Made by a program: the position numbers and the translations under genes. 64,000 nucleotides of DNA. It comes from Egicoccus sp. AB-alg2 (GTDB lineage Bacteria; Actinomycetota; Nitriliruptoria; Nitriliruptorales; Nitriliruptoraceae). The notes under the pieces were generated by a model, which was given only the letters and a program-made list of their open reading frames with translations, did not search any database and had not been told where the DNA came from. Location: the NCBI RefSeq assembly GCF_041821065.1, contig NZ_JBGUAX010000006.1, positions 310,001-374,000 on the forward strand, given 5' to 3'. Shown here piece by piece: positions 1 to 64,000 of the stretch. Position 1 is the first letter of the stretch, and each line of letters begins with the position of its first letter.

Positions 1-951
1 GAAGGCGTGCCCGCCACCACCGAGCGACTCCGCGATGGCGCCCACGTCGACCGACCCGTGCGAACGGAGCGAGGCCCGCCAGGTGCCGTCGGGGGCCGGC
101 TTGCACACCAGCGCCACCTCGGCGACGTCGGCGGTGCGAACGACGTCGATGAGTGCTTCGGTGGCCTCGATGCCGGTGCCCGTGCGTTCGAGCTCCTCGG
201 CCGTGAGGTGGGTGTGGACCAGCGAGACGTCCGGCACGAAGGAGAGCCGGTCCAGGGCACGGCCGAGCAGCCGCAGCTCACCCAACGACGAGGTGCCGTA
301 CAGGCGCCGGGTGAGCTCGGCGTGCTCGACGCCGGCCTCGATCAGGCGGCCACCGAACTCCATCGCCGCGCGGTCGGTCGAGGCGTGCCCGAACCGGCCG
401 GTGTCGGTCACCAGTCCCACGTACAGGCACGTCGCCAGCTCGACCGTCAGCGGTACCTCGAGGCGGTGCAGCAACTCGTCGACGATCAGCACGGTGGCGG
501 CCGCACGCGGCGCCACCAGCCGCAGGTCGCCGAACGCGGTGCTGGAGGCGTGGTGGTCGACCACGATGGTCGGCACGCCGGCGTCGAGCAGCCGGCTGAT
601 GCTGCCCAGCCGCGCCGGGCTGGCGGCGTCGAGCGTCACCAGCAGGTCGACGTCGACGGGGTCGGGCAGCGAGGACGGCGTGACGAGGTCACGCACACCG
701 GGCAGGTCCGCCAGCGGGGCCGGCACCTTCAGCGGCTCCTCCCCCACGGTCGGGACGGTGCGGGCACCCAGCCTGGACAGGGCCACGTGGAGCGCGAGGG
801 CGGCCCCCAACGCGTCCCCGTCGGGACCGACGTGGGCCGCGAGCACGATGCGGCCGCCGTCGTGGGCGCAGCTCGCGAGGCGGCGTACCGCCTGGTCGAG
901 CACCTGCGGGTCCAGGTCGTCGAGCCACGTGGGCTCCACGCGGGTGGTCAC
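1..951 (-). CDS. nrnA: DHH-family phosphoesterase NrnA (3' end outside window)
   Basis: Bifunctional oligoribonuclease and pAp phosphatase that clears 2-5 nt RNA fragments and 3'-phosphoadenosine 5'-phosphate. The minus-strand reading frame runs off the left edge. It opens at a GTG overlapping the rbfA stop by 4 nt (GTGA). The metal-binding motif HVGPDGDA lies at residues 40-47, the VDHH signature near residue 128, and the DHHA1 nucleotide-binding motif GGGGHAF occupies the last visible residues (about 311-317). Only some 10-20 C-terminal residues should be missing. Position after rbfA matches the usual actinobacterial infB operon, where truB and ribF normally follow. Family assignment is firm; the exact substrate is inferred. 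Confidence 0.9.
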   Translation of the reverse strand, partial: MTTRVEPTWLDDLDPQVLDQAVRRLASCAHDGGRIVLAAHVGPDGDALGAALALHVALSRLGARTVPTVGEEPLKVPAPLADLPGVRDLVTPSSLPDPVDVDLLVTLDAASPARLGSISRLLDAGVPTIVVDHHASSTAFGDLRLVAPRAAATVLIVDELLHRLEVPLTVELATCLYVGLVTDTGRFGHASTDRAAMEFGGRLIEAGVEHAELTRRLYGTSSLGELRLLGRALDRLSFVPDVSLVHTHLTAEELERTGTGIEATEALIDVVRTADVAEVALVCKPAPDGTWRASLRSHGSVDVGAIAESLGGGGHAF

Positions 952-1358
952 GCCTGGTCCTGGCCGTCGGCGCCACCACGGCCGAGATCCCGCAGCAGCT
1001 GCTCGACCCGGTTGGCCTGCTCGACGACGGGGTCAGGGCGGAAACGCAGCTCCGGCGAGGTCCGCAGACGCGCCCGACGGCCGACGAGCCCGCGCAGACG
1101 CGGGGCCGCCGCCTCCAGGCCGGCCTCGACCTCGTGGGCCTCGGGCAGGCGGTCGCCGCCGGTGCGCCGCGGGTCGCCGCTGACCAGCGTCGGGTCCAGC
1201 GTCGAGTAGTAGATCGTCGCGACCTCGTGGTCCTGGGTGACCTCGGCCTCGGTGATCGTGATCAGCTGCAGGCGCGGGTCGGCGATCTCGGACTCGAGCA
1301 GGTCGGCGACGGCTTCGCGCACGGCCCGGTCGACCCGGGGATTGCGTTTCTTGGCCAT
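948..1358 (-). CDS. rbfA: 30S ribosome-binding factor RbfA
   Basis: Cold-shock and 16S rRNA maturation factor that binds the 30S subunit near helix 1. The 136-residue product has the family length and shows the N-terminal RVDRAVREAVADLLESEI helix, the central ITEAEVTQDHEVATIYYS strand region and the C-terminal RTSPELRFRPDP motif typical of the KH-like fold. The ATG follows an AGGAG ribosome-binding site 6 nt upstream. Its stop overlaps the nrnA start, so the two are translationally coupled, and the DUF503 gene lies 38 bp upstream. Confidence 0.95.
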   Translation of the reverse strand: MAKKRNPRVDRAVREAVADLLESEIADPRLQLITITEAEVTQDHEVATIYYSTLDPTLVSGDPRRTGGDRLPEAHEVEAGLEAAAPRLRGLVGRRARLRTSPELRFRPDPVVEQANRVEQLLRDLGRGGADGQDQA

Positions 1359-1396
1359 GGCGGGCTCCTATCGGGAGGCGGCGGCGTGCGGGCCGG

Positions 1397-1738
1397 TCAG
1401 GACAGCGGGGGCAGCCCGGAACCGTCGGCGTCGAGCGTGTCGGCGAGGTCTTCCGTGCCGAGCACGACCATACGGGGGTCGCGCTCGAGGACCGCGGTCA
1501 CGCGGTCGAGCACCCGGTCGACGCCGGTGTGGGTGGAGGCGGCGACGGCGACGCCGAGCACGGCGCGTTGCCAGCGGTCCTGGTCGCCGACCTCGGCCAC
1601 GGACACACCGAGTTCGTTCTGCAGCCGCGAGCGGGCGCGGTTGAGCAGCGCACGCTTGCCCTTGAGGCTGTCGATGCCGGGCAGGTGCAGGTCCACGCGT
1701 GCGACCCCGAAATGCACGCGACCGTCACCGGACGTCAC
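1397..1738 (-). CDS. DUF503 family protein (YlxP-like)
   Basis: Small conserved protein of 113 residues, regularly found between infB and rbfA. It shows the family signature GVARVDLHLPGIDSLKGKR near the N-terminus, then a helix with RARSRLQNELGVSVAEV and the strand-helix segment around THTGVDRVLDRV, consistent with the ferredoxin-like DUF503 fold. The GTG start has an AAAGGG site in front. B. subtilis YlxP is linked to ribosome assembly, but its biochemical role is not settled. The strong hairpin between infB and this gene suggests reduced read-through or a separate promoter. Confidence 0.88.
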   Translation of the reverse strand: MTSGDGRVHFGVARVDLHLPGIDSLKGKRALLNRARSRLQNELGVSVAEVGDQDRWQRAVLGVAVAASTHTGVDRVLDRVTAVLERDPRMVVLGTEDLADTLDADGSGLPPLS

Positions 1739-1768
1739 GTGCGGCCCTTTCTGCTCGTGGAAACCGGT

Positions 1769-1798
1769 CGGCGCCCGGCCCGGTCGGGCCGGGCGCCG
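1769..1798 (-). terminator. Perfect 13-bp hairpin after infB
   Basis: Arms at 1769-1781 and 1786-1798 are exact inverted complements around a 4-nt loop, 15 bp downstream of the infB stop and before the DUF503 start. No T-tract follows on the minus strand, so it would act as a T-less actinobacterial terminator or as an attenuator within the operon. Confidence 0.6.
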
Positions 1799-1813
1799 AG
1801 AGGCGTGGAACGG

Positions 1814-4711
1814 TCAGTCGCGGGCGACCTCGACGGTCACGTAGGCCTCGAAGACGTCGCCCTCCTTGACGTCCTGGAACTTCTCCAGGCCGATGCCGCA
1901 CTCGAAGCCCTCGCGGACCTCGCGGACGTCGTCCTTGAAGCGGCGGAGCGAGGTCATCTTGTCCTCGGCGATCACGACACCCTCGCGGATGACGCGCACG
2001 CCGGCGTCGCGCTGGATCTCGCCCCGGGTGACCATGCACCCGAACACGAACCCGGCGCGCGGGACCTTGAAGATCTCGCGGACCTCGGCCTCGCCGATGA
2101 TCTGCTCGCGGAACTCCGGGGCGAGCAGGCCCTTGACGGCGCGCTCGATGTCCTCGATCGCCTCGTAGATGATCCGGTACGTGCGTACGTCGACGCCGGA
2201 GCGGTCGATCTCGTCGCGGGCGTTGGGGCCCGGGCGGACGTTGAACGCCACGATGATGGCGTCCGACGCCTCGGCGAGACGGACGTCGCCCTGCGTGATC
2301 GCGCCCACGCCCTTCTGGATCACCCGCACCTGGACCTCGTCGAGCTCCAGCTTCAGCAGGGCGTCCTCGAGGGCCTCGGCGGACCCGGACACGTCGGCCT
2401 TGATGATGACGTTGAGGGTCGCCTTGTCGCCGGCCTGGACCGCGGAGGTGAACTCCTCCAGGGTCGTCGGACGGCGCTCGGCGAGCTCCTTGCGGCGCTC
2501 GCGGGCGGCCCGACGTTCGGCGACGTCACGGGCGAAGCGCTCGGCGTCGACGACACGGAACTCGTCGCCGGCCTCCGGCACGTCGTTGAGACCGATGATC
2601 TGGACCGGGCGGGCCGGCAGGGCCTCGTCGACCTGGTTGCCGTTCTCGTCGAACATGGCCCGGACACGGCCGTCGGCCGTGCCGGCGACGAGGATGGACC
2701 CACGGTGCAGGGTGCCGTTCTGCACCAGCACCGTGGCGACCGGACCGCGGCCCTTGTCGAGGTGGGCCTCGACGACGCGACCGCGGGCGTCCTTGTCCGG
2801 GTTGGCCTTCAGGTCGAGCAGGTCGGCCTGCAGCAGGACCACCTCGAGCAGGTCGTCGAGCCCCTGGCCGGTCTTGGCCGAGACCTCGACCGTCGGCACC
2901 TCGCCGCCGAAGTCCTCGGCGACGACGTCGTGCTCGGTCAGCTGGGTCTTGACCCGGATGGGGTCGGCGCCCTCGAGGTCGATCTTGTTGATCGCCACGA
3001 CCATGGGGACCTCGGCGGCCTTCGCGTGTGCGATGGCCTCCTCGGTCTGCGGCATGACGCCGTCGTTGGCGGCGACGACCAGGATCGTCACGTCGGTCAC
3101 CTGGGCACCCCGGGCACGCATGGCGGTGAACGCCTCGTGGCCCGGCGTGTCGATGAAGGTGATCAGGCGCCCGTCCTTGCTGATCTGGTAGGCGCCGATG
3201 TGCTGCGTGATGCCGCCCGCCTCGCCCGACACGACGTCGGTGTTGCGGATGGCGTCGAGCAGCAGCGTCTTGCCGTGGTCGACGTGGCCCATGACCGTGA
3301 TGACCGGCGGGCGGGGCTGGAGCTTCTCCGGGTCGTCGGCGGTCTCGATACCGAATTCGAGCTCCTCCTCCGACATGAAGTAGACCTCGACCCCGAGGTC
3401 GCCGGCGAGGATCTCCACGGTGTCGTCGGGCAGCGTCTGCTGCACCGTCGCCATCTCGCCCATCTCGAACAGCTTCTTGACCAGGGCTGCACCGGGCACG
3501 CCGAGCTTGTCGGCGAGCTCACCGACCGTGATGCCGGAGAGCACCTCGACGCGGTCGGTCTTGATCAGCTCCTCGATCGGGACGTCACGGCGCCGCGGAC
3601 CACGCGCGAGCTCCTGCTCCTGCGGGGTCTGCTTCTCCTTGCGCTTCTTGCGCCGGGTCTTGCCCGAACCCGGCCCACCGGTGCCGGAGGGGCCACCGGG
3701 ACCACCCGGGCCGCCACGGCCGCCAGGACCGCCGCCGGGGCCACCAGGACCGCCGCCGGGACCGCCGCGGCCGACCGGCTGCCGGTAGGGCGAGCCCGGA
3801 GGGCCGCCCGGGGCACCGCGACCGCCGCCGGGACCGCCCGGGCCGCCGCGACCGGCACCGCCGGGCCCACCACGGCCACCTGCCGGCGCACCACGACCAC
3901 CAGCGGGGCCGCCTCGGCCTCCGGCCGGCGCACCGGGCTGCGGTTGTGGCCGCGCCGGCGCCTTGCGCAGCGGCGGCGGGATGCTGCGCCGACCCGAGCC
4001 CTCCTGCGGCAGGTTGCTCTCCGTGCGCCGGGTCGGCGGCACGCCACCGCCGGTGACCGTCGGCGGCGGCGTCGGGCCGCGCTGCGACGGCGGACGCAGG
4101 GGCGCCTCACCGGGCTTGAGCCGCGGCGGCGGAGCACCGGGCATGCGGCGCGACGGTCCACCCGGGGCCGCTCCGCCGGGGGCCGTGCCGGACGCGGCGG
4201 GACCGGCACCGTCACCGCCGGCCGCCGGCGCCTGCTGGCCGGCGTCGGCTGCGGGTGCCTCGGGCGCGGGCTGCGACGCGGGGGCCGGCTGCTCGGCGGG
4301 CTGCTCGGGCGCCGCGGGCTGCTCGGAGGCGGGCGCGGGCGCCTGCGCCGCGGCCTGGGCCGCCGCGGCGGCGTCGGCGGCGCGCTTGGCGGCCTCCTGC
4401 TCCTCCTGCTGCTTGCGCAGGTGCGGCGGCAGGACCTTGGCGGCCTTCTTGCCCTCCGGCGGCGCGGCAGCCTGGATCGAGCGGTAGCGCTCGAGCTCTT
4501 CCTGCTCGCGCTTGCGCTTCGCGGCTTCCTCGGCGCGGCGCTCGGCCTCGGTCTTGCCGAGCGACTCGCGGAATTTCGCGGCGTCCCCGTCCGAGATGGA
4601 CGAGGAGTGGCTCTTGGCATCGACGCCGAGGTCGGTCAGGCGACGGAGGACCTCCTTGTTGTGGAGGCCGGTCTCCTTCGCCAGTTCGTAGACGCGGACC
4701 TTGTTGCTCAC
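1814..4711 (-). CDS. infB: Translation initiation factor IF-2
   Basis: GTPase that brings initiator fMet-tRNA to the 30S subunit and promotes 70S joining. The 965-residue product begins with an IF2_N domain ([20 protein letters not shown], about residues 4-25). A low-complexity Ala/Pro/Gly/Gln region follows to about residue 385, then a second IF2_N repeat ([15 protein letters not shown]), then the G domain with GHVDHGKT at 475-482, [12 protein letters not shown] and SAK motifs, and finally domains II-IV. The GTG at 4711 was chosen because the IF2_N domain starts there and it overlaps the ylxR stop (GTGA). An upstream in-frame extension runs through ylxR and is not credible. The Gly/Pro-rich linker is longer than in E. 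coli, as is usual in actinobacteria. Confidence 0.96.
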
Positions 4712-5214
4712 GCGTTCTCGCTCCTCACGGTGCCGTCCGGCACCTGGTGCTGCACGTCTTCGTCGGGGCCCGTCGGGGGGCCGTCGCCCTGGGCGCGGGT
4801 CGTGTCGCCTGGGGCGTGGGTCGGTCTTCCTCGGGCGCGGGTGGTGCTGCCTTGGTCGCGGATGGTCGCGAGTGCCGCGAGCGCCTCTGCCTCGGAGCCG
4901 CCGCGGAGCGCGCGCCGGAGTCCACTGGCGCCGCGGCGTGCGGCGGTTTCGAGGCAATGGGGATCGTGGCAGAGATAGGCGCCCCGGCCGGGCAGGCGCC
5001 CATCTGCGTCGAAGCGGATCCCGTCGGGCGTCCGGGCCAACCGCAGCAGCTCATGCTGGGCTCGCGCGGTACGGCAGGCGACACAGGTCCGGACCGGCTG
5101 ACGGGGCGCTTCGCGCACCAAGGGTACTTCCTTCGAGGCTCCTGGTTGGTCCTGGCTGGCCGGACACCGCTCGGCAGGGTTCGGCCACGCTCGCCGGGTC
5201 CGCGGATCCGCCAC
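4708..5214 (-). CDS. ylxR: YlxR/RnpM family RNA-binding protein (DUF448)
   Basis: Small nucleic-acid-binding protein encoded between nusA and infB; in Firmicutes the family has been linked to modulation of RNase P. The core shows RTCVACR (about residues 42-48), ELLRLARTPDG and GRLPGRGAYLC, the family signatures, followed by a helix rich in Ala and Arg. At 168 residues it is longer than the usual 90-100 because of about 30 extra N-terminal residues and a low-complexity Arg/Thr/Gly tail; a GTG just before PLVREAPRQ could be the true start. The stop overlaps the infB start, indicating coupling. Confidence 0.88.
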   Translation of the reverse strand: MADPRTRRAWPNPAERCPASQDQPGASKEVPLVREAPRQPVRTCVACRTARAQHELLRLARTPDGIRFDADGRLPGRGAYLCHDPHCLETAARRGASGLRRALRGGSEAEALAALATIRDQGSTTRARGRPTHAPGDTTRAQGDGPPTGPDEDVQHQVPDGTVRSENA

Positions 5215-5244
5215 TGCTGGCGGTACCGCGCACGCCTCCCGGCG

Positions 5245-6420
5245 CTAGGCGCCCGCCTCCTCGGCGTCTGCCGGCGCGGCGTCGCCCGCGGCACCGGGCT
5301 GCTCGCCCTCCTCGAGCGCCGTCTGGCGGGCAGCCTCGGCGGTTTGTACGGCCGCTTCGATGGCTGCCTCGCCCTCGGCGGAGAGGGGGTTGCCGTACTC
5401 GTCGATGAGCCCCTTCTCGAACGCCTCCTGGAACGCACGCTGTTCCTCGGCGAACTGGGTCTCCGACTTGATGTCGATCCGCCAGCCGGTCAAGCGGGCC
5501 GCGAGCCGGGCGTTCTGCCCCTCGCGGCCGATGGCCAGCGACAGCTGGTAGTCGGGCACGATCACCATGGCCGTGCCGTCGTCCGGGTAGAGATAGACGT
5601 TGCTGACCTTGGCCGGCGACAGCGCGTTGGCGACCAGGTCCTCCGGCTCGTCGGCCCAGCGCACGATGTCGATGCGCTCGAGCTCGTCGGCGTGCAGCTC
5701 CTTCTGGACCGCACGCGCCCGCTGGCCCCCCGGACCGACACACGCGCCGACGGCGTCGACGTTGGCGTCGTTGCTCATCACCGCGACCTTGGTGCGGTGC
5801 CCGGCCTCGCGGGCGATGCCCTTGATCTCGACGATGCCTTCCTCGATCTCCGGCACCTCGAGCGCGAACAGGCCGACGACCAGCGCCGGGTGGGTCCGCG
5901 AGGCGACGATCTGGGCGCCGCGGGCCTGCTTGCGGACCTCGATCACGACCGCGCGGGTGTGGGCGCCGTGCTCGAGCCGCTCGTTGGGGATCTGTTCGGC
6001 GTAGGGCAGCAGCGCCTCGGTGCGGCCGAGCTCGATCAGGGTGACGTTGCCCTGCTGGCTGATCTGGCCGGAGATGATGTCGCCCTCGCGGCCGACGAAC
6101 TCGCCGTAGGTGACCTCGCGCTCGGCCTCGCGCAGCCGCTGCAGCAGCACCTGCTTGGCGGTCTGGGCCACGATGCGCCCGAAGTCCCTGGGCTCCTCGC
6201 GCCACTCGGAGACGATGTTGCCCTCGTCGTCGAGTTCCTGGGCGTACAGCGTCACCTCACCCGTCGTCCGGTCGACCGTGACGCGGGCCTCGTCGGCGGT
6301 CGCGTTGTGCGAGCGCTTGTAGGCCGAGGCCATCGCGGTCTCGAACGCCTCGACGACCGTGAGGAAGTCGATGCCCTTCTCGCGCTCGATCTGGCGCAGG
6401 GCGTCGATGTCGATCTTCAT
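5245..6420 (-). CDS. nusA: Transcription termination/antitermination protein NusA
   Basis: RNA polymerase-associated factor that modulates pausing, termination and antitermination. The 391-residue protein has the N-terminal polymerase-binding domain (DIDALRQIEREKGID onward, residues 1-100), an S1 domain (about 105-180, with GEFVGREGDIISGQI), and two KH domains (about 185-345), including GPGGQRARAVQKEL and AIGREGQNARLAARLTGW. It ends in a short acidic tail and lacks the C-terminal acidic repeats of E. coli, as in Gram-positives. The ATG follows AGGAGG by 7 nt. It sits in the conserved rimP-nusA-ylxR-infB operon. Confidence 0.96.
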   Translation of the reverse strand: MKIDIDALRQIEREKGIDFLTVVEAFETAMASAYKRSHNATADEARVTVDRTTGEVTLYAQELDDEGNIVSEWREEPRDFGRIVAQTAKQVLLQRLREAEREVTYGEFVGREGDIISGQISQQGNVTLIELGRTEALLPYAEQIPNERLEHGAHTRAVVIEVRKQARGAQIVASRTHPALVVGLFALEVPEIEEGIVEIKGIAREAGHRTKVAVMSNDANVDAVGACVGPGGQRARAVQKELHADELERIDIVRWADEPEDLVANALSPAKVSNVYLYPDDGTAMVIVPDYQLSLAIGREGQNARLAARLTGWRIDIKSETQFAEEQRAFQEAFEKGLIDEYGNPLSAEGEAAIEAAVQTAEAARQTALEEGEQPGAAGDAAPADAEEAGA

Positions 6421-6460
6421 CCGTCTACCTCCTCACGTGTCGGTGCCCGTCGCGCGTCGC

Positions 6461-6922
6461 TCACCACGGCAGGACCACCTTGCCGTGGTCGACGTCGGCG
6501 AGGGCGACGACGACCTCGTCGCCGTCCACGTCCAGCGTGACGCTGGACTCGTCCGCCACCACGACCGTCCCGGTGAGCTCGCCGAGCCCCTCGGTGCGCA
6601 CGACCCGGACCTCGCGGCCGACGTTGCGGGCGAAGTCGCGCGGGCGGCGCAGCGGTCGGTCCACGCCCGGTGAGGTGACCTCGAGCGTGTAGCTCGACGG
6701 GATCAGGTCCCGCTCGTCGAGCGCGGTGCCGACGCGGCGCGAGAGCGTGGCGATGACGTCCACGTCCAGGCCACCGTCGGCGTCGGCCACCAGGCGCACC
6801 AGCCGCCGGGTGCCCTGACCCTTGACCTCGACGTCGACCAGTTCCACGTCGAGTTCCTCCGCCAGCGGCGATGCCAGGGCACGGATCGCCTCCGGCAGCT
6901 GCCGGTCGTCGGTCCTGGCCAT
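6461..6922 (-). CDS. rimP: Ribosome maturation factor RimP
   Basis: Factor needed for 30S subunit assembly. The 153-residue product shows the N-terminal alpha/beta domain (ELDVELVDVEVKG...LVRLVADADGG), the family signature SYTLEVTSPGVDRPL, and a C-terminal SH3-like barrel with GTVVVADESSVTLDVDG. The ATG has an AGGGGGG-type site in front. It is the first gene of the rimP-nusA-ylxR-infB run. A probable -10 sequence (TACGTT, about 7044-7049 on the minus strand) lies upstream, separated from ispG by a hairpin. Confidence 0.94.
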   Translation of the reverse strand: MARTDDRQLPEAIRALASPLAEELDVELVDVEVKGQGTRRLVRLVADADGGLDVDVIATLSRRVGTALDERDLIPSSYTLEVTSPGVDRPLRRPRDFARNVGREVRVVRTEGLGELTGTVVVADESSVTLDVDGDEVVVALADVDHGKVVLPW

Positions 6923-6998
6923 GTCACCCCCCTCTCGCGGGTCTCGTGTGGTACCGACCGCACGTGGTGTGCGCGCCGGGGCGTCTCACGACGACGGC

Positions 6999-7015
6999 CG
7001 GCCCGCAGAGGGCCG
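6999..7015 (-). terminator. Hairpin between ispG and rimP
   Basis: Six-bp inverted repeat (6999-7004 with 7010-7015) and a 5-nt loop, 100 bp downstream of the ispG stop and upstream of rimP. Modest stability, no T-tract. It could also form in the rimP leader, because a -10-like sequence lies between it and ispG. Confidence 0.35.
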
Positions 7016-7114
7016 ACCGCGCGATGCGACGCTTTGGTTGGTCGTCGAACGTACCACCTCGGGCATGCCGGTGCCAGGGTGGCCTCGTCGGCCACCCCGG
7101 TGTCCCGTGGCACG

Positions 7115-8278
7115 TCAGGAGACGACGCTGGGCGTTCCCGACCCCCGTTCCGAGCGGATCTCCTCGGCCATCTCGGTGGCGTAGTGGACCAGCGCCTCGA
7201 CGATGTCCTCCTCGCGGACCGTCGCAATGCGCTGGCCCTTTTGGATGATCTCGCCCTTGCCGTTGCCGGCGGCGACGCCGAGGTCGGCCTCGCGGGCCTC
7301 GCCGGGGCCGTTGACGACGCAGCCCATCACGGCGACGCGCAGCGGGACGTCGATCTTGCCCTCGAGGCCCTTCTGGACGTCCTCGGCCAGGGTCCAGACG
7401 TCGACCTGGGCGCGACCGCACGAGGGGCAGGACACGACGTCCAGACCTCGTTCGCGTAGGTGCAGGGACTCCAGGATCGCGATCCCGGCCTTGACCTCTT
7501 CGACCGGGTCGGCCGACAGCGAGACCCGGATGGTGTCCCCGATGCCCTCGGCGAGCAGGGCGCCGATGCCGACGGCGGACTTGATCGACCCGGACTTCAG
7601 CGGCCCGGCCTCGGTGACCCCGAGGTGCAGCGGGTAGTCGCAGCGCTCGGCCAGCAGCCGGTAGGTCTGGATCATGGTCCAGGGGTCGGAGTGCTTGACG
7701 GAGATCTTCGTGTTGTGGAAGTCGACGTCCTCGAGCAGGCGCACCTCGCGCAGGGCGGACTCGACCATCGCCTCCGGCGTGGGGCCGCCGAACTCCTCGA
7801 GGACGCTCTCCTCGAGCGAACCGCCGTTGACGCCGATGCGGATCGCGACGCCGGCCTCGTCCGCCAGCCGACCCAGCAGGGCGACCTTGTCGTGCTTCTT
7901 GATGTTGCCCGGGTTGATGCGCACGCCGGCGCAGCCGGCCTCGATGGCCATGACCGCGTACTTCCACTGGAAGTGGATGTCGGCGATGACGGGGATGCGC
8001 GCGTGCTCGGCGATGCGCGCCAGCGCCTCGGCGTCCTCGCGGCGCGGTACCGCCACACGCACGGCGTCGGCCCCGGCCGCCTGGCAGGCGGCGATGGCCT
8101 GCAGCGTGAGGTCCGCCTCGTGCGTCGGCGTGACGGTCATGGTCTGCACGCTCACCGGGGCGTCACCGCCGACCTCGAGCGGGCCGAGCCGGATCTTGCG
8201 CGACGCCCGGCGCGTCGGTCCCGACGGCGTCGGTGCCGGCGCGGGGCCGGAGGGCACGATGGGCAACTGGGTGGTCAC
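7115..8278 (-). CDS. ispG: 4-hydroxy-3-methylbut-2-en-1-yl diphosphate synthase (GcpE)
   Basis: Iron-sulfur enzyme of the non-mevalonate (MEP) isoprenoid pathway, converting MEcPP to HMBPP. The 387-residue product carries the TIM-barrel part ([47 protein letters not shown]) and the C-terminal [4Fe-4S] domain. Cys ligands are visible in the CPSCGR motif near residue 281 and in [10 protein letters not shown] near 316. The GTG at 8278 has GGAG 7 nt upstream and is preferred to an ATG 15 codons earlier. The next enzyme upstream in the pathway, dxr, is two genes away on the same strand. Confidence 0.95.
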
Positions 8279-8331
8279 GAGCGACTCCGTGCGGGGTGGA
8301 CCACGACGTCGACGCCAGCACACGGCGCCGG

Positions 8332-8348
8332 CCGGCCGTCACGGCCGG
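8332..8348 (-). terminator. Hairpin between rseP and ispG
   Basis: Seven-bp perfect inverted repeat with a 3-nt loop, 130 bp beyond the rseP stop. A -10-like TACCGT lies at about 8364-8369 between the hairpin and rseP, so the structure may instead be part of the ispG leader. Confidence 0.35.
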
Positions 8349-8478
8349 GCGAGAGGACACCACGGTACCCGGGTGCCTCGCCGGAGGTTCGGACCGGTGA
8401 GGTGTCCCAGATGCCGGGCACACCGCCAGCGGCGAGGTGCCGGCGAGGCGCCGACGAGGCGTCGCGGGAGCGGCGGAC

Positions 8479-9948
8479 TCAGCCCGGCAGACGGATCGGG
8501 TTGGTGATGTCCAGCCACAGCAGGGCGACGAACACCGTGCCGAGGATCGCCAGGACCGGGATGGCGACCGCGGCCACGGCGCGGGGGTCGACCGTGAAGT
8601 CCTGGGCCTTGCCGCGGACGCGGCGCACCGCGTTCACCGCCCGTTCGATGCCGAGCACGGCGAGGTGTCCGCCGTCGAGCGGTGGCAGCGGCACGAGGTT
8701 GAAGATGCCGATGAAGATGTTGATCGACGCGATCAGCAACAGCAGCGTCAGCAGGCCGTAGGTGGTGCCGCCGGACTGGCCGGCCAGCGACGCGGCGCCG
8801 ACCAGCGACACGGCGCCGTCCATTGCCCGCTCCTCGGTCCCCGACGCCTGCGAGAACAGGTTCGCCAGCCCGGTGGGCGAGAACACCCGCCCGAGCGCCA
8901 GGATCGAGCCGACGAAGATGGTGAAGAACCCGGCCGGCCCGACGAGGGACTCCTCGATCGCGCGGCTCACGGAGTAGCGCTCGAAGATCTCCGCCGGCAG
9001 GAAGCCGACCTGCCCGAAGGTCTCGCCGGTCTCCTGGTCGACGGCCTGCGCGGGCGTGATCGTCAGCGTGATCTCCTCGCCGCCGCGCTCGACGACGAAC
9101 TCGGTCGGCTGCTCCGCACGACCGCGGATGACCTCCCGCAACTCCTCGTAGTCGTCGGACCGGACGCCGTCGACCGCCACGACGCGGTCGCCGGGCTGCA
9201 ACCCACCGACGTCGGCGGGCTGTCCCTCGACGACCAGGTCGACCGTGGTGCCGACCTGCCCGGTGGGCTGCGGCACGAACAGGAACATGCCCAGCAGCAC
9301 CACGATCGCGATCAGGAAGTGCATCACCGAGCCGGCCACGAGCACCACCGCCCGTTGCCACGCGGGGCGGTCGGCGAAGAACCGCCCGCGATCGCCCTGG
9401 GTGATGCGGTGGTGGAGGTCGCCGAGCCGGCCGGTGTCGGGCACCTCGCCGGCGATGACCTCGTTGAGCACCGTGCGTGCGTGCACGAGGCCGGCGTCCT
9501 CGCCGAGGTTGACCCGGGTGCGGTGCACGATCCGCTCGGTCAGGTCACGGCCGGCACCGCGGCGCCGCAGTTCGTCGGCCAGCCGCCCCCAGGTCCGCTC
9601 GGGCAGTCCCCGCCCGGCGGGCACACCGGCCGCGGGCACGAACTCGGCCTCGCGGGTGCGGTCGCGTTCGACCGCGGCCGGATCCAGGATCTGGTCGGGC
9701 ACCGGCCGCAGCCGCTCGTCGAGCGGGGACATGCCCTTGATGCGGACGAAGCCGCCCAGCGGCAGCGCCTTGACGCCGTACTCCGTCTCGCCGCGGTGGG
9801 TCGACCACAGGGTCGGACCGAAGCCGAGGAAGTAGCGGTCGGCGCGCATCCCGAACCATCGGGCCGTCAGGAAGTGCCCGAGTTCGTGGATCATGATCGC
9901 CACGATGATGCTGACGACGAACACCGTGATCGCGGTCGCCCCGCTCAT
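8479..9948 (-). CDS. rseP: Site-2 intramembrane metalloprotease (RseP/Rip1 family)
   Basis: Membrane zinc protease that cuts single-pass proteins, typically anti-sigma factors. The 489-residue sequence has HELGH in the first membrane segment (residues 21-25), PLGGF at 63-67, a PDZ domain (about 225-305, GLQPGDRVVAVDG) and the second catalytic segment FNLVPLPPLDGGH near residue 420. Between PLGGF and RPAWQRAVVL there are about 125 residues, clearly longer than in E. coli RseP; this charged stretch should be cytoplasmic. The ATG overlaps the dxr stop (ATGA). The gene order dxr-rseP-ispG is the usual actinobacterial one. Confidence 0.92.
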   Translation of the reverse strand: MSGATAITVFVVSIIVAIMIHELGHFLTARWFGMRADRYFLGFGPTLWSTHRGETEYGVKALPLGGFVRIKGMSPLDERLRPVPDQILDPAAVERDRTREAEFVPAAGVPAGRGLPERTWGRLADELRRRGAGRDLTERIVHRTRVNLGEDAGLVHARTVLNEVIAGEVPDTGRLGDLHHRITQGDRGRFFADRPAWQRAVVLVAGSVMHFLIAIVVLLGMFLFVPQPTGQVGTTVDLVVEGQPADVGGLQPGDRVVAVDGVRSDDYEELREVIRGRAEQPTEFVVERGGEEITLTITPAQAVDQETGETFGQVGFLPAEIFERYSVSRAIEESLVGPAGFFTIFVGSILALGRVFSPTGLANLFSQASGTEERAMDGAVSLVGAASLAGQSGGTTYGLLTLLLLIASINIFIGIFNLVPLPPLDGGHLAVLGIERAVNAVRRVRGKAQDFTVDPRAVAAVAIPVLAILGTVFVALLWLDITNPIRLPG

Positions 9949-11141
9949 ACCACTTCTCCCTTCGAGACCGCGCGTGGCGCGGTCAGGGCACGGCTCGCGT
10001 ACCGGCGCGCCCAGGCGTCGGCAGATGTGACGTCCGAGAGGTCGCGCGGGTTGCCGGGGTTCTGGCCCGCCCACGCCTCCAGGGTGGCCTCCACGACGCC
10101 GGTGATGTCGAGGAACCCGATCCGGCCGTCGAAGAAGCCCTCGACCGCGACCTCGTTGGCCGCGTTCAGGACCGCCGGCCACGTCCCGCGGCGCCGTCCG
10201 GCGGACTCGGCGAGGTCGAGCGCGCGGAAGGTCGAGCGGTCGACCGGCTCGAAGGTCAGCTGCGACAGCCGGGTCCAGTCGCAGGCGACGAACGCGTGGG
10301 GCAGGCGCTGCGGCCAGGCCATGGCCAGCTGGATCGGCAGGCGCATGTCCGGCGGGGACAGCTGCGCGAGCGTGGAACCGTCGACGAACTCCACCATCGA
10401 GTGCACCACGGACTGCGGGTGGACGACCACGTCGAGCCGGTCCCAGGGCACGTCGAACAGCTCGTGGGCCTCGATGAGCTCCAGCCCCTTGTTCATCAGC
10501 GTCGCGGAGTTGCAGGTGACGACCGGGCCCATCTCCCACGTGGGGTGGGCGAGGGCGTCCTCGACGCTCACGTCGGCGAGCTCGGCGGCGCTCCGTCCAC
10601 GGAACGGTCCGCCGCTGGCGGTCAGCACCAACCGGCCCACTTCGCTGCGCCGTCCGCCGCGCAGGCACTGGGCCAACGCCGAGTGCTCCGAGTCGACCGG
10701 GACGAGGTGCGTCTCGCGGCCGCCGGCGGCCTCGGCGGCGGCCACGACCAGGTCGCCGCCGACGATCAGGCTCTCCTTGTTGGCGAGCGCGACCGGGGTC
10801 CCGGTCTCCAGGGCCGCGAGCGTCGGCGCGAGGCCGACGGCGCCGGTGATGCCGTTGAGGACCAGGTCCGCGTCCAGTCGCGCCAGCTCCGTCACGCCGT
10901 CGGGTCCGTCGAGGACGTCGAGGTGGGTGTGTTCGGCGGCGAGCTGGTGCCCCGCCGCGGGATCGCCGATCGCGACGGTCCGTACGCCGAACTCCCGGGC
11001 CTGGTCCGCCACCGTGGCCGCGTCCCGCCCGGCGGCGAGGCCGACCACCTCGAAGCGGTCGGGATGGGCGCGCACCACCTCGAGGGCCTGCGTGCCGATG
11101 GAGCCGGTCGAGCCGAGCAGCACCACGCGGCGCCGGCTCAT
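9945..11141 (-). CDS. dxr: 1-deoxy-D-xylulose 5-phosphate reductoisomerase
   Basis: NADPH-dependent enzyme making 2-C-methyl-D-erythritol 4-phosphate, the committed MEP-pathway step. At 398 residues it has the usual length. The N-terminal Rossmann motif LLGSTGSIGTQAL (about residues 7-19) is clear, followed by ALANKESLIVGG, VPVDSEHSALAQCL, LTASGGPFRG and the HPTWEMGPVVTCNSATLMNKGLE-type region, which hold the metal- and substrate-binding residues. Its start overlaps the rlmN stop and its stop overlaps the rseP start, both by 4 nt, so rlmN-dxr-rseP are likely translated in a coupled way. Confidence 0.96.
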   Translation of the reverse strand: MSRRRVVLLGSTGSIGTQALEVVRAHPDRFEVVGLAAGRDAATVADQAREFGVRTVAIGDPAAGHQLAAEHTHLDVLDGPDGVTELARLDADLVLNGITGAVGLAPTLAALETGTPVALANKESLIVGGDLVVAAAEAAGGRETHLVPVDSEHSALAQCLRGGRRSEVGRLVLTASGGPFRGRSAAELADVSVEDALAHPTWEMGPVVTCNSATLMNKGLELIEAHELFDVPWDRLDVVVHPQSVVHSMVEFVDGSTLAQLSPPDMRLPIQLAMAWPQRLPHAFVACDWTRLSQLTFEPVDRSTFRALDLAESAGRRRGTWPAVLNAANEVAVEGFFDGRIGFLDITGVVEATLEAWAGQNPGNPRDLSDVTSADAWARRYASRALTAPRAVSKGEVV

Positions 11142-12301
11142 GACCGGTCCCCGTCGCCGAGCTGCCGCAGGTCCACCCGCTCGGCCGCGCCGACGGCGGC
11201 CGGCAGCCGCGTCCCGGCGCCGAGGGTGTAGCTGGCCAGCAGCTGCCCACAGGCGGCGTCCGCGTCGCGACCGCGGGTGTCACGCAGGGTGATCTCCACG
11301 CCGGCCCGACGGACGCGCTCGACGAAGTGCTTCGTGCGGCGGGCCGAGGGTTCCTTCCAACGCACACCCGGGGTCGGGTTCATCGGGATGACGTTGACGT
11401 GGGCACGCAGGCGGCGGGCGATGCGGGCCAGCTCGTCGGCCTGGCGGTCGTCGTCGTTGACCTCGCCGATCAGGCACCACTCGATGGACACACGCCGATT
11501 GGTGCGCTGTCGGTACTCGCGCACCACGGCCTCGAGCTCGGCCAGCGGGTGGCTGACGTTGATCGGCACCAGCTCGTCGCGCAGGTCGTCGGTAGCGGCG
11601 TGCAGGCTGACCGCGAGGGTGAGCGGCAGGCCGAGGTCGGCGAGCTTGCGGATGCCGGGGACGAGGCCGACGGTGGAGACGGTGATGCCCCGCGCGGACA
11701 GGTCGAAGCCGTCCGGGTCGTGCAGCCAACGGACCGTCGCCAGGGTCGCCGGCAGGTTCGCCAGCGGCTCGCCCATGCCCATGAACACGACGTTGGTGAC
11801 GTGGTCGGGCGCACCCTCGGGCAGGTCCTGTTCGCCGATGCCACCGCTGCGCAGGGCGGCGTCGGCGACGACGACCTGACGCACGACCTCCCCCGCGGTC
11901 AGCTGGCGGCGGAAGCCGGCCTGGCCGGTGGCGCAGAACGGGCAGCCCATCGCGCAGCCGGCCTGGGTCGAGATGCACACCGTGGCGCGTCGCGGGTAGA
12001 GCATCAGGACGGTCTCGATCGCCTCGCCGTCCGGATAGCGCAGCAGCAGCTTGTGGGTGTGCCCGTCGTCGGCGACCGTGTGGGCCACCAGCTCCGGGCG
12101 TGCCGGCGCGAACCGTTCGGTCAGCCGTTCGCGCAGCGCGACGGGCAGGTCGGTCATCTCCGCCGGGTCGTCGACGCCGCGGACCAGCCAGGCGTGCAGC
12201 TGGTCGGTCCGGTACCGCGGCTGGCCGAGGTCTGCCAGCAACGCGGTCAGCTCGTCGCGGCTGAGCGCGTAGGGGTCGACCGCGGTGGCGGACTGGGACA
12301 C
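11138..12301 (-). CDS. rlmN: Dual-specificity 23S rRNA/tRNA (adenine-C2)-methyltransferase RlmN
   Basis: Radical-SAM methyltransferase acting on A2503 of 23S rRNA and A37 of some tRNAs. The 387-residue product has the cluster motif CAMGCPFC (near residues 115-122), the GMGEPLAN and VSLHA segments for SAM binding, and a C-terminal Cys in DADAACGQ serving as methyl-carrying residue. The GTG at 12301 is preceded by GAGG at 7 nt and fits the family N-terminus (LSRDELTALLADLGQPRYR). A 52-codon upstream extension lacks homology-like features and was rejected. Confidence 0.94.
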   Translation of the reverse strand: MSQSATAVDPYALSRDELTALLADLGQPRYRTDQLHAWLVRGVDDPAEMTDLPVALRERLTERFAPARPELVAHTVADDGHTHKLLLRYPDGEAIETVLMLYPRRATVCISTQAGCAMGCPFCATGQAGFRRQLTAGEVVRQVVVADAALRSGGIGEQDLPEGAPDHVTNVVFMGMGEPLANLPATLATVRWLHDPDGFDLSARGITVSTVGLVPGIRKLADLGLPLTLAVSLHAATDDLRDELVPINVSHPLAELEAVVREYRQRTNRRVSIEWCLIGEVNDDDRQADELARIARRLRAHVNVIPMNPTPGVRWKEPSARRTKHFVERVRRAGVEITLRDTRGRDADAACGQLLASYTLGAGTRLPAAVGAAERVDLRQLGDGDRS

Positions 12302-12365
12302 GACGAGACCTCGGGCGATGGGGTGAGGACGGCGGGCGGCTGACCTGGAAGGGTACGACAGCCCG

Positions 12366-12380
12366 GCGGCCGGTGACGGT
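12366..12380. repeat. Extra half-copy of the cdsA/ftsY repeat
   Basis: The 15-mer GCGGCCGGTGACGGT occurs here and again at 12430-12444 and 37245-37259. This copy lacks the second conserved block. It lies in the rlmN upstream region, 63 bp from the composite element. Confidence 0.6.
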
Positions 12381-12428
12381 ACGGGGCCGCGGCGAGCTAC
12401 AGGCTCCCGAACGCCCAGCGCGACAACG

Positions 12429-12510
12429 CGCGGCCGGTGACGGTTCGTGCCGGACAACGCGAGAAGCCCCGCACGCCCGGCGTCGAGGAACCGGCCGCAG
12501 AAGAACTCAG
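12429..12510. repeat. Composite repeat, copy A, after cdsA
   Basis: Two conserved blocks flank a variable centre: 19 bp at 12429-12447 and about 27 bp at 12484-12510 match 37244-37262 and 37298-37323 with a single one-base gap. The middle 36 bp is not conserved. The outer blocks contain inverted 9-bp arms (GCGGCCGGT / ACCGGCCGC), so the transcript of either strand can fold into a large stem-loop. The element includes the stop codon of cdsA. Its position after a gene end suggests a terminator or mRNA 3'-end element, or a small dispersed repeat. Confidence 0.75.
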
Positions 12511-13382
12511 ACCAGCAGTTCGACGACGTAGTAGCCGACCGGCAGGGCGAGCAGGATGCCGTCGACCCGGTCGAGCACGCCGCCGTGTCCCGGGAGGACG
12601 TCGCCGAGGTCCTTGACGCCGAGGTCGCGCTTGAACATGGATTCGGCGAGGTCGCCGACGAAGGACGCGACGCCGCAGGCCGCGCCGAGCACGGCGGCGG
12701 TGGCGGGCGTGAACAGCTCTCCGAAGCGGGGCAGCAGCAGCGCCAGCAGCACGACGGCGGTCAGGACACCGCCGAGGAAGCCCTCCCAGGTCTTGTTCGG
12801 GCTGACCGACGGGGCGATCTTGTGCCGTCCGATCGCGACGCCGAACGCGTAGCCGCCGACGTCGGTGAAGATGGCGGCGGCCACCACCGCGAACACGACC
12901 AACGCCCCCTGCGAGGGGCGGTTCACCAGCAGGACGGCGAACGAGGCCAGGAATCCGACCCACAGCCCGAACAGGGCGGTGACGGAGAGGGTTCGGACCA
13001 CGTCGAGGCGACGTGAGTCGCTGAGCTGGGAGAGGATCCCACCGAGCAGGAGCACGGCGACGCCCACGGCCTGGCCCGCGTGACCGGCCTGGTAGGCGCC
13101 GAAGAGCATCACCAGGGTGGCCACGATCGCGACGGCGACCTCGAGGTGCAGGTCGACGGTGCGCAGCACCCGGCCGGCCTCGAAGTAGGCGATCACGGTC
13201 AGTCCGGCGACGACCGCCGCGAACGCCATCGGGTGCCACAGCAGCGAGCCGACGAACAGTCCCGCGAGGACGACGCCCACGCCGATGGCGAGCGGCAGGT
13301 TGCGGCCGCCGACCATCCGGCGCCCGTCCGCGGGCGCCGGTGCCGGGGTGCCCTCGGGGGTCGGCTCGGTGGCGTCGGACAC
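12507..13382 (-). CDS. cdsA: Phosphatidate cytidylyltransferase
   Basis: Integral membrane enzyme that makes CDP-diacylglycerol for phospholipid synthesis. The 291-residue protein has a hydrophilic N-terminus of about 25 residues, around eight membrane segments, and the family signature near the C-terminus, ESMFKRDLGVKDLGD followed by LPGHGGVLDRVDG, which holds the catalytic Asp pair. The GTG lies 4 bp after the frr stop. The gene ends inside the composite repeat. Confidence 0.95.
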   Translation of the reverse strand: MSDATEPTPEGTPAPAPADGRRMVGGRNLPLAIGVGVVLAGLFVGSLLWHPMAFAAVVAGLTVIAYFEAGRVLRTVDLHLEVAVAIVATLVMLFGAYQAGHAGQAVGVAVLLLGGILSQLSDSRRLDVVRTLSVTALFGLWVGFLASFAVLLVNRPSQGALVVFAVVAAAIFTDVGGYAFGVAIGRHKIAPSVSPNKTWEGFLGGVLTAVVLLALLLPRFGELFTPATAAVLGAACGVASFVGDLAESMFKRDLGVKDLGDVLPGHGGVLDRVDGILLALPVGYYVVELLV

Positions 13383-13386
13383 GACC

Positions 13387-13947
13387 TCAGACCTCGAGGA
13401 GGTCCTTCTCCTTCTGCTCGAGCAGCTTGTCGATCCGCGCGACGTGCTTGGCGGTCAACTCCTCGAGCTGCTTGGTGTAGCGGTCGTGCTCGTCCTTGCC
13501 GACCTCGCCGTCGTCCTCGAGCTTCTGCATCTGGTCGCGGGCGTTGCGGCGGACGTTGCGGACGGCGACCTTGCCGTCCTCGGCGGCCTGCTTGGCGAGG
13601 CGGATGAAGTCCTTGCGGCGCTCCTCGGTCAGCTCCGGGAAGACGCAGCGGATCGTGCCGCCGTCCGTGGACGGGTTGAGGCCGAGGTCCGACTCGCGGA
13701 TGGCCTTCTCGATCTGGTTGACCGAGCCCTTGTCGAACGGGTTGACGAGCAGGATGCGCGGCTCGGGCACGGAGAAGTTGGCCAGCTGCTGCAGCGGCGT
13801 CGGCGCGCCGTAGTAGTCGACGGTGATGCGGTTGAGCAGCTGAGGGTTGGCGCGGCCGGTGCGGATGGCGCCGAAGTCCTGGCCGACCTTCTCCACGGCC
13901 TGGTCCATCCGGTGCTGGGCGTCCGCGACGACGTCGTCGAGACTCAT
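13387..13947 (-). CDS. frr: Ribosome-recycling factor
   Basis: tRNA-shaped protein that splits post-termination ribosomes together with EF-G. It is 186 residues, the standard length, with the conserved FGAIRTGRANPQLL, VDYYGAPTPLQQLA, PEPRILLVNPFDK, AIRESDLGLNPSTDGG and PELTEERRKDF motifs in order. The ATG has GAGGGAG upstream. A promoter may lie before it (TACGCT, about 13990-13995 on the minus strand), since 84 bp separate it from pyrH. cdsA follows after 4 bp. Confidence 0.97.
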   Translation of the reverse strand: MSLDDVVADAQHRMDQAVEKVGQDFGAIRTGRANPQLLNRITVDYYGAPTPLQQLANFSVPEPRILLVNPFDKGSVNQIEKAIRESDLGLNPSTDGGTIRCVFPELTEERRKDFIRLAKQAAEDGKVAVRNVRRNARDQMQKLEDDGEVGKDEHDRYTKQLEELTAKHVARIDKLLEQKEKDLLEV

Positions 13948-14031
13948 GGGTGCTCCCTCGTTTTCGAACGGGCTGGTGCCCGTGACAAGCGTAGGTGTGG
14001 TGACGGTAACGGCCGGGGTGGCCGCCGCGCG

Positions 14032-14775
14032 TCAGTCGGCGAGGCTCTTCTCCGCGGTGACGAGCGTGCCGACGGGCTCGCCACGGACGACGCGGCGGAT
14101 GTTGCCTTCGCGCAGCAGCTCGAAGACCACGATCGGCAGGCCGTTGTCCATGCAGAGCGAGATCGCGGTGGCGTCCATGACCTTCAGGCCCTGGTTGAGC
14201 ACCGACAGGAAGTCGATCTCGTCGTAGCGGGTCGCCGACGGGTCGACCTTGGGGTCGCGGTCGTAGACGCCGTCGACCTGGGTGCCCTTCAGGATGGCGT
14301 CGGCGTCGATCTCCAGTGCCCGCTGGGCCGCCGTGGTGTCGGTGGTGAAGTACGGCGCGCCGAGCCCGGCGGCGAAGATCACCACGCGTCCCTTCTCCAG
14401 GTGCCGCATGGCGCGCCGGCGGATGTAGGGCTCGGCCAGCTCCTGCATGGCGATCGCGGTCTGCACCCGCGTCTCCACGCCGGCCTTCTCCAGGGCGTCC
14501 TGGAGTGCGAGGGCGTTGATGACGGTCGCCAGCATCCCCATGTGGTCGGCCGAGGAGCGGTCCATGCCCGTGGCGCCCGGCGAGTTGCCCCGGAAGATGT
14601 TGCCGCCGCCGACGACGACGCCGACCTCGGTGCCGTCCGAGGCCTGCAGTTCCGCGATCTCGCGGGCGACCTGCCGGACGATCGAGGGGTCGATGCCGCC
14701 CTTGACCTCCGGGTCGGAGAAGGCCTCCCCGGAGAGTTTCAGGAGCACGCGTCGGAAGGGGGTGCGGTTCGTCAC
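14032..14775 (-). CDS. pyrH: UMP kinase
   Basis: Phosphorylates UMP to UDP for pyrimidine nucleotide synthesis; hexameric and allosterically controlled by UTP and GTP in this family. The 247-residue product shows [10 protein letters not shown] (phosphate-binding, residues 10-19), [35 protein letters not shown], and [21 protein letters not shown]. The GTG start has GGGAG 6 nt upstream. A -10-like TAGGCT lies at 14812-14817 on the minus strand, and the strong tsf terminator is just beyond it, so pyrH probably starts its own transcript. Confidence 0.96.
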
Positions 14776-14905
14776 GAATGGCTCCCGGTCGGCTGGGCGG
14801 GCCGGGAGCGCAGCCTAGCGAGCGCCGGGTGGCCGCCCCCATCGGCGCGCGATGTCGCCGGGCTCGCGTCGACACGCCGTCGGCCGACGCCCGGAACGCA
14901 CGACG

Positions 14906-14939
14906 AGAACGCCCCCGGCGCGGGAGCCGGGGGCGTTCT
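14906..14939 (-). terminator. Perfect 14-bp hairpin after tsf
   Basis: Arms 14906-14919 and 14926-14939 are exact inverted complements with a 6-nt loop, 30 bp downstream of the tsf stop. It is one of the strongest hairpins in the window and lacks a T-tract. It marks the end of the rpsB-tsf transcript. Confidence 0.75.
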
Positions 14940-14969
14940 GGAGCCTCGTCGGTCAGGCGCCGCGCAGCG

Positions 14970-15581
14970 TCAGGCGCCGACTTCGTAGCGGACGAAGCGG
15001 GCGACCTCGATCTTCTCGCCGAGGATGCCCTGCACGTCGACGATCTTCTGCTGGACGGTCTTGTCGGGGTCCAGGACGAACGGCTGGTTGAGCAGGACCC
15101 AGTCCTCGTAGACCTTGCGGACCTTGCCCTCGACGATCTTGTCGACGATGTTCTCCGGCTTGCCCTGGTCCAGGGCCTCCTTGCGGGCGAACTCCTTCTC
15201 CTTCTCCAGGAGCGCGGGGTCCACCTGGTCCTCGCGGACCACCAGCGGCTTGGTCGCCGCGATGTGCATCGCGAGGTCCTTGGCGAGCTTCTGGAACTGC
15301 TCGTTCTTCGCGACGAAGTCGGTCTCGCACGAGAGCTGGAGCAGGACGCCGACCTTGGGCGGCATGCCCGGCGTCGGGGTGTGCAGGTAGGCGTGCACGA
15401 AGCCCTCGGACGCGGTGCGCTCGGCGGCGCGGGCGTCCATCTTGGCGCCGGTGCGCTCACGCACCAGCTCGGCGGCCTTGTCGAAGTCGCCGTCGGCGTC
15501 GTCGAGGGCCTTCTTGCAGGCCATCATCGGCGCGTTGGTCAGCTCGCGCAGCTTCTTGACGTCAGCAGCGGTCACGGCCAC
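14970..15581 (-). CDS. tsf: Elongation factor Ts
   Basis: Guanine-nucleotide exchange factor for EF-Tu. Conserved elements are the N-terminal UBA-like domain (LRELTNAPMMACKKALDDAD), RTASEGFVHAY and CETDFVAKNEQF. At 203 residues it is of the short type: the second core subdomain seen in the E. coli and Streptomyces proteins (about 280 residues) is missing, as in Thermus. The GTG at 15581 has a strong AGGAGG 7 nt upstream, which decides against a start 11 codons earlier. It lies downstream of rpsB and ends at a strong hairpin. Confidence 0.95.
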   Translation of the reverse strand: MAVTAADVKKLRELTNAPMMACKKALDDADGDFDKAAELVRERTGAKMDARAAERTASEGFVHAYLHTPTPGMPPKVGVLLQLSCETDFVAKNEQFQKLAKDLAMHIAATKPLVVREDQVDPALLEKEKEFARKEALDQGKPENIVDKIVEGKVRKVYEDWVLLNQPFVLDPDKTVQQKIVDVQGILGEKIEVARFVRYEVGA

Positions 15582-15707
15582 GGGTGTTCCTCCTGGTGGT
15601 CCGTCGGTGGTCACGCCCGGCAGGGGCGGACCCGGGTGGGTGAGGTGGGGCGCGACGGGCCGGCGCGGCCGCCCGGTGGGGCGGCCGTCGCCGGCACGTC
15701 GTGGCGC

Positions 15708-16667
15708 TCAGGCCTGGCCGGACTCGTCGGCCGGCGCAGCCTCGGCGGGTGCCGCCTCCGCGGGCGCGGCCTCGGCCGGCGCGGCCTCGGCGGGCGCGGC
15801 CTCGGCGGGCGCGGCCTCGGCGGCGTCGCTGGCGCTGGCCTTGCTGGCCTGCTCCTGGGCCTGCTGGCGCTCGAGCTCGATCTCCCACTCGGCCTTGGGC
15901 TCGGAGACGTCGAGGCCACCGCCGGCGGATGCGGCCGCCTGCATGGCCTGGACGCGCAGCTCCTCGTCCGGCGAGCGGGACGCACGCAGCAGCAGCCCGT
16001 CGGCGCACGCGTCGGCGATGATGCGGGTCAGCAGCGCCGAGCTGCGGATCGCGTCGTCGTTGCCCGGGATCGGGTACTGGACGAGGTCGGGGTCGCAGTT
16101 GGTGTCGAGGATGCCGATCACCGGGATCTTGAGGCGGTTGGCCTCCTTGACCGCGATCTCCTCGATGACGGTGTCGACGACCCAGACGGCGTCGGGCAGC
16201 TTGCCCATCTCGCGGATGCCGCCGAGGGTGGTCTGCAGCTTCTCGTGCTCACGGTTGAGCTGCAGGACCTCCTTCTTGGGCAGCAGTTCGAAGGTGCCGG
16301 AGGCCTCCATGGCCTCGAGCTCCTTCAGGCGCGCGATACGGCCCTTGATGGTCTGGAAGTTGGTGAGCATGCCGCCCATCCAACGTTCCGTGACGTAGGG
16401 CATGCCGACGCGGTTGGCCTGCCACTCGATGGTTTCCTGGGCCTGCTTCTTGGTGCCCACGAACATCACGGTGCCACCCTTGGCGACGAGGTCGCGCGTG
16501 AAGGTGTAGGCACGCTCGATGTACCCGACGGTCTGGCGCAGGTCGATGACGTAGATGCCGTTGCGCTCGCCGTAGATGAAGCGACGCATCTTGGGGTTCC
16601 AGCGCCGGGTCTGGTGTCCGAAGTGGACACCAGCCTCGAGCAGCTGGCGCATGGTGACGACGGCCAC
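15708..16667 (-). CDS. rpsB: 30S ribosomal protein S2
   Basis: Ribosomal protein of the small-subunit body-head junction. The conserved body runs from [20 protein letters not shown] through [10 protein letters not shown] and a [20 protein letters not shown]-type region. The 319-residue protein is about 60-80 residues longer than E. coli S2 because of an Ala-rich tail with six EAAPA repeats, encoded by 15-bp tandem repeats at 15729-15818. The GTG at 16667 is preceded by GAGAGG at 8 nt; longer upstream frames have no homology. tsf follows after 126 bp. Confidence 0.96.
15729..15818. repeat. 15-bp tandem repeat in the rpsB tail
   Basis: Six near-identical 15-bp units encode EAAPA in the S2 C-terminus. 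Copy number at such a locus could vary between strains. No effect on ribosome function can be read from the sequence. Confidence 0.85.
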
Positions 16668-16828
16668 GAATGATTCCTCTCTGGGTTCGGTTCGGCCTCC
16701 GCTCGCGTCCTCCGGGGCCGACGTCGCGCGTGGGCGCGACCGGCGACGAGGGTCCGACCCACCCCAGGACGTACCTGGAGCACCGGGGCCGCCCGTCAGC
16801 GAGCGTGTGTGATGTGGGAACAACAGAC

Positions 16829-16858
16829 GTGCGGATCCACCGCGAGGAGGACCCGCAC
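16829..16858 (-). promoter_or_regulatory. Stem-loop in the rpsB leader or M23 3' end
   Basis: Ten-bp inverted repeat with one mismatch (16829-16838 with 16849-16858). A -10-like TACCCT at about 16867-16872 sits just upstream on the minus strand, so the hairpin could lie at the 5' end of a roughly 190-nt rpsB leader and take part in S2 autoregulation. It could equally be the terminator of the upstream hydrolase gene. Confidence 0.35.
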
Positions 16859-16892
16859 GGACGGGAGGGTACCCGCTGTCCGGCCGGGTCGT

Positions 16893-18458
16893 CTACCGGG
16901 CCGGGACCGTCGGCGGCGTGCGGCGCAGCCGAAGCGCCTGCCTCGGCAGGTTGGCGAGGTCGTGGAGGTCGGTCAGCAGCGCCGCCTCGTCGAGGGTCTT
17001 GCCACCGATGGTCCACAGCTCGTGGGCGAGCCGGCCGGGACTGTCCGGGACGTCCTCGCCGGCGAGGAAGCCGTACACGACCTGGCGCATCGCTTCGGTG
17101 TGCAGGACGGCGTCGTGCCCGCCCGGCAGCAGACGGTGATCGGCCACGACGTCGTCGGACGCCGCCGACGCCGGCAGCTGCGCGCGGTCGGGGGTGACGA
17201 CGTAGTCACGCGTGCCCCCCACGGTCAACAGCCTGGTCCCGGCCGCCAGCGGGCCGGCGGTTGCGGCGTCGACCGTCTGCTGCCACCGCGCCGCCAGTTG
17301 CTCCAGTTGCGGTGAACGGGTGGCGAGTTCGTCCACGGAGCGGTCGAACATCCCCGCCCACGTGTCGCCGTCACGGTCGATCACCGCGGCGGCCCCGGCC
17401 ACGCCGTAGCCGGCCAGATGGTGGTCACGCGCGGAGGCGCCCAGGTTCGCGAGCGCCGAGCCGCGATGCGGCGAGGCGATGGTGACGACGTTGCCGATGC
17501 CGGGCAGTGACGGGTCGTAGGCGTCGTGGTAGTGGGTGAGGTAGTGCAGGATCACGACGCCGCCCTGCGAGTGCCCCACCAGGTCCACGGGCCGGAAGGG
17601 CTGGCGGCGCTGCTGCTCGCGCAACTGCTCGGCCAGGCGGCGGGCGGCGGCGTCGATGCCCTCCCACGTGTCGGCCGGGCCGTACGTGCGTGGGTTGCCG
17701 TCGGGGTCGAGGCCGGCGTACGAGAACCGGCTGGCGCTGTCGGGCGGGTAGCCGAGGTGCTCGGGATCGAGCAGGCGGCTGTTCCCGGCGGAGTTCAGGC
17801 CGCCCACGAGGACGAGGTGGTGCATGTTCGGTGGCAGCGCCCATCCCGGCCGGTCCGCCACCGGACTGCCGTGCACGCCGATGCCGCCCAGCCGGGCACC
17901 GGCCCAGGGTTCGTACGGGTCGACGGCGAGATCGGTCGGCGCCCAGCCGCCGGCACCGACCAGCGAGGGGACCCGGTCGGGCCCGAGCAGGGTGAGCGGG
18001 TCGATGTAGACACCGTCACGCCGGGCGCCCCAGTGCAGGCCCCGATCGGTGCCGCCGTCGCCGTGCCCGCCGGCGGCCACGGCCCCCAGCACCTGGCCCG
18101 CCGCCACCCGCTCCCCCGCCGTGACCGCCAGCTCGCGCAGCGGCCCGTACGAAGTCGTCAGACCACCCGCGTGGTCGAGGCTGACCCACACGACGCCTGC
18201 GACCGGTCCGGCATGGGCCACGACGCCGGCCGCGGATGCCCGGACCGGGGTGCCCGGTGCCGCGCGCAGGTCGACGCCGCGATGGCCGGGCCCGAAGGCG
18301 TGGCCGGGCGGCTCGAACCCGCGCAGTACCTCGAGGTCCACGGGCGGACGGTGCGGGGCGGCCACGCCCTCGGCCGCGGCCACGCCGAGGAGCAGGACCA
18401 GGACGAGCGCCACGACCGGGCCGGCCGCTGCGGGCGCGCCAACGACGCGAGCGGACAT
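16893..18458 (-). CDS. Secreted M23 peptidase-like domain fused to an alpha/beta hydrolase
   Basis: A two-domain exported protein of 521 residues. After a signal peptide (residues 1-34, hydrophobic VVALVLVLLLGVAAA) comes a LytM-type fold (about 45-165) with HRGVD and the later LHWGARRDGVYIDP segment, which matches the zinc-ligand pattern except that the usual final HxH appears as a single His. The C-terminal part (about 210-510) looks like a lipase or esterase: LVLVGGLNSAG, the nucleophile elbow GHSQGG, TIASPHRGS and a late GGHDAVLH, a plausible Ser-Asp-His set. Whether the M23 part cuts peptidoglycan or only binds it is unclear. An M23 gene between whiG and rpsB is usual in actinobacteria; the fused hydrolase is not something I recognise there. 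A GTG 9 codons upstream is an alternative start. Confidence 0.8.
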   Translation of the reverse strand: MSARVVGAPAAAGPVVALVLVLLLGVAAAEGVAAPHRPPVDLEVLRGFEPPGHAFGPGHRGVDLRAAPGTPVRASAAGVVAHAGPVAGVVWVSLDHAGGLTTSYGPLRELAVTAGERVAAGQVLGAVAAGGHGDGGTDRGLHWGARRDGVYIDPLTLLGPDRVPSLVGAGGWAPTDLAVDPYEPWAGARLGGIGVHGSPVADRPGWALPPNMHHLVLVGGLNSAGNSRLLDPEHLGYPPDSASRFSYAGLDPDGNPRTYGPADTWEGIDAAARRLAEQLREQQRRQPFRPVDLVGHSQGGVVILHYLTHYHDAYDPSLPGIGNVVTIASPHRGSALANLGASARDHHLAGYGVAGAAAVIDRDGDTWAGMFDRSVDELATRSPQLEQLAARWQQTVDAATAGPLAAGTRLLTVGGTRDYVVTPDRAQLPASAASDDVVADHRLLPGGHDAVLHTEAMRQVVYGFLAGEDVPDSPGRLAHELWTIGGKTLDEAALLTDLHDLANLPRQALRLRRTPPTVPAR

Positions 18459-18572
18459 GCGCGTGGTTCCGCTTCCCGCCCCCACGGGTCAACGACGCCC
18501 GGCACCGTAGCGTCGCGGCGGCTCACGTCGGCCGTGGCGTGGCTGCCGCCTGTGGAACGGGGCGCGGCCGGA

Positions 18573-19352
18573 TCAGCCGTGCGTGCGCTCGAGCAGCTTC
18601 GTCCGCAGCGACAGCACGGCCTTCGTGTGGATCTGGCAGATGCGTGACTCCGTGACGCCGAGCACGTCGCCGACCTGCGCGAGCGTCATGCCCTCGAAGT
18701 AGTACAGGCCGAGCACGGTCTGCTCGCGTTCGCTCAGCCGGGTGATGGCCTGCCGAAGCAGCTGCTTGGTCTCCGCGTCCTCGTAGGACGCCTCGGGCTG
18801 CGGGGTCGACAGGTCCTGCAGCGTGTCGACGAGAGAGATGCGGTCGCCTTCGCCCACGTCGAGGACCTCGTCGAGGGCCGCGACCGACGTCAACGAGACC
18901 TTCTGCAGCGTCTCCTGGAGCTCCTGGACCGTGATCGCCAGCTCGGCGGCTAGTTCCTCCTCCGTGGGGCTGCGGTGCAGCTGCGACTCGAGCTTGTGCA
19001 TGGCGGTCTCGAGGCGCCGGGCCTTCGAGCGGACCGACCGCGGGACCCAGTCGACCGAGCGCAGCTCGTCGATGATCGCCCCGCGGATCCGCGTGATGGC
19101 GTACGTCTCGAACTTGAAGCCCTTGTCGACGTCGTACTTCTCGATGGCGTCGAGCAGACCGAAGATCCCGTACGACACGAGGTCGGCGTGATCCACGCTG
19201 GCCGGCATGCCGACCGCGACCCGGCCGGCGACGTACTTCACCAGCGGCGAGTAGTGCAGGATCAGCCGTTCGCGTACCGCCGCCGACCGCGTGTCGCGGT
19301 AGCGCTCCCACAGCAGCGCGACGTCACGGTCCGCCCCACGCTCCGTCCCCAT
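18573..19352 (-). CDS. whiG: RNA polymerase sigma factor, WhiG/FliA type
   Basis: Group 3 sigma factor of 259 residues. Region 1.2/2 carries LILHYSPLVKYVAGRVAVGM and the diagnostic SYGIFGLLDAIEKYDVDKGF, then FETYAITRIRGAIIDELRS and DWVPRSVR of the FliA/WhiG branch. Region 3 follows (RSPTEEELAAEL), and region 4 ends with YYFEGMTLAQVGDVLGVTESR and the recognition helix. In Streptomyces WhiG occupies the same chromosomal position beside rpsB and controls sporulation genes; in flagellated relatives FliA controls motility. Which regulon applies here cannot be told. The ATG at 19352 has GGGGAGG upstream. Confidence 0.92.
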   Translation of the reverse strand: MGTERGADRDVALLWERYRDTRSAAVRERLILHYSPLVKYVAGRVAVGMPASVDHADLVSYGIFGLLDAIEKYDVDKGFKFETYAITRIRGAIIDELRSVDWVPRSVRSKARRLETAMHKLESQLHRSPTEEELAAELAITVQELQETLQKVSLTSVAALDEVLDVGEGDRISLVDTLQDLSTPQPEASYEDAETKQLLRQAITRLSEREQTVLGLYYFEGMTLAQVGDVLGVTESRICQIHTKAVLSLRTKLLERTHG

Positions 19353-19383
19353 CGTGCGGGCCCTCCCCGGCTGGCCGCCCATG

Positions 19384-20382
19384 CTAGTCGTCTCGGGCCC
19401 CCGTGCGGGCGCCACGAGCACGCGGGTGCGCGAGCGCGTGGACCTCTCGGAGGCGGCCCCGGGACAGGTGCGTGTAGCGCTGGGTCGTCGCGAGCGAGGC
19501 GTGCCCGAGCAGTTCCTGCACGACCCGCACGTCCGCGCCGCTCTCCAGCAGATGGGTCGCGAACGAGTGACGCAGCGTGTGCGGCGTGACGTGCCCCACC
19601 CCCGCCGCCACCCCGGCGTGCTGCACCACCGTCCGTGCATCGCGGGTGCCCAGCCGCCCACCGCGGGTGTTCACGAACAGGGCGTCCTGCGCCGCGGCGC
19701 CGTCCAGCAGCGCCGCCCGCGCGCCTTCGAGGTACGCCTGCACCGCGTCGACGGCCGGTTCGCCGAGCGGCGCGATCCGCTCCTTGGCGCCCTTGCCGAG
19801 CAGACGGACCTGCCCCTGCGCGAGGTCGACGTGGCCGACGTCCAGCCCACACACCTCCCCCACGCGCGCGCCACTGGCGTAGAGCAGTTCGAGCAGGGCG
19901 CGGTCGCGACGGCCCACCGGCGTGTCGGGATCCGGGCCCGCGAGCAGTCGCTCGACCTCGTCGACACGCAGCACGCGTGGCAGGTGCCGGCCCTGCTTCG
20001 GTGAGGCGAGCAGCGCGGCCGGATCACGCGCCACGACGCCGCGCCGCTTCAGGAAGGCGAACAGGCTGCGGACCACGCTGGAGCGTCGTGCGATGGTGGA
20101 GCGCGCGTAGCCGCGCTCGGACAGCGTGGCGAGGTAGCGCCGCAGCGTCAGCAGTTCGACCTCGCCAGGGTGGTCGATCCCCCAGGCGGTGCAGGTGCGC
20201 GCGAGGTCCGTCGCGTCGCGGCGGTAGGCGGACACGGTGTGCTCGCCGCGGCCCCGTTCCAGTTCCAGGTGCTCGACGAGGTGTTCGACCGCGGCGGACC
20301 AGGCCGGCGAGAGGGCGCCGGCCTCGTCACCGGCGTCATCGGAGACGGGTGCCGGCTCGCGGCTGCTGCGACGGGTGGCCAT
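19384..20382 (-). CDS. xerC: Tyrosine recombinase XerC
   Basis: Site-specific recombinase that resolves chromosome dimers at dif with a partner XerD. The 332-residue protein has an extra hydrophilic N-terminus of about 30 residues, the SAM-like core-binding domain (HTVSAYRRDATDLART to about residue 125), and the catalytic domain with Arg in ASGARVGEV, Lys in GKGAKER, HTLRHSFATHLL, GHASLATTQRYTH (nucleophile Tyr) near the end. It lies 31 bp upstream of whiG. A consensus -35 box in front suggests its own promoter. A different integrase role is unlikely given the housekeeping location. Confidence 0.93.
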   Translation of the reverse strand: MATRRSSREPAPVSDDAGDEAGALSPAWSAAVEHLVEHLELERGRGEHTVSAYRRDATDLARTCTAWGIDHPGEVELLTLRRYLATLSERGYARSTIARRSSVVRSLFAFLKRRGVVARDPAALLASPKQGRHLPRVLRVDEVERLLAGPDPDTPVGRRDRALLELLYASGARVGEVCGLDVGHVDLAQGQVRLLGKGAKERIAPLGEPAVDAVQAYLEGARAALLDGAAAQDALFVNTRGGRLGTRDARTVVQHAGVAAGVGHVTPHTLRHSFATHLLESGADVRVVQELLGHASLATTQRYTHLSRGRLREVHALAHPRARGARTGARDD

Positions 20383-20389
20383 CGCGCGA

Positions 20390-20418
20390 AGCGTGGTGAC
20401 GGGGCCACGTACTGTCAA
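20390..20418 (-). promoter_or_regulatory. Probable xerC promoter
   Basis: A perfect TTGACA (20413-20418, minus strand) is followed after 17 bp by CACGCT (20390-20395), only 7 bp before the xerC ATG. The -10 is weak, but the -35 is the only consensus hexamer I found at this spacing in the window. It predicts an almost leaderless transcript, consistent with the lack of a ribosome-binding site. Confidence 0.5.
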
Positions 20419-20459
20419 GCACCTGGGTGCGGTGTGACGGTCATCCGACCAAGCCGGTG

Positions 20460-21587
20460 TCAGCTCGAGGCGGCGAACGCCCGTTCGAGGAAGCTCGCCA
20501 TCTGGGCGCGGGTGACGGCTTGGGTCGGCTGGTAGGTGCCACTCGTGTTGCCGAACACGATCCCGGCCTCGTGCAGCGCCACGATCGCGGGGGTGTGGAC
20601 GTCGGCCGGGTCGAGGTCGGAGAACGGCAGCGTGGTGGACGTGGGCGTCAGGCCGCGGGCGGCGGCGATGAACGACGCCATCTGGGCCCGGTTGACGGAC
20701 TGTTCGGGGCGGAACCGTCCGTCCGTGCTGCCGCGGGCGATCCCGGCCGCGTGGACCTGGGCGATGGCCGTGGCGTGCTCGTGGTCCGCGGGCACGTCGA
20801 GGAACGGGGTCGCGTTCGTGGGCGGCAGTTCCAGGGCGCGGGCGAGGAACGAGGCGGTCTGGGCCCGCGTCACGGAGGCGTTCGGGCAGAAGCGTTGCGT
20901 CCGGCACCCCTTGGTGATGCCGGTGTCGGCGAGCCACAGGATCGCCTGGTAGTGGGTGTCGGTCGGAGCCACGTCGAGGAACCGGCGACGCGTGGCCGGC
21001 AGGTCTCCGCGCCGCTGGGCGTCGAGCAGGCTGCGGTAGGGGTTCATACGGTGGGTGCCGTAGGGGTCGACGACCCGGCCGTCCTCGATCTCGAAGTGCA
21101 GGTGGGGCCAGCTCGGCGAGGCGTTGCCCGAATGGCCGAGGTAGCCGATGTGCTGGCCACGCTCCACCCGCTGACGCACCGCCAGGCCGGGCGCATAGGC
21201 CTCCGCGGGTGGGCCGTCTTGCCGGCCGAGGTGGATGTAGTTGTAGCGGCGGCCGTCGTCGCCGGCGATCGTGATCATGTAGCCGGCGGTCGCATGGGGT
21301 GCGGCGCCGTTCAGGCCGGTCAGGAACGTGACGGTTCCGCCGACGGCGGCGTGCACGGGCAGGCCGTAGGCCTTGGCGCCGCCGAGGTCGGTGGCCTTGT
21401 GCACCCGGGTGCCGCCGCCACGCGGGGCGTGGTAGTCGTCCGTGAACGTCACCGGCCCGTCGACGGGGAAGGTGAGGTCCACCACCGCGTCGTAGGCCGG
21501 CGTCTGCGCGTGCGCGGCCGGCGCGAGGACGGTGAGACCGACCAGGGCGGCCAGGACGCCGAGCAGCAGGCGGGATCGACGCGGCAT
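20460..21587 (-). CDS. Secreted M23 peptidase with three SLH-like repeats
   Basis: Exported 375-residue protein. A signal peptide (residues 1-28, LLLGVLAALVGLTVLAPAAHAQ) precedes an M23 domain (about 30-190) with HKATDLGG (first His/Asp ligands), YNYIHLGR and WPHLHFEIEDG (HxH ligand), so the zinc site looks complete. The rest holds three SLH-like repeats of about 55 residues with the pattern FLDV...A..WLADTGITKG..., FCPNASVTRAQTASFLARAL. The domain set points to a cell-wall hydrolase anchored to the envelope through its repeats. The ATG has an AAGGAAG site. A related architecture with an Rpf domain occurs at 49.5-50.5 kb. Confidence 0.88.
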   Translation of the reverse strand: MPRRSRLLLGVLAALVGLTVLAPAAHAQTPAYDAVVDLTFPVDGPVTFTDDYHAPRGGGTRVHKATDLGGAKAYGLPVHAAVGGTVTFLTGLNGAAPHATAGYMITIAGDDGRRYNYIHLGRQDGPPAEAYAPGLAVRQRVERGQHIGYLGHSGNASPSWPHLHFEIEDGRVVDPYGTHRMNPYRSLLDAQRRGDLPATRRRFLDVAPTDTHYQAILWLADTGITKGCRTQRFCPNASVTRAQTASFLARALELPPTNATPFLDVPADHEHATAIAQVHAAGIARGSTDGRFRPEQSVNRAQMASFIAAARGLTPTSTTLPFSDLDPADVHTPAIVALHEAGIVFGNTSGTYQPTQAVTRAQMASFLERAFAASS

Positions 21588-21774
21588 GCGGCTTCCTTGT
21601 CCAGGGCACGTCGCCGCGGCGTTCGAGGGCGCGGGCGACCACCTCTCCCATCGGTCGGTGCCCGCATGACCTCTAGCGGTGATGCGCGGGGTGCCCATCC
21701 TGACCGGCGCCGGACACGGAAGCGAGCACCCGCCGCCGCTCCGGGTGCGCGCATCGCCCCGCGGCGGCCGTGGG

Positions 21775-22935
21775 TCAGCGGGGTGGGCGGCGCAGGCGGA
21801 CGCCTTCGGCGGACTCCGCCACGACACCGGCGACGCGAGCGCGGGTGAGCGCGGCGAGCAGGCGTCCCGGCGGCAGATCCGCGAGCCGAGCCAGGTCGTC
21901 GGTGCGGACCGGCCGCGGCCAGGACTCGGCCAGCACCCGGTGGGCGTCGGCGGGCAGCGGCGAGACGGCTTCCGGCGCCGCGTCCGTATCGGCGTCGGCC
22001 GGCGTCGCCGCGGGCGCGCCGCCGAGTGCGCGCAGCACGTCCGCCGGGCTGGTGCACGGCGCGGCACCTTCGGCCAGCAGCTGGTGCGGCGCCGTCGAGC
22101 CCGGTGCGCGCACGTCCCCCGGTACCGCCAGCACGGTCCGGCCGCGGTCGGCCGCGGCGCTGGCGGTCAGCAGCGCGCCGGAGCCCTCGCGTCCCTCGAC
22201 GACGACCACGACGTCGGCCAGGCCGGCCACGATGCGGTTGCGCGCCCGCACCGTGCCCGGGTGCACGGGCTGGAACGGCAGCAGTTCGCTGACGAGCGTG
22301 CCGCCGTGCGCGACGACCCGGTCGAACAGGCCATCCTCGCGGGCGTGGTCGCGGGGGTAGCCGACGGCGTGACCGCAGCCGAGCACGACGGTGGTACCGC
22401 CCGGCTCCTCGAGCGACGCCTCGTGCGCGGCGGCGTCGACGCCATGGGCGCCGCCCGACACCACGCGCGCGCCGGCGCGGGCGACCGACTCCGCCAGCCA
22501 GGCCGCGACACCCTGCCCATAGCCGGTGGCGCGCCGCGCACCGACCACGCCCACGGCCGGCTGGTCCACCGGTGGGGTGCCTCGCCAGGCGAGCAGGGTC
22601 GGGGCGTCCAGGTGCGGCCAACCCGCGGCGAGCCGCGGTGGGTAGCCCGGGTCGCCGACCAGCGCCACCCGGACGCCGAGCCGCCGCCAGGTCGCCGCGA
22701 TCTCCGCGGCCGGCGCCAGCAGGTCGGCCCGCGGCTGGCCGGCCGCGGCCGCCAGGGCCGCCGGGGCGTCGCCGTCGGTCAGCGAGATCCCGTCTTCGCG
22801 GCAGCGGCGCCGCAGGCCGTCGGTGGTGTGTCGCGGCCGGACGGTCCACGCCAGGACGGCGAGCAGGTGGCGGGGGTCGGTGCCGTCGGCGGCCACACCG
22901 GCCACGGTGCGGGCCGCGTCCCCGTGGGCAGCCAT
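21775..22935 (-). CDS. dprA: DNA-processing protein DprA
   Basis: Single-stranded DNA-binding loader of RecA used in natural transformation and general DNA uptake. The 386-residue protein has an N-terminal helical region, the Rossmann-like core with GVVGARRATGYGQ, VVSGGAHGVDAAAHEASLE, VLGCGHAVGYPR, RARNRIVAGLAD and GRTVLAVPGDV, and a C-terminal winged-helix-like DML1 domain (PADAHRVLAESWPRPV...). The ATG overlaps the comM stop (TGATG). dprA, comM and yraN form the conserved competence-type operon present even in actinobacteria not known to be transformable. Confidence 0.94.
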   Translation of the reverse strand: MAAHGDAARTVAGVAADGTDPRHLLAVLAWTVRPRHTTDGLRRRCREDGISLTDGDAPAALAAAAGQPRADLLAPAAEIAATWRRLGVRVALVGDPGYPPRLAAGWPHLDAPTLLAWRGTPPVDQPAVGVVGARRATGYGQGVAAWLAESVARAGARVVSGGAHGVDAAAHEASLEEPGGTTVVLGCGHAVGYPRDHAREDGLFDRVVAHGGTLVSELLPFQPVHPGTVRARNRIVAGLADVVVVVEGREGSGALLTASAAADRGRTVLAVPGDVRAPGSTAPHQLLAEGAAPCTSPADVLRALGGAPAATPADADTDAAPEAVSPLPADAHRVLAESWPRPVRTDDLARLADLPPGRLLAALTRARVAGVVAESAEGVRLRRPPR

Positions 22936-24461
22936 CAGACGGCCACCGGATCGGCCAGCCGGTAGGCGACGGCCTCCTCGACGTGGTCGACGTCGACCGT
23001 GTCGGCACCGTCGACGTCGGCGATGGTGCGCGCGACCCGCAGCGAGCGGTCGAAGCTGCGCGCGGACAGCCCGAGCTCCTCGATCGTGCGGGCGAGCGTG
23101 CGCAGCGCCGCCGGCCGGCAGCTCGAGCGCAGTGCGGCGACCGGCGCGTCGCGGTTGACGATCGCTTCGCCCCACCGCTCGGCCGCCACCTGCCGGGCGG
23201 CGACCACGCGGGCGGCGACCGTGGCGGTGTCCTCGCCGTCCGCCGGTCCCGAGAGCTGCTCGCGCTCGACCGGGCGGACCTCGACCTGCAGGTCGAGCCG
23301 GTCGAGGAGCGGGCCCGACAGGCGTGCCCGGTAGCGCTCGATGCGGTCGGGCCGGCACGTGCAGGCCCGCACGGGGCTGCCCAGGTGCCCGCACGGGCAC
23401 GGGTTGGTGGCGGCGACCAGCAGCACGGCGGCCGGGTAGCGCACGGCGGCCCGCGCCCGCGTGATGACGACCTCACCGCGCTCGAGCGGCTGACGCAGCG
23501 CGTCGAGCACCCAGCGCGGCGTCTCCAGCAGCTCGTCGAGGAGCAGCAGGCCGTGGTGGGCGAGCGAGAGCTCGCCGGGTCGCGGGATGCCGCTGCCGCC
23601 GCCGATGAGGCCGGCGGCCGACACCGAGTGGTGCGGTTCGCGCAGCGGCGGTTCCAGTGACAACGGCGCGTCGGCCGCCCGCTCCCCCGCCAGCGAGGCG
23701 ATCGCCGCGACCTCGAGCGCCGCCGGCACCGCCAATGGCGGCAGCAGGCGATGCAGCCGGCGCGCGAGCATGGTCTTGCCGCACCCCGGCGGGCCGGCCA
23801 GCAGCAGGTGGTGGCCACCGGCGGCGGCCAACTCGATCGCACGTCTGGCCACGGCCTGCCCGCGCACGTCGACGAGGTCGGGTCCGTCGCCGGGCGGGGC
23901 AGCCGGCGCCGGCTGAGCGTCCCGCAGCGGCTGCTCGCCGGCCAGCACGGCCCGCAGTTCGGCGAGGTCGGCGACCGGCGCCACGCGCAACCCGTCGACC
24001 AGGGCTGCCTCGGGCGCCGCCGTCTCACCGACCAGCAGCAGCGAGGCTCCCGCAGCGCGTGCTCCCTCGGCGGCCGGCAGCACGCCCGGGACCGCCCGGA
24101 CGCTGCCGTCGAGGCCGAGCTCACCGAACAGCCACACGCCGGCCAGCGCCTCCGCCGGCACCTGCCGGGTGGCGACCAGCACCGCTGCGGCGATGGGCAG
24201 GTCGAAGCCGCTGCCGAACTTCGGCAGGTCGGCCGGGGCGAGGTTGACGACGATGCGTTCCTGCGGCCAGCGCAGGCGGCTGCGCGCGAACGCGGTGCGG
24301 ACCCGGTCGCCGGCCTCCCGCACCGCGGTGTCGGGCAGGCCGACGAGGCGGAAGCCCGGGATGCCGGGCGCGAGCGCGCACTCCACCCGGACGGTCCGGG
24401 CCTGCAACCCGACCAGGGCGAGCCCGTGCGCGACGGCGAGGACACCGTGGGGGCCGCTCAC
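22935..24461 (-). CDS. comM: Magnesium chelatase-like AAA+ ATPase ComM/YifB
   Basis: Hexameric helicase that extends heteroduplex branch migration during integration of incoming DNA. The 508-residue protein has a ChlI/LonC-type N-terminal domain (residues 1-200, VGLPDTAVREAGDRVR, IVVNLAPADLPKFGSGFDL), then an AAA+ module with Walker A GPPGCGKTMLARRL and Walker B LLLLDELLE, a Cys cluster around CPCGHLGSPVRACTC and the RLSGPLLDRLDL sensor region, and a helical C-terminal lid. The GTG at 24461 overlaps the yraN stop (GTGA). An in-frame upward extension actually reads the start of yraN and must not be taken as a fusion. Confidence 0.94.
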   Translation of the reverse strand: MSGPHGVLAVAHGLALVGLQARTVRVECALAPGIPGFRLVGLPDTAVREAGDRVRTAFARSRLRWPQERIVVNLAPADLPKFGSGFDLPIAAAVLVATRQVPAEALAGVWLFGELGLDGSVRAVPGVLPAAEGARAAGASLLLVGETAAPEAALVDGLRVAPVADLAELRAVLAGEQPLRDAQPAPAAPPGDGPDLVDVRGQAVARRAIELAAAGGHHLLLAGPPGCGKTMLARRLHRLLPPLAVPAALEVAAIASLAGERAADAPLSLEPPLREPHHSVSAAGLIGGGSGIPRPGELSLAHHGLLLLDELLETPRWVLDALRQPLERGEVVITRARAAVRYPAAVLLVAATNPCPCGHLGSPVRACTCRPDRIERYRARLSGPLLDRLDLQVEVRPVEREQLSGPADGEDTATVAARVVAARQVAAERWGEAIVNRDAPVAALRSSCRPAALRTLARTIEELGLSARSFDRSLRVARTIADVDGADTVDVDHVEEAVAYRLADPVAV

Positions 24462-24878
24462 AGCGCGTCCTGCACGTGGTGGAGCACCGGTGCGCGGCCG
24501 AGGTCGATCGCGACGAGGTCCAGACGGGCGTGTGGCAGCCCGAGCCCGGCCCGTCCGAGGAACGCGCCGGCGAGCGCGCGGAGCTTCGCCCGCTTGGTCG
24601 GCGAGACGGCCTGCAGCGCCACCGAACCGGTGCGCGTCACGACGCGTCTTCACCTCACAGATGACGACCGTGCCGGTGCGGTGGTCGACCGCGACGAGGT
24701 CGAGCTCACCACGCAGCTCGCCCTCGGCCAGGCGCCAGTTGCGCGCGATCACCTCGAGATCGTCGTCGGCGCGCAGGTGGTGGGCGGCCAGGTCCTCGCC
24801 CAGCCGACCCAGCGCCCGGGTCCCGCCCGACAGGGCGGTGCGCGGCAGGGGTCGTGTGCAGTGCCCGTTGCTGTCCAT
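24458..24878 (-). pseudogene. yraN: YraN family nuclease-like protein, interrupted by a frameshift
   Basis: The region from ATG to stop is 421 nt, not a multiple of three. Frame 1 encodes the N-terminal half, with GRLGEDLAAHHL, EVIARNWRLAEGELRGELDL and the nuclease-fold motif CEVKTRRD. The family pattern then continues in the next frame as LQAVSPTKRAKLRALAGAFL and RLDLVAIDLGRAPVLHHVQ. The switch falls between about 24611 and 24630, and removing one base there restores a full-length YraN of about 139 residues. The catalytic-like motifs (ELDL, EVK) lie before the break. Either the gene is truly broken, a programmed shift occurs, or the base is a sequencing error. The stop overlaps comM. Confidence 0.8.
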
Positions 24879-25000
24879 GCCCCGGACGCTACGGGCGCGG
24901 GCGCCTCACCCCGCCGACGAGTTCGTCCGGCCCTGGGGACAACCGCTGCGCACGGCCCGGTATGCGGGTACGGACGCGGACCCGGCGGCGGGGGCCGGGA

Positions 25001-25117
25001 TCAGAAGATGCCGAAGGCCCAGAGCAGGGCCGCGCCGACGAGGACACCGGCGGCGACGAGCAGCCAGACGTCGTTGCGCTTGTCGTCGCGGTAGCGGCGG
25101 GTGGCGTTGAACCCCAT
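25001..25117 (-). CDS. 38-residue single-pass membrane peptide
   Basis: A short frame with ATG and a GGGAG site 9 nt upstream encodes MGFNATRRYRDDKRNDV followed by one hydrophobic helix (about residues 18-36, WLLVAAGVLVGAALLWAF). The basic, hydrophilic N-terminus and the C-terminal helix predict a positive-inside single-span protein. It lies 16 bp after DUF2469 on the same strand, so it is probably cotranscribed. I recognise no family. The codon choice is as GC-rich as in neighbouring genes, which supports translation. Confidence 0.6.
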   Translation of the reverse strand: MGFNATRRYRDDKRNDVWLLVAAGVLVGAALLWAFGIF

Positions 25118-25133
25118 GGTCAGCGGCTCCCGG

Positions 25134-25442
25134 TCACTCGAAGGCGGGCACGTCGTGGTCGTCGTGGACGAGTTCCTCGACGTTGACGTCGCGGAAGGTG
25201 AGCACGCGCACCTGCTTGATGAACCGCGCCGGCCGGTACATGTCCCACACCCAGGCGTCGCTCAGCCGCAGCTCGAACCACAGGTCCTTGCCCTCGTGCG
25301 GCACGACCTCGACCTCGTTGCACAGATAGAACCGGCGCTCGGTCTCCACGACGTAGCGGAACATGCGGACGACGTCGCGGTACTCGCGGTAGAGCGACAG
25401 CTCGAGGTCGGTCTCGTACGCGTCGAGGTCGTCGGGGTTCAT
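25134..25442 (-). CDS. DUF2469 family protein
   Basis: Conserved actinobacterial protein of 102 residues found next to rnhB. The sequence begins MNPDDLDAYETDLELSLYRE and continues YRDVVRMFRYVVETERRFYL, then WVWDMYRPARFIKQVRV and FRDVNVEELVHD, matching the family along its whole length. The ATG follows AGGGAG by 7 nt. Its function is unknown; the acidic, aromatic-rich composition gives no catalytic hint. It is divergent from rnhB with a 153-bp shared upstream region. Confidence 0.9.
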   Translation of the reverse strand: MNPDDLDAYETDLELSLYREYRDVVRMFRYVVETERRFYLCNEVEVVPHEGKDLWFELRLSDAWVWDMYRPARFIKQVRVLTFRDVNVEELVHDDHDVPAFE

Positions 25443-25583
25443 CGTGGACTCCCTGGGTGGGGACACACCGGGGCCGAGGGCCCGGTCCAATCGCGAAGCG
25501 TACCGGCCGTGCACCGCCCGACCCGGGGTGCCCGCGGCGCGCGCCGTGGACGGGCCCGCTGCGGCCCCGACGGGCGGGTCCGA

Positions 25584-25589
25584 TACGGT
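25584..25589 (+). promoter_or_regulatory. -10 element of rnhB, leaderless
   Basis: TACGGT ends 6 nt before the GTG of rnhB. There is no Shine-Dalgarno sequence, so transcription would begin at or next to the start codon. No clear -35 hexamer is visible. Confidence 0.45.
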
Positions 25590-25595
25590 CCGGCC

Positions 25596-26294
25596 GTGTC
25601 CACGACCACCGCCCCCGCCGACCTGCCGCCTGCGCCGGCACCCACACGGCGCAAGCGACGGATCCCCGTCCCGGGCGTCCGCCACGAACGCCCGCACTGG
25701 GACGCCGGTGCGGTGGTGGCCGGGGTCGACGAGGTGGGCTGCGGCGCCTGGGCCGGGCCGGTGACCTACGCCGCGGTCGTGCTCCCCCGGGACCGGCGCA
25801 TCTACAAGCTGCGCGACTCCAAGGTGTTGGCGCCGGGCGAGCGCGAGCGGCTGGCCACGCGGGTCGAGCAGGTCGCGCTGGGCATCGGCGTCGGCCACGC
25901 CGGCAACGACGAGATCGACCGGCTCGGACTCAGCGAAGCCCGCCGCCGGGCCGCCCGCCGGGCCGTCCAGGCGCTGCCGCTGCGCCCGGACGTGCTCCTG
26001 CTCGACGGCAACTGGGACTTCCTCGCCGGCTACGGCACCCGCAACGAGCGGCTCGTCCGCGGTGACGGCCGCTCGGTGTCGATCGCGGCGGCCTCGATCG
26101 TCGCGAAGGTCCGTCGCGACGCGTTGATGGCGGAACTGTCCCCCGGCTATCCCGCCTACGGCTTCGCCTCCAACAAGGGCTACCCGGCCCCGGACCACGT
26201 CGCCGCGCTGGAGGCGCACGGCCCGTGCCCGCTGCACAGGCACAGCTGGGCACCCATCGCCGGACGCGCCCAGCTGCGGCTGTTCGACGCCTGA
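25596..26294 (+). CDS. rnhB: Ribonuclease HII
   Basis: Endonuclease removing ribonucleotides and RNA from RNA:DNA hybrids. The 232-residue product shows the first catalytic motif AGVDEVGCGAWAGPV (Asp and Glu at the DEVG), YKLRDSKVL, LLLDGN with the third acidic residue, SIAAASIVAKVRRD and GFASNKGYPAPDHVAAL. An N-terminal extension of about 40 Pro/Ala/Arg-rich residues precedes the fold. In DEVGCGAWAGP a Cys replaces the Arg of the more usual DEVGRGALAGP. It is one of few plus-strand genes and converges with lepB. Confidence 0.92.
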   Translation: MSTTTAPADLPPAPAPTRRKRRIPVPGVRHERPHWDAGAVVAGVDEVGCGAWAGPVTYAAVVLPRDRRIYKLRDSKVLAPGERERLATRVEQVALGIGVGHAGNDEIDRLGLSEARRRAARRAVQALPLRPDVLLLDGNWDFLAGYGTRNERLVRGDGRSVSIAAASIVAKVRRDALMAELSPGYPAYGFASNKGYPAPDHVAALEAHGPCPLHRHSWAPIAGRAQLRLFDA

Positions 26295-26324
26295 CGGCGT
26301 CAGTGTGCCGCAGCCCCGCAGCCC

Positions 26325-26341
26325 CGCGGACGGCGTCCGCG
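26325..26341 (+). terminator. Hairpin after rnhB
   Basis: Seven-bp perfect inverted repeat (26325-26331 with 26335-26341), 30 bp downstream of rnhB in the convergent rnhB-lepB gap. A second small dyad overlaps the rnhB stop (26286-26301). No T-tract. Confidence 0.45.
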
Positions 26342-26388
26342 CCCAGGCGACCCCGCAGGGCGCAGGCCGGTGGCCCGGTCGCGCCTAC

Positions 26389-26457
26389 GCGCGACGGTCG
26401 CGGCCGACCGCCCCCGCCTGACAGCGAGGCGCGACGGTTGCCGACCCGCGCGACGGT
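26389..26457. repeat. Three short direct repeats between rnhB and lepB
   Basis: GCGCGACGGT occurs at 26389-26398, 26429-26438 and 26448-26457; the last two share a 14-mer continuing into TTGCCG. They fill the gap just beyond the lepB stop and contain no gene. Confidence 0.6.
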
Positions 26458-26476
26458 TGCCGCCCGGGAGGGCGAG

Positions 26477-27655
26477 TCACTCGGTGCCGGATGCGACGTC
26501 GGGGACGTCGTGCTCGACCCCCGTGAGCCGGTCGGCGTGGGACATCGGCCAGATGATGACCATGGCGCGCCCGACGACGTGGTCCTCGGGGACCATCCCG
26601 AGCGAGCGGCGTGAATCGGAGGAGTTCGGGCGGTTGTCGCCGAGGAAGAACAGGTGCCCCTCGGGGACGGTGACCGGCCCGTAGTCGGACAGGTCCGGGT
26701 ACACGACGTAGGGCTCGTCGAGCGCCTCGCCGTTGACGAAGACCTGGCCGTCCTCGATCACCACCTCGTCGCCGGGCAGGCCGATGACGCGCTTGACGAA
26801 GTCGCGGGCGTTGGCCGGGACGACGCCGAGGAACTGCCCGACACCACGCACGATGCGCGCCGGCGTCCCGGTGTCCAGGGTGGGGTCGTCGAAGGCCTCG
26901 CCCTCGAAGACGACCACCTCGCCCCGGCGCGGCTCGCGAGCGAGGTAGGTGAGCTTCTCCACCACCATGCGGTCATCGATCTGCAGGGTCGGCGCCATCG
27001 AGGTCGACGGGATGTAGAACACCTGCAGCACGAAGGTGCGCAGCAGGAAGGCGAGGACGAAGGCGATCAGCAGCAGGACGGGCAGTTCCCGGAAGAACGA
27101 CCCGGCACCACCGCCCTTGCCGTCCTCCGTGTCGTCACTGCGGCGACGGCGCGGGACCTCCGACGCGAACGGCGGGTTGTCCGCGTCGTCGCCCGGAGGT
27201 GGGCCGTCGCTGCGCCGGGGCCGGCGCTGGTCCGAGGGTGCGGCGGCGGCCGCGTCGGCCTCGCCGGCCGGTGTCGTCGGCGTCGGCGTCGGCGACGACG
27301 GGTCGGCGTGGAGGCGCTCGGCCTCGGCGTGCTCCGCCGGCCCCCTCGGTTGGGCTGCCGGGCCGGACGGCTCCGAGGCCGGTGCGGGCGGCTGCGACGC
27401 TGGCGACGCGGGTCCGGACGGTGACGAGGCCGGCCCGGCCGGTGGCGACGGGGGCTCCGCGGCCGGCTCCTCGGGCCCGGTCACGTCGGCCGTGGGCGGG
27501 GCTCCCGGGTGGGTACCGGCCGTCGGTGGCACGGCCGCGTCGGCGGGCGTGTGGCCGGCCGCGGGGTACGTCGACTCGCGCCCGTGACCGCCGAAGAGCA
27601 GGTCCGAGGGGTCGTTCGAGGCGCCGTCGACGGCGCGATGATCGCGATCAGCCAT
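26477..27655 (-). CDS. lepB: Signal peptidase I
   Basis: Membrane serine protease that removes Sec and Tat signal peptides. The catalytic part (about residues 190-385) shows one membrane segment (LPVLLLIAFVLAFLLRTFVL), the Ser motif IPSTSMAPTL, the Lys motif RDFVKRVIGLPGDEV and the box E signature FFLGDNRPNSSDSR. The 392-residue length comes from a Pro/Ala/Ser-rich cytoplasmic N-terminus of about 185 residues, far longer than in most relatives. The ATG lies 9 nt after a -10-like TAGGCT and has no ribosome-binding site. rplS is upstream, as in other actinobacteria. Confidence 0.93.
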   Translation of the reverse strand: MADRDHRAVDGASNDPSDLLFGGHGRESTYPAAGHTPADAAVPPTAGTHPGAPPTADVTGPEEPAAEPPSPPAGPASSPSGPASPASQPPAPASEPSGPAAQPRGPAEHAEAERLHADPSSPTPTPTTPAGEADAAAAAPSDQRRPRRSDGPPPGDDADNPPFASEVPRRRRSDDTEDGKGGGAGSFFRELPVLLLIAFVLAFLLRTFVLQVFYIPSTSMAPTLQIDDRMVVEKLTYLAREPRRGEVVVFEGEAFDDPTLDTGTPARIVRGVGQFLGVVPANARDFVKRVIGLPGDEVVIEDGQVFVNGEALDEPYVVYPDLSDYGPVTVPEGHLFFLGDNRPNSSDSRRSLGMVPEDHVVGRAMVIIWPMSHADRLTGVEHDVPDVASGTE

Positions 27656-27664
27656 GAAGCACGA

Positions 27665-27670
27665 AGCCTA
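27665..27670 (-). promoter_or_regulatory. -10 element of lepB, leaderless
   Basis: TAGGCT ends 9 nt before the lepB ATG and no ribosome-binding site is seen. The arrangement is the same as in front of the oligopeptidase gene at 49.5 kb. Confidence 0.5.
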
Positions 27671-27730
27671 CCGTCGCGGGCCGCGGCGGCCGCGAGGCCG
27701 CCGCCGGGCGTGCGGGGGGACGGACATGCG

Positions 27731-27761
27731 ACGAGGGTGCCGCGGCCGGCGGCACCCTCGT
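27731..27761 (-). terminator. Perfect 12-bp hairpin after rplS
   Basis: Arms 27731-27742 and 27750-27761 are exact inverted complements with a 7-nt loop, 23 bp beyond the rplS stop and upstream of the lepB promoter. No T-tract. Confidence 0.7.
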
Positions 27762-27783
27762 TCGCGAACACGCGGGGTCGCGT

Positions 27784-28134
27784 TCAGACGGCCTCGCGAC
27801 GCTCCTTGATGCGGGCCTTCTTGCCGACCCGGTCGCGCAGGTAGTACAGCTTGGCGCGACGGACCTTGCCCCGGCGGGTGACCTCGATCTTCTCGATCAC
27901 CGGGCTGTGGACCGGGAAGGTGCGCTCCACGCCGACGCCGAAGGAGATCTTGCGGACCGTGAAGGTCTCGCGCAGGCCACCGTTCTTGCGGGCGAGCACG
28001 ACGCCCTCGAAGACCTGGATGCGGGAGCGGGTGCCCTCGACGACGCGGACGTGGACCTTGACGTTGTCCCCGGGCGCGAAGTCGGGCACATCGTCGCGCA
28101 GACGCGACTTCTCGACGACGTCGACCTTGTTCAT
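27784..28134 (-). CDS. rplS: 50S ribosomal protein L19
   Basis: Ribosomal protein at the 30S-50S interface. The 116-residue protein has the standard length and the signatures [54 protein letters not shown] and [20 protein letters not shown]. The ATG at 28134 with a GGGAAA site fits the family N-terminus; a start 18 codons upstream does not. It follows trmD and ends at a strong hairpin. Confidence 0.97.
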
Positions 28135-28335
28135 GGCAGTTTCCCGTCGGTGTGGTGGGTGGCGCGACACGGCTGGCGAGTGCGTCACCGGTCCGAGGCG
28201 TGGCGTGTGACGCCGTACGGCCGGTGGGTGGGTGGCTTCCGAGGCGACGTGCCGGGACGGAAGCGTGTGCGAGCGCGGGCGGACCAGCCAGCGTGCGCTG
28301 CGGCGAGCGAGGATACGGCCCTCGCCCGTGATCGG

Positions 28336-29139
28336 TCAACCCGCCGGCGGCCGCCCGCCCGGATCGCCGGCCGGCTCGGCGCGGCCGTCCTCGAGCAGGT
28401 CTGGCCGGCGTTCCCGCGTCAGCGCGAGCGCCTGCTCGTGGCGCCAGCGCTCCACGGCGCCGTGGTCGCCGGAGGTCAGCACGGGCGGGACCCCGTGCCC
28501 GCGCAGCACGGGCGGGCGGGTGTAGTGCGGATACTCCAGCAGCCCCGAGGAGAACGACTCGTCCTCCGGTGAGGCGGCGTTGCCCATCACGCCGGGGACC
28601 AGGCGGGTGACGGCCTCGATGACGACGGCCGCGGCGACCTCGCCACCGAACAGCACGTAGTCGCCGATGGACACCTCGTCGGTGGCGACGAGGTCGTGGA
28701 CACGCTCGTCGATGCCTTCGTAGCGACCACAGCACAGCACCAGGCGTGGCTCGCCCGCCAGGTCACGTGCGTAGGCCTGGGTGAGCGGCCGCCCGCGCGG
28801 CGTCAGCAGCAGGGTTCGCGGCCGCGCACCGCCGGCCACGTGCGTCGCACCGGCGGGCGCGTCCGTGCCCCCGGCGGTGGCCTCGGGAGGCAAGTCGTTC
28901 CAGACCGACTCGGCCGCGTTCACCCACACGTCCGGGCGCATGACCATCCCGGCGCCGCCGCCGTAGGGCGCGTCGTCGACCGTGCGGTGCCGGTCGGTGG
29001 TGAACGACCGCAGGTCGTGGACGCGCAGGTCCAGGGTCCCGGCCGCGTGGGCCTTGCCGAGCAGCGAGGTGGTCAGCGGGCCCTGGAACCAGTCCGGGAA
29101 GATCGTCAGGACGTCGATGCGCATCGCGGGTGCGCTCAT
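28336..29139 (-). CDS. trmD: tRNA (guanine-N1)-methyltransferase TrmD
   Basis: SPOUT-knot methyltransferase forming m1G37 in tRNAs, which prevents frameshifting. Motifs in order: [87 protein letters not shown] and RLVPGVMGN, then a family C-terminal part with [11 protein letters not shown]. At 267 residues it has family length, with about 15 extra residues in an Ala/Gly loop around 95-115. The ATG overlaps the rimM stop (ATGA); an ATG 5 codons later is possible. Confidence 0.96.
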
Positions 29140-29681
29140 CCGTCCGCATCCGGCGCCGCGACGTCGGGTTCGCCGTCGACGAGGCCCGCCGGCGGGTCGA
29201 CCAGTCGCAGCCGCTCCCCACCGTCGGGCGCGTCCTCCACCTCGACGTAGTCGTCGACGGCCGGCAGCAACCACGTGCTGCCGTCGGTGCGAGCGACCTC
29301 GAGCAGGTCGTAGCCGGCCGCCTCGGGCAGCTCGACGAGGGAGCGCACGACGCCGAGCGCCGCGCCGTCCTCCCCCACCACGGCCATGCCGACCAGTTCG
29401 TGGGCGTAGTAGGTGTCCTCGTCCGAGACGTCGGCGGCCGGTGCCTCCAGCGACGCACCACGCAGCAGTTCGGCCGCGGTGCGGTCGGGCACGCCGTCGA
29501 GACGCACGAGCAGCCGCCCCTGGTGGGGGCGGCTGCCGGCGATGGTCCGCCGCGTGCCGGCGAGGAACACCGTGGCGCCGGCGTCGAACCGGCCGGGGAC
29601 GTTGGAGAGCACCTCGACGACCACCTCGCCACGGATGCCGTGTGCCTTCACGACACGGCCCACGACGACCAGGTCACTCAT
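29136..29681 (-). CDS. rimM: Ribosome maturation factor RimM
   Basis: 16S rRNA processing factor that binds S19. The 181-residue protein has the N-terminal beta-barrel ([20 protein letters not shown], then [10 protein letters not shown]) and the C-terminal PRC-barrel-like domain ([34 protein letters not shown]). Its start abuts a pair of 42-bp direct repeats, so no normal ribosome-binding site is apparent next to the ATG. It sits between khpA and trmD, the usual order. Confidence 0.93.
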
Positions 29682-29778
29682 CCGCCGGGTCCCCTGTCTC
29701 GCTCGCTGGCGCTCGCTCGTTGCCCCCCGGCTGGGACCGCCGGGTCCCCTGTCTCGCTCGCTGGCGCTCGCTCGTTGC
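29682..29778. repeat. Two 42-bp direct repeats in front of rimM
   Basis: Bases 29682-29723 and 29737-29778 are identical over 42 bp, with a 55-bp period and a 13-bp spacer. The unit carries internal GCTCGCTCG / GCTCGCTGG-type 4-bp periodicity. It fills nearly the whole khpA-rimM gap, leaving the rimM ATG directly beside it. Similar Ser/Arg-coding-like repeats are known at gene borders in some very GC-rich genomes, but I cannot assign a family. Confidence 0.9.
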
Positions 29779-29802
29779 GGGCGCGCGCCGTGACGCGGAC
29801 GC

Positions 29803-30039
29803 CTAGTCGACGATCTCGACGGTGACGTTCTCGTCGTCGAGGGAGCCGGCGGCCTTCACCAGGCTGCGCAGCGCCTTGGCGGTGCGACCGCGCTTGCCGA
29901 TGACCTTGCCGAGGTCGTCCTCGTGGACGTGGAGCTCGAGGACGACCTCACGGTCGTCCTCGTCCACCTCGATGCGGACGTCGTCGGGGTAGTCGACGAG
30001 CTGCTTGGCGACGAACTCGAGGACGCGTTCGGCCCTCAC
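29803..30039 (-). CDS. khpA: KH-domain RNA-binding protein KhpA
   Basis: Small KH protein of 78 residues, partner of KhpB in several Gram-positives, where the pair affects cell division and RNA stability. The sequence [20 protein letters not shown] is followed by the KH loop [20 protein letters not shown] with the GxxG motif GKRG. The GTG overlaps the rpsP stop by 4 nt (GTGA). The rpsP-khpA-rimM-trmD order is conserved in actinobacteria. Confidence 0.93.
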
Positions 30040-30428
30040 TCGCCGCCCTCCGTGGCCTCCTCGGGCTCCGCGCTCGCGGCGGCCTCGGCGGCCTCCGCGG
30101 CCTTGGCCCGAGCCTTCTTCGACAGCTTCGGCTGCTCGTTCTGTGCCGAGCGGTCGCGCTTCGGCGCGTCGCCGGGCTTGAACTCCTCCCAGGCACCGGA
30201 GATGCGCAGCAGGTTCTGCACGGCCTCGGTGGGCTGGGCGCCGTTGCGCAGCCAGTACACGGCGCGCTCGTTGTCGATCTCGATGCCCGACGGGTTCTCC
30301 AGCGGGCGGTACTGGCCGATGATCTCGATGAAGCGGCCGTCGCGGGGCGAGCGGGAGTCGGCGGCGACGACGCGGTAGAACGGCCGCTTGGTGGTGCCTT
30401 CGCGGCGCAGGCGGAGCTTGACAGCCAT
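30036..30428 (-). CDS. rpsP: 30S ribosomal protein S16
   Basis: Small-subunit protein needed for 30S assembly. The conserved part [40 protein letters not shown] and [15 protein letters not shown] spans residues 1-75. The 130-residue length includes a Lys/Ala/Glu-rich tail of about 45 residues, common in actinobacteria. The ATG has AGGAAG 6 nt upstream. It heads rpsP-khpA-(repeat)-rimM-trmD-rplS. A -10-like TAGCCT lies at about 30602-30607 on the minus strand. Confidence 0.96.
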
Positions 30429-30687
30429 GGATGCTTCCTGTGGACGTGACCGGCACGCGGGACGTGCCGGTGTTGGCGGGACGATCCGGACCCTCGCGGA
30501 CCGACGCGTCGACATCGTGCGCACGGGCGGCGGGGCGGAGATCGCCAGGGAGGTCGGGCGCGACAGGAGCGGGGCTCGAGCCGCGCGCACGGAAGGAAGG
30601 CTACCCGACCGCCGGTCCCGTGCGCGAGCGCACCGCTAGCCTCCCGGACCGACGCAGCGCGACCGGCGCGCCGCACGCCGGGTCGGG

Positions 30688-30837
30688 ATGTCGGTGGCCA
30701 TAGGGATACTGGGACTGCTCGTGCTCGTCCTCGCCGGCCTGGTCATGGTCGGCCTGCTCGTCGGCGGTGTCGTACTGAACCGCCGTCACCGCCGCCAGGA
30801 CGCGGCCAGCTCGACGGACCGCGGGAACGGGCCTTAG
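30688..30837 (+). CDS. 49-residue putative membrane peptide
   Basis: A plus-strand frame encodes MSVAIGILGLLVLVLAGLV and a continuing hydrophobic stretch to about residue 29, followed by a basic tail NRRHRRQ. The predicted topology is one membrane span with a cytoplasmic C-terminus. Two ATA codons near the start are unusual for this genome. There is a -10-like TAGCCT at about 30636-30641 but only a weak GGG-type ribosome-binding site. It converges with ffh. I recognise no family, and it could be a non-coding stretch. Confidence 0.45.
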   Translation: MSVAIGILGLLVLVLAGLVMVGLLVGGVVLNRRHRRQDAASSTDRGNGP

Positions 30838-30842
30838 GCCGA

Positions 30843-30856
30843 CCGGCGGACGCCGG
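30843..30856. terminator. Short hairpin between ffh and the 49-residue ORF
   Basis: CCGGCG at 30843-30848 pairs with CGCCGG at 30851-30856 around a 2-nt turn, 2 bp from the ffh stop. It could end transcription from both sides; stability is moderate because of the tight loop. Confidence 0.35.
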
Positions 30857-30858
30857 AC

Positions 30859-32331
30859 TCAGCGGCGCTTGCCCTTCTTCGGCGCAGGCTGCAGGCCGGC
30901 GAAGCCACCGAGCCCGCCGCCGGCGCCGCCGCCTCCCAGACCCGGCATGCCGCCCGGCAGGCCCCCGCCGGACTGCAGTTGCCGCAGCGCGGCGGCCTGG
31001 GCCTTCGCGCCCTTCACACCCTTGGGCTTCATGCCCTGCATGCCGGCCATCTTCGAGGCCGACTTCATGATCTTCTGCACCTCGGCGAACTGCTTGACGA
31101 GGCGGTTGACCTCCTGCACGGAGGTGCCCGAGCCGGCAGCGATGCGCTTGCGACGGCGGCCGTTGAGGATCTTGGGCTCGCGCCGTTCCTTGGGCGTCAT
31201 CGACCGGATGATCGCCTCGACGCGGGCGACCTGGCGGTCGTCGACGTCCACGTCCTTCAGCTGCTTGCCCATCCCCGGCAGCATGCCCAGCAGGCCCTGC
31301 AGCGGGCCCATGCGCTTGAGCATCTGCATCTGCTCGAGGAAGTCCTCCAGGGTGAAGTCGCCCGACATCAGGGCGGCTTCGGCCTTCTGGGCCTCCTGCT
31401 CGGAGTAGGTCGCCTCGGCCTTCTCGATGAGCGTCATCACGTCGCCCATGCCCAGGATGCGCGACGCCATGCGGTCGGGGTGGAAGGCCTCGAAGTCCTC
31501 CATCTTCTCGCCGATGGAGGCGAACTTGATCGGCTTGCCGGTGACCTCACGGACCGACAGCGCGGCACCGCCGCGTGCGTCACCGTCGAGCTTGGACAGG
31601 ATCACCCCGTCGAAGCCGACCCCGTCGAGGAACGCCTTGGCGACGTTGACGGCCTCCTGGCCGATCATGGCGTCGATGACGAACAGGGTCTCGTCCGGCT
31701 GCACGGCGTCGCGGATCGCGGCGGCCTGGGCCATCAGCTCCTGGTCGACGTGGAGACGGCCGGCGGTGTCGACGATGACGACGTCGCAGCCGGTCTCGCG
31801 CGCCTTGTCGATCGACTCCTTGGCGACCGGCACCGGGTCCCCGGAGGTGACGGGTGCGTAGACGTGGACGCCCACCCGATCCGCGTTGATCTTCAGCTGC
31901 TGGACGGCAGCGGGCCGCTGCAGGTCGCAGGCGACCAGCATCGGGTGGCGGCCCTTGGACTTCAGCAGCTTGGCGAGCTTGCCGGCCGCGGTCGTCTTGC
32001 CGGAACCCTGCAGGCCCGCGAGCATGATCACGGCCGGCTTGCCGGCGAGCTCGAGCCCGACCGACTGCCCGCCGAGGGCGCGCTCGAGCTCCTCGCTGAC
32101 GGCCTTGACGACCTGCTGTGCCGGGTTGAGGGCCTTGGAGACCTCCTCGCCGACCAGCCGCTCGCGCAGCCGTTCGACGATGCCCTTGACCACCTTGAAG
32201 TTGACGTCCGCCTCGAGCAGGGCGAGCCGGATCTCCTTCAGCGTGGCGTCGACGGTCGCCGCGTCGAGCCGCCCGCGGCCGCGGACGCGGTCGAGCGCGG
32301 ACTCGAGCTTGCTGGACAGGGCGTCGAACAC
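30859..32331 (-). CDS. ffh: Signal recognition particle protein Ffh
   Basis: GTPase of the signal recognition particle that binds signal sequences and 4.5S RNA. The 490-residue protein has the N domain (MFDALSSKLESALDRVRGRG), the G domain with GLQGSGKTTAAGKLA, DLQRPAAVQQL, DTAGRLHVDQEL and SKLDGDARGGAALS, and the Met-rich M domain (FLEQMQMLKRMGPL, GMLPGMGKQ, GSGTSVQEVNRLVKQF). A Gly-rich tail of about 40 residues closes the protein. The GTG at 32331 has GAGG at 7 nt. The SRP receptor gene ftsY is 5 kb away on the same strand. Confidence 0.97.
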   Translation of the reverse strand: MFDALSSKLESALDRVRGRGRLDAATVDATLKEIRLALLEADVNFKVVKGIVERLRERLVGEEVSKALNPAQQVVKAVSEELERALGGQSVGLELAGKPAVIMLAGLQGSGKTTAAGKLAKLLKSKGRHPMLVACDLQRPAAVQQLKINADRVGVHVYAPVTSGDPVPVAKESIDKARETGCDVVIVDTAGRLHVDQELMAQAAAIRDAVQPDETLFVIDAMIGQEAVNVAKAFLDGVGFDGVILSKLDGDARGGAALSVREVTGKPIKFASIGEKMEDFEAFHPDRMASRILGMGDVMTLIEKAEATYSEQEAQKAEAALMSGDFTLEDFLEQMQMLKRMGPLQGLLGMLPGMGKQLKDVDVDDRQVARVEAIIRSMTPKERREPKILNGRRRKRIAAGSGTSVQEVNRLVKQFAEVQKIMKSASKMAGMQGMKPKGVKGAKAQAAALRQLQSGGGLPGGMPGLGGGGAGGGLGGFAGLQPAPKKGKRR

Positions 32332-32447
32332 GGGCGGGCCTCGTGGTGTTCCGTGGGTGGTGTGGGCCCGCGAGGGTAGCGGCCGGCGCCGACCGGCCCG
32401 CCGGTACCGGGCACGAACGCCCGCCCCGTGCCGACGGCGCCGGTCGG

Positions 32448-32813
32448 TCAGCCGGCGTCCTCGTCCGACTGCCAGAGGGCGACGACGTTGCCCTCGGGGT
32501 CGCGCAGGTAGGCGGTCCAGCCCATGCCGGGAACGGGCAGCTTCTCCTGCACCTGCTCGGCGCCGTGCCCGACGGCATCGCCCACGGTGGCGTCCAGGTC
32601 CTCCACGCCGATCACGACGATCGGTGCGGAGGCGAGCTCGGAACGGCCCGTGAGCGCGCCGTCGATGCCCGGCTCGGTCTCTTCGCCGGTGGTCGCCAAC
32701 CAGTACGGCTGGTCGCCGTAGCCCTCCAGCTTCCAGCCGAACACCGACGAGTAGAACGCGCGGGCGCGGTCGGGATCGTCGACGGGCAGTTCGAAGTGCA
32801 CGATCCGGGGCAT
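32448..32813 (-). CDS. VOC-superfamily (glyoxalase/dioxygenase-like) protein
   Basis: Small 121-residue protein with a tandem beta-alpha-beta-beta-beta fold. MPRIVHFELPVDDPDRARAF with FYSSVFGWKLEG is the typical VOC N-terminal module, and GMGWTAYLRDPEGNVVALWQ the C-terminal one. A possible metal set is His6, with Glu or Gln residues in the later module, but no specific enzyme can be named. An AGGAGGAG site precedes the ATG. It stands alone between ffh and the ArsA operon. Confidence 0.85.
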   Translation of the reverse strand: MPRIVHFELPVDDPDRARAFYSSVFGWKLEGYGDQPYWLATTGEETEPGIDGALTGRSELASAPIVVIGVEDLDATVGDAVGHGAEQVQEKLPVPGMGWTAYLRDPEGNVVALWQSDEDAG

Positions 32814-32947
32814 GGCTCGGCTCCTCCTGGGCGACGATGCGTGACGGTCGCCGCGGTGCGGTACGTCCGCCGGGCGCGCCGACGGCGCGGCGGCTCCGGC
32901 ACGATGCGGCGCGGCGACCGGTCCCGCCAGGGGCCGGTGTCCGTGGT

Positions 32948-33895
32948 TCAGTCCGCCAGCAGCGGGATGAGCCCGTCACGGACCTCGGCCACCCCGGTCG
33001 CGTCGCTGACGTCGCGCGGCAACTGCGGGACCTGGACGAGGTCGCGCCCCGCGAACCGGCGGGCGATCTCGTCGAGGTACTCCTGCTGCTGCGCGCGACG
33101 GGACGCCAGGAAGGCCCCGTCGGCGTCGGGCGGCAGGACGCGGTTGACCACCAGGGCCCCGACGGTGAGCCCGGCCTCGTCCAGCGCGGCGACGGCCCGC
33201 ACGGTCTCCTCGATCGGGAGCCGCTCGGGGATCAGCACCGGATGGACCACCGCCTCGTCACGCAGATGGCGGGCCAGACGCGCCAGGCGCTGGCGCTGGG
33301 CGTGGAGGCGCTCGAGGACGGGGTCGTCGGCGGCGGTCTCGTCGCCGGCGAGGTTGCGCAGCATCCGGTCGACGCCGCGGGCCTTCTCGCGCTGGCGGAC
33401 CAGGCCCTGGATCCAGCCGGTCAGCACCTCGGGCATGGCCAGCAGCCGCAGGGTGTGCCCGGTCGGCGCGGTGTCGACCACGATGCGTTCCCACCGGGAG
33501 CCTGCTCCCGCCAGCAGGTCGGCGAGACGGTCGAGCAGGGCCGACTCCAGCGTGCCGGCGCCACGACGGGCGAGATCGAGGTGCCGGTCGACCGTCGTGC
33601 GCACCTCCGGGCTGACGACGCGGTGAACGTCACGCCGGACGGCCTCGACGTAGGCGTCGGCGACGGCCTCCGGGTCGATCTCGACGGCTTCGAGGTGATC
33701 GGTCACCGCCACGGGCTCTCCGCCGAGCGGCAGCCCGAGCAGGTCGGCGGTCGAGTGCGCCGGATCGGTCGACACCAGCAGCGTGTGCCGGCCGCGGGCC
33801 GCGAACGCGCCCGCCAGGGCGGTGGAGACCGTGGTCTTGCCGACCCCGCCCTTGCCGCCGATGAGCCGGATCGGCCGCGCGGCGCTCAACAGCAC
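32948..33895 (-). CDS. ArsA-family ATPase
   Basis: Soluble P-loop ATPase of 315 residues in the ArsA/Get3 branch. The deviant Walker A GGKGGVGKTT (residues 13-22), switch I STDPAHSTADLL and the ArsA signature DTAPTGHTLRLLAMPEV are clear. It has a single ATPase unit, so it would act as a dimer. Cys residues of the arsenite site of ArsA are absent (no Cys in the sequence), and there is no arsB in the window, so arsenite export is unlikely. Its GTG lies inside the end of the upstream CC-protein gene (10-nt overlap), placing it last in the cstA-CC-CC*-ArsA unit. Its client is unknown. Confidence 0.88.
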   Translation of the reverse strand: MLLSAARPIRLIGGKGGVGKTTVSTALAGAFAARGRHTLLVSTDPAHSTADLLGLPLGGEPVAVTDHLEAVEIDPEAVADAYVEAVRRDVHRVVSPEVRTTVDRHLDLARRGAGTLESALLDRLADLLAGAGSRWERIVVDTAPTGHTLRLLAMPEVLTGWIQGLVRQREKARGVDRMLRNLAGDETAADDPVLERLHAQRQRLARLARHLRDEAVVHPVLIPERLPIEETVRAVAALDEAGLTVGALVVNRVLPPDADGAFLASRRAQQQEYLDEIARRFAGRDLVQVPQLPRDVSDATGVAEVRDGLIPLLAD

Positions 33896-34146
33896 ACGCC
33901 CTCGGCCGGGAAGCGGTCGAGGCCCTCACGCTGGTGCCAGCGGTGGAACGACTCGACGAGCTCCGCCGTCAGCGGCAGGGTGTGGTAGGCGGCCGGGTCG
34001 TCGATCCCGTAGGAGGACAGCAGCAGGAGCGCCACGAAGGTGTCCTCCTGTCGCTGGGCCTCACGTTGCAGCCCCGAACGCCACTTCGCGAGGAACAGCT
34101 GGTCGTGCCAGTGCACCAGCCGCCGCAGTGCCGCCGGGACGTTCAC
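33886..34146 (-). CDS. Small protein ending in Cys-Cys (cory-CC-star-like)
   Basis: An 86-residue basic, aromatic-rich protein ending GVCC immediately before the stop. It contains RRLVHWHDQLFLAKWRSGLQ, EDTFVALLLLSSYGIDDPA and VESFHRWHQREGLDRFP; several His and Trp residues line the helices. From memory, small actinobacterial proteins with a terminal CC beside ArsA-like ATPases are annotated 'cory-CC-star'; I could not check this. The GTG start overlaps the previous gene (GTGA) and its end overlaps the ArsA start. The terminal Cys pair suggests metal or thiol chemistry, as inference only. Confidence 0.75.
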   Translation of the reverse strand: MNVPAALRRLVHWHDQLFLAKWRSGLQREAQRQEDTFVALLLLSSYGIDDPAAYHTLPLTAELVESFHRWHQREGLDRFPAEGVCC

Positions 34147-34559
34147 GCGGCCGTCATCGCGGCGCGGACCAGGCCGAGCGCGGTGGTGGCGTCGGGCACC
34201 GGACCGCTGGACACGACCCGGCCGTCGACGACGATGGCACCGCGGCCGGTCCCGCGGTGCAGGGTGCGCATCACCCCGGCGACCCGGCGGTGCGCCCGCC
34301 AGGCGTCCCGGGCCAGCGCGGGGACGAGCCAGGTGATGTTGCGGGGATCGACGATCTGCACGTCCACGGCCGAGGGCAGCGCCTCGGTGAGCCGCCGGTA
34401 GACCGCGCCCATGGCCTCCATGTCGGCCCGGGCGGGGGCGAAGTCGGCCGCGCCACCGAGCTCGCCCCCGCCGTCCAGCCGTCCGCAGCAGCTGGCACCG
34501 GTGGTCTGCTGGTCCCACTCACGGACCAGCAGGACCCGGTGCCGGCTGCGGGTGCTCAT
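34143..34559 (-). CDS. Putative thioredoxin-fold protein with a CC motif
   Basis: 138 residues with a predicted order strand (HRVLLVREWD, residues 7-16), Cys pair in GASCCGRLDGG (near 22-32), helix (MEAMGAVYRRLTEAL), strand (AVDVQIVDPRN), helix, then strand-turn-strand (GAIVVDGRVVSSGPV) and a last helix. The pattern resembles small thioredoxin-like proteins, and the vicinal Cys pair recalls ArsD, the metallochaperone that feeds ArsA; no close match is asserted. The ATG overlaps the cstA stop (ATGA), and the next gene overlaps its stop (GTGA). Confidence 0.65.
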   Translation of the reverse strand: MSTRSRHRVLLVREWDQQTTGASCCGRLDGGGELGGAADFAPARADMEAMGAVYRRLTEALPSAVDVQIVDPRNITWLVPALARDAWRAHRRVAGVMRTLHRGTGRGAIVVDGRVVSSGPVPDATTALGLVRAAMTAA

Positions 34560-36307
34560 CGGGCGACGGTCTCGTCGACGCTGGCCATCTCGCCACGGGC
34601 GCGACGCATGCCGAGGAACGCCTCGACGACGAGCCAGAGCGCGAGGACGAGGATGGCCAGATCCAGCGGCGCGAGCACCCAGTCGCCCTCGCGCACGAAG
34701 TCGACGAGGTTCAGGATCAGCGCCCACACCGTCATGACCAGCAGGAAGGTGAGCGGTATCAGTTGCGCCATCGCGTTGCGGCCCCGACGGGTCACGTAGA
34801 CCGCGATGACGGACAGCGCGAGACCCGCGGTGAGCTGGTTGGTGGTTCCGAACAGCGTCCACAGACGACCGAACGCGTAGCCCGCGTCGCCGCCGCCCGG
34901 GGCCAGGGCGAGCGCGAGGGGTACGGCCACGGCCAGGGCCGTCACGGTCGTGAGGTTGCCGGTGGCGCGCTTGAAGCCGCCCGCCGCGCCGGCGCGGTCC
35001 TGCCCGTCGGCCGTCGTGCCGACCATCTCGCCGATCTCCTGGATGATGTAGCGCTGGAGGCGCACACCGGTGTCCATGGTCGTGGCCGCGAACGAGATCA
35101 CCACGACGGCGGCGAACACCGTCCCGATCTCGACCGGCACGCCGAGGTGGCTGGCGAAGCCGGCGATGCCCTGCACGAAGTTGCCCACGGCGCCGGCGGA
35201 GGCGGCGCCGAAGTCCGTGTACTGCTCGTTCCACGTCAGCCCGACGGCGGTGATGCCGGCCGTGGTCGCCAGGATGGCTCCGAGGGCCAGGGAGCCCTCA
35301 CCGAGCGCGCCGAGATAGCCGACGTGGCGGGCGTCGGTCTCCTTGTCCAACTGCTTCGAGGTGGTGCCGGAGGCGACCAGCGAGTGGAACCCGGAGATCG
35401 CACCACAGGCGACGGTCACGAACAGGAACGGGAAGAACGAGGGCGAGCCCTCGGGGACGGCGGTGTTGATCGCCGGGGCCGCGATCCGGTCGAGCCCGAC
35501 GAGCAGGCCGAGGAAGATCACGCCGAGCGCGATGAACAGCTGGTGGCTGTTGATGTAGTCACGCGGTTGCAGCAACACCCACACCGGGATGCGCGAGGCG
35601 ACGAACGCGTAGGCGAACAGCAGGATGATCCACATCGTGCGGGGCCCGATGCCGAACATCTCGGCGAAGCCGTCGAGCTCGATCGGGTTGGCGGCGCCGA
35701 TCGGGATCAGGACGTAGAGCAGGACCACGCCGACGATGGACGGCACGAGCGCGCTCGAGCGCGTCTTGTAGATGTACTGGCCGATGGCGATCGCGAGCGG
35801 GATCTCGACCACGATCGGGATCACGGCCCCCGGGTTCGCGACGAAGAGGTTGCCGATGACGACCGCGAACACGGCGTTCACGAGCGTCAGCAGGAAGAAG
35901 ATGATGCACAGGAACAGGGTCCGCGAACGTGGGTTGATCACGGTCCGCGTCAGGGTGCCGATGTTCTGGGCCTTGTTGCGCACGGAGACCACCAGCGAGC
36001 CGAAGTCGTGCACGCCGGCGGCGAACACGGTCCCGAGCACGACCCACGCCAGCGCCGGCAACCACCCCCAGAACACCGCGATCGCCGGGCCGACGATGGG
36101 TGCCGCGCCGGCCACGGAGGTGAAGTGGTGGCCGAACAGCACGTGCTTGTTGGTCGGCACGAAGTCGACCCCGTCGCTCAGGGCGTGCGCGGGGGTGACG
36201 TTGGCGTCGTCGAGGACGTAGACCTTCTCCGACAGATAGACCGAGTAGTACCGCCACCCGAGGAAGAAGATCCCCATGACGACGGCGAGCACCACGATTG
36301 CGGGCAC
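34556..36307 (-). CDS. cstA: CstA-family carbon-starvation transporter
   Basis: Polytopic membrane protein of 583 residues with around 15 hydrophobic segments. Family motifs: NKHVLFGHHFTSVAGAAPIV, GPAIAVFWGWLPALAWVVLG, GAVHDFG-type VHDFGSLVVSVRNKAQNIG, GAISGFHSLVASGTTSKQL, TTMDTGVRLQRYIIQEIGE and GTTNQLTAGLAL. CstA proteins import pyruvate or peptides in enterobacteria. The GTG at 36307 follows GGGAGG by 6 nt; a longer frame of 41 more codons is unsupported. It is the first gene of a four-gene overlapping unit, and the usual CstA partner YbdD is not present. Confidence 0.92.
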   Translation of the reverse strand: MPAIVVLAVVMGIFFLGWRYYSVYLSEKVYVLDDANVTPAHALSDGVDFVPTNKHVLFGHHFTSVAGAAPIVGPAIAVFWGWLPALAWVVLGTVFAAGVHDFGSLVVSVRNKAQNIGTLTRTVINPRSRTLFLCIIFFLLTLVNAVFAVVIGNLFVANPGAVIPIVVEIPLAIAIGQYIYKTRSSALVPSIVGVVLLYVLIPIGAANPIELDGFAEMFGIGPRTMWIILLFAYAFVASRIPVWVLLQPRDYINSHQLFIALGVIFLGLLVGLDRIAAPAINTAVPEGSPSFFPFLFVTVACGAISGFHSLVASGTTSKQLDKETDARHVGYLGALGEGSLALGAILATTAGITAVGLTWNEQYTDFGAASAGAVGNFVQGIAGFASHLGVPVEIGTVFAAVVVISFAATTMDTGVRLQRYIIQEIGEMVGTTADGQDRAGAAGGFKRATGNLTTVTALAVAVPLALALAPGGGDAGYAFGRLWTLFGTTNQLTAGLALSVIAVYVTRRGRNAMAQLIPLTFLLVMTVWALILNLVDFVREGDWVLAPLDLAILVLALWLVVEAFLGMRRARGEMASVDETVAR

Positions 36308-36447
36308 GGCAAACCTCCCAAACGTGGCCGCTGCATCGGCCCGGCTGCTCCCATGCGACCGAGCCCCCACCCGTGGAGATGCGCGCGGCGGCGTACGCGG
36401 ACCCTGCCCTATCGTTGCGTGCGTCGTCAACTAGGCGGTGGTCCAGA

Positions 36448-37206
36448 GTGTCCAGACACCAGTTGGTACGCGGTTGGCGAGCCGCCCCGTTCGCGGAGAT
36501 CGCCTGGCTGGATCCCGATGGGCGGCCCGACGCGGCGACCGTCGTACCACTGGTGCAACGCGACCATCCGGTGGTCGCGCTGACCTATGACCGGTGGGAT
36601 CTCGCCCAGCGGCTGGCGGCGGCCGAAGCGGTGCTGTTCGCGGTGACCTGCCCGAGCCTCAACCAGGGCCGGACGCCGGTCAGCGCGTGGGCGCACGTGA
36701 GCGTGCACGAGGACCCGCGCGGCCAGGAGTTCGAGGAGCAGTTCCTGGCCCAGGAGCTCGCGAAGTACCCGCCCTCGCGTCGCTTCGCCGACAGCGCGTT
36801 GCTGCGCAGCGAGCACCGGTGGTACCTGCCCCGCATCCTGGTGCGTGCCACGCGACTGGAGGACGTGTCGACGCACCCGTTCCGCGACGCGCTGGCGTTG
36901 TCGTCGGCGCCCGGCGGCGCCAGGGCGTTCACGGCCGACCTCGCCGGTGAGGGCGTCGGGGCACGGCTGGTGTCCTCGCTGCCCGACGGGCCGGTGGCGC
37001 TGCTGCAGCACGGGGCGGACGTGCCCGACCTGGACCGACCGTGGTGGCGGCGCTGGCGCGGCGAGGTCCGCGACGGGGTGCTGCAGGCGGACGCGTTCGA
37101 CGAGCTGCGGCAGGAGCTGCGACCGCTGGGCCTGTGGCGCCGCTGGCGCGACCAGGTCCACCTCGAGCGCGCCTGCAAGGCCGGCCTCCGCGCCGCCAGC
37201 GCATAG
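36448..37206 (+). CDS. Putative FMN-binding split-barrel-like protein
   Basis: 252-residue plus-strand protein. The first half (AEIAWLDPDGRPDAATVVPL, VVALTYDRWDLAQRLAAA, LFAVTCPSLNQGRTPVSAWA) has the strand-rich pattern of pyridoxamine-phosphate-oxidase-like split barrels, where the phrase DGRP is frequent. The second half (ELAKYPPSRRFADSALLRSE, WYLPRILVRA) is unfamiliar. I cannot name a substrate. The GTG at 36448 was chosen because the fold starts shortly after; longer frames with ATG at 36379 exist. It diverges from cstA and converges with ftsY. Confidence 0.6.
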   Translation: MSRHQLVRGWRAAPFAEIAWLDPDGRPDAATVVPLVQRDHPVVALTYDRWDLAQRLAAAEAVLFAVTCPSLNQGRTPVSAWAHVSVHEDPRGQEFEEQFLAQELAKYPPSRRFADSALLRSEHRWYLPRILVRATRLEDVSTHPFRDALALSSAPGGARAFTADLAGEGVGARLVSSLPDGPVALLQHGADVPDLDRPWWRRWRGEVRDGVLQADAFDELRQELRPLGLWRRWRDQVHLERACKAGLRAASA

Positions 37207-37243
37207 CCACGTCGGTGCCGTTCCGCTCGGAGCGAACGCGCGC

Positions 37244-37323
37244 CGCGGCCGGTGACGGTTCGGCAACGGCCCCGGCCCGCTCCCCTGTCGAGGTCGGCGA
37301 GGAACCGGCCGCAAAGAACTCAG
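37244..37323. repeat. Composite repeat, copy B, after ftsY
   Basis: Matches the element after cdsA: conserved blocks at 37244-37262 and 37298-37323 flank a variable 35-bp centre. The inverted arms GCGGCCGGT and ACCGGCCGC are preserved. The ftsY stop codon lies inside, as at cdsA. Because it separates the convergent genes at 36.4-37.2 kb and ftsY, it may act as a two-way terminator. Confidence 0.75.
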
Positions 37324-38507
37324 AGCTGGTCGAAGAGGCCGTCCACGAACAGGTCGGGGTCGAAGGGTGCGAGGTCGTCGATGTCCTCGCCGAGGCCGAC
37401 GAGTTTGACGGGCAGGCCGAGCTCGCGCTGGACGGCGACGACGATGCCGCCCTTGGAGGAGCCGTCGAGCTTGGTGAGGGCGATGCCGGTGACCTCGACC
37501 GCGTCGAGGAAGGCCTTGGCCTGGGCGATGCCGTTCTGTCCGGTGGTGGCGTCGAGGACGAGGAGCGTCTCCTCGAGCGGGCCGGCCTGCTTCTCCAGCA
37601 CGCGCTTGACCTTGCCGAGCTCGTCCATGAGCTCGCGCTTGTTGTGCAGGCGTCCGGCGGTGTCGACGATGAGCAGGTCGGCGGCGCGTTCGGCGGCGGC
37701 GGCGTAGCCCTCGAACGCGACGGAGGCCGGGTCGGCGCCCTCGTCCTTGCGCACGAGGTGGGCGCCGGTGCGGTCGGCCCAGATGCCGAGCTGGTCGGCG
37801 GCGGCGGCGCGGAACGTGTCCGCGGCGGCGAGCACGACCTGCCGCTCGTCGCGCTGTTCGACCGCGGCGAGCTTGCCGATGGTGGTGGTCTTGCCGGTGC
37901 CGTTGACGCCGGTGACGAGCCAGACCGTCGGGCCGTCGTCCGTGGCCCGGCCGAGCGAGCGGTCACCGGCGCCGAGTGCACCGCGCAGCTGTTCCTTCAG
38001 CAGGTCCAGCACGGCGTCGGGGCTGCTGGCGCCCTCCTCGCGGCTACGACGCTTGAGGTCCTCGACGATCTCCAGGGTGGCGGTGACGCCGACGTCGGCG
38101 GTGATGAGGGCTTCCTCGAGCCCGTCCCAGGCCTCGTCGGTGAGCCCGCGGCCGAACAGGTCGGCGACCGAGGCGCCCAGCACGTTGCGGGTGCGGGTGA
38201 GGCGCAGCCGGAAGCGTTCCCGGGGGGTGAGCACCGGCGTGGGTGCTTCGACGAGCTCTGCCGGCGTGTCGGGGACCGTGGGCGTCGGCGCCTCGGGCCG
38301 CTCCAGGACCGCGGTGTCGGCGTCGGTGCTGCCGGTGTGCTCCTCGGGCCGCTCGAGGACGGCCGTGTCGGTGCCGCCCTCCTGCGTCCCGGGCGTGTCC
38401 GGTTCGTCGTCACGGCGCCGGCGGGCGAGACCGACGCCGCCGACGAGGCCGGCAGCGGCGACCACCAGCGCGATGATCAGCTCGGGGGACTCGGTGAGGA
38501 ATTCCAT
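37320..38507 (-). CDS. ftsY: Signal recognition particle receptor FtsY
   Basis: Membrane-associated GTPase that docks SRP-ribosome complexes. The 395-residue protein starts with a membrane anchor (LIIALVVAAAGLVGGVGLA, residues 10-28), then an acidic linker with two DTAVLERPE repeats, the N domain (RFRLRLTRTRNVLGASVADL), and the G domain with GVNGTGKTTTIGKLA, AADTFRAAAADQL, DTAGRLHNKRELMDELGKV and TKLDGSSKGGIVV. The true transmembrane anchor is typical of actinobacteria and unlike E. coli. It lies just after smc on the strand, and its stop falls in the composite repeat. Confidence 0.96.
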   Translation of the reverse strand: MEFLTESPELIIALVVAAAGLVGGVGLARRRRDDEPDTPGTQEGGTDTAVLERPEEHTGSTDADTAVLERPEAPTPTVPDTPAELVEAPTPVLTPRERFRLRLTRTRNVLGASVADLFGRGLTDEAWDGLEEALITADVGVTATLEIVEDLKRRSREEGASSPDAVLDLLKEQLRGALGAGDRSLGRATDDGPTVWLVTGVNGTGKTTTIGKLAAVEQRDERQVVLAAADTFRAAAADQLGIWADRTGAHLVRKDEGADPASVAFEGYAAAAERAADLLIVDTAGRLHNKRELMDELGKVKRVLEKQAGPLEETLLVLDATTGQNGIAQAKAFLDAVEVTGIALTKLDGSSKGGIVVAVQRELGLPVKLVGLGEDIDDLAPFDPDLFVDGLFDQL

Positions 38508-38613
38508 CGACTCGTTCCTGGAGGCTCGTACGTGCCTGGGTCGCGCCCTGGGGTCGCCCCGGGGCCGGCCTGCACGTCCGCGGCCACGCTACCGGCCGCC
38601 GTGGCGCCTGCGG

Positions 38614-41600
38614 TCAGCCGTGCACCGGCTCCTCGTCGGCGACCGCCTCGGTGGGCGCGTCGCTGGCGCGGTCCTCGAGCGCGTCGACGGCGGCCGGCGT
38701 ACGCAGGCGCTCGGCGACGACCTTGGTGACGGCGTCGGGCCCCATCGTGATGCCGTACAGGACGTCGGCGATCTCCATCGAGCGCTTCTGGTGGGTGACC
38801 ATGATGATCTGGGCGTGCCCGCGGAAGCTGCGCACGACCCGCAGCAGCCGCTGCAGGTTGACGTCGTCGAGGGCGGCGTCGACCTCGTCGAGCACATAGA
38901 ACGGACTCGGTCGGGCCCGGAAGATGGCGAACACGAAGGCGAGGACGGTCAGCGAGCGTTCGCCGCCGGACAGCAGCGAGAGCCGGGTGACCTTCTTGCC
39001 CGGCGGGCGGGCCTCGACCTCGATGCCGGTCAGGAGCATGTCGTCGGGGTCGGTCAGCACGAGCCGTCCGTGGCCGCCCGGGAAGACGGTCGCGAAGGTC
39101 AGCTCGAACTCCCGCGCGATGTCCTCGAACGCCTGTCGGAACACCTCACGGATGCGGTCGTCGACGGCGACCACGACCTCCTCGAGGTCACGCTTGGACC
39201 GCCGCAGGTCGTCGAGCTGGTCGGACAGGAACGCGTGGCGTTCCTCGAGCGCCTTGAACTCCTCCAGCGCGAGCGGGTTGACCCGGCCGAGCAGGCCGAG
39301 CTTGCGGACGAGGACGTCTTCGCGCTCCGTCAGGGCGGTGACGTCGTAGGCCCCGGCCTCGGGGTGTTCGGTCCGGACCTCGTCGGGCGACAGCGAGAAC
39401 TCGTTGCGCAGCCGGTCGGTCAGCTGCTCGAGCCGGTTGGTGACGTCGGCGCGCCGCAGCTCGGCCGCGTGCCGGAGCTCCTTGAGTTCGTCGCGGGCGG
39501 CGACGGCGGCGCCGACGGCGTCGCGGACCTGGGCGAGCTCGCCGCGGTGACGTCCGAGCTCGGCCTGGGCGGCATCGCGGGCGGCGGCCGCCTCCCGCAC
39601 GGCGCGGTCGAGCGACTCGGTCGCGGTGCGGGCGACCAGGGCCAGCTCCCCGCAGCGGACGATGCCCTGGCGGCGCAGCTCGCGGCGCCGGGCGGCCTCG
39701 GCGAGTGCGGCCTCGACCTCTTCCGCTTCCTGGCGCAGCCCCTGGGCCTGCAATTCGAGGTGGCGGACCTGCTCGGTGGTGCGCTCGAGCCGGACGCGGG
39801 CGTCCAGCTCGCGCTCGCGCGCCCGCTCGACCTGCTCGTCGAGTTCGAGCGCGGTCTCGTCGGGGCCGTCGTCGACGTCGTCGTCGAGGTCGACGTCCGG
39901 CCCGCGGCCGTGCAGCTCGGACAGCGACGCCCGGTCGCGTTCCAGGACGGCGGCGAGCTCCTCGCGCTGCCCGGCGACGATGCCGCGCTGGCTGGCGAGC
40001 GTGTGCAGTTCCTTGTTGAGTCGCGCCAGCCGCTCGGCGGCGCCGGTGATGGCGGCGTCGGACTCGTTGATCCGGTCGGTCGCGGCGGCCAGCCGGCGGC
40101 GGGCCTGCTGCAGGGTGGCCTCGGCGGTCTCGCGCTGGGAGGCCAGCTCCTGCAGGGTCGTCTCGAGCTCGCCGGCCTCACGTTCGGCGTCGTCGGCGGC
40201 GGTGGCGGTCAGGACCGCGGAGCGTTCCGGTGAGGCCCCGCCCCGGAACCCCAACGGCCCCGCGACGTCGCCGTCGGGCGTCACGAACGTCAGATCGGGC
40301 TCGTCGTGGTGCAGCGCGACCGCGCGTTCCCAGTCCGGCACGACCCACGTGCCGGCCACGGCCTGGCGCAGCGCGTCGACGACGGCGTCGGCCTGCTCGA
40401 CCCCGGCCGCGGGGGTGAGCAGGTCGGCGACGGCCGTGGCCCCTGCCTCGCTCAGGCGCGCCGCCGTGTCGGCGTCCACCGTCACGTCGGCACGCGGACC
40501 GCGGGCCGCCAACACGGTGGCGGGGCCCGGGGTCAGCTCCCGCAGCCAGGCGACGGCCGAGCGGGCATCGTCGACGGAGCGCACGACCACGGCTTCCCCG
40601 AGCGGGCCGAGCGCGGCGGCCAGGGCGGCGTCGTTGCCGCCCTCGACGCGGACGTGGTCGGCGACCGGCCCGAGCACGCCGTCGAGGTCGCCCGTCAGCA
40701 GCGCGGCGGTGCCGCCGCCCGTCTCCGCCAGCGCCGCCCGCAACGCCTCGGCGCGCGCGGCCCGGGACGAACGACGTGCCTCCAGCTCGCGCATACGGGT
40801 GGCGAGGTCCTCGACCACCTCCTGCGCCGCGGCCACCTCGGTCTCGGCGGCCTCGAGGGTGGCGGTCAGCTCGACCTCGCTGACGTCGAGTTGCTGGATC
40901 TCGTCCTGGACGGCGGCGACCTCGAGCTCGGCCTCGGCGACGCGCGCGTCCAGGCTCTCCAGCGACGAGCTCACCCGACCGAGCTCGGCCTCGGTCGTGG
41001 CGACCGCCCCGCGCAGGGCGGACACCTCGCCCTCCCAACGCAGCACCCGCTCGCGTTGCTCGGCACGACGCCGGCGCTCGGCCTGGACCGCCTGCTCGTG
41101 GGCCCGGCGGGACTGTTCGGCGTCGCGGCGGGCGGCACTGGCCTCCTCGAGCTTCTGCCGGTCGGCCTCGCGCTCCTGACCGCGGGTGGCGCGCTCGGCG
41201 TCGACGCGGTCGGCCTGGGCACGCAGCTCGGCCGGCGGGCGCCCCGCCAGCGGCTCCTCGGTGTACTCCACGAGGTGCCGGCGCTTGGCCTCGACCAGGT
41301 CGGCGGTGCCCTTCAGTCGCTCCTGCAGCGAGGTGAGCCGGTAGTAGGTGCGCTGTGCCTGCTCCGCGGCGGGGCCGAGCCGGGCCAGCTCGGCCTCCAG
41401 CGTGCTCTGGCGGTGGCGGTGCCGGGCGAGGTCCTGCTCGGCGGCCTGCAGCTGGGCGGTGGTCTGGTCGTCGTCGCGTCCTTCGGACGCGGCCAGCCGC
41501 GTGAGCCGGTCCAGCTCGTGCGCGGCGATGCGGGTCTTGACGTCGCGGAGCTCGGCCTGCAGCTGGGCGTAGCGGTCGGCCGCCTCGGCCTGGCGCTCCA

Positions 41601-42243
41601 GGGGCCGCAGCTGGCGGCGCAGCTCGCGCAGCACCGTCTTGAGCTTGTCGATGTGCCCGTCGACCTGCTCGAGCTTGCGCAGGGCGCGTTCACGCCGACG
41701 GCGGTGCTTGAGGATGCCGGCGGCCTCCTCGATGTAGCGGCGACGCTCCTCGGGCTTGGCGTTGAGGATCTCGTCGAGCTGGCCCTGGCCGACGATGGTG
41801 TGCAGCTCGCGACCGAGGCCGGTGTCGGACAGCAGCTCCTGCACGTCGAGGGCGCGGACCTCCTGGCCGTTGATCTGGTAGCCGGCGTCGCCGTCGGCAT
41901 GGATCGTGCGGGCGACCCGGACCTCGCTGAACTCGGCCGCGCTGGCGGCGGTGCCCAGGCCCGCACCGCCGAGGCGGCCGTCGCTGTTGTCGATCACGAT
42001 CTCCACGCGCGCCTGGCTCGCGCGCGTGCGGGTCGGGGATCCGGCGAAGATGACGTCGGACATCGAGCCGCCGCGGACCTTCTTGGCCGAGTGCGTCCCC
42101 AGCACCCACGCGAGCGCGTCGACGACGTTTGACTTGCCCGACCCGTTCGGGCCCACGATGACCGTGATGCCCGGCTCGACCTCGAGGACGGTCTTGTCGG
42201 CGAACGACTTGAACCCGCGCAGCGTCAGGGACCTGAGAAACAC
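38614..42243 (-). CDS. smc: Chromosome segregation protein SMC
   Basis: Condensin ATPase of 1209 residues. Walker A GPNGSGKS is at residues 31-38, the Q-loop region near QGQLDEILNAKPEERR, long coiled coils follow (about 165-500 and 665-1010, rich in Glu, Arg and Ala), the hinge lies around 505-660 (GVLGPVADHVRVEGG), and the C-terminal head has the signature LSLLSGGERSLTVLAFVFAI and Walker B YVLDEVDAALDD. The ATG begins the family N-terminus FLRSLTLRGFKSFA. A -10-like TAGTCT sits at 42360-42365 on the minus strand, implying a 110-nt leader. ftsY follows after 106 bp. Confidence 0.97.
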   Translation of the reverse strand: MFLRSLTLRGFKSFADKTVLEVEPGITVIVGPNGSGKSNVVDALAWVLGTHSAKKVRGGSMSDVIFAGSPTRTRASQARVEIVIDNSDGRLGGAGLGTAASAAEFSEVRVARTIHADGDAGYQINGQEVRALDVQELLSDTGLGRELHTIVGQGQLDEILNAKPEERRRYIEEAAGILKHRRRRERALRKLEQVDGHIDKLKTVLRELRRQLRPLERQAEAADRYAQLQAELRDVKTRIAAHELDRLTRLAASEGRDDDQTTAQLQAAEQDLARHRHRQSTLEAELARLGPAAEQAQRTYYRLTSLQERLKGTADLVEAKRRHLVEYTEEPLAGRPPAELRAQADRVDAERATRGQEREADRQKLEEASAARRDAEQSRRAHEQAVQAERRRRAEQRERVLRWEGEVSALRGAVATTEAELGRVSSSLESLDARVAEAELEVAAVQDEIQQLDVSEVELTATLEAAETEVAAAQEVVEDLATRMRELEARRSSRAARAEALRAALAETGGGTAALLTGDLDGVLGPVADHVRVEGGNDAALAAALGPLGEAVVVRSVDDARSAVAWLRELTPGPATVLAARGPRADVTVDADTAARLSEAGATAVADLLTPAAGVEQADAVVDALRQAVAGTWVVPDWERAVALHHDEPDLTFVTPDGDVAGPLGFRGGASPERSAVLTATAADDAEREAGELETTLQELASQRETAEATLQQARRRLAAATDRINESDAAITGAAERLARLNKELHTLASQRGIVAGQREELAAVLERDRASLSELHGRGPDVDLDDDVDDGPDETALELDEQVERARERELDARVRLERTTEQVRHLELQAQGLRQEAEEVEAALAEAARRRELRRQGIVRCGELALVARTATESLDRAVREAAAARDAAQAELGRHRGELAQVRDAVGAAVAARDELKELRHAAELRRADVTNRLEQLTDRLRNEFSLSPDEVRTEHPEAGAYDVTALTEREDVLVRKLGLLGRVNPLALEEFKALEERHAFLSDQLDDLRRSKRDLEEVVVAVDDRIREVFRQAFEDIAREFELTFATVFPGGHGRLVLTDPDDMLLTGIEVEARPPGKKVTRLSLLSGGERSLTVLAFVFAIFRARPSPFYVLDEVDAALDDVNLQRLLRVVRSFRGHAQIIMVTHQKRSMEIADVLYGITMGPDAVTKVVAERLRTPAAVDALEDRASDAPTEAVADEEPVHG

Positions 42244-42456
42244 GCTTCCTCCGTGGACGCGCGGGGTGGCGCCGGTCGAGCGATGCGCGCCGACGGCAGG
42301 CGCGCCGACACGACGGTCTTGGGGAAGCGCCGGCAGCGGACGTGCGCGGCGAGCGGCGCAGACTAGCGCCCGGTCGCGCCCCAGCGACGCACCCGCGTCA
42401 TCGCGGGCGCGCCACGAACGGGGAGTGGGACGTCACGCGCGCCGGGTCCGGGCCCG

Positions 42457-42651
42457 TCACGTACGGGCGGGCTCGCGCTGGTCGAGCTCGAACGGCTCGA
42501 CGTCGACCTGGACCGCTTTCGCGTCACGCACCGCCTCGGCCTCGGCCAACGCACGCTCGAGATCCGCGACCCGCTGCCGCAGGGCACGAACTTCGTCGAG
42601 GAGCCGCAGGCTGGACGGGGACGCATGGGTGCCGAGCAGGGCCTTGCCCAT
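42457..42651 (-). CDS. Small coiled-coil protein
   Basis: 64-residue protein MGKALLGTHASPSSLRLLDE followed by the heptad-like VRALRQRVADLERALAEAEA and an acidic end. A strong GGAGG lies 7 nt before the ATG, which makes translation very likely. The size and form (short head plus a single coiled coil) suggest an adaptor or division-related protein; I vaguely recall similar small proteins near smc or mutM in actinobacteria but cannot name a family. It lies between smc and the Fpg-like gene on the same strand. Confidence 0.7.
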   Translation of the reverse strand: MGKALLGTHASPSSLRLLDEVRALRQRVADLERALAEAEAVRDAKAVQVDVEPFELDQREPART

Positions 42652-42833
42652 GCCTCATCCTCCCGAAAGCACACACGTGTCGTGGCAGTCGCGCGATCCA
42701 GGGGCGAGGAGCGCCGGACGGACGCGCGCAGGCCTCATCGGGCCCGTCAGTGCGCCCGATGGTACCCGAACCCCGGCCCGGTTGGGAAGCGCTGGCGCGG
42801 TCGAGACGTGGTCGGACGTCCACATTCCCCCGC

Positions 42834-43676
42834 TCAGATCATGCACTGCGGACAATGGAAGGTGTAGACGCCCTTCTTGACCCGCGTGCGCGCGATCGGC
42901 TTGCGGCACCGGTGACACGGCAGTCCCTCGCGGCCGAAGACGTGCAGGTGCTCGGCGGCCTCGCCGTCGTCGTCGACGGCGTCCCCGCCGTCACTGTCGT
43001 CCAGGCTGGGCCCGGCCGCCTTCATCGCCGCCTGCAGGACCTCCTGCATGGCGCGGTACAGGCGACGGACCTCCTGCGTCGACAGCGACGAGGACTGCCG
43101 GTCGTGACGCAGGCCCGCTTCCCACAGGATCTCGTCGCTGTAGACGGGACCGATCCCCGCGATCACGGCTGGGTCCAGCAACAGCAGCTTCAGGGGCTGG
43201 TCGGCGGCCTGCAGGAAGCGCCCGAACTCCATCCAGGTCGGGTTGTCGTCCAACGGGTCGAGCGCGTCAGGGGCGACCTCGGCGGCCTCCAGCGCCCGTT
43301 CGTTGGGCACGACACCGGTGCGCGCGGTCACCTCCCCCGGCTCGGTCAGGTGGACCGCCCCGCCGACCGTGAAGCTGACCGCCAGGTGGGTGTCGGCACC
43401 GGGCGACTCCGTCGCCGTCTCGCGGTGCAGGAAGCCCTGCTCGCCCGGGTCGATCACCCAGGTGTGCTGGTCGTCGAGGTCGACGAACAAGACCCGGCCC
43501 CGTCGTCGGACCGCCTCGATCTTGCGGCCCGTCAGCGCCTTGACGAACTCCGGCCGCTTGCCGTGGAAGCTGGTCACCAGCGCGGCCGTGGCCACGGTGA
43601 CGTCCTTGACCTTCTTGCCGACGACCTCTTTCTCGAGGTCCTTGCGCAGCACCTCGACCTCGGGCAGTTCCAGCAC
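42834..43676 (-). CDS. Fpg/Nei-family DNA glycosylase homologue with altered active site
   Basis: 280-residue protein with the Fpg fold: LELPEVEVLRKDLEKEV at the N-terminus, the helix-two-turn-helix LDPAVIAGIGPVYSDEILWE, and a C-terminal zinc finger (PCHRCRKPIARTRVKKG and CPQC). Functional enzymes start M-P-E-L-P, with Pro as nucleophile after Met removal. Here the second residue is Leu, the beta-strand Lys is Arg (RRRGRVLF), and the finger Arg is missing (GVYTFHC). Base excision through a Schiff base therefore looks unlikely. The GTG has GGGAGG at 6 nt. Its place after rnc is the normal mutM position, so it may be a specialised or degenerate orthologue. Confidence 0.82.
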   Translation of the reverse strand: MLELPEVEVLRKDLEKEVVGKKVKDVTVATAALVTSFHGKRPEFVKALTGRKIEAVRRRGRVLFVDLDDQHTWVIDPGEQGFLHRETATESPGADTHLAVSFTVGGAVHLTEPGEVTARTGVVPNERALEAAEVAPDALDPLDDNPTWMEFGRFLQAADQPLKLLLLDPAVIAGIGPVYSDEILWEAGLRHDRQSSSLSTQEVRRLYRAMQEVLQAAMKAAGPSLDDSDGGDAVDDDGEAAEHLHVFGREGLPCHRCRKPIARTRVKKGVYTFHCPQCMI

Positions 43677-43749
43677 CGGGGTCCTCCCTTTCCTCGGCCC
43701 GGGCGCAGGCCGCGTGACGTGGCCCCCGCGCCCCCGGGTCGGCGGGAAG

Positions 43750-44481
43750 CTAGCGGACGGGCTCCGGACCGTCGGACTCCACGCGCGCCACGAGGGTCCG
43801 GTACGCCTCGCGGGCTGCGACCTGTTCGGCCTGCTTCTTGCTCCGACCGGTCCCCGTGCCGACGACCTCGCCGTCGACCACGACCCGCGCCGTGAAGATC
43901 TTCTGGTGGTCGGGGCCGGTGTCCTGCACCTCGTAGCGCGGCAGCACGTCGAACCGCGCCGCGGTGAGCTCCTGCAGGCTCGTCTTGTAGTCCAGGGCCG
44001 CATCGCGCTCGGCGAGGTCGAGCAGCCGCTGGGCGAAGAGCCGCTCGACGAGGTCGTAGGCGCCCACGAAGCCACTGTCGAGGTAGACCGCGCCGATCAC
44101 CGCTTCCAGCGTGTCGGCCAGGATGGAGTCCTTGTCGGCGCCGCCGGAGATGGCCTCGCCCCGGCCGAGGCGGACGAAGCGGCCCAGGCCCAGCACCCGG
44201 GCGATCTCCGCCAGCGACTCGGTCTTCACCGCGGCCGAGCGCACCTTGGCGAGCCGGCCTTCCTGCTCGGTCGGGTGGGCGTGGTAGATCTCGTCGGTGA
44301 CGACCAGGGCGAGCACGGCGTCGCCGAGGAACTCCAGCCGCTCGTTGGGTTCGGCGCCGCCGTTCTCGAACGCCCACGAGCGGTGGATCAGTGCCTGCTC
44401 GAGCAGTCTGGGGTCGTCGAAGTGCACGTCGAGCAGCGTGGCGAGGTCGCTCGCGGGCGGGAACTCCAGCGGCGCGCTCAC
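43750..44481 (-). CDS. rnc: Ribonuclease III
   Basis: Double-stranded RNA endonuclease that processes rRNA and mRNAs. The 243-residue product has the signature [20 protein letters not shown] (catalytic Glu and Asp), later acidic residues in [16 protein letters not shown], and a dsRNA-binding domain (about 170-235, [40 protein letters not shown]). The GTG at 44481 has only a weak site (GGTCGGACC). The gene is preceded by the strong hairpin after rpmF and followed after 73 bp by the Fpg-like gene. Confidence 0.95.
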
Positions 44482-44507
44482 GGTCCGACCGGCCGCGGAC
44501 ACGACGA

Positions 44508-44532
44508 GACCGGCTCCGGTGCGGAGCCGGTC
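44508..44532 (-). terminator. Perfect 11-bp hairpin between rpmF and rnc
   Basis: Arms 44508-44518 and 44522-44532 are exact inverted complements with a 3-nt loop. A second 7-bp perfect hairpin lies at 44578-44594, nearer the rpmF stop. Both could end the DUF177-rpmF transcript; neither has a T-tract. They also lie in the rnc leader and could be RNase III sites, a known autoregulation mode elsewhere. Confidence 0.65.
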
Positions 44533-44617
44533 TGCAGCCGTCGCGAACGGTGGCACGCCCGCCGGCGGGCGGACGCGCCGGGGCCACGCCCCGGGGTCCG
44601 ACCCGCGAGAACGGTCA

Positions 44618-44797
44618 TTACTCGACCTCGAGCACCGTCCGGCCGCCGTAGGCGCCGCAGGTGCCACACACCGTGTGGGGGCGCACCGGCGCCTTGCAGC
44701 GCTTGCAGTTGGCGGTGGTCGGCGCGGCCGTGCGCAGCCACTGGGCCTTGCGGTGGCGCGTACGCGAACGCGACAGCTTCCGCTTCGGGACGGCCAT
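44618..44797 (-). CDS. rpmF: 50S ribosomal protein L32
   Basis: 59-residue zinc-ribbon ribosomal protein. The sequence [20 protein letters not shown] is diagnostic. [20 protein letters not shown] gives two CxxC pairs, so this is the zinc-binding form. The ATG follows AGGAGAG. It lies between DUF177 and rnc, the common bacterial order. Confidence 0.97.
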
Positions 44798-44907
44798 CGG
44801 TCTCTCCTGATCGTTCGGTCCCGCGATGATGGCGGGCATCGGTCGGTGTGGGCGGGCGAGGCCCGCTCGCCGTGAGGGCGCGACGGGCATCGATTCGGCG
44901 CGAGAGG

Positions 44908-45441
44908 CTACTCGCTCGGCAGGTCCAGGTCGGCCAGCTTCGCCCAGCGTGGATCGGGGGCGGCGTCGGGCCGGTGGCCGCAGTCGTGCCGGTTGCGGTC
45001 GGTGCCGCAGACCTCGCACAGGCCCTTGCAGTCCTCGCGGCACAGCACGCGGACGGGCAGGTCCACGAGCAGCGCATCGCGCACCATCGTCGTCAGGTCG
45101 ATCGCCGTGCGGTCGTCGATCAACTCGTAGCCCGGGTCCTCCTCGTCGTCGTCCTCGCGCTTCGCGGGGTCGACGAACAGCTCCGCGACGTCGCTGTCGA
45201 CGTGCACGGGCTGCGGGGTCAGGCAGCGACCGCAGGGCAGCTCCAGATCGACCCCGACCGAGCCGCGCACGAGGATCCCCTCGACGACGGCGTCGAGGTC
45301 GAGGGCCAGCTGGATGTCGCCCCGCAGGGCGCCCTCGGCCGGGCCCCAGGCCTCCTCGCCGAACTCCTCGACCGCCGCGGCACGCGACAACGCCCGGGTG
45401 GCACCCGGGTTGTCGACGAGCTCGGTGACGGTGACGCGCAC
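44908..45441 (-). CDS. DUF177 (YceD-like) protein
   Basis: Conserved protein of 177 residues encoded before rpmF; bacterial and plant members affect 23S rRNA accumulation. The family segments are LALDLDAVVEGILVRGSV, LPCGRCLTPQPVHVDSDV, ELIDDRTAIDLTTMVRDALL and the Cys-rich end CREDCKGLCEVCGTDRNRHDC, which with earlier Cys residues forms the metal-like cluster. The GTG at 45441 gives the best fit and has AAGG upstream; more upstream frames are unconvincing. Confidence 0.9.
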   Translation of the reverse strand: MRVTVTELVDNPGATRALSRAAAVEEFGEEAWGPAEGALRGDIQLALDLDAVVEGILVRGSVGVDLELPCGRCLTPQPVHVDSDVAELFVDPAKREDDDEEDPGYELIDDRTAIDLTTMVRDALLVDLPVRVLCREDCKGLCEVCGTDRNRHDCGHRPDAAPDPRWAKLADLDLPSE

Positions 45442-45645
45442 GGCGTGGGACCTTCGGACATGGCGTTGCTGGCGACACGCGAACGTCGGGCGGGACGCCC
45501 GGGACGTCGGTGCCGTGGTGTCTGCGCGACCGCGCCACGACGAGGCGTCGGCGCGCGACGCGAACGACCCGGCGAGGCCGGGCGGCGTGGACGCGGACGT
45601 CCACGGTACCACAGGCGCCCTAGGCCGTCGCGGGGGGTGGTGGCG

Positions 45646-46164
45646 TCAGCTCGCGGGCTCGTCGAGCTCGAACTCCTCGGCGAGCTGATCGGTGTCGAGC
45701 CGGCCGCGCAGCTTCTGACGGCCCTTCTCCACCGCCGTCAGCGTCTTCTGCAGCACCACCTCGAAGTTCGCGAGCTTGGCGTCGACGTAGTCCTCGGCCT
45801 CCAGCCGCATCTGGCGGGCCTGCTCGCGGGCGTCCTCGATCACCCGCTCGGACTCGCGGTCGGCCGAGCGCACCACCTCCTGCGTGGAGACGAGGCGTTC
45901 GGCCTCGGCACGGGCGTCGGCGACGATGCGGTCGGCGTCGGCCTGAGCGCGCTCGAGGATCTCGTCGCGTTCCTTGATGACCCAGCGGGCCTGCGTCAGC
46001 TCGTCGGGCAGCGCGTCACGGACGTCGGCGACCAGGCCGTCGACCTCGGCCCGATTGAGCATGATGGAGGCCGACAACGGCACGGCCTTGGCCTCGGCGA
46101 CCAGCCGCTCGAGCTGGTGCAGCTTGGCCTCGACGTCGAGGGGCACACCGCGGTGGTCCGACAT
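45646..46164 (-). CDS. SepIVA-like coiled-coil division protein
   Basis: 172-residue protein, almost entirely helical. DVEAKLHQLERLVAEAKAVP opens the sequence, followed by LSASIMLNRAEVDGLVADV and long charged coiled coil (ERDEILERAQADADRIVADA onward, similar to ATP-synthase b subunits). Mycobacterial SepIVA (Rv2927c type) has this form and is encoded beside DUF177, rpmF and rnc, as here. It is needed for septation in mycobacteria. A -10-like TACCCT is at about 46203-46208 upstream. Confidence 0.8.
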   Translation of the reverse strand: MSDHRGVPLDVEAKLHQLERLVAEAKAVPLSASIMLNRAEVDGLVADVRDALPDELTQARWVIKERDEILERAQADADRIVADARAEAERLVSTQEVVRSADRESERVIEDAREQARQMRLEAEDYVDAKLANFEVVLQKTLTAVEKGRQKLRGRLDTDQLAEEFELDEPAS

Positions 46165-46227
46165 GGGGGCAACCTTGGCACGGGGGACGATTCGGGCGGA
46201 GGGTAGCGTCGGCCGTCGGGGCCCAGA

Positions 46228-46716
46228 TCACCCGCCAGCCGCGGCGAACTTGTCGCGCAGGGCGTCGGCAACGACGTCGGGCACGGTGCCGTCGAGCGGG
46301 CCGCCGTAGCGGGCGACCTCCTTCACGAGCGAGCTCGACAGATAGGAGTGCTCCGGCGAGGTCGACATGAACACGGTCTCGATCCCGCCGATGCGGCGGT
46401 TCATCTGCGCCATCTGCAGCTCGTACTCGAAGTCGCTGACCGCCCGCAGCCCCTTGCAGATGATGCCGATGTCGTGCGCCCGGCAGAAGTCGACCAGCAG
46501 GCCCTCGAACCGCTCGACGGCGAGGTTGTCGATCTCGCCGACGACGGCGCGGATCAGCTGCAGGCGCTCGTCGACCGAGAACAGGCCCTGCTTGCGGGGG
46601 TTCTCCAGCACCGCCACGGTGACGTGGTCGAACCGTTCGCACGCCCGCCGCACGATGTCGAGGTGGCCCAGCGTGATCGGGTCGAAGCTGCCGGGCACCA
46701 CCACCGAGACCGTCAC
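46228..46716 (-). CDS. coaD: Phosphopantetheine adenylyltransferase
   Basis: Penultimate enzyme of coenzyme A synthesis, transferring AMP to 4'-phosphopantetheine. The 162-residue protein has the nucleotidyltransferase motif VVPGSFDPITLGHLDIVRRA (T/HxGH as TLGH), RAVSDFEYELQMAQMNR, the metal- and substrate-binding region ETVFMSTSPEHSYLSSSLVK, and the C-terminal family end. The GTG overlaps the rsmD stop (GTGA), which is the standard rsmD-coaD arrangement. Confidence 0.96.
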   Translation of the reverse strand: MTVSVVVPGSFDPITLGHLDIVRRACERFDHVTVAVLENPRKQGLFSVDERLQLIRAVVGEIDNLAVERFEGLLVDFCRAHDIGIICKGLRAVSDFEYELQMAQMNRRIGGIETVFMSTSPEHSYLSSSLVKEVARYGGPLDGTVPDVVADALRDKFAAAGG

Positions 46717-47294
46717 CGCTGCCTCCTGACCGACGCGTCGTCGTCCCTGGTGCGCAGCTCGGCGCGGTGCAGGGCGGTGTCACCGTAGCGGCGGGGCGGT
46801 TGCGGGAGCAGTTCCACCGGCCACGGGGGTGGCGCGTCGCGTGCCGCTCGCTCGACGACCACCGTGGCGCCGTCGACGAGGTGGTCGAGCAGGCCCGCGA
46901 GTACCGCCTGCAACTCCTCGGCGTCGAACCGGTAGGGCGGGTCGGCGAGCACGACGTCGAACGGTGCGCCCGGCAGCGCGCCGCGCAGCGCCCGTCCGAC
47001 ATCGGTCGCGACCACCTCGGCGCCGGGCAGGCCGACGGTGTCGAGGTTGCGGCGAAGCGCGTCCAGGGCCGGCCGGGCGCGCTCCACGAAGGTCACCGAG
47101 GCCGCGCCGCGCGAGAGCGCTTCGATGCCCAGCCCGCCGGCACCCGCGAACACGTCCAGTACGTGCGCGCCGGGCAGCAGCGGCTGCAGGGAGGAGAAGA
47201 GCGCCTCCTTGACCCGATCGGTGGTGGGGCGCACGTCATGACCCTTGGGGGCGACCAGTCGACGCCCGCGTGCCGCACCGGCGACGACCCGCAC
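46713..47294 (-). CDS. rsmD: 16S rRNA (guanine-N2)-methyltransferase RsmD
   Basis: Methylates G966 of 16S rRNA. The 193-residue product begins RVVAGAARGRRLVAPKGHDV and RPTTDRVKEALFSSL, then the SAM motif VLDVFAGAGGLGIEALSRGA and the catalytic VVLADPPYRFDAEEL. The GTG overlaps the last base of the oligopeptidase stop (TAGTG) and its own stop overlaps coaD, so the three are read as one run. Confidence 0.95.
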   Translation of the reverse strand: MRVVAGAARGRRLVAPKGHDVRPTTDRVKEALFSSLQPLLPGAHVLDVFAGAGGLGIEALSRGAASVTFVERARPALDALRRNLDTVGLPGAEVVATDVGRALRGALPGAPFDVVLADPPYRFDAEELQAVLAGLLDHLVDGATVVVERAARDAPPPWPVELLPQPPRRYGDTALHRAELRTRDDDASVRRQR

Positions 47295-49462
47295 TAGCGC
47301 GGCGCGCCCGAGCGCGGAGCCCCGGCACCGACCCGGTCGATCACGAACGCGAGCACGCGGGCCTCGTCGCGCCAGGCGTCGTAGCGGCCCGAGCGTCCGG
47401 CGTGGCCGGCGCCGAGTTCGGTGCGCAGCAGGATCGGCCCACCGCCCGTCGCGGTGGCGCGCAGCTTCGCCACCCACTTGGCCGGCTCCCAGTACTGCAC
47501 GCGGGGGTCGTTGAGCCCGGCCGTGACGAACAGCGCCGGGTAGTCGGCCGGCCGGACGTTGTCGTACGGCGAGTACGAGCGCATCACCTCGTAGTAGTCC
47601 GGCTCCTCGGGGTTGCCCCACTCGTCGTACTCGATGACGGTCAGCGGGATCGACGGGTCCGACATGGTGTTGACGACGTCGACGAAGGGCACCTCGGCGA
47701 CCGCGGCGGCGGCGAGGTCGGGCCGCAGGTTGAGCGCGGCGCCGATCAACAGCCCGCCGGCCGAGCCGCCACGGACCGCCAGACGGTCGCGCGCGGTGAT
47801 GCCCTGCTCGACGAGGTGGTCGGCGCAGGCCACGAAGTCCGTGAACGTGTTCGGCTTGGCGAGGAACTTGCCGTCCTCGTACCAGCGGCGCCCCATCTCG
47901 CCACCGCCACGGACGTGGGCGATCGCGAACACGAACCCGCGGTCGAGCAGCGACAGCCGGACGGGCGAGAAGCCGGGGTCGATCGAGATCTCGTAGGACC
48001 CGTAGCCGTACAACAGGCACGGAGCGGTGCCGTCGAGGGGGGTGTCGGCGTGCCGGACGAGGCTGACGGGCACCCGCGTGCCGTCGGCGGCGGTGGCCCA
48101 TTCGCGCCAGGAGACGTAACGGGTGCGGTCGTAGCCGCCACGGACCGGCTGTTGCTTCAGCAGCGTGCGCTCGCCGGTGTCGAGGTCGACGTCGATCACC
48201 TGCGTGGGCGTGGTCAGCGACGTGTAGACGATCCGCAGCACCCGCGAGGCGAAGGCGGGATTGGGGCCCGTCCCGGCGCTGTAGACCTCCTCCTCCATCT
48301 GCAGGACGTCACCCTCGCCCGTGTCCGGGTCGACGACCCGCAGCTGGGTGCGGGCCTGCGTGCGCTCGTGGAGGACGAGGTGGCTGGCGAACGCGTCGAC
48401 GCCCTCGAGCCGCACGCCGGGACGGTGCGCCACGAGGTCGCGCCAGTGCTCGCGTCCGGGCGTGTCGACAGGGGCGGTGACGAGCTTGAAGTCCTCGGCG
48501 CCGTCGGCGTTGGTCACGATCAACAGCCGGTCGCCACGGTGGTCGACGTCGTACTCCACGCCGTACTCGCGGGGCGCGACCAGGCGCGGCCGCGCGGCCG
48601 GGTCGGCGGCGTCGAGCAGATGCCACTCGCTGGTGACCTTGCTGCCGATCGAGATGGCGAGGTAACGGTCGGACCGCATCCGGCCGACGCCGAGCCAGAA
48701 CCGCTCGTCGTCCTCCTGCAGGACCAGTTCGTCCTCGGCCGGGTCGGTCCCGAGCCGGTGACGCTTGACCTGGTACGGCCGCCAGGCGTCGTCGGGCACG
48801 GCGTAGAGAAACGTCGCCGAGTCGTCGAACCACGCCAGCGAGTAGGCCGCCCCCTCGATCACGTCGTCGAGCAACTCACCGGTCGCCAGGTCGCGCACCC
48901 GGATCGTGAACCGCTCCGAGCCGTTGGTGTCGACCAGTTCCGCGGCGAGCTTGTGGTCCGGGCTGACCGCATAGCCGCCGAGCCGGAAGAACTCGTGCTC
49001 GGCCGCCTCGACGTTCTCGTCGAGCAGCACGACCTCGTCGTCCGGCGGTGCGGCCGGGTCGACCGGCCGGCGCAGGTCGTCGGGCAGCGTGCGGACGTCG
49101 TCGACGCCGGCCGGCGCTGCTCGCCTGCAGTGGATGCCGTACTGCTGTCCCTCGAGCGTGCGGCGGTAGTAGAGCCAGCCGCCGTCGAGCGTCGGGACGG
49201 AGGCGTCGGTCTCCTGGACCCGGCTGCGGATCTCCCCGAAGAGGGTGTCGATCAGCGGCTCGAGCGGCGCGAGGTGCGCCTGCGTCCACGCGTTCTCGGC
49301 CTCGAGGTGGGTGCGGACCGCCGGGTCCTCCCGCTCGCGGAGCCAGAACCAGGGATCCTCGACCGTCTCGCCGTGGCGGGTGACCTGGTGCGGACGGCGT
49401 TCGGCGAGCGGGGGCTCGGACGGTGCGGTCACGTGGACGTCGACCTCGCGGGCAGGTGGCAC
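47294..49462 (-). CDS. ptrB: S9 family oligopeptidase B
   Basis: Cytoplasmic serine peptidase that cuts short peptides after basic residues. The 722-residue protein has an N-terminal cap and beta-propeller (about 60-430, with repeated WFWLRERED and YAVSPDHKLAAELVDTNGSE-type blades) and a C-terminal alpha/beta hydrolase. VRHADTPLDG, YGYGSYEISIDPGF, FVFAIAHVRGGGEMGRRWYE, nucleophile GGSAGGLLIG, Asp in TAGLNDPRVQYWEPAK and His in GAGHAGRSGR make the triad. No signal peptide is seen. The GTG at 49462 lies 9 nt after TAGGCT; a second GTG 10 codons on is possible. Confidence 0.92.
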   Translation of the reverse strand: MPPAREVDVHVTAPSEPPLAERRPHQVTRHGETVEDPWFWLREREDPAVRTHLEAENAWTQAHLAPLEPLIDTLFGEIRSRVQETDASVPTLDGGWLYYRRTLEGQQYGIHCRRAAPAGVDDVRTLPDDLRRPVDPAAPPDDEVVLLDENVEAAEHEFFRLGGYAVSPDHKLAAELVDTNGSERFTIRVRDLATGELLDDVIEGAAYSLAWFDDSATFLYAVPDDAWRPYQVKRHRLGTDPAEDELVLQEDDERFWLGVGRMRSDRYLAISIGSKVTSEWHLLDAADPAARPRLVAPREYGVEYDVDHRGDRLLIVTNADGAEDFKLVTAPVDTPGREHWRDLVAHRPGVRLEGVDAFASHLVLHERTQARTQLRVVDPDTGEGDVLQMEEEVYSAGTGPNPAFASRVLRIVYTSLTTPTQVIDVDLDTGERTLLKQQPVRGGYDRTRYVSWREWATAADGTRVPVSLVRHADTPLDGTAPCLLYGYGSYEISIDPGFSPVRLSLLDRGFVFAIAHVRGGGEMGRRWYEDGKFLAKPNTFTDFVACADHLVEQGITARDRLAVRGGSAGGLLIGAALNLRPDLAAAAVAEVPFVDVVNTMSDPSIPLTVIEYDEWGNPEEPDYYEVMRSYSPYDNVRPADYPALFVTAGLNDPRVQYWEPAKWVAKLRATATGGGPILLRTELGAGHAGRSGRYDAWRDEARVLAFVIDRVGAGAPRSGAPR

Positions 49463-49471
49463 GGACCCGCC

Positions 49472-49477
49472 AGCCTA
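49472..49477 (-). promoter_or_regulatory. -10 element of ptrB, leaderless
   Basis: TAGGCT ends 9 nt before the GTG at 49462 and overlaps a 7-bp dyad (49474-49480 with 49486-49492) that also covers the stop codon of the upstream SLH-Rpf gene. The dyad could be that gene's terminator or an operator. Confidence 0.45.
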
Positions 49478-49487
49478 GGCGTCGGGC

Positions 49488-50471
49488 CTAGGTCAGGCCG
49501 AGCTTGCGGGAGCAGGCCGGCCACGCCCCCCAGCCCTGGATCGCCTGCAGGCGCTCGCCGCGGTAGATCTGCTCCGCGCGGGAGTGCTGGTGCGGGTAGC
49601 CGCTGCCACCCACGGCGCGCCACGACGACAGGCTGAACTGCAGGCCGCCGTAGTAGCCGTTGCCGGTGTTGATCGACCAGTTGCCGCCCGACTCGCACTG
49701 GGCCAGCCGGTCCCAGATGGCCTCGCGCTCGGAGGTGGCGGCCGCCTGGGCCTTCGCCTCGGCCTCGGCCTGCTTGCGGGCCTCGATGCGAGCGAGACGC
49801 TGGGCCTCGAGCTGCTCGCGCTCGCGCAGCGGAAGGATCGTCACCCGGTCGACGAGGTGGAGCGCACGGGCCACGAAGTAGGCGGCCTGCCAGCGCGTCA
49901 CCTGCTGGTGGGGGCAGAAGCCGTCCATGGGGTTCGTGCAGCCGGCGGAGATGCCGGCCTCGGCGAGCGAGTTGATGTTGACCGCATGGGTGCCGTTGGG
50001 GTTCACGTCGTTGAAGTGGGTCTTGCCGGTCTTGGGGACGCCGAAGGCGCGGACCAGCATGGACGCGACGTGCTGGCGCGAGATGCGCGCGTTGGGGCAG
50101 AAGTCGTCGCCGTCCTCGCCGCAGCCGTTCGTGATGCCGGCGGCGGCGAGGGCGTCGATGTTGGCTTCGTGCTCGTGACCGGCCGTGTCGCCGAAGCGCC
50201 CCGGCTCGCCCGGCTCGAGGTCGAGCGCCCGCACCAGGATGGCGGCGAGCTGACCGCGGGTGAGCGCACGCTCGGGGCAGAAACGCCCCTCCTCGCAGCC
50301 GAGGATGATCTCGCGCTTCGCGAGGGCGTCGACGGCGGCGGCGTAGGTCTGGCCACGGGTGTCGTCGAAGTCGGCGGCCTCGGCGCTGGTCGGGAAGGCC
50401 AGCGCGGTGGCGACGGCGACGGCGACGGCGAGCAGCAGGGCGAGCGGTAGGTGGGCGCGGCGAAGCAGCAC
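49488..50471 (-). CDS. Secreted SLH-repeat protein with C-terminal Rpf domain
   Basis: Exported 327-residue protein. A signal peptide (residues 1-33, HLPLALLLAVAVAVATALAF) is followed by three SLH-like repeats (about 35-205) such as ALTRGQLAAILVRALDLEPG and VTRWQAAYFVARALHL, a charged helical linker (EREQLEAQRLARIEARKQAE), and an Rpf-type muralytic domain (about 255-327). The Rpf domain shows IWDRLAQCESGGNWSINTG, GYYGGLQFSLSSWRAVGG and WPACSRKLGL; the Glu in AQCESGG is the catalytic acid. Such enzymes wake dormant actinobacteria. The GTG at 50471 has GGAG at 7 nt. Confidence 0.9.
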   Translation of the reverse strand: MLLRRAHLPLALLLAVAVAVATALAFPTSAEAADFDDTRGQTYAAAVDALAKREIILGCEEGRFCPERALTRGQLAAILVRALDLEPGEPGRFGDTAGHEHEANIDALAAAGITNGCGEDGDDFCPNARISRQHVASMLVRAFGVPKTGKTHFNDVNPNGTHAVNINSLAEAGISAGCTNPMDGFCPHQQVTRWQAAYFVARALHLVDRVTILPLREREQLEAQRLARIEARKQAEAEAKAQAAATSEREAIWDRLAQCESGGNWSINTGNGYYGGLQFSLSSWRAVGGSGYPHQHSRAEQIYRGERLQAIQGWGAWPACSRKLGLT

Positions 50472-50839
50472 GGATCGACTCCGGGGGGTCGGGAACGCCG
50501 AGACGTGGGTCGGCACGGGCGGCGCTACGGACCCGGGACGGCGTTGCCACCCCGGCGGCGCGGCGGCGAACCGTGACGAGGCCGTTGCGGCTTCGCAACC
50601 GGGTCACGTCGGCCCGACGCCGCCTCCGGGACCGCCACACCGGGACAGAGGTCCCGGCTGGGGGTCAAACCGCGAACCCTGCACGGACGGCCCCGTACGT
50701 GCGGGTACGCGGCCGTCTGGGCGTTCTCGGAAACCCCTGGTCACGGCACCGAAGCGCCCCCGTCCGTTCGGGAAGTCGTGATCGTCGCAATCGCGACGTT
50801 CGTTCGCGCGCTGTGTGCACGAATCGGGGGGTGCAGGGT
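50472..50839 (-). other. 368-bp gene-free leader of the SLH-Rpf gene with three hairpins
   Basis: No coding frame is convincing here. Read toward the SLH-Rpf gene, it holds three stable structures in a row: 50687-50716 (outer 5-bp and inner 4-bp stems), 50640-50657 (7-bp stem, 4-nt loop) and 50572-50608 (6-bp outer stem enclosing an 8-bp hairpin). A dyad GTCGC...GCGAC lies at about 50784-50797, nearer acsA. c-di-AMP (ydaO-type) riboswitches often precede Rpf and cell-wall hydrolase genes in actinobacteria, but I did not find that motif's conserved sequences. An attenuator or unknown riboswitch is possible. Confidence 0.5.
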
Positions 50840-52813
50840 TCAGGCCGTGTCGGCCCTGGCCGCGGTGAACGCCGCCAGGCTGTCCGGGTTGGCCATGGCG
50901 CCGGGGTTGGCGACCGCGGCGAGCGGTTCGCCCTCGAGGAGGCGCTTGACCGGCACCTCCATCTTCTTGCCGGAGATCGTGCGCGGGACGGCCGGCACGA
51001 CGTGCACCTCGTCGGGGACGTGGCGCGGCGAGAGCTCGCTGCGGATCGCATGGGCCAGCCGCGCCCGTAGGTCGTCGTCGAGGTCCTGGCCGGCCGTGAG
51101 GACCACGAAGAGCACCAACCGGTCGAGGTCGCCGGCCCGGTCGGTCAGGTGCACGACCAGCGAGTCGGCCACCCCCTCGACGTCCTCCACGACCGCGTAG
51201 AACTCCGAGGTCCCCATCCGCACGCCGCCGCGGTTCAGCGTCGCGTCCGACCGCCCCGTGATGATGCAGGTGCCGCGATCGGTGATCTCCAGCCAGTCGC
51301 CGTGGCGCCACACCCCCGGAATGTCCTCGAAGTAGGCGGCGCGGTAGCGGCTGCCGTCGGCGTCGTTCCAGAAGCCGACCGGCATCGACGGCATGGGCCG
51401 CGTCAGCACGAGCTCGCCCCGCTCCCCCACCACCGGGTGCCCGTGGGGGTCGAACGCCTCGACCGACGCGCCGAGGCAGCGGCAGGGGATCTCGCCGGCG
51501 TGGACGGGCAGCAGCGGGGCGGCGGCCACGAAGGCCGTGCACACGTCCGTGCCGCCCGACGCCGAGCAGACCTGGACGTGCTCTCCCACGGCATCTCGGA
51601 CCCACCCGAACCCTTCGGGTGGCAGCGGCGAACCGGTCGAACCGATCTGCCGCAGGCGGGAGAGGTCGACCTCGTCGCGGGGGCGCAGGCCGGCCTTGCG
51701 ACAGGCCAGCAGGAACGGCGCCCCCACACCCAGCACGTCGAGACCGGTCTCCGCCGCCAGCCGCCACAGGGTCATGAGGTCCGGGTGGGCCGGGTCGCCG
51801 TCGAGCAGCACGACGGTGGCGCCGACGGTCAGGCCCGACACGAGGTAGTTCCACATCATCCACCCGGTGGTCGTGAACCAGGTGAACACCGACCCGTCGC
51901 CGAGGTCGTGGTGGAGCCCGAGGATCTTCACGTGCTCGAGCAGGATTCCCCCGTGCCCGTGGACGATCGCCTTCGGCAGCCCGGTCGTCCCGGAGCTGTA
52001 GAGCACGTACAACGGGTGGTCGAACGGCACGGCCTCGAACCGCAGCGGCGCCGGTTCGGCGAGCAGCTCCGCCCAGCTGGTCACACCCGGGAACCGGGCG
52101 CGATCGACCGCGTCGTGCAGATAGGGCAGGACGACCGTGGCACGCAGGCTCGGGAGGGCGTCGCGGATGTGGGCGACCTCGTCGTGCCGCTCGACGGTCC
52201 GCCGGCCGTAGCGGTAGCCGTCGACGGCCAGCAGCACGGTCGGCTCGATCTGACGGACCCGGTCGACGACCGCCTTGACCCCGAACTCCGGGGCACACGA
52301 GGACCACACCGCCCCGATCGCGGCGCAGGCGAGGAACGCCACCATGGTCTCGGGGACGTTGGGCAGGTAGCCGACGACGCGGTCGCCGGGGCCGACGCCC
52401 AGGCGGCGCAACCCGGCCGCCGCACGCGCGACCTGGTCGCGCAGGCCGTCGCGGGTCAGCACCACCTCGTCACGCGTCTGCGAGCGGGCGACGATCGCCG
52501 GCCCGTCCCCCGTCCAGCGCAGGGCCTGCTCGGCGTAGTTGAGGCGCGCACCCGGCAGCCATACCGCGCCGGGCATCGACGCGTCGGTCAGGACGCGCTC
52601 GTAGGGCGCGTGCAACGGCAGGTCGAACCAGGCGACGAGCGCGGCCCAGAACGACTCCGCGTCCTCGACCGACCACCGCCAGGCCGCGTGGTAGTCGGGC
52701 AGGTCGAGGCCGTGGGTCCGTTCCACCCACGTCAGGAAGCGGCCCATGTTCGTGCGCTCGCGGGCGTCGTCCGCCGGCTCCCACAGCAGCGTGCCCAACT
52801 CCACTTCGCCCAC
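50840..52813 (-). CDS. acsA: Acetoacetyl-CoA synthetase
   Basis: AMP-forming ligase that activates acetoacetate, feeding ketone bodies or PHB products into acetyl-CoA. The 657-residue enzyme shows an N-terminal cap typical of the acetoacetate branch (WEPADDARERTNMGRFLTWV, FWAALVAWFDLP), the nucleotide loop YVLYSSGTTGLPKAIVHGHG, WFTTTGWMMWNYLVSGL, GSTGSPLPPEGFGWV, FSASGGTDV-like CSASGGTDVCTAFV, and the acylatable Lys in PRTISGKKMEVPVKR. The GTG at 52813 has GGAGGG at 8 nt. It separates the SLH-Rpf gene from recG and has no pathway partner nearby. The symbol is tentative (aacS is also used). Confidence 0.9.
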   Translation of the reverse strand: MGEVELGTLLWEPADDARERTNMGRFLTWVERTHGLDLPDYHAAWRWSVEDAESFWAALVAWFDLPLHAPYERVLTDASMPGAVWLPGARLNYAEQALRWTGDGPAIVARSQTRDEVVLTRDGLRDQVARAAAGLRRLGVGPGDRVVGYLPNVPETMVAFLACAAIGAVWSSCAPEFGVKAVVDRVRQIEPTVLLAVDGYRYGRRTVERHDEVAHIRDALPSLRATVVLPYLHDAVDRARFPGVTSWAELLAEPAPLRFEAVPFDHPLYVLYSSGTTGLPKAIVHGHGGILLEHVKILGLHHDLGDGSVFTWFTTTGWMMWNYLVSGLTVGATVVLLDGDPAHPDLMTLWRLAAETGLDVLGVGAPFLLACRKAGLRPRDEVDLSRLRQIGSTGSPLPPEGFGWVRDAVGEHVQVCSASGGTDVCTAFVAAAPLLPVHAGEIPCRCLGASVEAFDPHGHPVVGERGELVLTRPMPSMPVGFWNDADGSRYRAAYFEDIPGVWRHGDWLEITDRGTCIITGRSDATLNRGGVRMGTSEFYAVVEDVEGVADSLVVHLTDRAGDLDRLVLFVVLTAGQDLDDDLRARLAHAIRSELSPRHVPDEVHVVPAVPRTISGKKMEVPVKRLLEGEPLAAVANPGAMANPDSLAAFTAARADTA

Positions 52814-52883
52814 GACCTCGTCCCTCCACGTCGCCGGGGGCGCCGACCGTAGTCGTCGAGCCGCTGCGGACGGCCCTCCGGTG

Positions 52884-55126
<2,243 letters not shown>

Positions 55127-55130
<4 letters not shown>

Positions 55131-56734
55131 TCCACACCGACCCAGAAGCGGGCCGGCCGCTGGCCGGCGTCGACGACCTCGAGCTCACCGGTGGCCGCGT
55201 TCCCGACGAGCGAGGTCGCGCCCTCGCGCTCGTCCGCGTCGACGCCGGCCCCGACGAGCAGGGTCACCAGTTCCGCGGCCGGCACGTCCAGCCGCTCGCA
55301 GACGGTGGACAGGACCGCCAGGGGGTCGTCGTCGGCCAGCACGACGCGGCCCTCCACGACCCCGAGCCACTGGCCGGTCCGCACGGCGCCGATCGGCGTG
55401 TCCGCGTCACGAACGGCCGCCACCACCTCGCCGGCCCGCACCGCCGCTGCGGCCGCCCGCACGTCGGTCACGGCCTGCTCGGCCGGTGCGGTGGGATCCA
55501 GCACGGCCAGCGCGGCCAGGACGGCCGGCGGCGACGCGGCCGATTCGACGACCTCGAGCGGCCGTCCGCCCTCGGCCACCGACACCGCCGCAGCCTGATG
55601 GGCGGAGGCGACCGCGTTGCGATGGCCGGGCAGCAGCAGGACCTGTTCGGCGTCGACGGTGCCGACCGCGTTCAACAGGTCGGCGACCGAGGGCAGCGCG
55701 CCCGCCCGGCCGGACACGACCGTCGCGCCGGCCCGTTCGGCCAGCGCCGCGAGCCCGTCACCGTGGAGGACCGCCACCGCGCCGACCCGCCGGCGCGGGC
55801 GCGCCGCCCGGTTGGCGGCGATCTGGTCGCCGAAGTGGGTCACCTCGATGTCGCTGGGCGTCCCGAACCGCAGACCCTCCTCGATGGCGGCGCCCACGTC
55901 GTCGGTGTGCACGTGGACGTTGAGCAGCCCGCCGGCGGCGACGACCACGACCGAGTCGCCGAGCACCTCGAGGCGGCGACGCAGCGGTGCGGCCGCCTCG
56001 TCGGCGGCGTCCAGCAGGTATTGGACCTCGAAGCGGTGGTCCAGCGGCGCGTCGCAGGCCGCCGTCCCGTGCGGCGGGTGCGGCGCCTCCTGCACCGGCG
56101 GCGGGTCCTCACCGGTCAGGTGCCCGTGGACGGCGGCGAGCAGGACCTCGAAGCCGCGGGCACCGGCGTCGACCACGCCGGCGTCGCGCAGCACCGCCAG
56201 CTGCTCACGGGTGCGCTCGACCGCTTCGCGGGTCGCCGCCAGCACCCGGGCCGAGGTCTCCACGAGGTCGGCGCCCGCGCCGGCGGCGAGCTGGGCGGAG
56301 TCGGCGGCCCGGGCGAGGACGGTGAGGATGGTGCCCTCCACCGGCTCGGCCACGGCCTCGTAGGCCAGCTCCCGCGCCCGTTGCAGCGCCCGGGCGTACA
56401 ACGGCGCGTCGACGGCACGTTCGTGGCTGACCACCTCGACCACGGCGCGGATCACCTGGCTGAGGATCACTCCGGAGTTGCCGCGGGCGCCTCGCACGGC
56501 GCCGCGGATGACCGCCTCGGCCTGCTGACGAGGCGGCGTGTCGGCGGCGGCCCGCAGCGCGTCGAGGCCCGCCCGGACCGTCGAGGTCATGTTCGTACCG
56601 GTGTCGCCGTCGGGGACGGGGAAGACGTTCAGGTCGTCGATGGTGTCCCGACGGGCCGCCAGGGCGGCGTGCACGCGCTCGAGCAGCGCCGGCAGCTCGG
56701 CCGCCGCCAAGGGCGCTCCCCCGCCGTCGGGCAC
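55127..56734 (-). CDS. DAK2-domain protein, FakA-like
   Basis: 535-residue protein. The N-terminal DAK2 kinase domain (about 1-200) shows DDLNVFPVPDGDTGTNM (Mg-ATP site Asp residues), RGARGNSGVILSQVIRAV, AVAEPVEGTILTVLARAADS and RDAGVVDAGARGFEVLLAAV. A middle domain (about 240-330, FEVQYLLDAADEAAAPLRRR, VVVVAAGGLLNVHVHTDDV) and a C-terminal FakA-type domain (ADLLNAVGTVDAEQVLLLPG) follow. Staphylococcal FakA phosphorylates fatty acids presented by FakB; no fakB lies here. GTG at 56734 has AAGGA 7 nt upstream; GTGs at 56740 and 56758 are alternatives. Coupled to recG. Confidence 0.88.
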
Positions 56735-57020
56735 CGCCACGTCCTTCGTCTCGCGCACCGGTCGTCGGCCGCGAGGCTAGCGGCGCGCCGTTGCTCGCCC
56801 GTGTCGTGTCCCGTCACCCGGGCGGGGGCGGCGCCGACGCCGGTCGCGGTGCCGAGCCCCCGCTGGTAGTCTGGGGGCCTCGCGTCCGCCCCGTGCGGGC
56901 GTGCACACGACCTCGGACCGCCCCGTGTGGGCGGTCTTCCCCGGTTCCCGGACTCCACCGATCGTGCGCCCCACCGCGGCGCCGTGTCCCGGGTCCGCGC
57001 ATCACGAGAAGGACTTCATC

Positions 57021-57224
57021 ATGGCCTCCGTCTGCAGCTACTGCGGCAAGAAGCCCTGGTTCGGCAAGCAGGTCAGCCACTCGCACCGCCGCTCCAGCAA
57101 GCGGTGGAGCCCCAACATCCAGCGGGTGAAGGCCTTCGTGGACGGCCGGACCGTCAAGGTCGACGTCTGCACCGGCTGCCTGAAGGCCGGCAAGGTCACG
57201 CGCCCGCCGGTCAAGGCCAGCTGA
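57021..57224 (+). CDS. rpmB: 50S ribosomal protein L28
   Basis: 67-residue ribosomal protein. CSYCGKKPWFGKQVSHSHRR and RRSSKRWSPNIQRVK match the family. Two CxxC pairs (CSYC at the start, CTGC near residue 53) make it the zinc-binding C+ form. The ATG follows a GAAGGA site at 8 nt. A -10-like TAGTCT lies at about 56868-56873. It is divergent from the DAK2 gene, the usual bacterial arrangement next to recG-fakA. Confidence 0.96.
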   Translation: MASVCSYCGKKPWFGKQVSHSHRRSSKRWSPNIQRVKAFVDGRTVKVDVCTGCLKAGKVTRPPVKAS

Positions 57225-57228
57225 CACC

Positions 57229-57286
57229 CGCCGGGGCGTCCAGCGCCCCGCCGAATTCGGGAAGCGCCGCGTCGAGACGCTCGACG
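57229..57286 (+). terminator. Two hairpins after rpmB
   Basis: A 6-bp stem GGGGCG/CGCCCC (57233-57249) that extends with one mismatch, and a 7-bp stem GCGTCGA/TCGACGC (57269-57287) follow the rpmB stop directly. They probably end its short transcript; the second is followed by a C/T-rich run. Confidence 0.5.
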
Positions 57287-57346
57287 CGACGCTTCGTCGT
57301 GCCCGGGATCCGGACGGTTCGCCCGCCTCGGGCAGCGGCCACCAGC

Positions 57347-57352
57347 TAGGGT
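57347..57352 (+). promoter_or_regulatory. -10 element of the RAM-domain gene
   Basis: TAGGGT sits 29 bp before the GTG of the RAM protein, inside the 12-mer GCTAGGGTGCGG that recurs before the SDR gene at 63698-63709. Confidence 0.45.
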
Positions 57353-57381
57353 GCGGACGGCAACCGGCAGCGGAGTTCGGC

Positions 57382-57621
57382 GTGGTGGACGTCTCGGCCT
57401 ACATCCTGATCCAGACCGAGCTCGGCAAGGCCGCGGCCGTGGCCCGCGCCGCCGCCGAACTACCCGGTGTCACCGAGGCCGCCGACGTCACCGGTCCCTA
57501 CGACGTGATCGTCAAGGCGTCGGCCGGCAACGTCGACGAACTCGGGCGCATGGTCGTGTCGCGGATCCAGGCGATCGACGGCATCACCCGCACCCTCACC
57601 TGCCCCATCGTCAACCTCTGA
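57382..57621 (+). CDS. Stand-alone Lrp/AsnC ligand-binding (RAM) domain
   Basis: 79-residue protein lacking any helix-turn-helix. MVDVSAYILIQTELGKAAAV, ELPGVTEAADVTGPYDVIVK, SRIQAIDGITRTLTCPIV match the alpha-beta effector domain of Lrp/AsnC regulators, including the YDVIVK and GI-type turns. Single-domain proteins of this kind form oligomers and bind amino acids, and may modulate Lrp partners. The GTG has a GGAG site. It converges with the ectoine genes across a hairpin; a functional link to them is not shown. Confidence 0.88.
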   Translation: MVDVSAYILIQTELGKAAAVARAAAELPGVTEAADVTGPYDVIVKASAGNVDELGRMVVSRIQAIDGITRTLTCPIVNL

Positions 57622-57634
57622 CGCCTTCGGCGAC

Positions 57635-57659
57635 GGCCGGGCACGTACCTGCACCGGCC
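57635..57659. terminator. Two-way hairpin between the RAM gene and ectD
   Basis: GGCCGG (57635-57640) pairs with CCGGCC (57654-57659), continued inward by GCA/TGC with one bulge. It lies between convergent stops, 14 bp after the RAM gene and 6 bp after ectD. Confidence 0.6.
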
Positions 57660-57664
57660 CCACC

Positions 57665-58576
57665 TCAGACGCGCGGGACGGGCTCCCACTGCGTGGCGGC
57701 GATGAACTCCGGGCGGCGCGTGGGGGCCGCGAAGGGCTCCTCGACCGCGTTCTCCACCGAGTTGTAGACCAGGAAGACGTTGCTGCGCGGGAACGGCGTC
57801 TGGTTCTCCGACGAGGCGTGCATGATGTTGCAGTCGAAGAACACCACCGAACCGGCCTTGCCGGTCAGCTGCCGGATCTCCCGGCCCTGGCCGACGATCA
57901 GCTCGCGCAGGCTGTCGTGGTCGGGCGTACCGACCTCCTGCTTCTTCAGCGACGCCTTGTAGTGGTCGGCGGGGGTCTGCCCGACGGTGGTGACGAACGT
58001 CCGGTGCGAGCCCGGGACCACCATCAGCGGACCGTTGTGCGGATAGTTGTCCGTCAGCGTGATCGACGCCGACAGGCAGCGCATGCGCGGCATGCCGTCC
58101 TCGGCGTGCCAGGTCTCGAAGTCGGAATGCCACCAGAAGCCCTTGCCGACGAAGCCGGGCTTGACGTTGATCCGGCTCTGGTGGATGTAGACGTCCGAGC
58201 CGAGCAACTGGCGGGCCACGTCGGCCACGCGCGGGTCGGCGGACAGCTTCGCGAACTGCGGGTCGCTCTTGTGGATCTCGAAGATCGAGCGCACCTCGTC
58301 CGACTCGAGCTCGGTGATGGTGCGCTCGTCGGCACGGACGGCGGGGTCCGCGGCCAGTTCGTCGAGGCGGGCGCGGATCCCGGCCACCTCGTCCGGCGAG
58401 AACACGTCGGGCAGCAGCAGGTAGCCGTCGCGCTCGAACGCCTCCAGCGCGTCCTGCCCGAGCGGGCCGTCGTCGACGCCGCCGCGGGTCGTCGGCTCCT
58501 GGCGCTCGAGCAGTTGTGGGGTGTCGCTCACGCGCGTCGGGTAGGGATCTCGCCGCATCGTGTCGGTACTAGCCAT
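57665..58576 (-). CDS. ectD: Ectoine hydroxylase
   Basis: Fe(II)/2-oxoglutarate dioxygenase that converts ectoine to 5-hydroxyectoine. The 303-residue protein shows the family segments FERDGYLLLPDVFSPDEV, SIFEIHKSDPQFAKLSADP, VYIHQSRINVKPGFVGKGF and WHSDFETWHAEDG (iron ligands His and Asp), then NGPLMVVPGSHRTFV and the last His in DCNIMHASSENQTPF. The start ATG overlaps the end of ectC by 8 nt. Hydroxyectoine adds heat and desiccation protection. Confidence 0.96.
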   Translation of the reverse strand: MASTDTMRRDPYPTRVSDTPQLLERQEPTTRGGVDDGPLGQDALEAFERDGYLLLPDVFSPDEVAGIRARLDELAADPAVRADERTITELESDEVRSIFEIHKSDPQFAKLSADPRVADVARQLLGSDVYIHQSRINVKPGFVGKGFWWHSDFETWHAEDGMPRMRCLSASITLTDNYPHNGPLMVVPGSHRTFVTTVGQTPADHYKASLKKQEVGTPDHDSLRELIVGQGREIRQLTGKAGSVVFFDCNIMHASSENQTPFPRSNVFLVYNSVENAVEEPFAAPTRRPEFIAATQWEPVPRV

Positions 58577-59012
58577 GCACGGCCTCCTTGGTGTCGTCGA
58601 GTTCGTCGGTGTGCGCGCTCGGCACCGGGTCCTGCGGCGGCGGATACGCACCGTCGGGACCGTGGACCTCGCGGCCGGTCAGGGCGGGCGTGAACACGCA
58701 GACCATGCGCAGGTCCGTGTCGGCACGCAAGGCGTGACGCTCGTGGCCGTCGAGGACGTACAGCGTCCCCGGCGCGACCGGGTGCTCCTCACCGGTCTCC
58801 AGGTTCGTGAGCAGGCCCGTGCCCTCGATGCAGTACACGGACTCCTGGTGGTGCCGGTAGTGCATCTGCGTGGTCGTGCCGGCGTGCAGCACGGTGTCGT
58901 TGAGCGAGTAGCCCAGCCCGTCCTGCGCGAGCAGGAACCGGCGGCTGGACCACGTCGGGGCGGCGACGTCGCGGTCGGTGCCGACCAGGTCGCCGAGCGT
59001 GCGGACGATCAT
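58569..59012 (-). CDS. ectC: L-ectoine synthase
   Basis: Cupin-fold enzyme that cyclises N-gamma-acetyl-diaminobutyrate to ectoine. The 147-residue protein begins MIVRTLGDLVGTDRDVAAPT and has DGLGYSLNDTVLHAGTTTQM, HYRHHQESVYCIEGTG, GTLYVLDGHERHALRADTDL and VCVFTPALTGREVHGPDGAY. The His and Glu residues around MHYRHHQE and DGHERHAL match the metal site. The ATG has AAAGG upstream. ectB is 15 bp upstream and ectD overlaps by 8 nt. Confidence 0.97.
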   Translation of the reverse strand: MIVRTLGDLVGTDRDVAAPTWSSRRFLLAQDGLGYSLNDTVLHAGTTTQMHYRHHQESVYCIEGTGLLTNLETGEEHPVAPGTLYVLDGHERHALRADTDLRMVCVFTPALTGREVHGPDGAYPPPQDPVPSAHTDELDDTKEAVHG

Positions 59013-59027
59013 GCGAATGCCTTTCGA

Positions 59028-60317
59028 TCAGACCGGCTGGGTCGCGGCGACGGCCGCCGGCGCGGTGGCGGGCACGGCGTCGACGACCGCCCGGACCAGC
59101 AGCTCCAGCCCCTCGTCGAGTTCCTCGTCGGAGATGGTGAGTGCGGGCAGCAGCTTGACGACCTCGTCGCGTGGCCCGGAGGTCTCCACGATCAGGCCCA
59201 GCTCGAACGCCGCCGCGCAGATCCGCTCGGCGTGGCCCTCGGCGCAGGCCAGCCCCTGCACCATGCCGCGCCCGCGTCGCTCGGCCTCCAGCACCGGGTG
59301 GGCCGCGGCGAGCCGATCGAGGGTCTGTGCCATCAGCTCCGCCTTGCGCTCGACCTCGTGCGTGAGTGCGTCGTCCTCCCAGTGGCCGAGCGCCTCGGTC
59401 GCGGTGACGAAGGCGGGGTTGTGGCCGCGGAAGGTGCCGTTGTGCTCGCCCGGGTCCCAGACGTCGAGGTCGCCGCGGAAGAGCGTGAGCGCCAGCGGCA
59501 GCCCGAAGCCCGACAACGACTTCGACAGGGTCACGATGTCGGGCTGGATCCCGGCCGGTTCGAAGCTGAAGAACGTGCCGGTGCGGCCACAGCCGGCCTG
59601 GATGTCGTCGACGATCAGCAGCACGTCGTGGCGGCGGCAGACCGCCTCCAGGTCACGCAGCCACCGCATCGAGGCGGTGTTCAGGCCACCCTCGGCCTGA
59701 ACCGTCTCCACGATCACGGCCGCGGGCAGGTCGAGGCCGCTGCCGGCGTCCTGGAGCAGTGCCTCGAGGTAGCCGACGGTGTCGACCTCGGGTCCGAAGT
59801 AGTCGTCGTAGGGCAGGTTGGTCCCGGCGCCGAGCATGATGCCCGCCCCGCCGCGCTTGCCGGCGTTGCCGGACACCGCCAGCGACCCGACGGTCATCCC
59901 GTGGAAGGCGTTGGTGAACCCGATGACGCGCTCACGGCCGGTCACCTTGCGGGCCAGCTTCATCGCCGCCTCGACGGCGTTGGTGCCGGTCGGCCCCGGG
60001 AACTGGACCTTCCAGTCCCCCATGCCGCGCGGCTGCAGGATCACGTCGTGGAACCGCTGCAGGAACCGCTCCTTGGCGACGGTGTAGGTGTCCAGGCTGT
60101 GGACGACGTGGTCGCCGAGGAGGTAGTCGACCACCGCCTGCCGCATCCCCGGGTCGTTGTGCCCGTAGTTGAGGGCACCGGCACCGGCGAAGAAGTCGAG
60201 GTAGCGCCGGCCGTCGGTGTCCCACAGCTGCGAGCCGCGGGCCCGCTCGAAGGTGGCGGGCCAGGAACGGCAGTAGGACCGGACCTGGGATTCGTACTGG
60301 TCGATGGTCGCGTTCAC
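59028..60317 (-). CDS. ectB: Diaminobutyrate-2-oxoglutarate transaminase
   Basis: PLP enzyme that makes L-2,4-diaminobutyrate from aspartate semialdehyde, the first step of ectoine synthesis. The 429-residue protein shows NATIDQYESQVRSYCRSWPA, YLDFFAGAGALNYGHNDP, FPGPTGTNAVEAAMKLARK, NAFHGMTVGSLAVSGN, IVETVQAEGGLNTAS, VDDIQAGCGRTGTFFSFE (PLP Asp) and the Schiff-base Lys in TLSKSLSGFGLPLAL. The GTG has AAGGAG very close by. It sits between ectA and ectC; 150 bp separate it from ectA. Confidence 0.96.
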   Translation of the reverse strand: MNATIDQYESQVRSYCRSWPATFERARGSQLWDTDGRRYLDFFAGAGALNYGHNDPGMRQAVVDYLLGDHVVHSLDTYTVAKERFLQRFHDVILQPRGMGDWKVQFPGPTGTNAVEAAMKLARKVTGRERVIGFTNAFHGMTVGSLAVSGNAGKRGGAGIMLGAGTNLPYDDYFGPEVDTVGYLEALLQDAGSGLDLPAAVIVETVQAEGGLNTASMRWLRDLEAVCRRHDVLLIVDDIQAGCGRTGTFFSFEPAGIQPDIVTLSKSLSGFGLPLALTLFRGDLDVWDPGEHNGTFRGHNPAFVTATEALGHWEDDALTHEVERKAELMAQTLDRLAAAHPVLEAERRGRGMVQGLACAEGHAERICAAAFELGLIVETSGPRDEVVKLLPALTISDEELDEGLELLVRAVVDAVPATAPAAVAATQPV

Positions 60318-60467
60318 GGTGCTCCTTGTTGCGGGGGGCTTCTCGGTGGGGCGGCGGTCCCGTAGGGGGACGGCGCGTGTCGGTCGTGGGTCTTCGTCGT
60401 CAGGCCGCCGGTCCGGGTTGCGGCAGCGCGCGGCGGCCCGTTCACCGGCGGCTGGGGGCGGCCGGCG

Positions 60468-61013
60468 TCAGCGAGGTGGCAGCGGCCCGATGCGCAGCTC
60501 GAGCTCTGGCTGGTGCACGCCCGCCTCGACGGGGAACACCTCGGCGGCGAAGCGCTCGGACTGCCGGCACCCGACGCCGAGGTCGTCGGCCAGACCCTGG
60601 AACAGCGCCAGCGACGCGGCGTTGTCCGGGGTCACGGTGGCCGTCAGCCAGCGCGCGTCCCGGTTGCCGGGCCGGGCCAGGAAGGCCGACAGCAGTCGGC
60701 GGCCGAGCCCGCGTCCGCGCTGGGCATCGGCGACGGCGACCTGCCAGACGAAGGCGGACGTCGGGTCGGTCGGGGGCCGGTAGCCACCGACGAAGCCGAC
60801 GATCCCGTCGGCGTCGCGGCCACGCGCGCCGGCGTCGCCGTCGGCGGTCACGGCGTCGGTGCCGGCCACCACGGAGGTCGCGGCGAAGTCCGTGCACCAC
60901 AGCAGGTAGGCGTAGGGCGAGTTCAGGTCGAGCGCGCCGCTGTCACGTGCCAATCGCCACAGGTCCGCAGCATCGGTGGCTGCGGGCGCGCGGAACGTCA
61001 CGACGTCGGGCAT
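60468..61013 (-). CDS. ectA: Diaminobutyrate acetyltransferase
   Basis: GNAT acetyltransferase forming N-gamma-acetyl-L-2,4-diaminobutyrate. The 181-residue protein shows the ectoine-type substrate region DLWRLARDSGALDLNSPYAY, LLWCTDFAATSVVA, the acetyl-CoA loop [20 protein letters not shown] and TATVTPDNAASLALFQGLA. An insertion of about 15 residues (ADGDAGARGRDADG) follows the second strand. No clear ribosome-binding site precedes the ATG. It heads the ectABCD operon behind a possible sigma-70-type promoter. Confidence 0.95.
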   Translation of the reverse strand: MPDVVTFRAPAATDAADLWRLARDSGALDLNSPYAYLLWCTDFAATSVVAGTDAVTADGDAGARGRDADGIVGFVGGYRPPTDPTSAFVWQVAVADAQRGRGLGRRLLSAFLARPGNRDARWLTATVTPDNAASLALFQGLADDLGVGCRQSERFAAEVFPVEAGVHQPELELRIGPLPPR

Positions 61014-61172
61014 GGAAGGCGCCGGGGCGACCGGACCGACGCCGGTGGCGTCGGATCAGCACGGCCGGGGTGCGCGGGACGACCCCGCCAGCGGCGAACT
61101 CACCTCCCTGAGGTCCTGGACAGACGCCGACGCGACGGGCGCGCGTTCGCCGCCGCCGTCGTCGACGTCCCC

Positions 61173-61203
61173 ACCGTAGGTGGGCCCCCCCGGGGTGCCG
61201 CAA
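61173..61203 (-). promoter_or_regulatory. Possible ectA promoter
   Basis: TTGCGG (61198-61203) and TACGGT (61173-61178) on the minus strand are 19 bp apart and 160 bp upstream of ectA. It is the best -35/-10 pair in the gap between ddl and ectA. The rest of this 298-bp gap shows no gene; a G/C run (GGGGGGGCCC) lies between the two boxes. Confidence 0.4.
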
Positions 61204-61311
61204 CCTCGGACGGGCGGTCGATCGTGGGGAACGTCCGGTTGCGAACGGGCCCGGGCACGTCTATCCGCGTGCGCGCGCGAAGGCGAGGACGCGGATCGCC
61301 GACGCGGACCG

Positions 61312-62379
61312 TCAACGCTCCAGGGCGAGATCCAGCAGGCGGTCGACCAGCTGCGGGTAGGCGAGCCCCTCGGCGTCCCACAGGCGCGGGAACATCGAGT
61401 TGGGTGTGAAGCCGGGGATGGTGTTGATCTCGTTGACCAGGAGCCGACCGTCGGCGGTCAGGAAGAAGTCGACGCGGGCCATGCCGCGACAGCCGATCGC
61501 CCGGTAGGCCTCACGGGCCAGGTGGTCGATGCGGACGGCGACCTCATCCGGGACGTCGGCTGGGACGACCAGTTCCGACTCGTCGAGGTACTTGGCCTCG
61601 AAGTCGTAGAACTCGTGCGACGGGCGGATCTCGCCGGGCGGGGTGACCTCGAGCGCCTCGTTGCCGAGCACGCCGACCTCGAGCTCGCGCGGCGCGGCGA
61701 AGCCCTGCTCGACGATCGCGACGTCGTCGTAGCGGTAGGCCTCGACCAGGGCGGCCTCCAGATGGTCACGGCCGCTCACCCGCCCGATGCCGATCGACGA
61801 CCCCTGCCGGGCCGGCTTCACGAACCACGGGTAGGGCAGCCGATCCTCGAGCCCGGCCGCGACGGCGTCCGCGTCCGCGTCCCAGCGCCGCCGGTGCACG
61901 GTCGCGTACGGCCCCTGCGGCAGCCCGCGCGCGGCGAACGCCGCCTTCATGGCGCCCTTGTCGATGCCGATCGACGACGCCGTGACGTCGGCGCCGACGT
62001 AGGGCACCCCGACGGTCGCCAGCATCCCCTGCACGGTGCCGTCCTCGCCCCACGGACCGTGGAGCACGGGGAAGGCCACGTCGACGCCACCGAGCACCCG
62101 GGCGGACTCGCCGTCCTCCTCGACCTGCACGAGTCGGGCGCCGTCCTTGCTGCCCACCAGCGCGACGGTGGGGCCGGCGTCGGCGACCTCGGGCAGCGGC
62201 CGGCCCGCGGCGGTGCGGATGTCGCCGTCGGTGAGGGTCCAGCGGCCCTCGCGGGTGATCCCGACCGGGACGACCTCGTAGCGCGAGCGGTCGATGGCGG
62301 CCAGCACCGAGCGCGCCGACAGGCACGACACCTCGTGCTCGGACGAACGGCCTCCGTACAGCAGCAGGACTCGCTTCAC
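61312..62379 (-). CDS. ddl: D-alanine-D-alanine ligase
   Basis: ATP-grasp enzyme of peptidoglycan precursor synthesis. The 355-residue protein has the N-terminal KRVLLLYGGRSSEHEVSCLS, HGPWGEDGTVQGMLATVGVP, YPWFVKPARQGSSIGIGRVS, the ATP-grasp core ELEVGVLGNEALEV and RVDFFLTADGRLLVNEINT followed by IPGFTPNSMFPRLW, with the metal ligands in NEINT. Residues suit D-Ala-D-Ala; the Tyr-type YDFEAKYLDESEL loop is of the normal ligase rather than a D-lactate form, as far as I can judge. It lies 21 bp after the PLP-enzyme gene. Confidence 0.95.
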   Translation of the reverse strand: MKRVLLLYGGRSSEHEVSCLSARSVLAAIDRSRYEVVPVGITREGRWTLTDGDIRTAAGRPLPEVADAGPTVALVGSKDGARLVQVEEDGESARVLGGVDVAFPVLHGPWGEDGTVQGMLATVGVPYVGADVTASSIGIDKGAMKAAFAARGLPQGPYATVHRRRWDADADAVAAGLEDRLPYPWFVKPARQGSSIGIGRVSGRDHLEAALVEAYRYDDVAIVEQGFAAPRELEVGVLGNEALEVTPPGEIRPSHEFYDFEAKYLDESELVVPADVPDEVAVRIDHLAREAYRAIGCRGMARVDFFLTADGRLLVNEINTIPGFTPNSMFPRLWDAEGLAYPQLVDRLLDLALER

Positions 62380-62400
62380 CGGTGCGCTCCTCGGGTGCCT

Positions 62401-63609
62401 TCAGCGGGGGTGGTCGGCGGCCGCCAGGGCCTGACGGACGTCGTCGAGCAGGTCGTGCTCGTCCTCGATGCCCACGGCCAGACGGATCGTGCCCGGCCCG
62501 AGCCCGGCCGCCGCCAGGGCGCCGTCGTCGAGCTGGCGGTGGCTGGTCGAGGCCGGATGCAGTACCAACGAATGCGTGCCGCCCAACGACGCCGCGCGGG
62601 CGAAGACCGTGCAGGAATCGGCGAACGCCTCGGCCGCCGCACGATCCGGCAGGTCGAACGACAGCACGCCGCCGAACCCGCGTCCACCGAACTGCTCACG
62701 TGCGAGCCGGTGCTGGGGGTGGTCCTCCAGCCCGGGGTAGCGCACGCGCGCCACCCGGCCGGACGCCGCGAGCGCCCGAGCGAGGGCCAGCGCGTTGGCG
62801 CCCGACGCGCGCATCCGCAGCGGCAGCGTCTGCAGTCCCCGCACGACCAGCCAGGCCTCGAAGGGACCCAGGGAACCGCCGAGCTCGAACGCGTGCTCGC
62901 GGACGGCGGTCACCACCTCGTCGTCCCCGGCCACGACCCCGGCAACGACGTCGCCGTGACCTGCCAGGTACTTGGTCGCCGACTCGACGACGGCCGTGGC
63001 GCCGAGCGCGTAGGGCCGACACAGGTACGGCGACGCGAAGGTGTTGTCGACGACCAGCGCGACGCCGCGCGCCCGGCACACCTGTGCCATCCCGGCGAGG
63101 TCGGCGACCGCCGTCGACGGGTTGGCGATGGTCTCCACGTGGACGACCGTGTGCTCGTCGGTCAGCGCGGCGGCGAGGGAGTCCGGCGTCAGCAGGTCGG
63201 CGTGGTCGACCTGCCAGCCGGCCTCGTCGCGCAGGCGGCGCAGCAACGCCCAGGTCCCGCCGTACAACCGTGACGTCGCCAGCACCCGACCCTTGCCCCG
63301 CAGCACCGACAGCAGACCGTGGATCGCGGCCGTACCGGAGGCCAGCGACCAGGCCGCGGGGGCCTCGTGGAGCGACGCGACCACGTTGTGCAACGTGGTG
63401 GCCGTCGGATTGTCGTAGCGGCCGTACACGTAGCCGGGGGCCGCGTCCTCCAGCAGGGCACCGACCTCGGACGAACGCGGCGTGGACCAGGTCGCCGACG
63501 GCCAGATCGCCGGGCCGACCGGCGTCTGGGCGACGTCCGGGACGATCGCCGCCCCCTGCACCGCCCGGGTGGCGAACCCACCTCGCGGGCGTGGCAGCGT
63601 CGGTTCCAC
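62401..63609 (-). CDS. Cys/Met-metabolism PLP-dependent enzyme (cystathionine gamma-synthase family)
   Basis: 402-residue PLP enzyme of the trans-sulfuration family. APGYVYGRYDNPTATTLHNV, WSLASGTAAIHGLLSVL, RLYGGTWALLRRL, IANPSTAVADLAGMAQVCRA, LVVDNTFASPYLCRPYALGA and the Lys motif ESATKYLAGHGDVVAGVV are present, then GSLGPFEAWLVVRGLQTLPL, and SLGGTHSLVLHPASTSHRQL. It could be a cystathionine gamma-synthase, gamma-lyase or O-acylhomoserine sulfhydrylase. The GTG at 63609 lies shortly before the fold; longer starts read through a -10-like TAGGCT (about 63650-63655). Confidence 0.88.
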   Translation of the reverse strand: MEPTLPRPRGGFATRAVQGAAIVPDVAQTPVGPAIWPSATWSTPRSSEVGALLEDAAPGYVYGRYDNPTATTLHNVVASLHEAPAAWSLASGTAAIHGLLSVLRGKGRVLATSRLYGGTWALLRRLRDEAGWQVDHADLLTPDSLAAALTDEHTVVHVETIANPSTAVADLAGMAQVCRARGVALVVDNTFASPYLCRPYALGATAVVESATKYLAGHGDVVAGVVAGDDEVVTAVREHAFELGGSLGPFEAWLVVRGLQTLPLRMRASGANALALARALAASGRVARVRYPGLEDHPQHRLAREQFGGRGFGGVLSFDLPDRAAAEAFADSCTVFARAASLGGTHSLVLHPASTSHRQLDDGALAAAGLGPGTIRLAVGIEDEHDLLDDVRQALAAADHPR

Positions 63610-63698
63610 GGCGGCTTCCGAGACGTCGAGCAGGGGTGGTCGCCGGCAGCCTAGCGAGGGGGTCCCGGAACGGTTCGTAGGCATCCGTCCCACGTGGC

Positions 63699-63704
63699 TA
63701 GGGT
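63699..63704 (+). promoter_or_regulatory. -10 element of the SDR gene
   Basis: TAGGGT within GCTAGGGTGCGG, 60 bp before the SDR start. The same 12-mer stands before the RAM-domain gene. No clear -35 is visible. Confidence 0.45.
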
Positions 63705-63764
63705 GCGGCCGCAACCCCGGACCCGCGGTGTCGGACCGCGGTTCGCGAGCGAGGAGGCAGCCGC

Positions 63765-64000
63765 GTGGCCCAGATCGACTTCGACGGACGTGTCGCCATC
63801 GTCACCGGCGCCGGCGGCGGCCTGGGCCGCAGCCATGCGCTGCTGCTGGCCAGTCGCGGCGCCAAGGTCGTCGTCAACGACCTCGGCGGCAACCGAGCCG
63901 GTGAGGGCGGCGGCTCGGAGATGGCCGACGACGTCGTGTCAGAGATCCGTGACGCGGGGGGCGAAGCGGTCGCCAACTACGACGGCGTGCACACCTGGGA
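63765..64000 (+). CDS. Short-chain dehydrogenase, 3' end outside window
   Basis: Start of an SDR-family oxidoreductase; 78 codons are visible. The cofactor motif [17 protein letters not shown] (TGxxxGxG, residues 13-29) and [20 protein letters not shown] are followed by [19 protein letters not shown]. That DLGG...GGEAVANYD pattern is characteristic of the 3-hydroxyacyl-CoA dehydrogenase part of multifunctional beta-oxidation enzymes and related single-domain proteins. The GTG has a GAGGAGG site 7 nt upstream. It is divergent from the PLP-enzyme gene. Confidence 0.88.

Follow-up and report, generated by a model that had tools for sequence, protein, structure and literature searches.

A CstA-family transporter gene conserved with genes for a CC-ended small protein and an ArsA/Get3-type ATPase in at least three phyla

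Introduction

Why would a gene for a CstA-family transporter be run together with genes for two small vicinal-cysteine proteins and an ArsA/Get3-type ATPase? The question is raised by a minus-strand run of four genes at 36307-32948 of the window, the whole 64,000-nucleotide stretch of Egicoccus sp. AB-alg2 DNA analyzed here. Pyruvate/H+ uptake has been demonstrated for E. coli CstA and BtsT (PMC5847655, PMC7730263), and a distant CstA of Desulfovibrio has a pyruvate-specific phenotype (PMC10102598). Judged from these relatives, the window CstA probably takes up pyruvate or some other small acid akin to it.

Gene layout and protein families

The four genes overlap successively by 4, 4 and 10 nt (Table 1), and GGGAGG lies directly 5' of the GTG start of the CstA gene. 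The overlaps agree with those given in a first-pass annotation of this DNA. The GASCCG motif, the terminal CC and the cysteine-free ATPase that it had reported were confirmed in the translations, and its statement that the unit contains neither YbdD nor an arsenic gene also held: no ars gene was found in the operon, and PF04328 (Sel_put) had no match in the CC-ending small protein or anywhere in the source genome. Flanking the operon, with a VOC-family gene (32448-32813) also inside the interval, are an ffh-like SRP54 gene (ORF end 30859) and ftsY (37320-38507).

Table 1 Genes of the CstA unit in the window
Feature	Position	Strand	Basis
CstA-family secondary transporter, 'short' branch, 583 aa	34556..36307	-	PF02554 450 bits; GTG start
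CCtrx, 138 aa, GASCCG vicinal Cys pair	34143..34559	-	Pfam/NCBIfam: no match
cory-CC-star protein, 86 aa, C-terminus AEGVCC*	33886..34146	-	NF041419 87.1 bits
Single-domain ArsA/Get3-type ATPase, 315 aa, 0 Cys	32948..33895	-	TIGR00345 222 bits; PF02374 205 bits

The transporter is encoded by the only CstA gene of the source genome and is covered by PF02554 in both halves, in the split manner that is typical of short-branch CstAs. The small protein that ends in GVCC scores above the curated cut-off (80 bits) of NF041419, the NCBIfam cory-CC-star family, and is a member of it. Among 66 distinct cory-CC-star copies compared, all carry the terminal CC. Conservation of this pair as a by-product of gene overlap was rejected, because Psychrobacter copies with a clear gap before the ATPase gene still end in CC. 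Structure prediction gave an all-helical model of cory-CC-star (pTM 0.46), for which a fold search returned no PDB match.

CCtrx represents a family recognised here as new, which is linked to CstA but optional in the unit. Its AlphaFold2 model (pLDDT 81) has the order beta-alpha-beta-alpha-beta-beta-alpha, which fits a thioredoxin fold, and places the cysteine pair in a low-confidence loop. Structural matches by Foldseek were weak (best E 0.17) and mostly to thioredoxin-fold proteins (SelW-like proteins, ArsD entries 3ktb, 3kgk and 3mwh, and thioredoxins), and a sequence search of the PDB returned chance-level matches only. CCtrx is present in 18 of 66 genomes of the class and adjoins CstA or the remainder of the unit in 17 of them; the odd copy away from the unit (in G308) is frameshifted.

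The ATPase was assigned to the GET3/ArsA superfamily by PF02374 and by TIGR00345, the 'transport-energizing' subfamily, whose cut-off is 135 bits. Its P-loop GKGGVGKT, DPAH and DxAPxG motifs are intact, with residues invariant in 51 relatives, among which no cysteine is conserved. With the parts of the ArsA/ArsD arsenite pump, the window unit has in common the ATPase fold and a vicinal-cysteine small partner in one operon. However, the window ATPase is a single-domain protein without cysteine, scores 118 bits against the 650-bit cut-off of the arsenical-pump model (TIGR04291) and is not accompanied by ArsB or ACR3. It likewise shares its superfamily and single-domain length with Get3/TRC40 and with mycobacterial BagA/BagB (6bs3-6bs5), but it lacks the zinc-binding CXXC of the Get3 dimer interface, falls below the BagA model (76 versus 400 bits) and is not the neighbor of a tail-anchored protein.

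Conservation across genomes

A search for conserved co-occurrence and order, named beforehand as the test of the proposed four-gene unit, found it kept beyond the genus, with neighbors that are not unrelated. Matches to cory-CC-star were found in 27 of 396 Actinomycetota genomes, and 26 of the 27 also have CstA, itself present in 106 of the 396 (hypergeometric p 2e-15 for co-occurrence, the genomes not being independent). All 21 strong-match loci of Actinomycetota have CstA, optional CCtrx, cory-CC-star and ATPase in this order, the contig of one (L049) starting after CstA. Among named genomes, at least 80 loci have the order CstA-cory-CC-star-ATPase (80/80 of those listed, one without CstA at a contig end). 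The listed loci come from Nitriliruptoraceae, Rubrobacter, Euzebyales, Corynebacterium, Microbacterium, Nocardiopsis/Streptomonospora, Nitrococcus, Psychrobacter and Gemmatimonadota; as Psychrobacter dominates, they are not 80 independent cases. The order is kept in four of five gammaproteobacterial cory-CC-star loci, the fifth being broken or interrupted.

CstA, cory-CC-star and the ATPase form a conserved unit in at least three phyla (Actinomycetota, Gammaproteobacteria and Gemmatimonadota). The first-pass annotation had proposed a unit of four genes, but the core is one of three, with CCtrx found in 11 of the 80 named loci listed. No paper on the unit was found among open-licence papers. 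It is a real and widespread variant within a known kind of transporter system, and apparently an unstudied one. The same annotation had suggested that the system was undescribed, which stands for the unit but not for its CC-ending protein, a member of an already named family; that name is silent on the linkage to CstA and the ATPase documented here.

That the ATPase stays so strictly with CstA from phylum to phylum speaks for a dedicated rather than a general role of this enzyme. Among solved single-domain structures, its nearest relatives are Get3-type proteins of archaea (3zq6 and 3ug6), as might be expected if it served general Get3-like targeting of tail-anchored membrane proteins and were merely co-transcribed with CstA. 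Against the strict linkage, and with no segment of membrane-anchor length found on inspection of the adjacent small protein, we regard such a general role as very improbable.

Two further cory-CC-star signals lie apart from these loci. A weak match (E 1e-4) in G240, a genome without CstA, was taken as chance. The control genome of Haloferax volcanii gave a sub-cut-off signal for NF041419, and therefore an archaeal version may exist.

Two CstA branches with different small partners

In a tree of 86 CstAs, those linked to Sel_put (YbdD/YjiX) proteins form one clade (support 100) and those linked to cory-CC-star or CCtrx form a separate clade (support 99 with one contaminant row and 94 without it); this is a quick tree with several long branches, and its deep joins are unsure. 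A second CstA of G317 (L104, G317:C149) has a Bacteroidota-like neighbor protein, probably lies on a contaminant contig and was not used in the argument. The Sel_put-linked CstAs have segments that are missing from the cory-CC-star branch. The two partners also tend to occur in different genomes: CstA-bearing Actinomycetota include 42 with Sel_put only, 25 with cory-CC-star only and one with both (Fisher p 3e-6, the genomes not being independent), and this last genome (G171) has two CstAs, one beside each partner. Among 229 gammaproteobacterial genomes, Sel_put was found in 18 and cory-CC-star in five, with no overlap. In their own CstA branch, cory-CC-star and the ATPase occupy the place that YbdD/YjiX has in the other.

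Overlooked in the first-pass annotation was that YbdD/YjiX is itself CC-ended beside CstA. Both E. coli proteins, YbdD adjoining CstA and YjiX adjoining BtsT, end in CC, as do nearly all gammaproteobacterial Sel_put proteins examined; in one actinobacterial family (f15) the ending is CP. The E. coli pairs CstA-YbdD and BtsT-YjiX (PF02554 plus PF04328) resemble the window unit in that a CstA-family transporter is followed by a CC-ended small protein, but they belong to the other CstA branch, their small proteins are not detectably homologous to that of the window and they have no ATPase of the window type. Homology between cory-CC-star and YbdD was considered and rejected, as profile comparison aligned the tail alone (hhalign probability 5.7%, 9 columns). 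As homology reaches no further than the tail, the two proteins are likened by their position, their size and their CC ending.

We know of no established mode of action for YbdD in pyruvate uptake by CstA. With ybdD deleted, pyruvate uptake stood at 20% of the wild-type level, compared to 13% with cstA deleted (PMC5847655). That each CstA branch has its own CC-ended small protein, the two apparently unrelated, points to a common need for which the dithiol is important.

A cysteine of the transporter itself, Cys301 of the window CstA (ACGAISGFHS; Cys335 of E. coli CstA), is invariant in 84 of 84 aligned CstAs. This invariance, the presence of two different Cys-pair proteins beside one transporter branch and the predicted thioredoxin-like fold of CCtrx would suit redox control, with the dithiol proteins sensing or repairing oxidation of CstA (for example, at Cys301) and the ATPase acting as a Get3-like redox-regulated holdase. 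Yet Cys301 is not specific to dithiol-partner systems, because it is equally invariant in CstAs with a dithiol partner, with a CC-less partner or without a dithiol partner. Moreover, the cysteine pair of CCtrx is CC instead of CXXC, and the CXXC known from Get3 is missing from the ATPase. Redox control is, in our judgment, improbable.

Loci that separate the parts

Two groups of loci depart from the standard composition. Five loci nested in the cory-CC-star clade (L099-L103) contain CstA and CCtrx without cory-CC-star and the ATPase, and no close copy of either missing gene was found in their genomes. They amount to a natural experiment on whether CCtrx can replace the small protein and the ATPase. 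In a distant lineage (L054-L057, from G179, G034, G213 and G037), the genes after CstA encode a pair of cory-CC-star relatives without the CC tail and a pair of ATPases. These ATPases are orthologous by position in three genomes (69-80% identity within a position and 35-40% between positions). The second small protein is likewise orthologous (74-86% identity across genomes) and the first is more diverged (43%); just one of this pair was located in L057.

It is the small protein that the ATPase accompanies, though not via the CC tail alone, because the two are jointly absent from the CCtrx-only loci and occur as two plus two without a CC tail in the distant lineage. G570 seems to break this pairing, its small protein lying on one contig and a fragment of an ATPase gene at the end of a second contig. 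Since the CC-less relatives keep an ATPase, the partnership can do without the tail. These patterns bear directly on ATP-energised transport, in which the ATPase would dock on CstA and render a proton-coupled carrier ATP-driven or ATP-gated, with the small protein as coupling subunit. ArsA-ArsB is an established precedent of an ATPase energising a carrier; in addition, TIGR00345 is the 'transport-energizing' subfamily and the ATPase accompanies CstA in all triad loci. ATP is nevertheless not a general need of CstA, because YbdD-linked CstAs mostly have no adjoining ATPase and the five CCtrx-only CstAs, from the same clade as the window protein, do without one. The number of ATPases in the distant lineage, furthermore, equals that of the small proteins (two and two) and not that of CstA (one). 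We consider energised transport unlikely, if less so than redox control.

The same loci weaken the role in metal handling through the ATPase that the first-pass annotation had entertained, as the ATPase is retained beside CC-less relatives and no cysteine is conserved in the 51 ATPases. Metal or metalloid handling would have CCtrx and the CC tail act as an ArsD-like dithiol relay supplying the ATPase or CstA. The vicinal cysteine pairs of both small proteins and the ArsD entries among the structural matches of CCtrx are consistent with such a relay, and in E. coli btsT-yjiX is followed by yjiA, a gene of the G3E GTPase family, which is linked to metal delivery. On the other hand, those structural matches have E-values of 0.17 or worse, the ATPase lies far under the arsenical-pump model and the operon is without an ars gene. 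YjiA follows in the E. coli btsT locus only, the window unit having an ArsA-type ATPase. A general pairing of Sel_put with a G3E GTPase was also rejected, since none of 18 gammaproteobacterial Sel_put loci has a yjiA-like gene within 1.5 kb on either side, and the E. coli arrangement is a hint only. A metal relay therefore has, in our estimate, only a slim chance of being correct.

Proposed role of the unit

The explanation we prefer, and to which we give an even chance, is of an accessory module for one CstA branch, in which cory-CC-star replaces YbdD as a non-homologous counterpart and the ATPase serves the small protein. The small protein is read as a stand-in because YbdD and YjiX are also CC-ended and beside CstA. 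The ATPase is taken to serve this protein, and not a metal, because of its lack of conserved cysteines, the joint presence and absence of the two genes and the two-plus-two arrangement without CC tails. Taken together, the comparisons suggest that one CstA branch needs a two-part helper, cory-CC-star and a dedicated ATPase.

Mechanistically, cory-CC-star would bind CstA as a small helical subunit on which transporter activity depends, much as E. coli CstA depends on YbdD, and the C-terminal dithiol of cory-CC-star may serve as a contact or as a redox or ligand point. The ArsA/Get3-type dimer would act as a dedicated ATP-driven chaperone that captures cory-CC-star and loads it onto, or releases it from, the membrane transporter. 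CCtrx, where present, might hold the dithiol in a working state, or might replace the small protein and the ATPase where these are absent. A bolder proposal, possible but in our view rather doubtful, is that the ArsA-type ATPase activates or energises CstA via the small dithiol-tailed subunit, which would be the first ATP-dependent control of this family together with a second, independent origin of a CC-tailed partner.

Most ArsA/Get3-type ATPases outside arsenic operons have, to our knowledge, no established role. Were the preferred explanation true, a bacterial member of this superfamily would gain a specific client. The Egicoccus genome also encodes a second ArsA-type ATPase gene pair (contig C17, 35828-37734), possibly BagA/BagB-like, and an additional lone ArsA-type gene (contig C2, 179602-180531).
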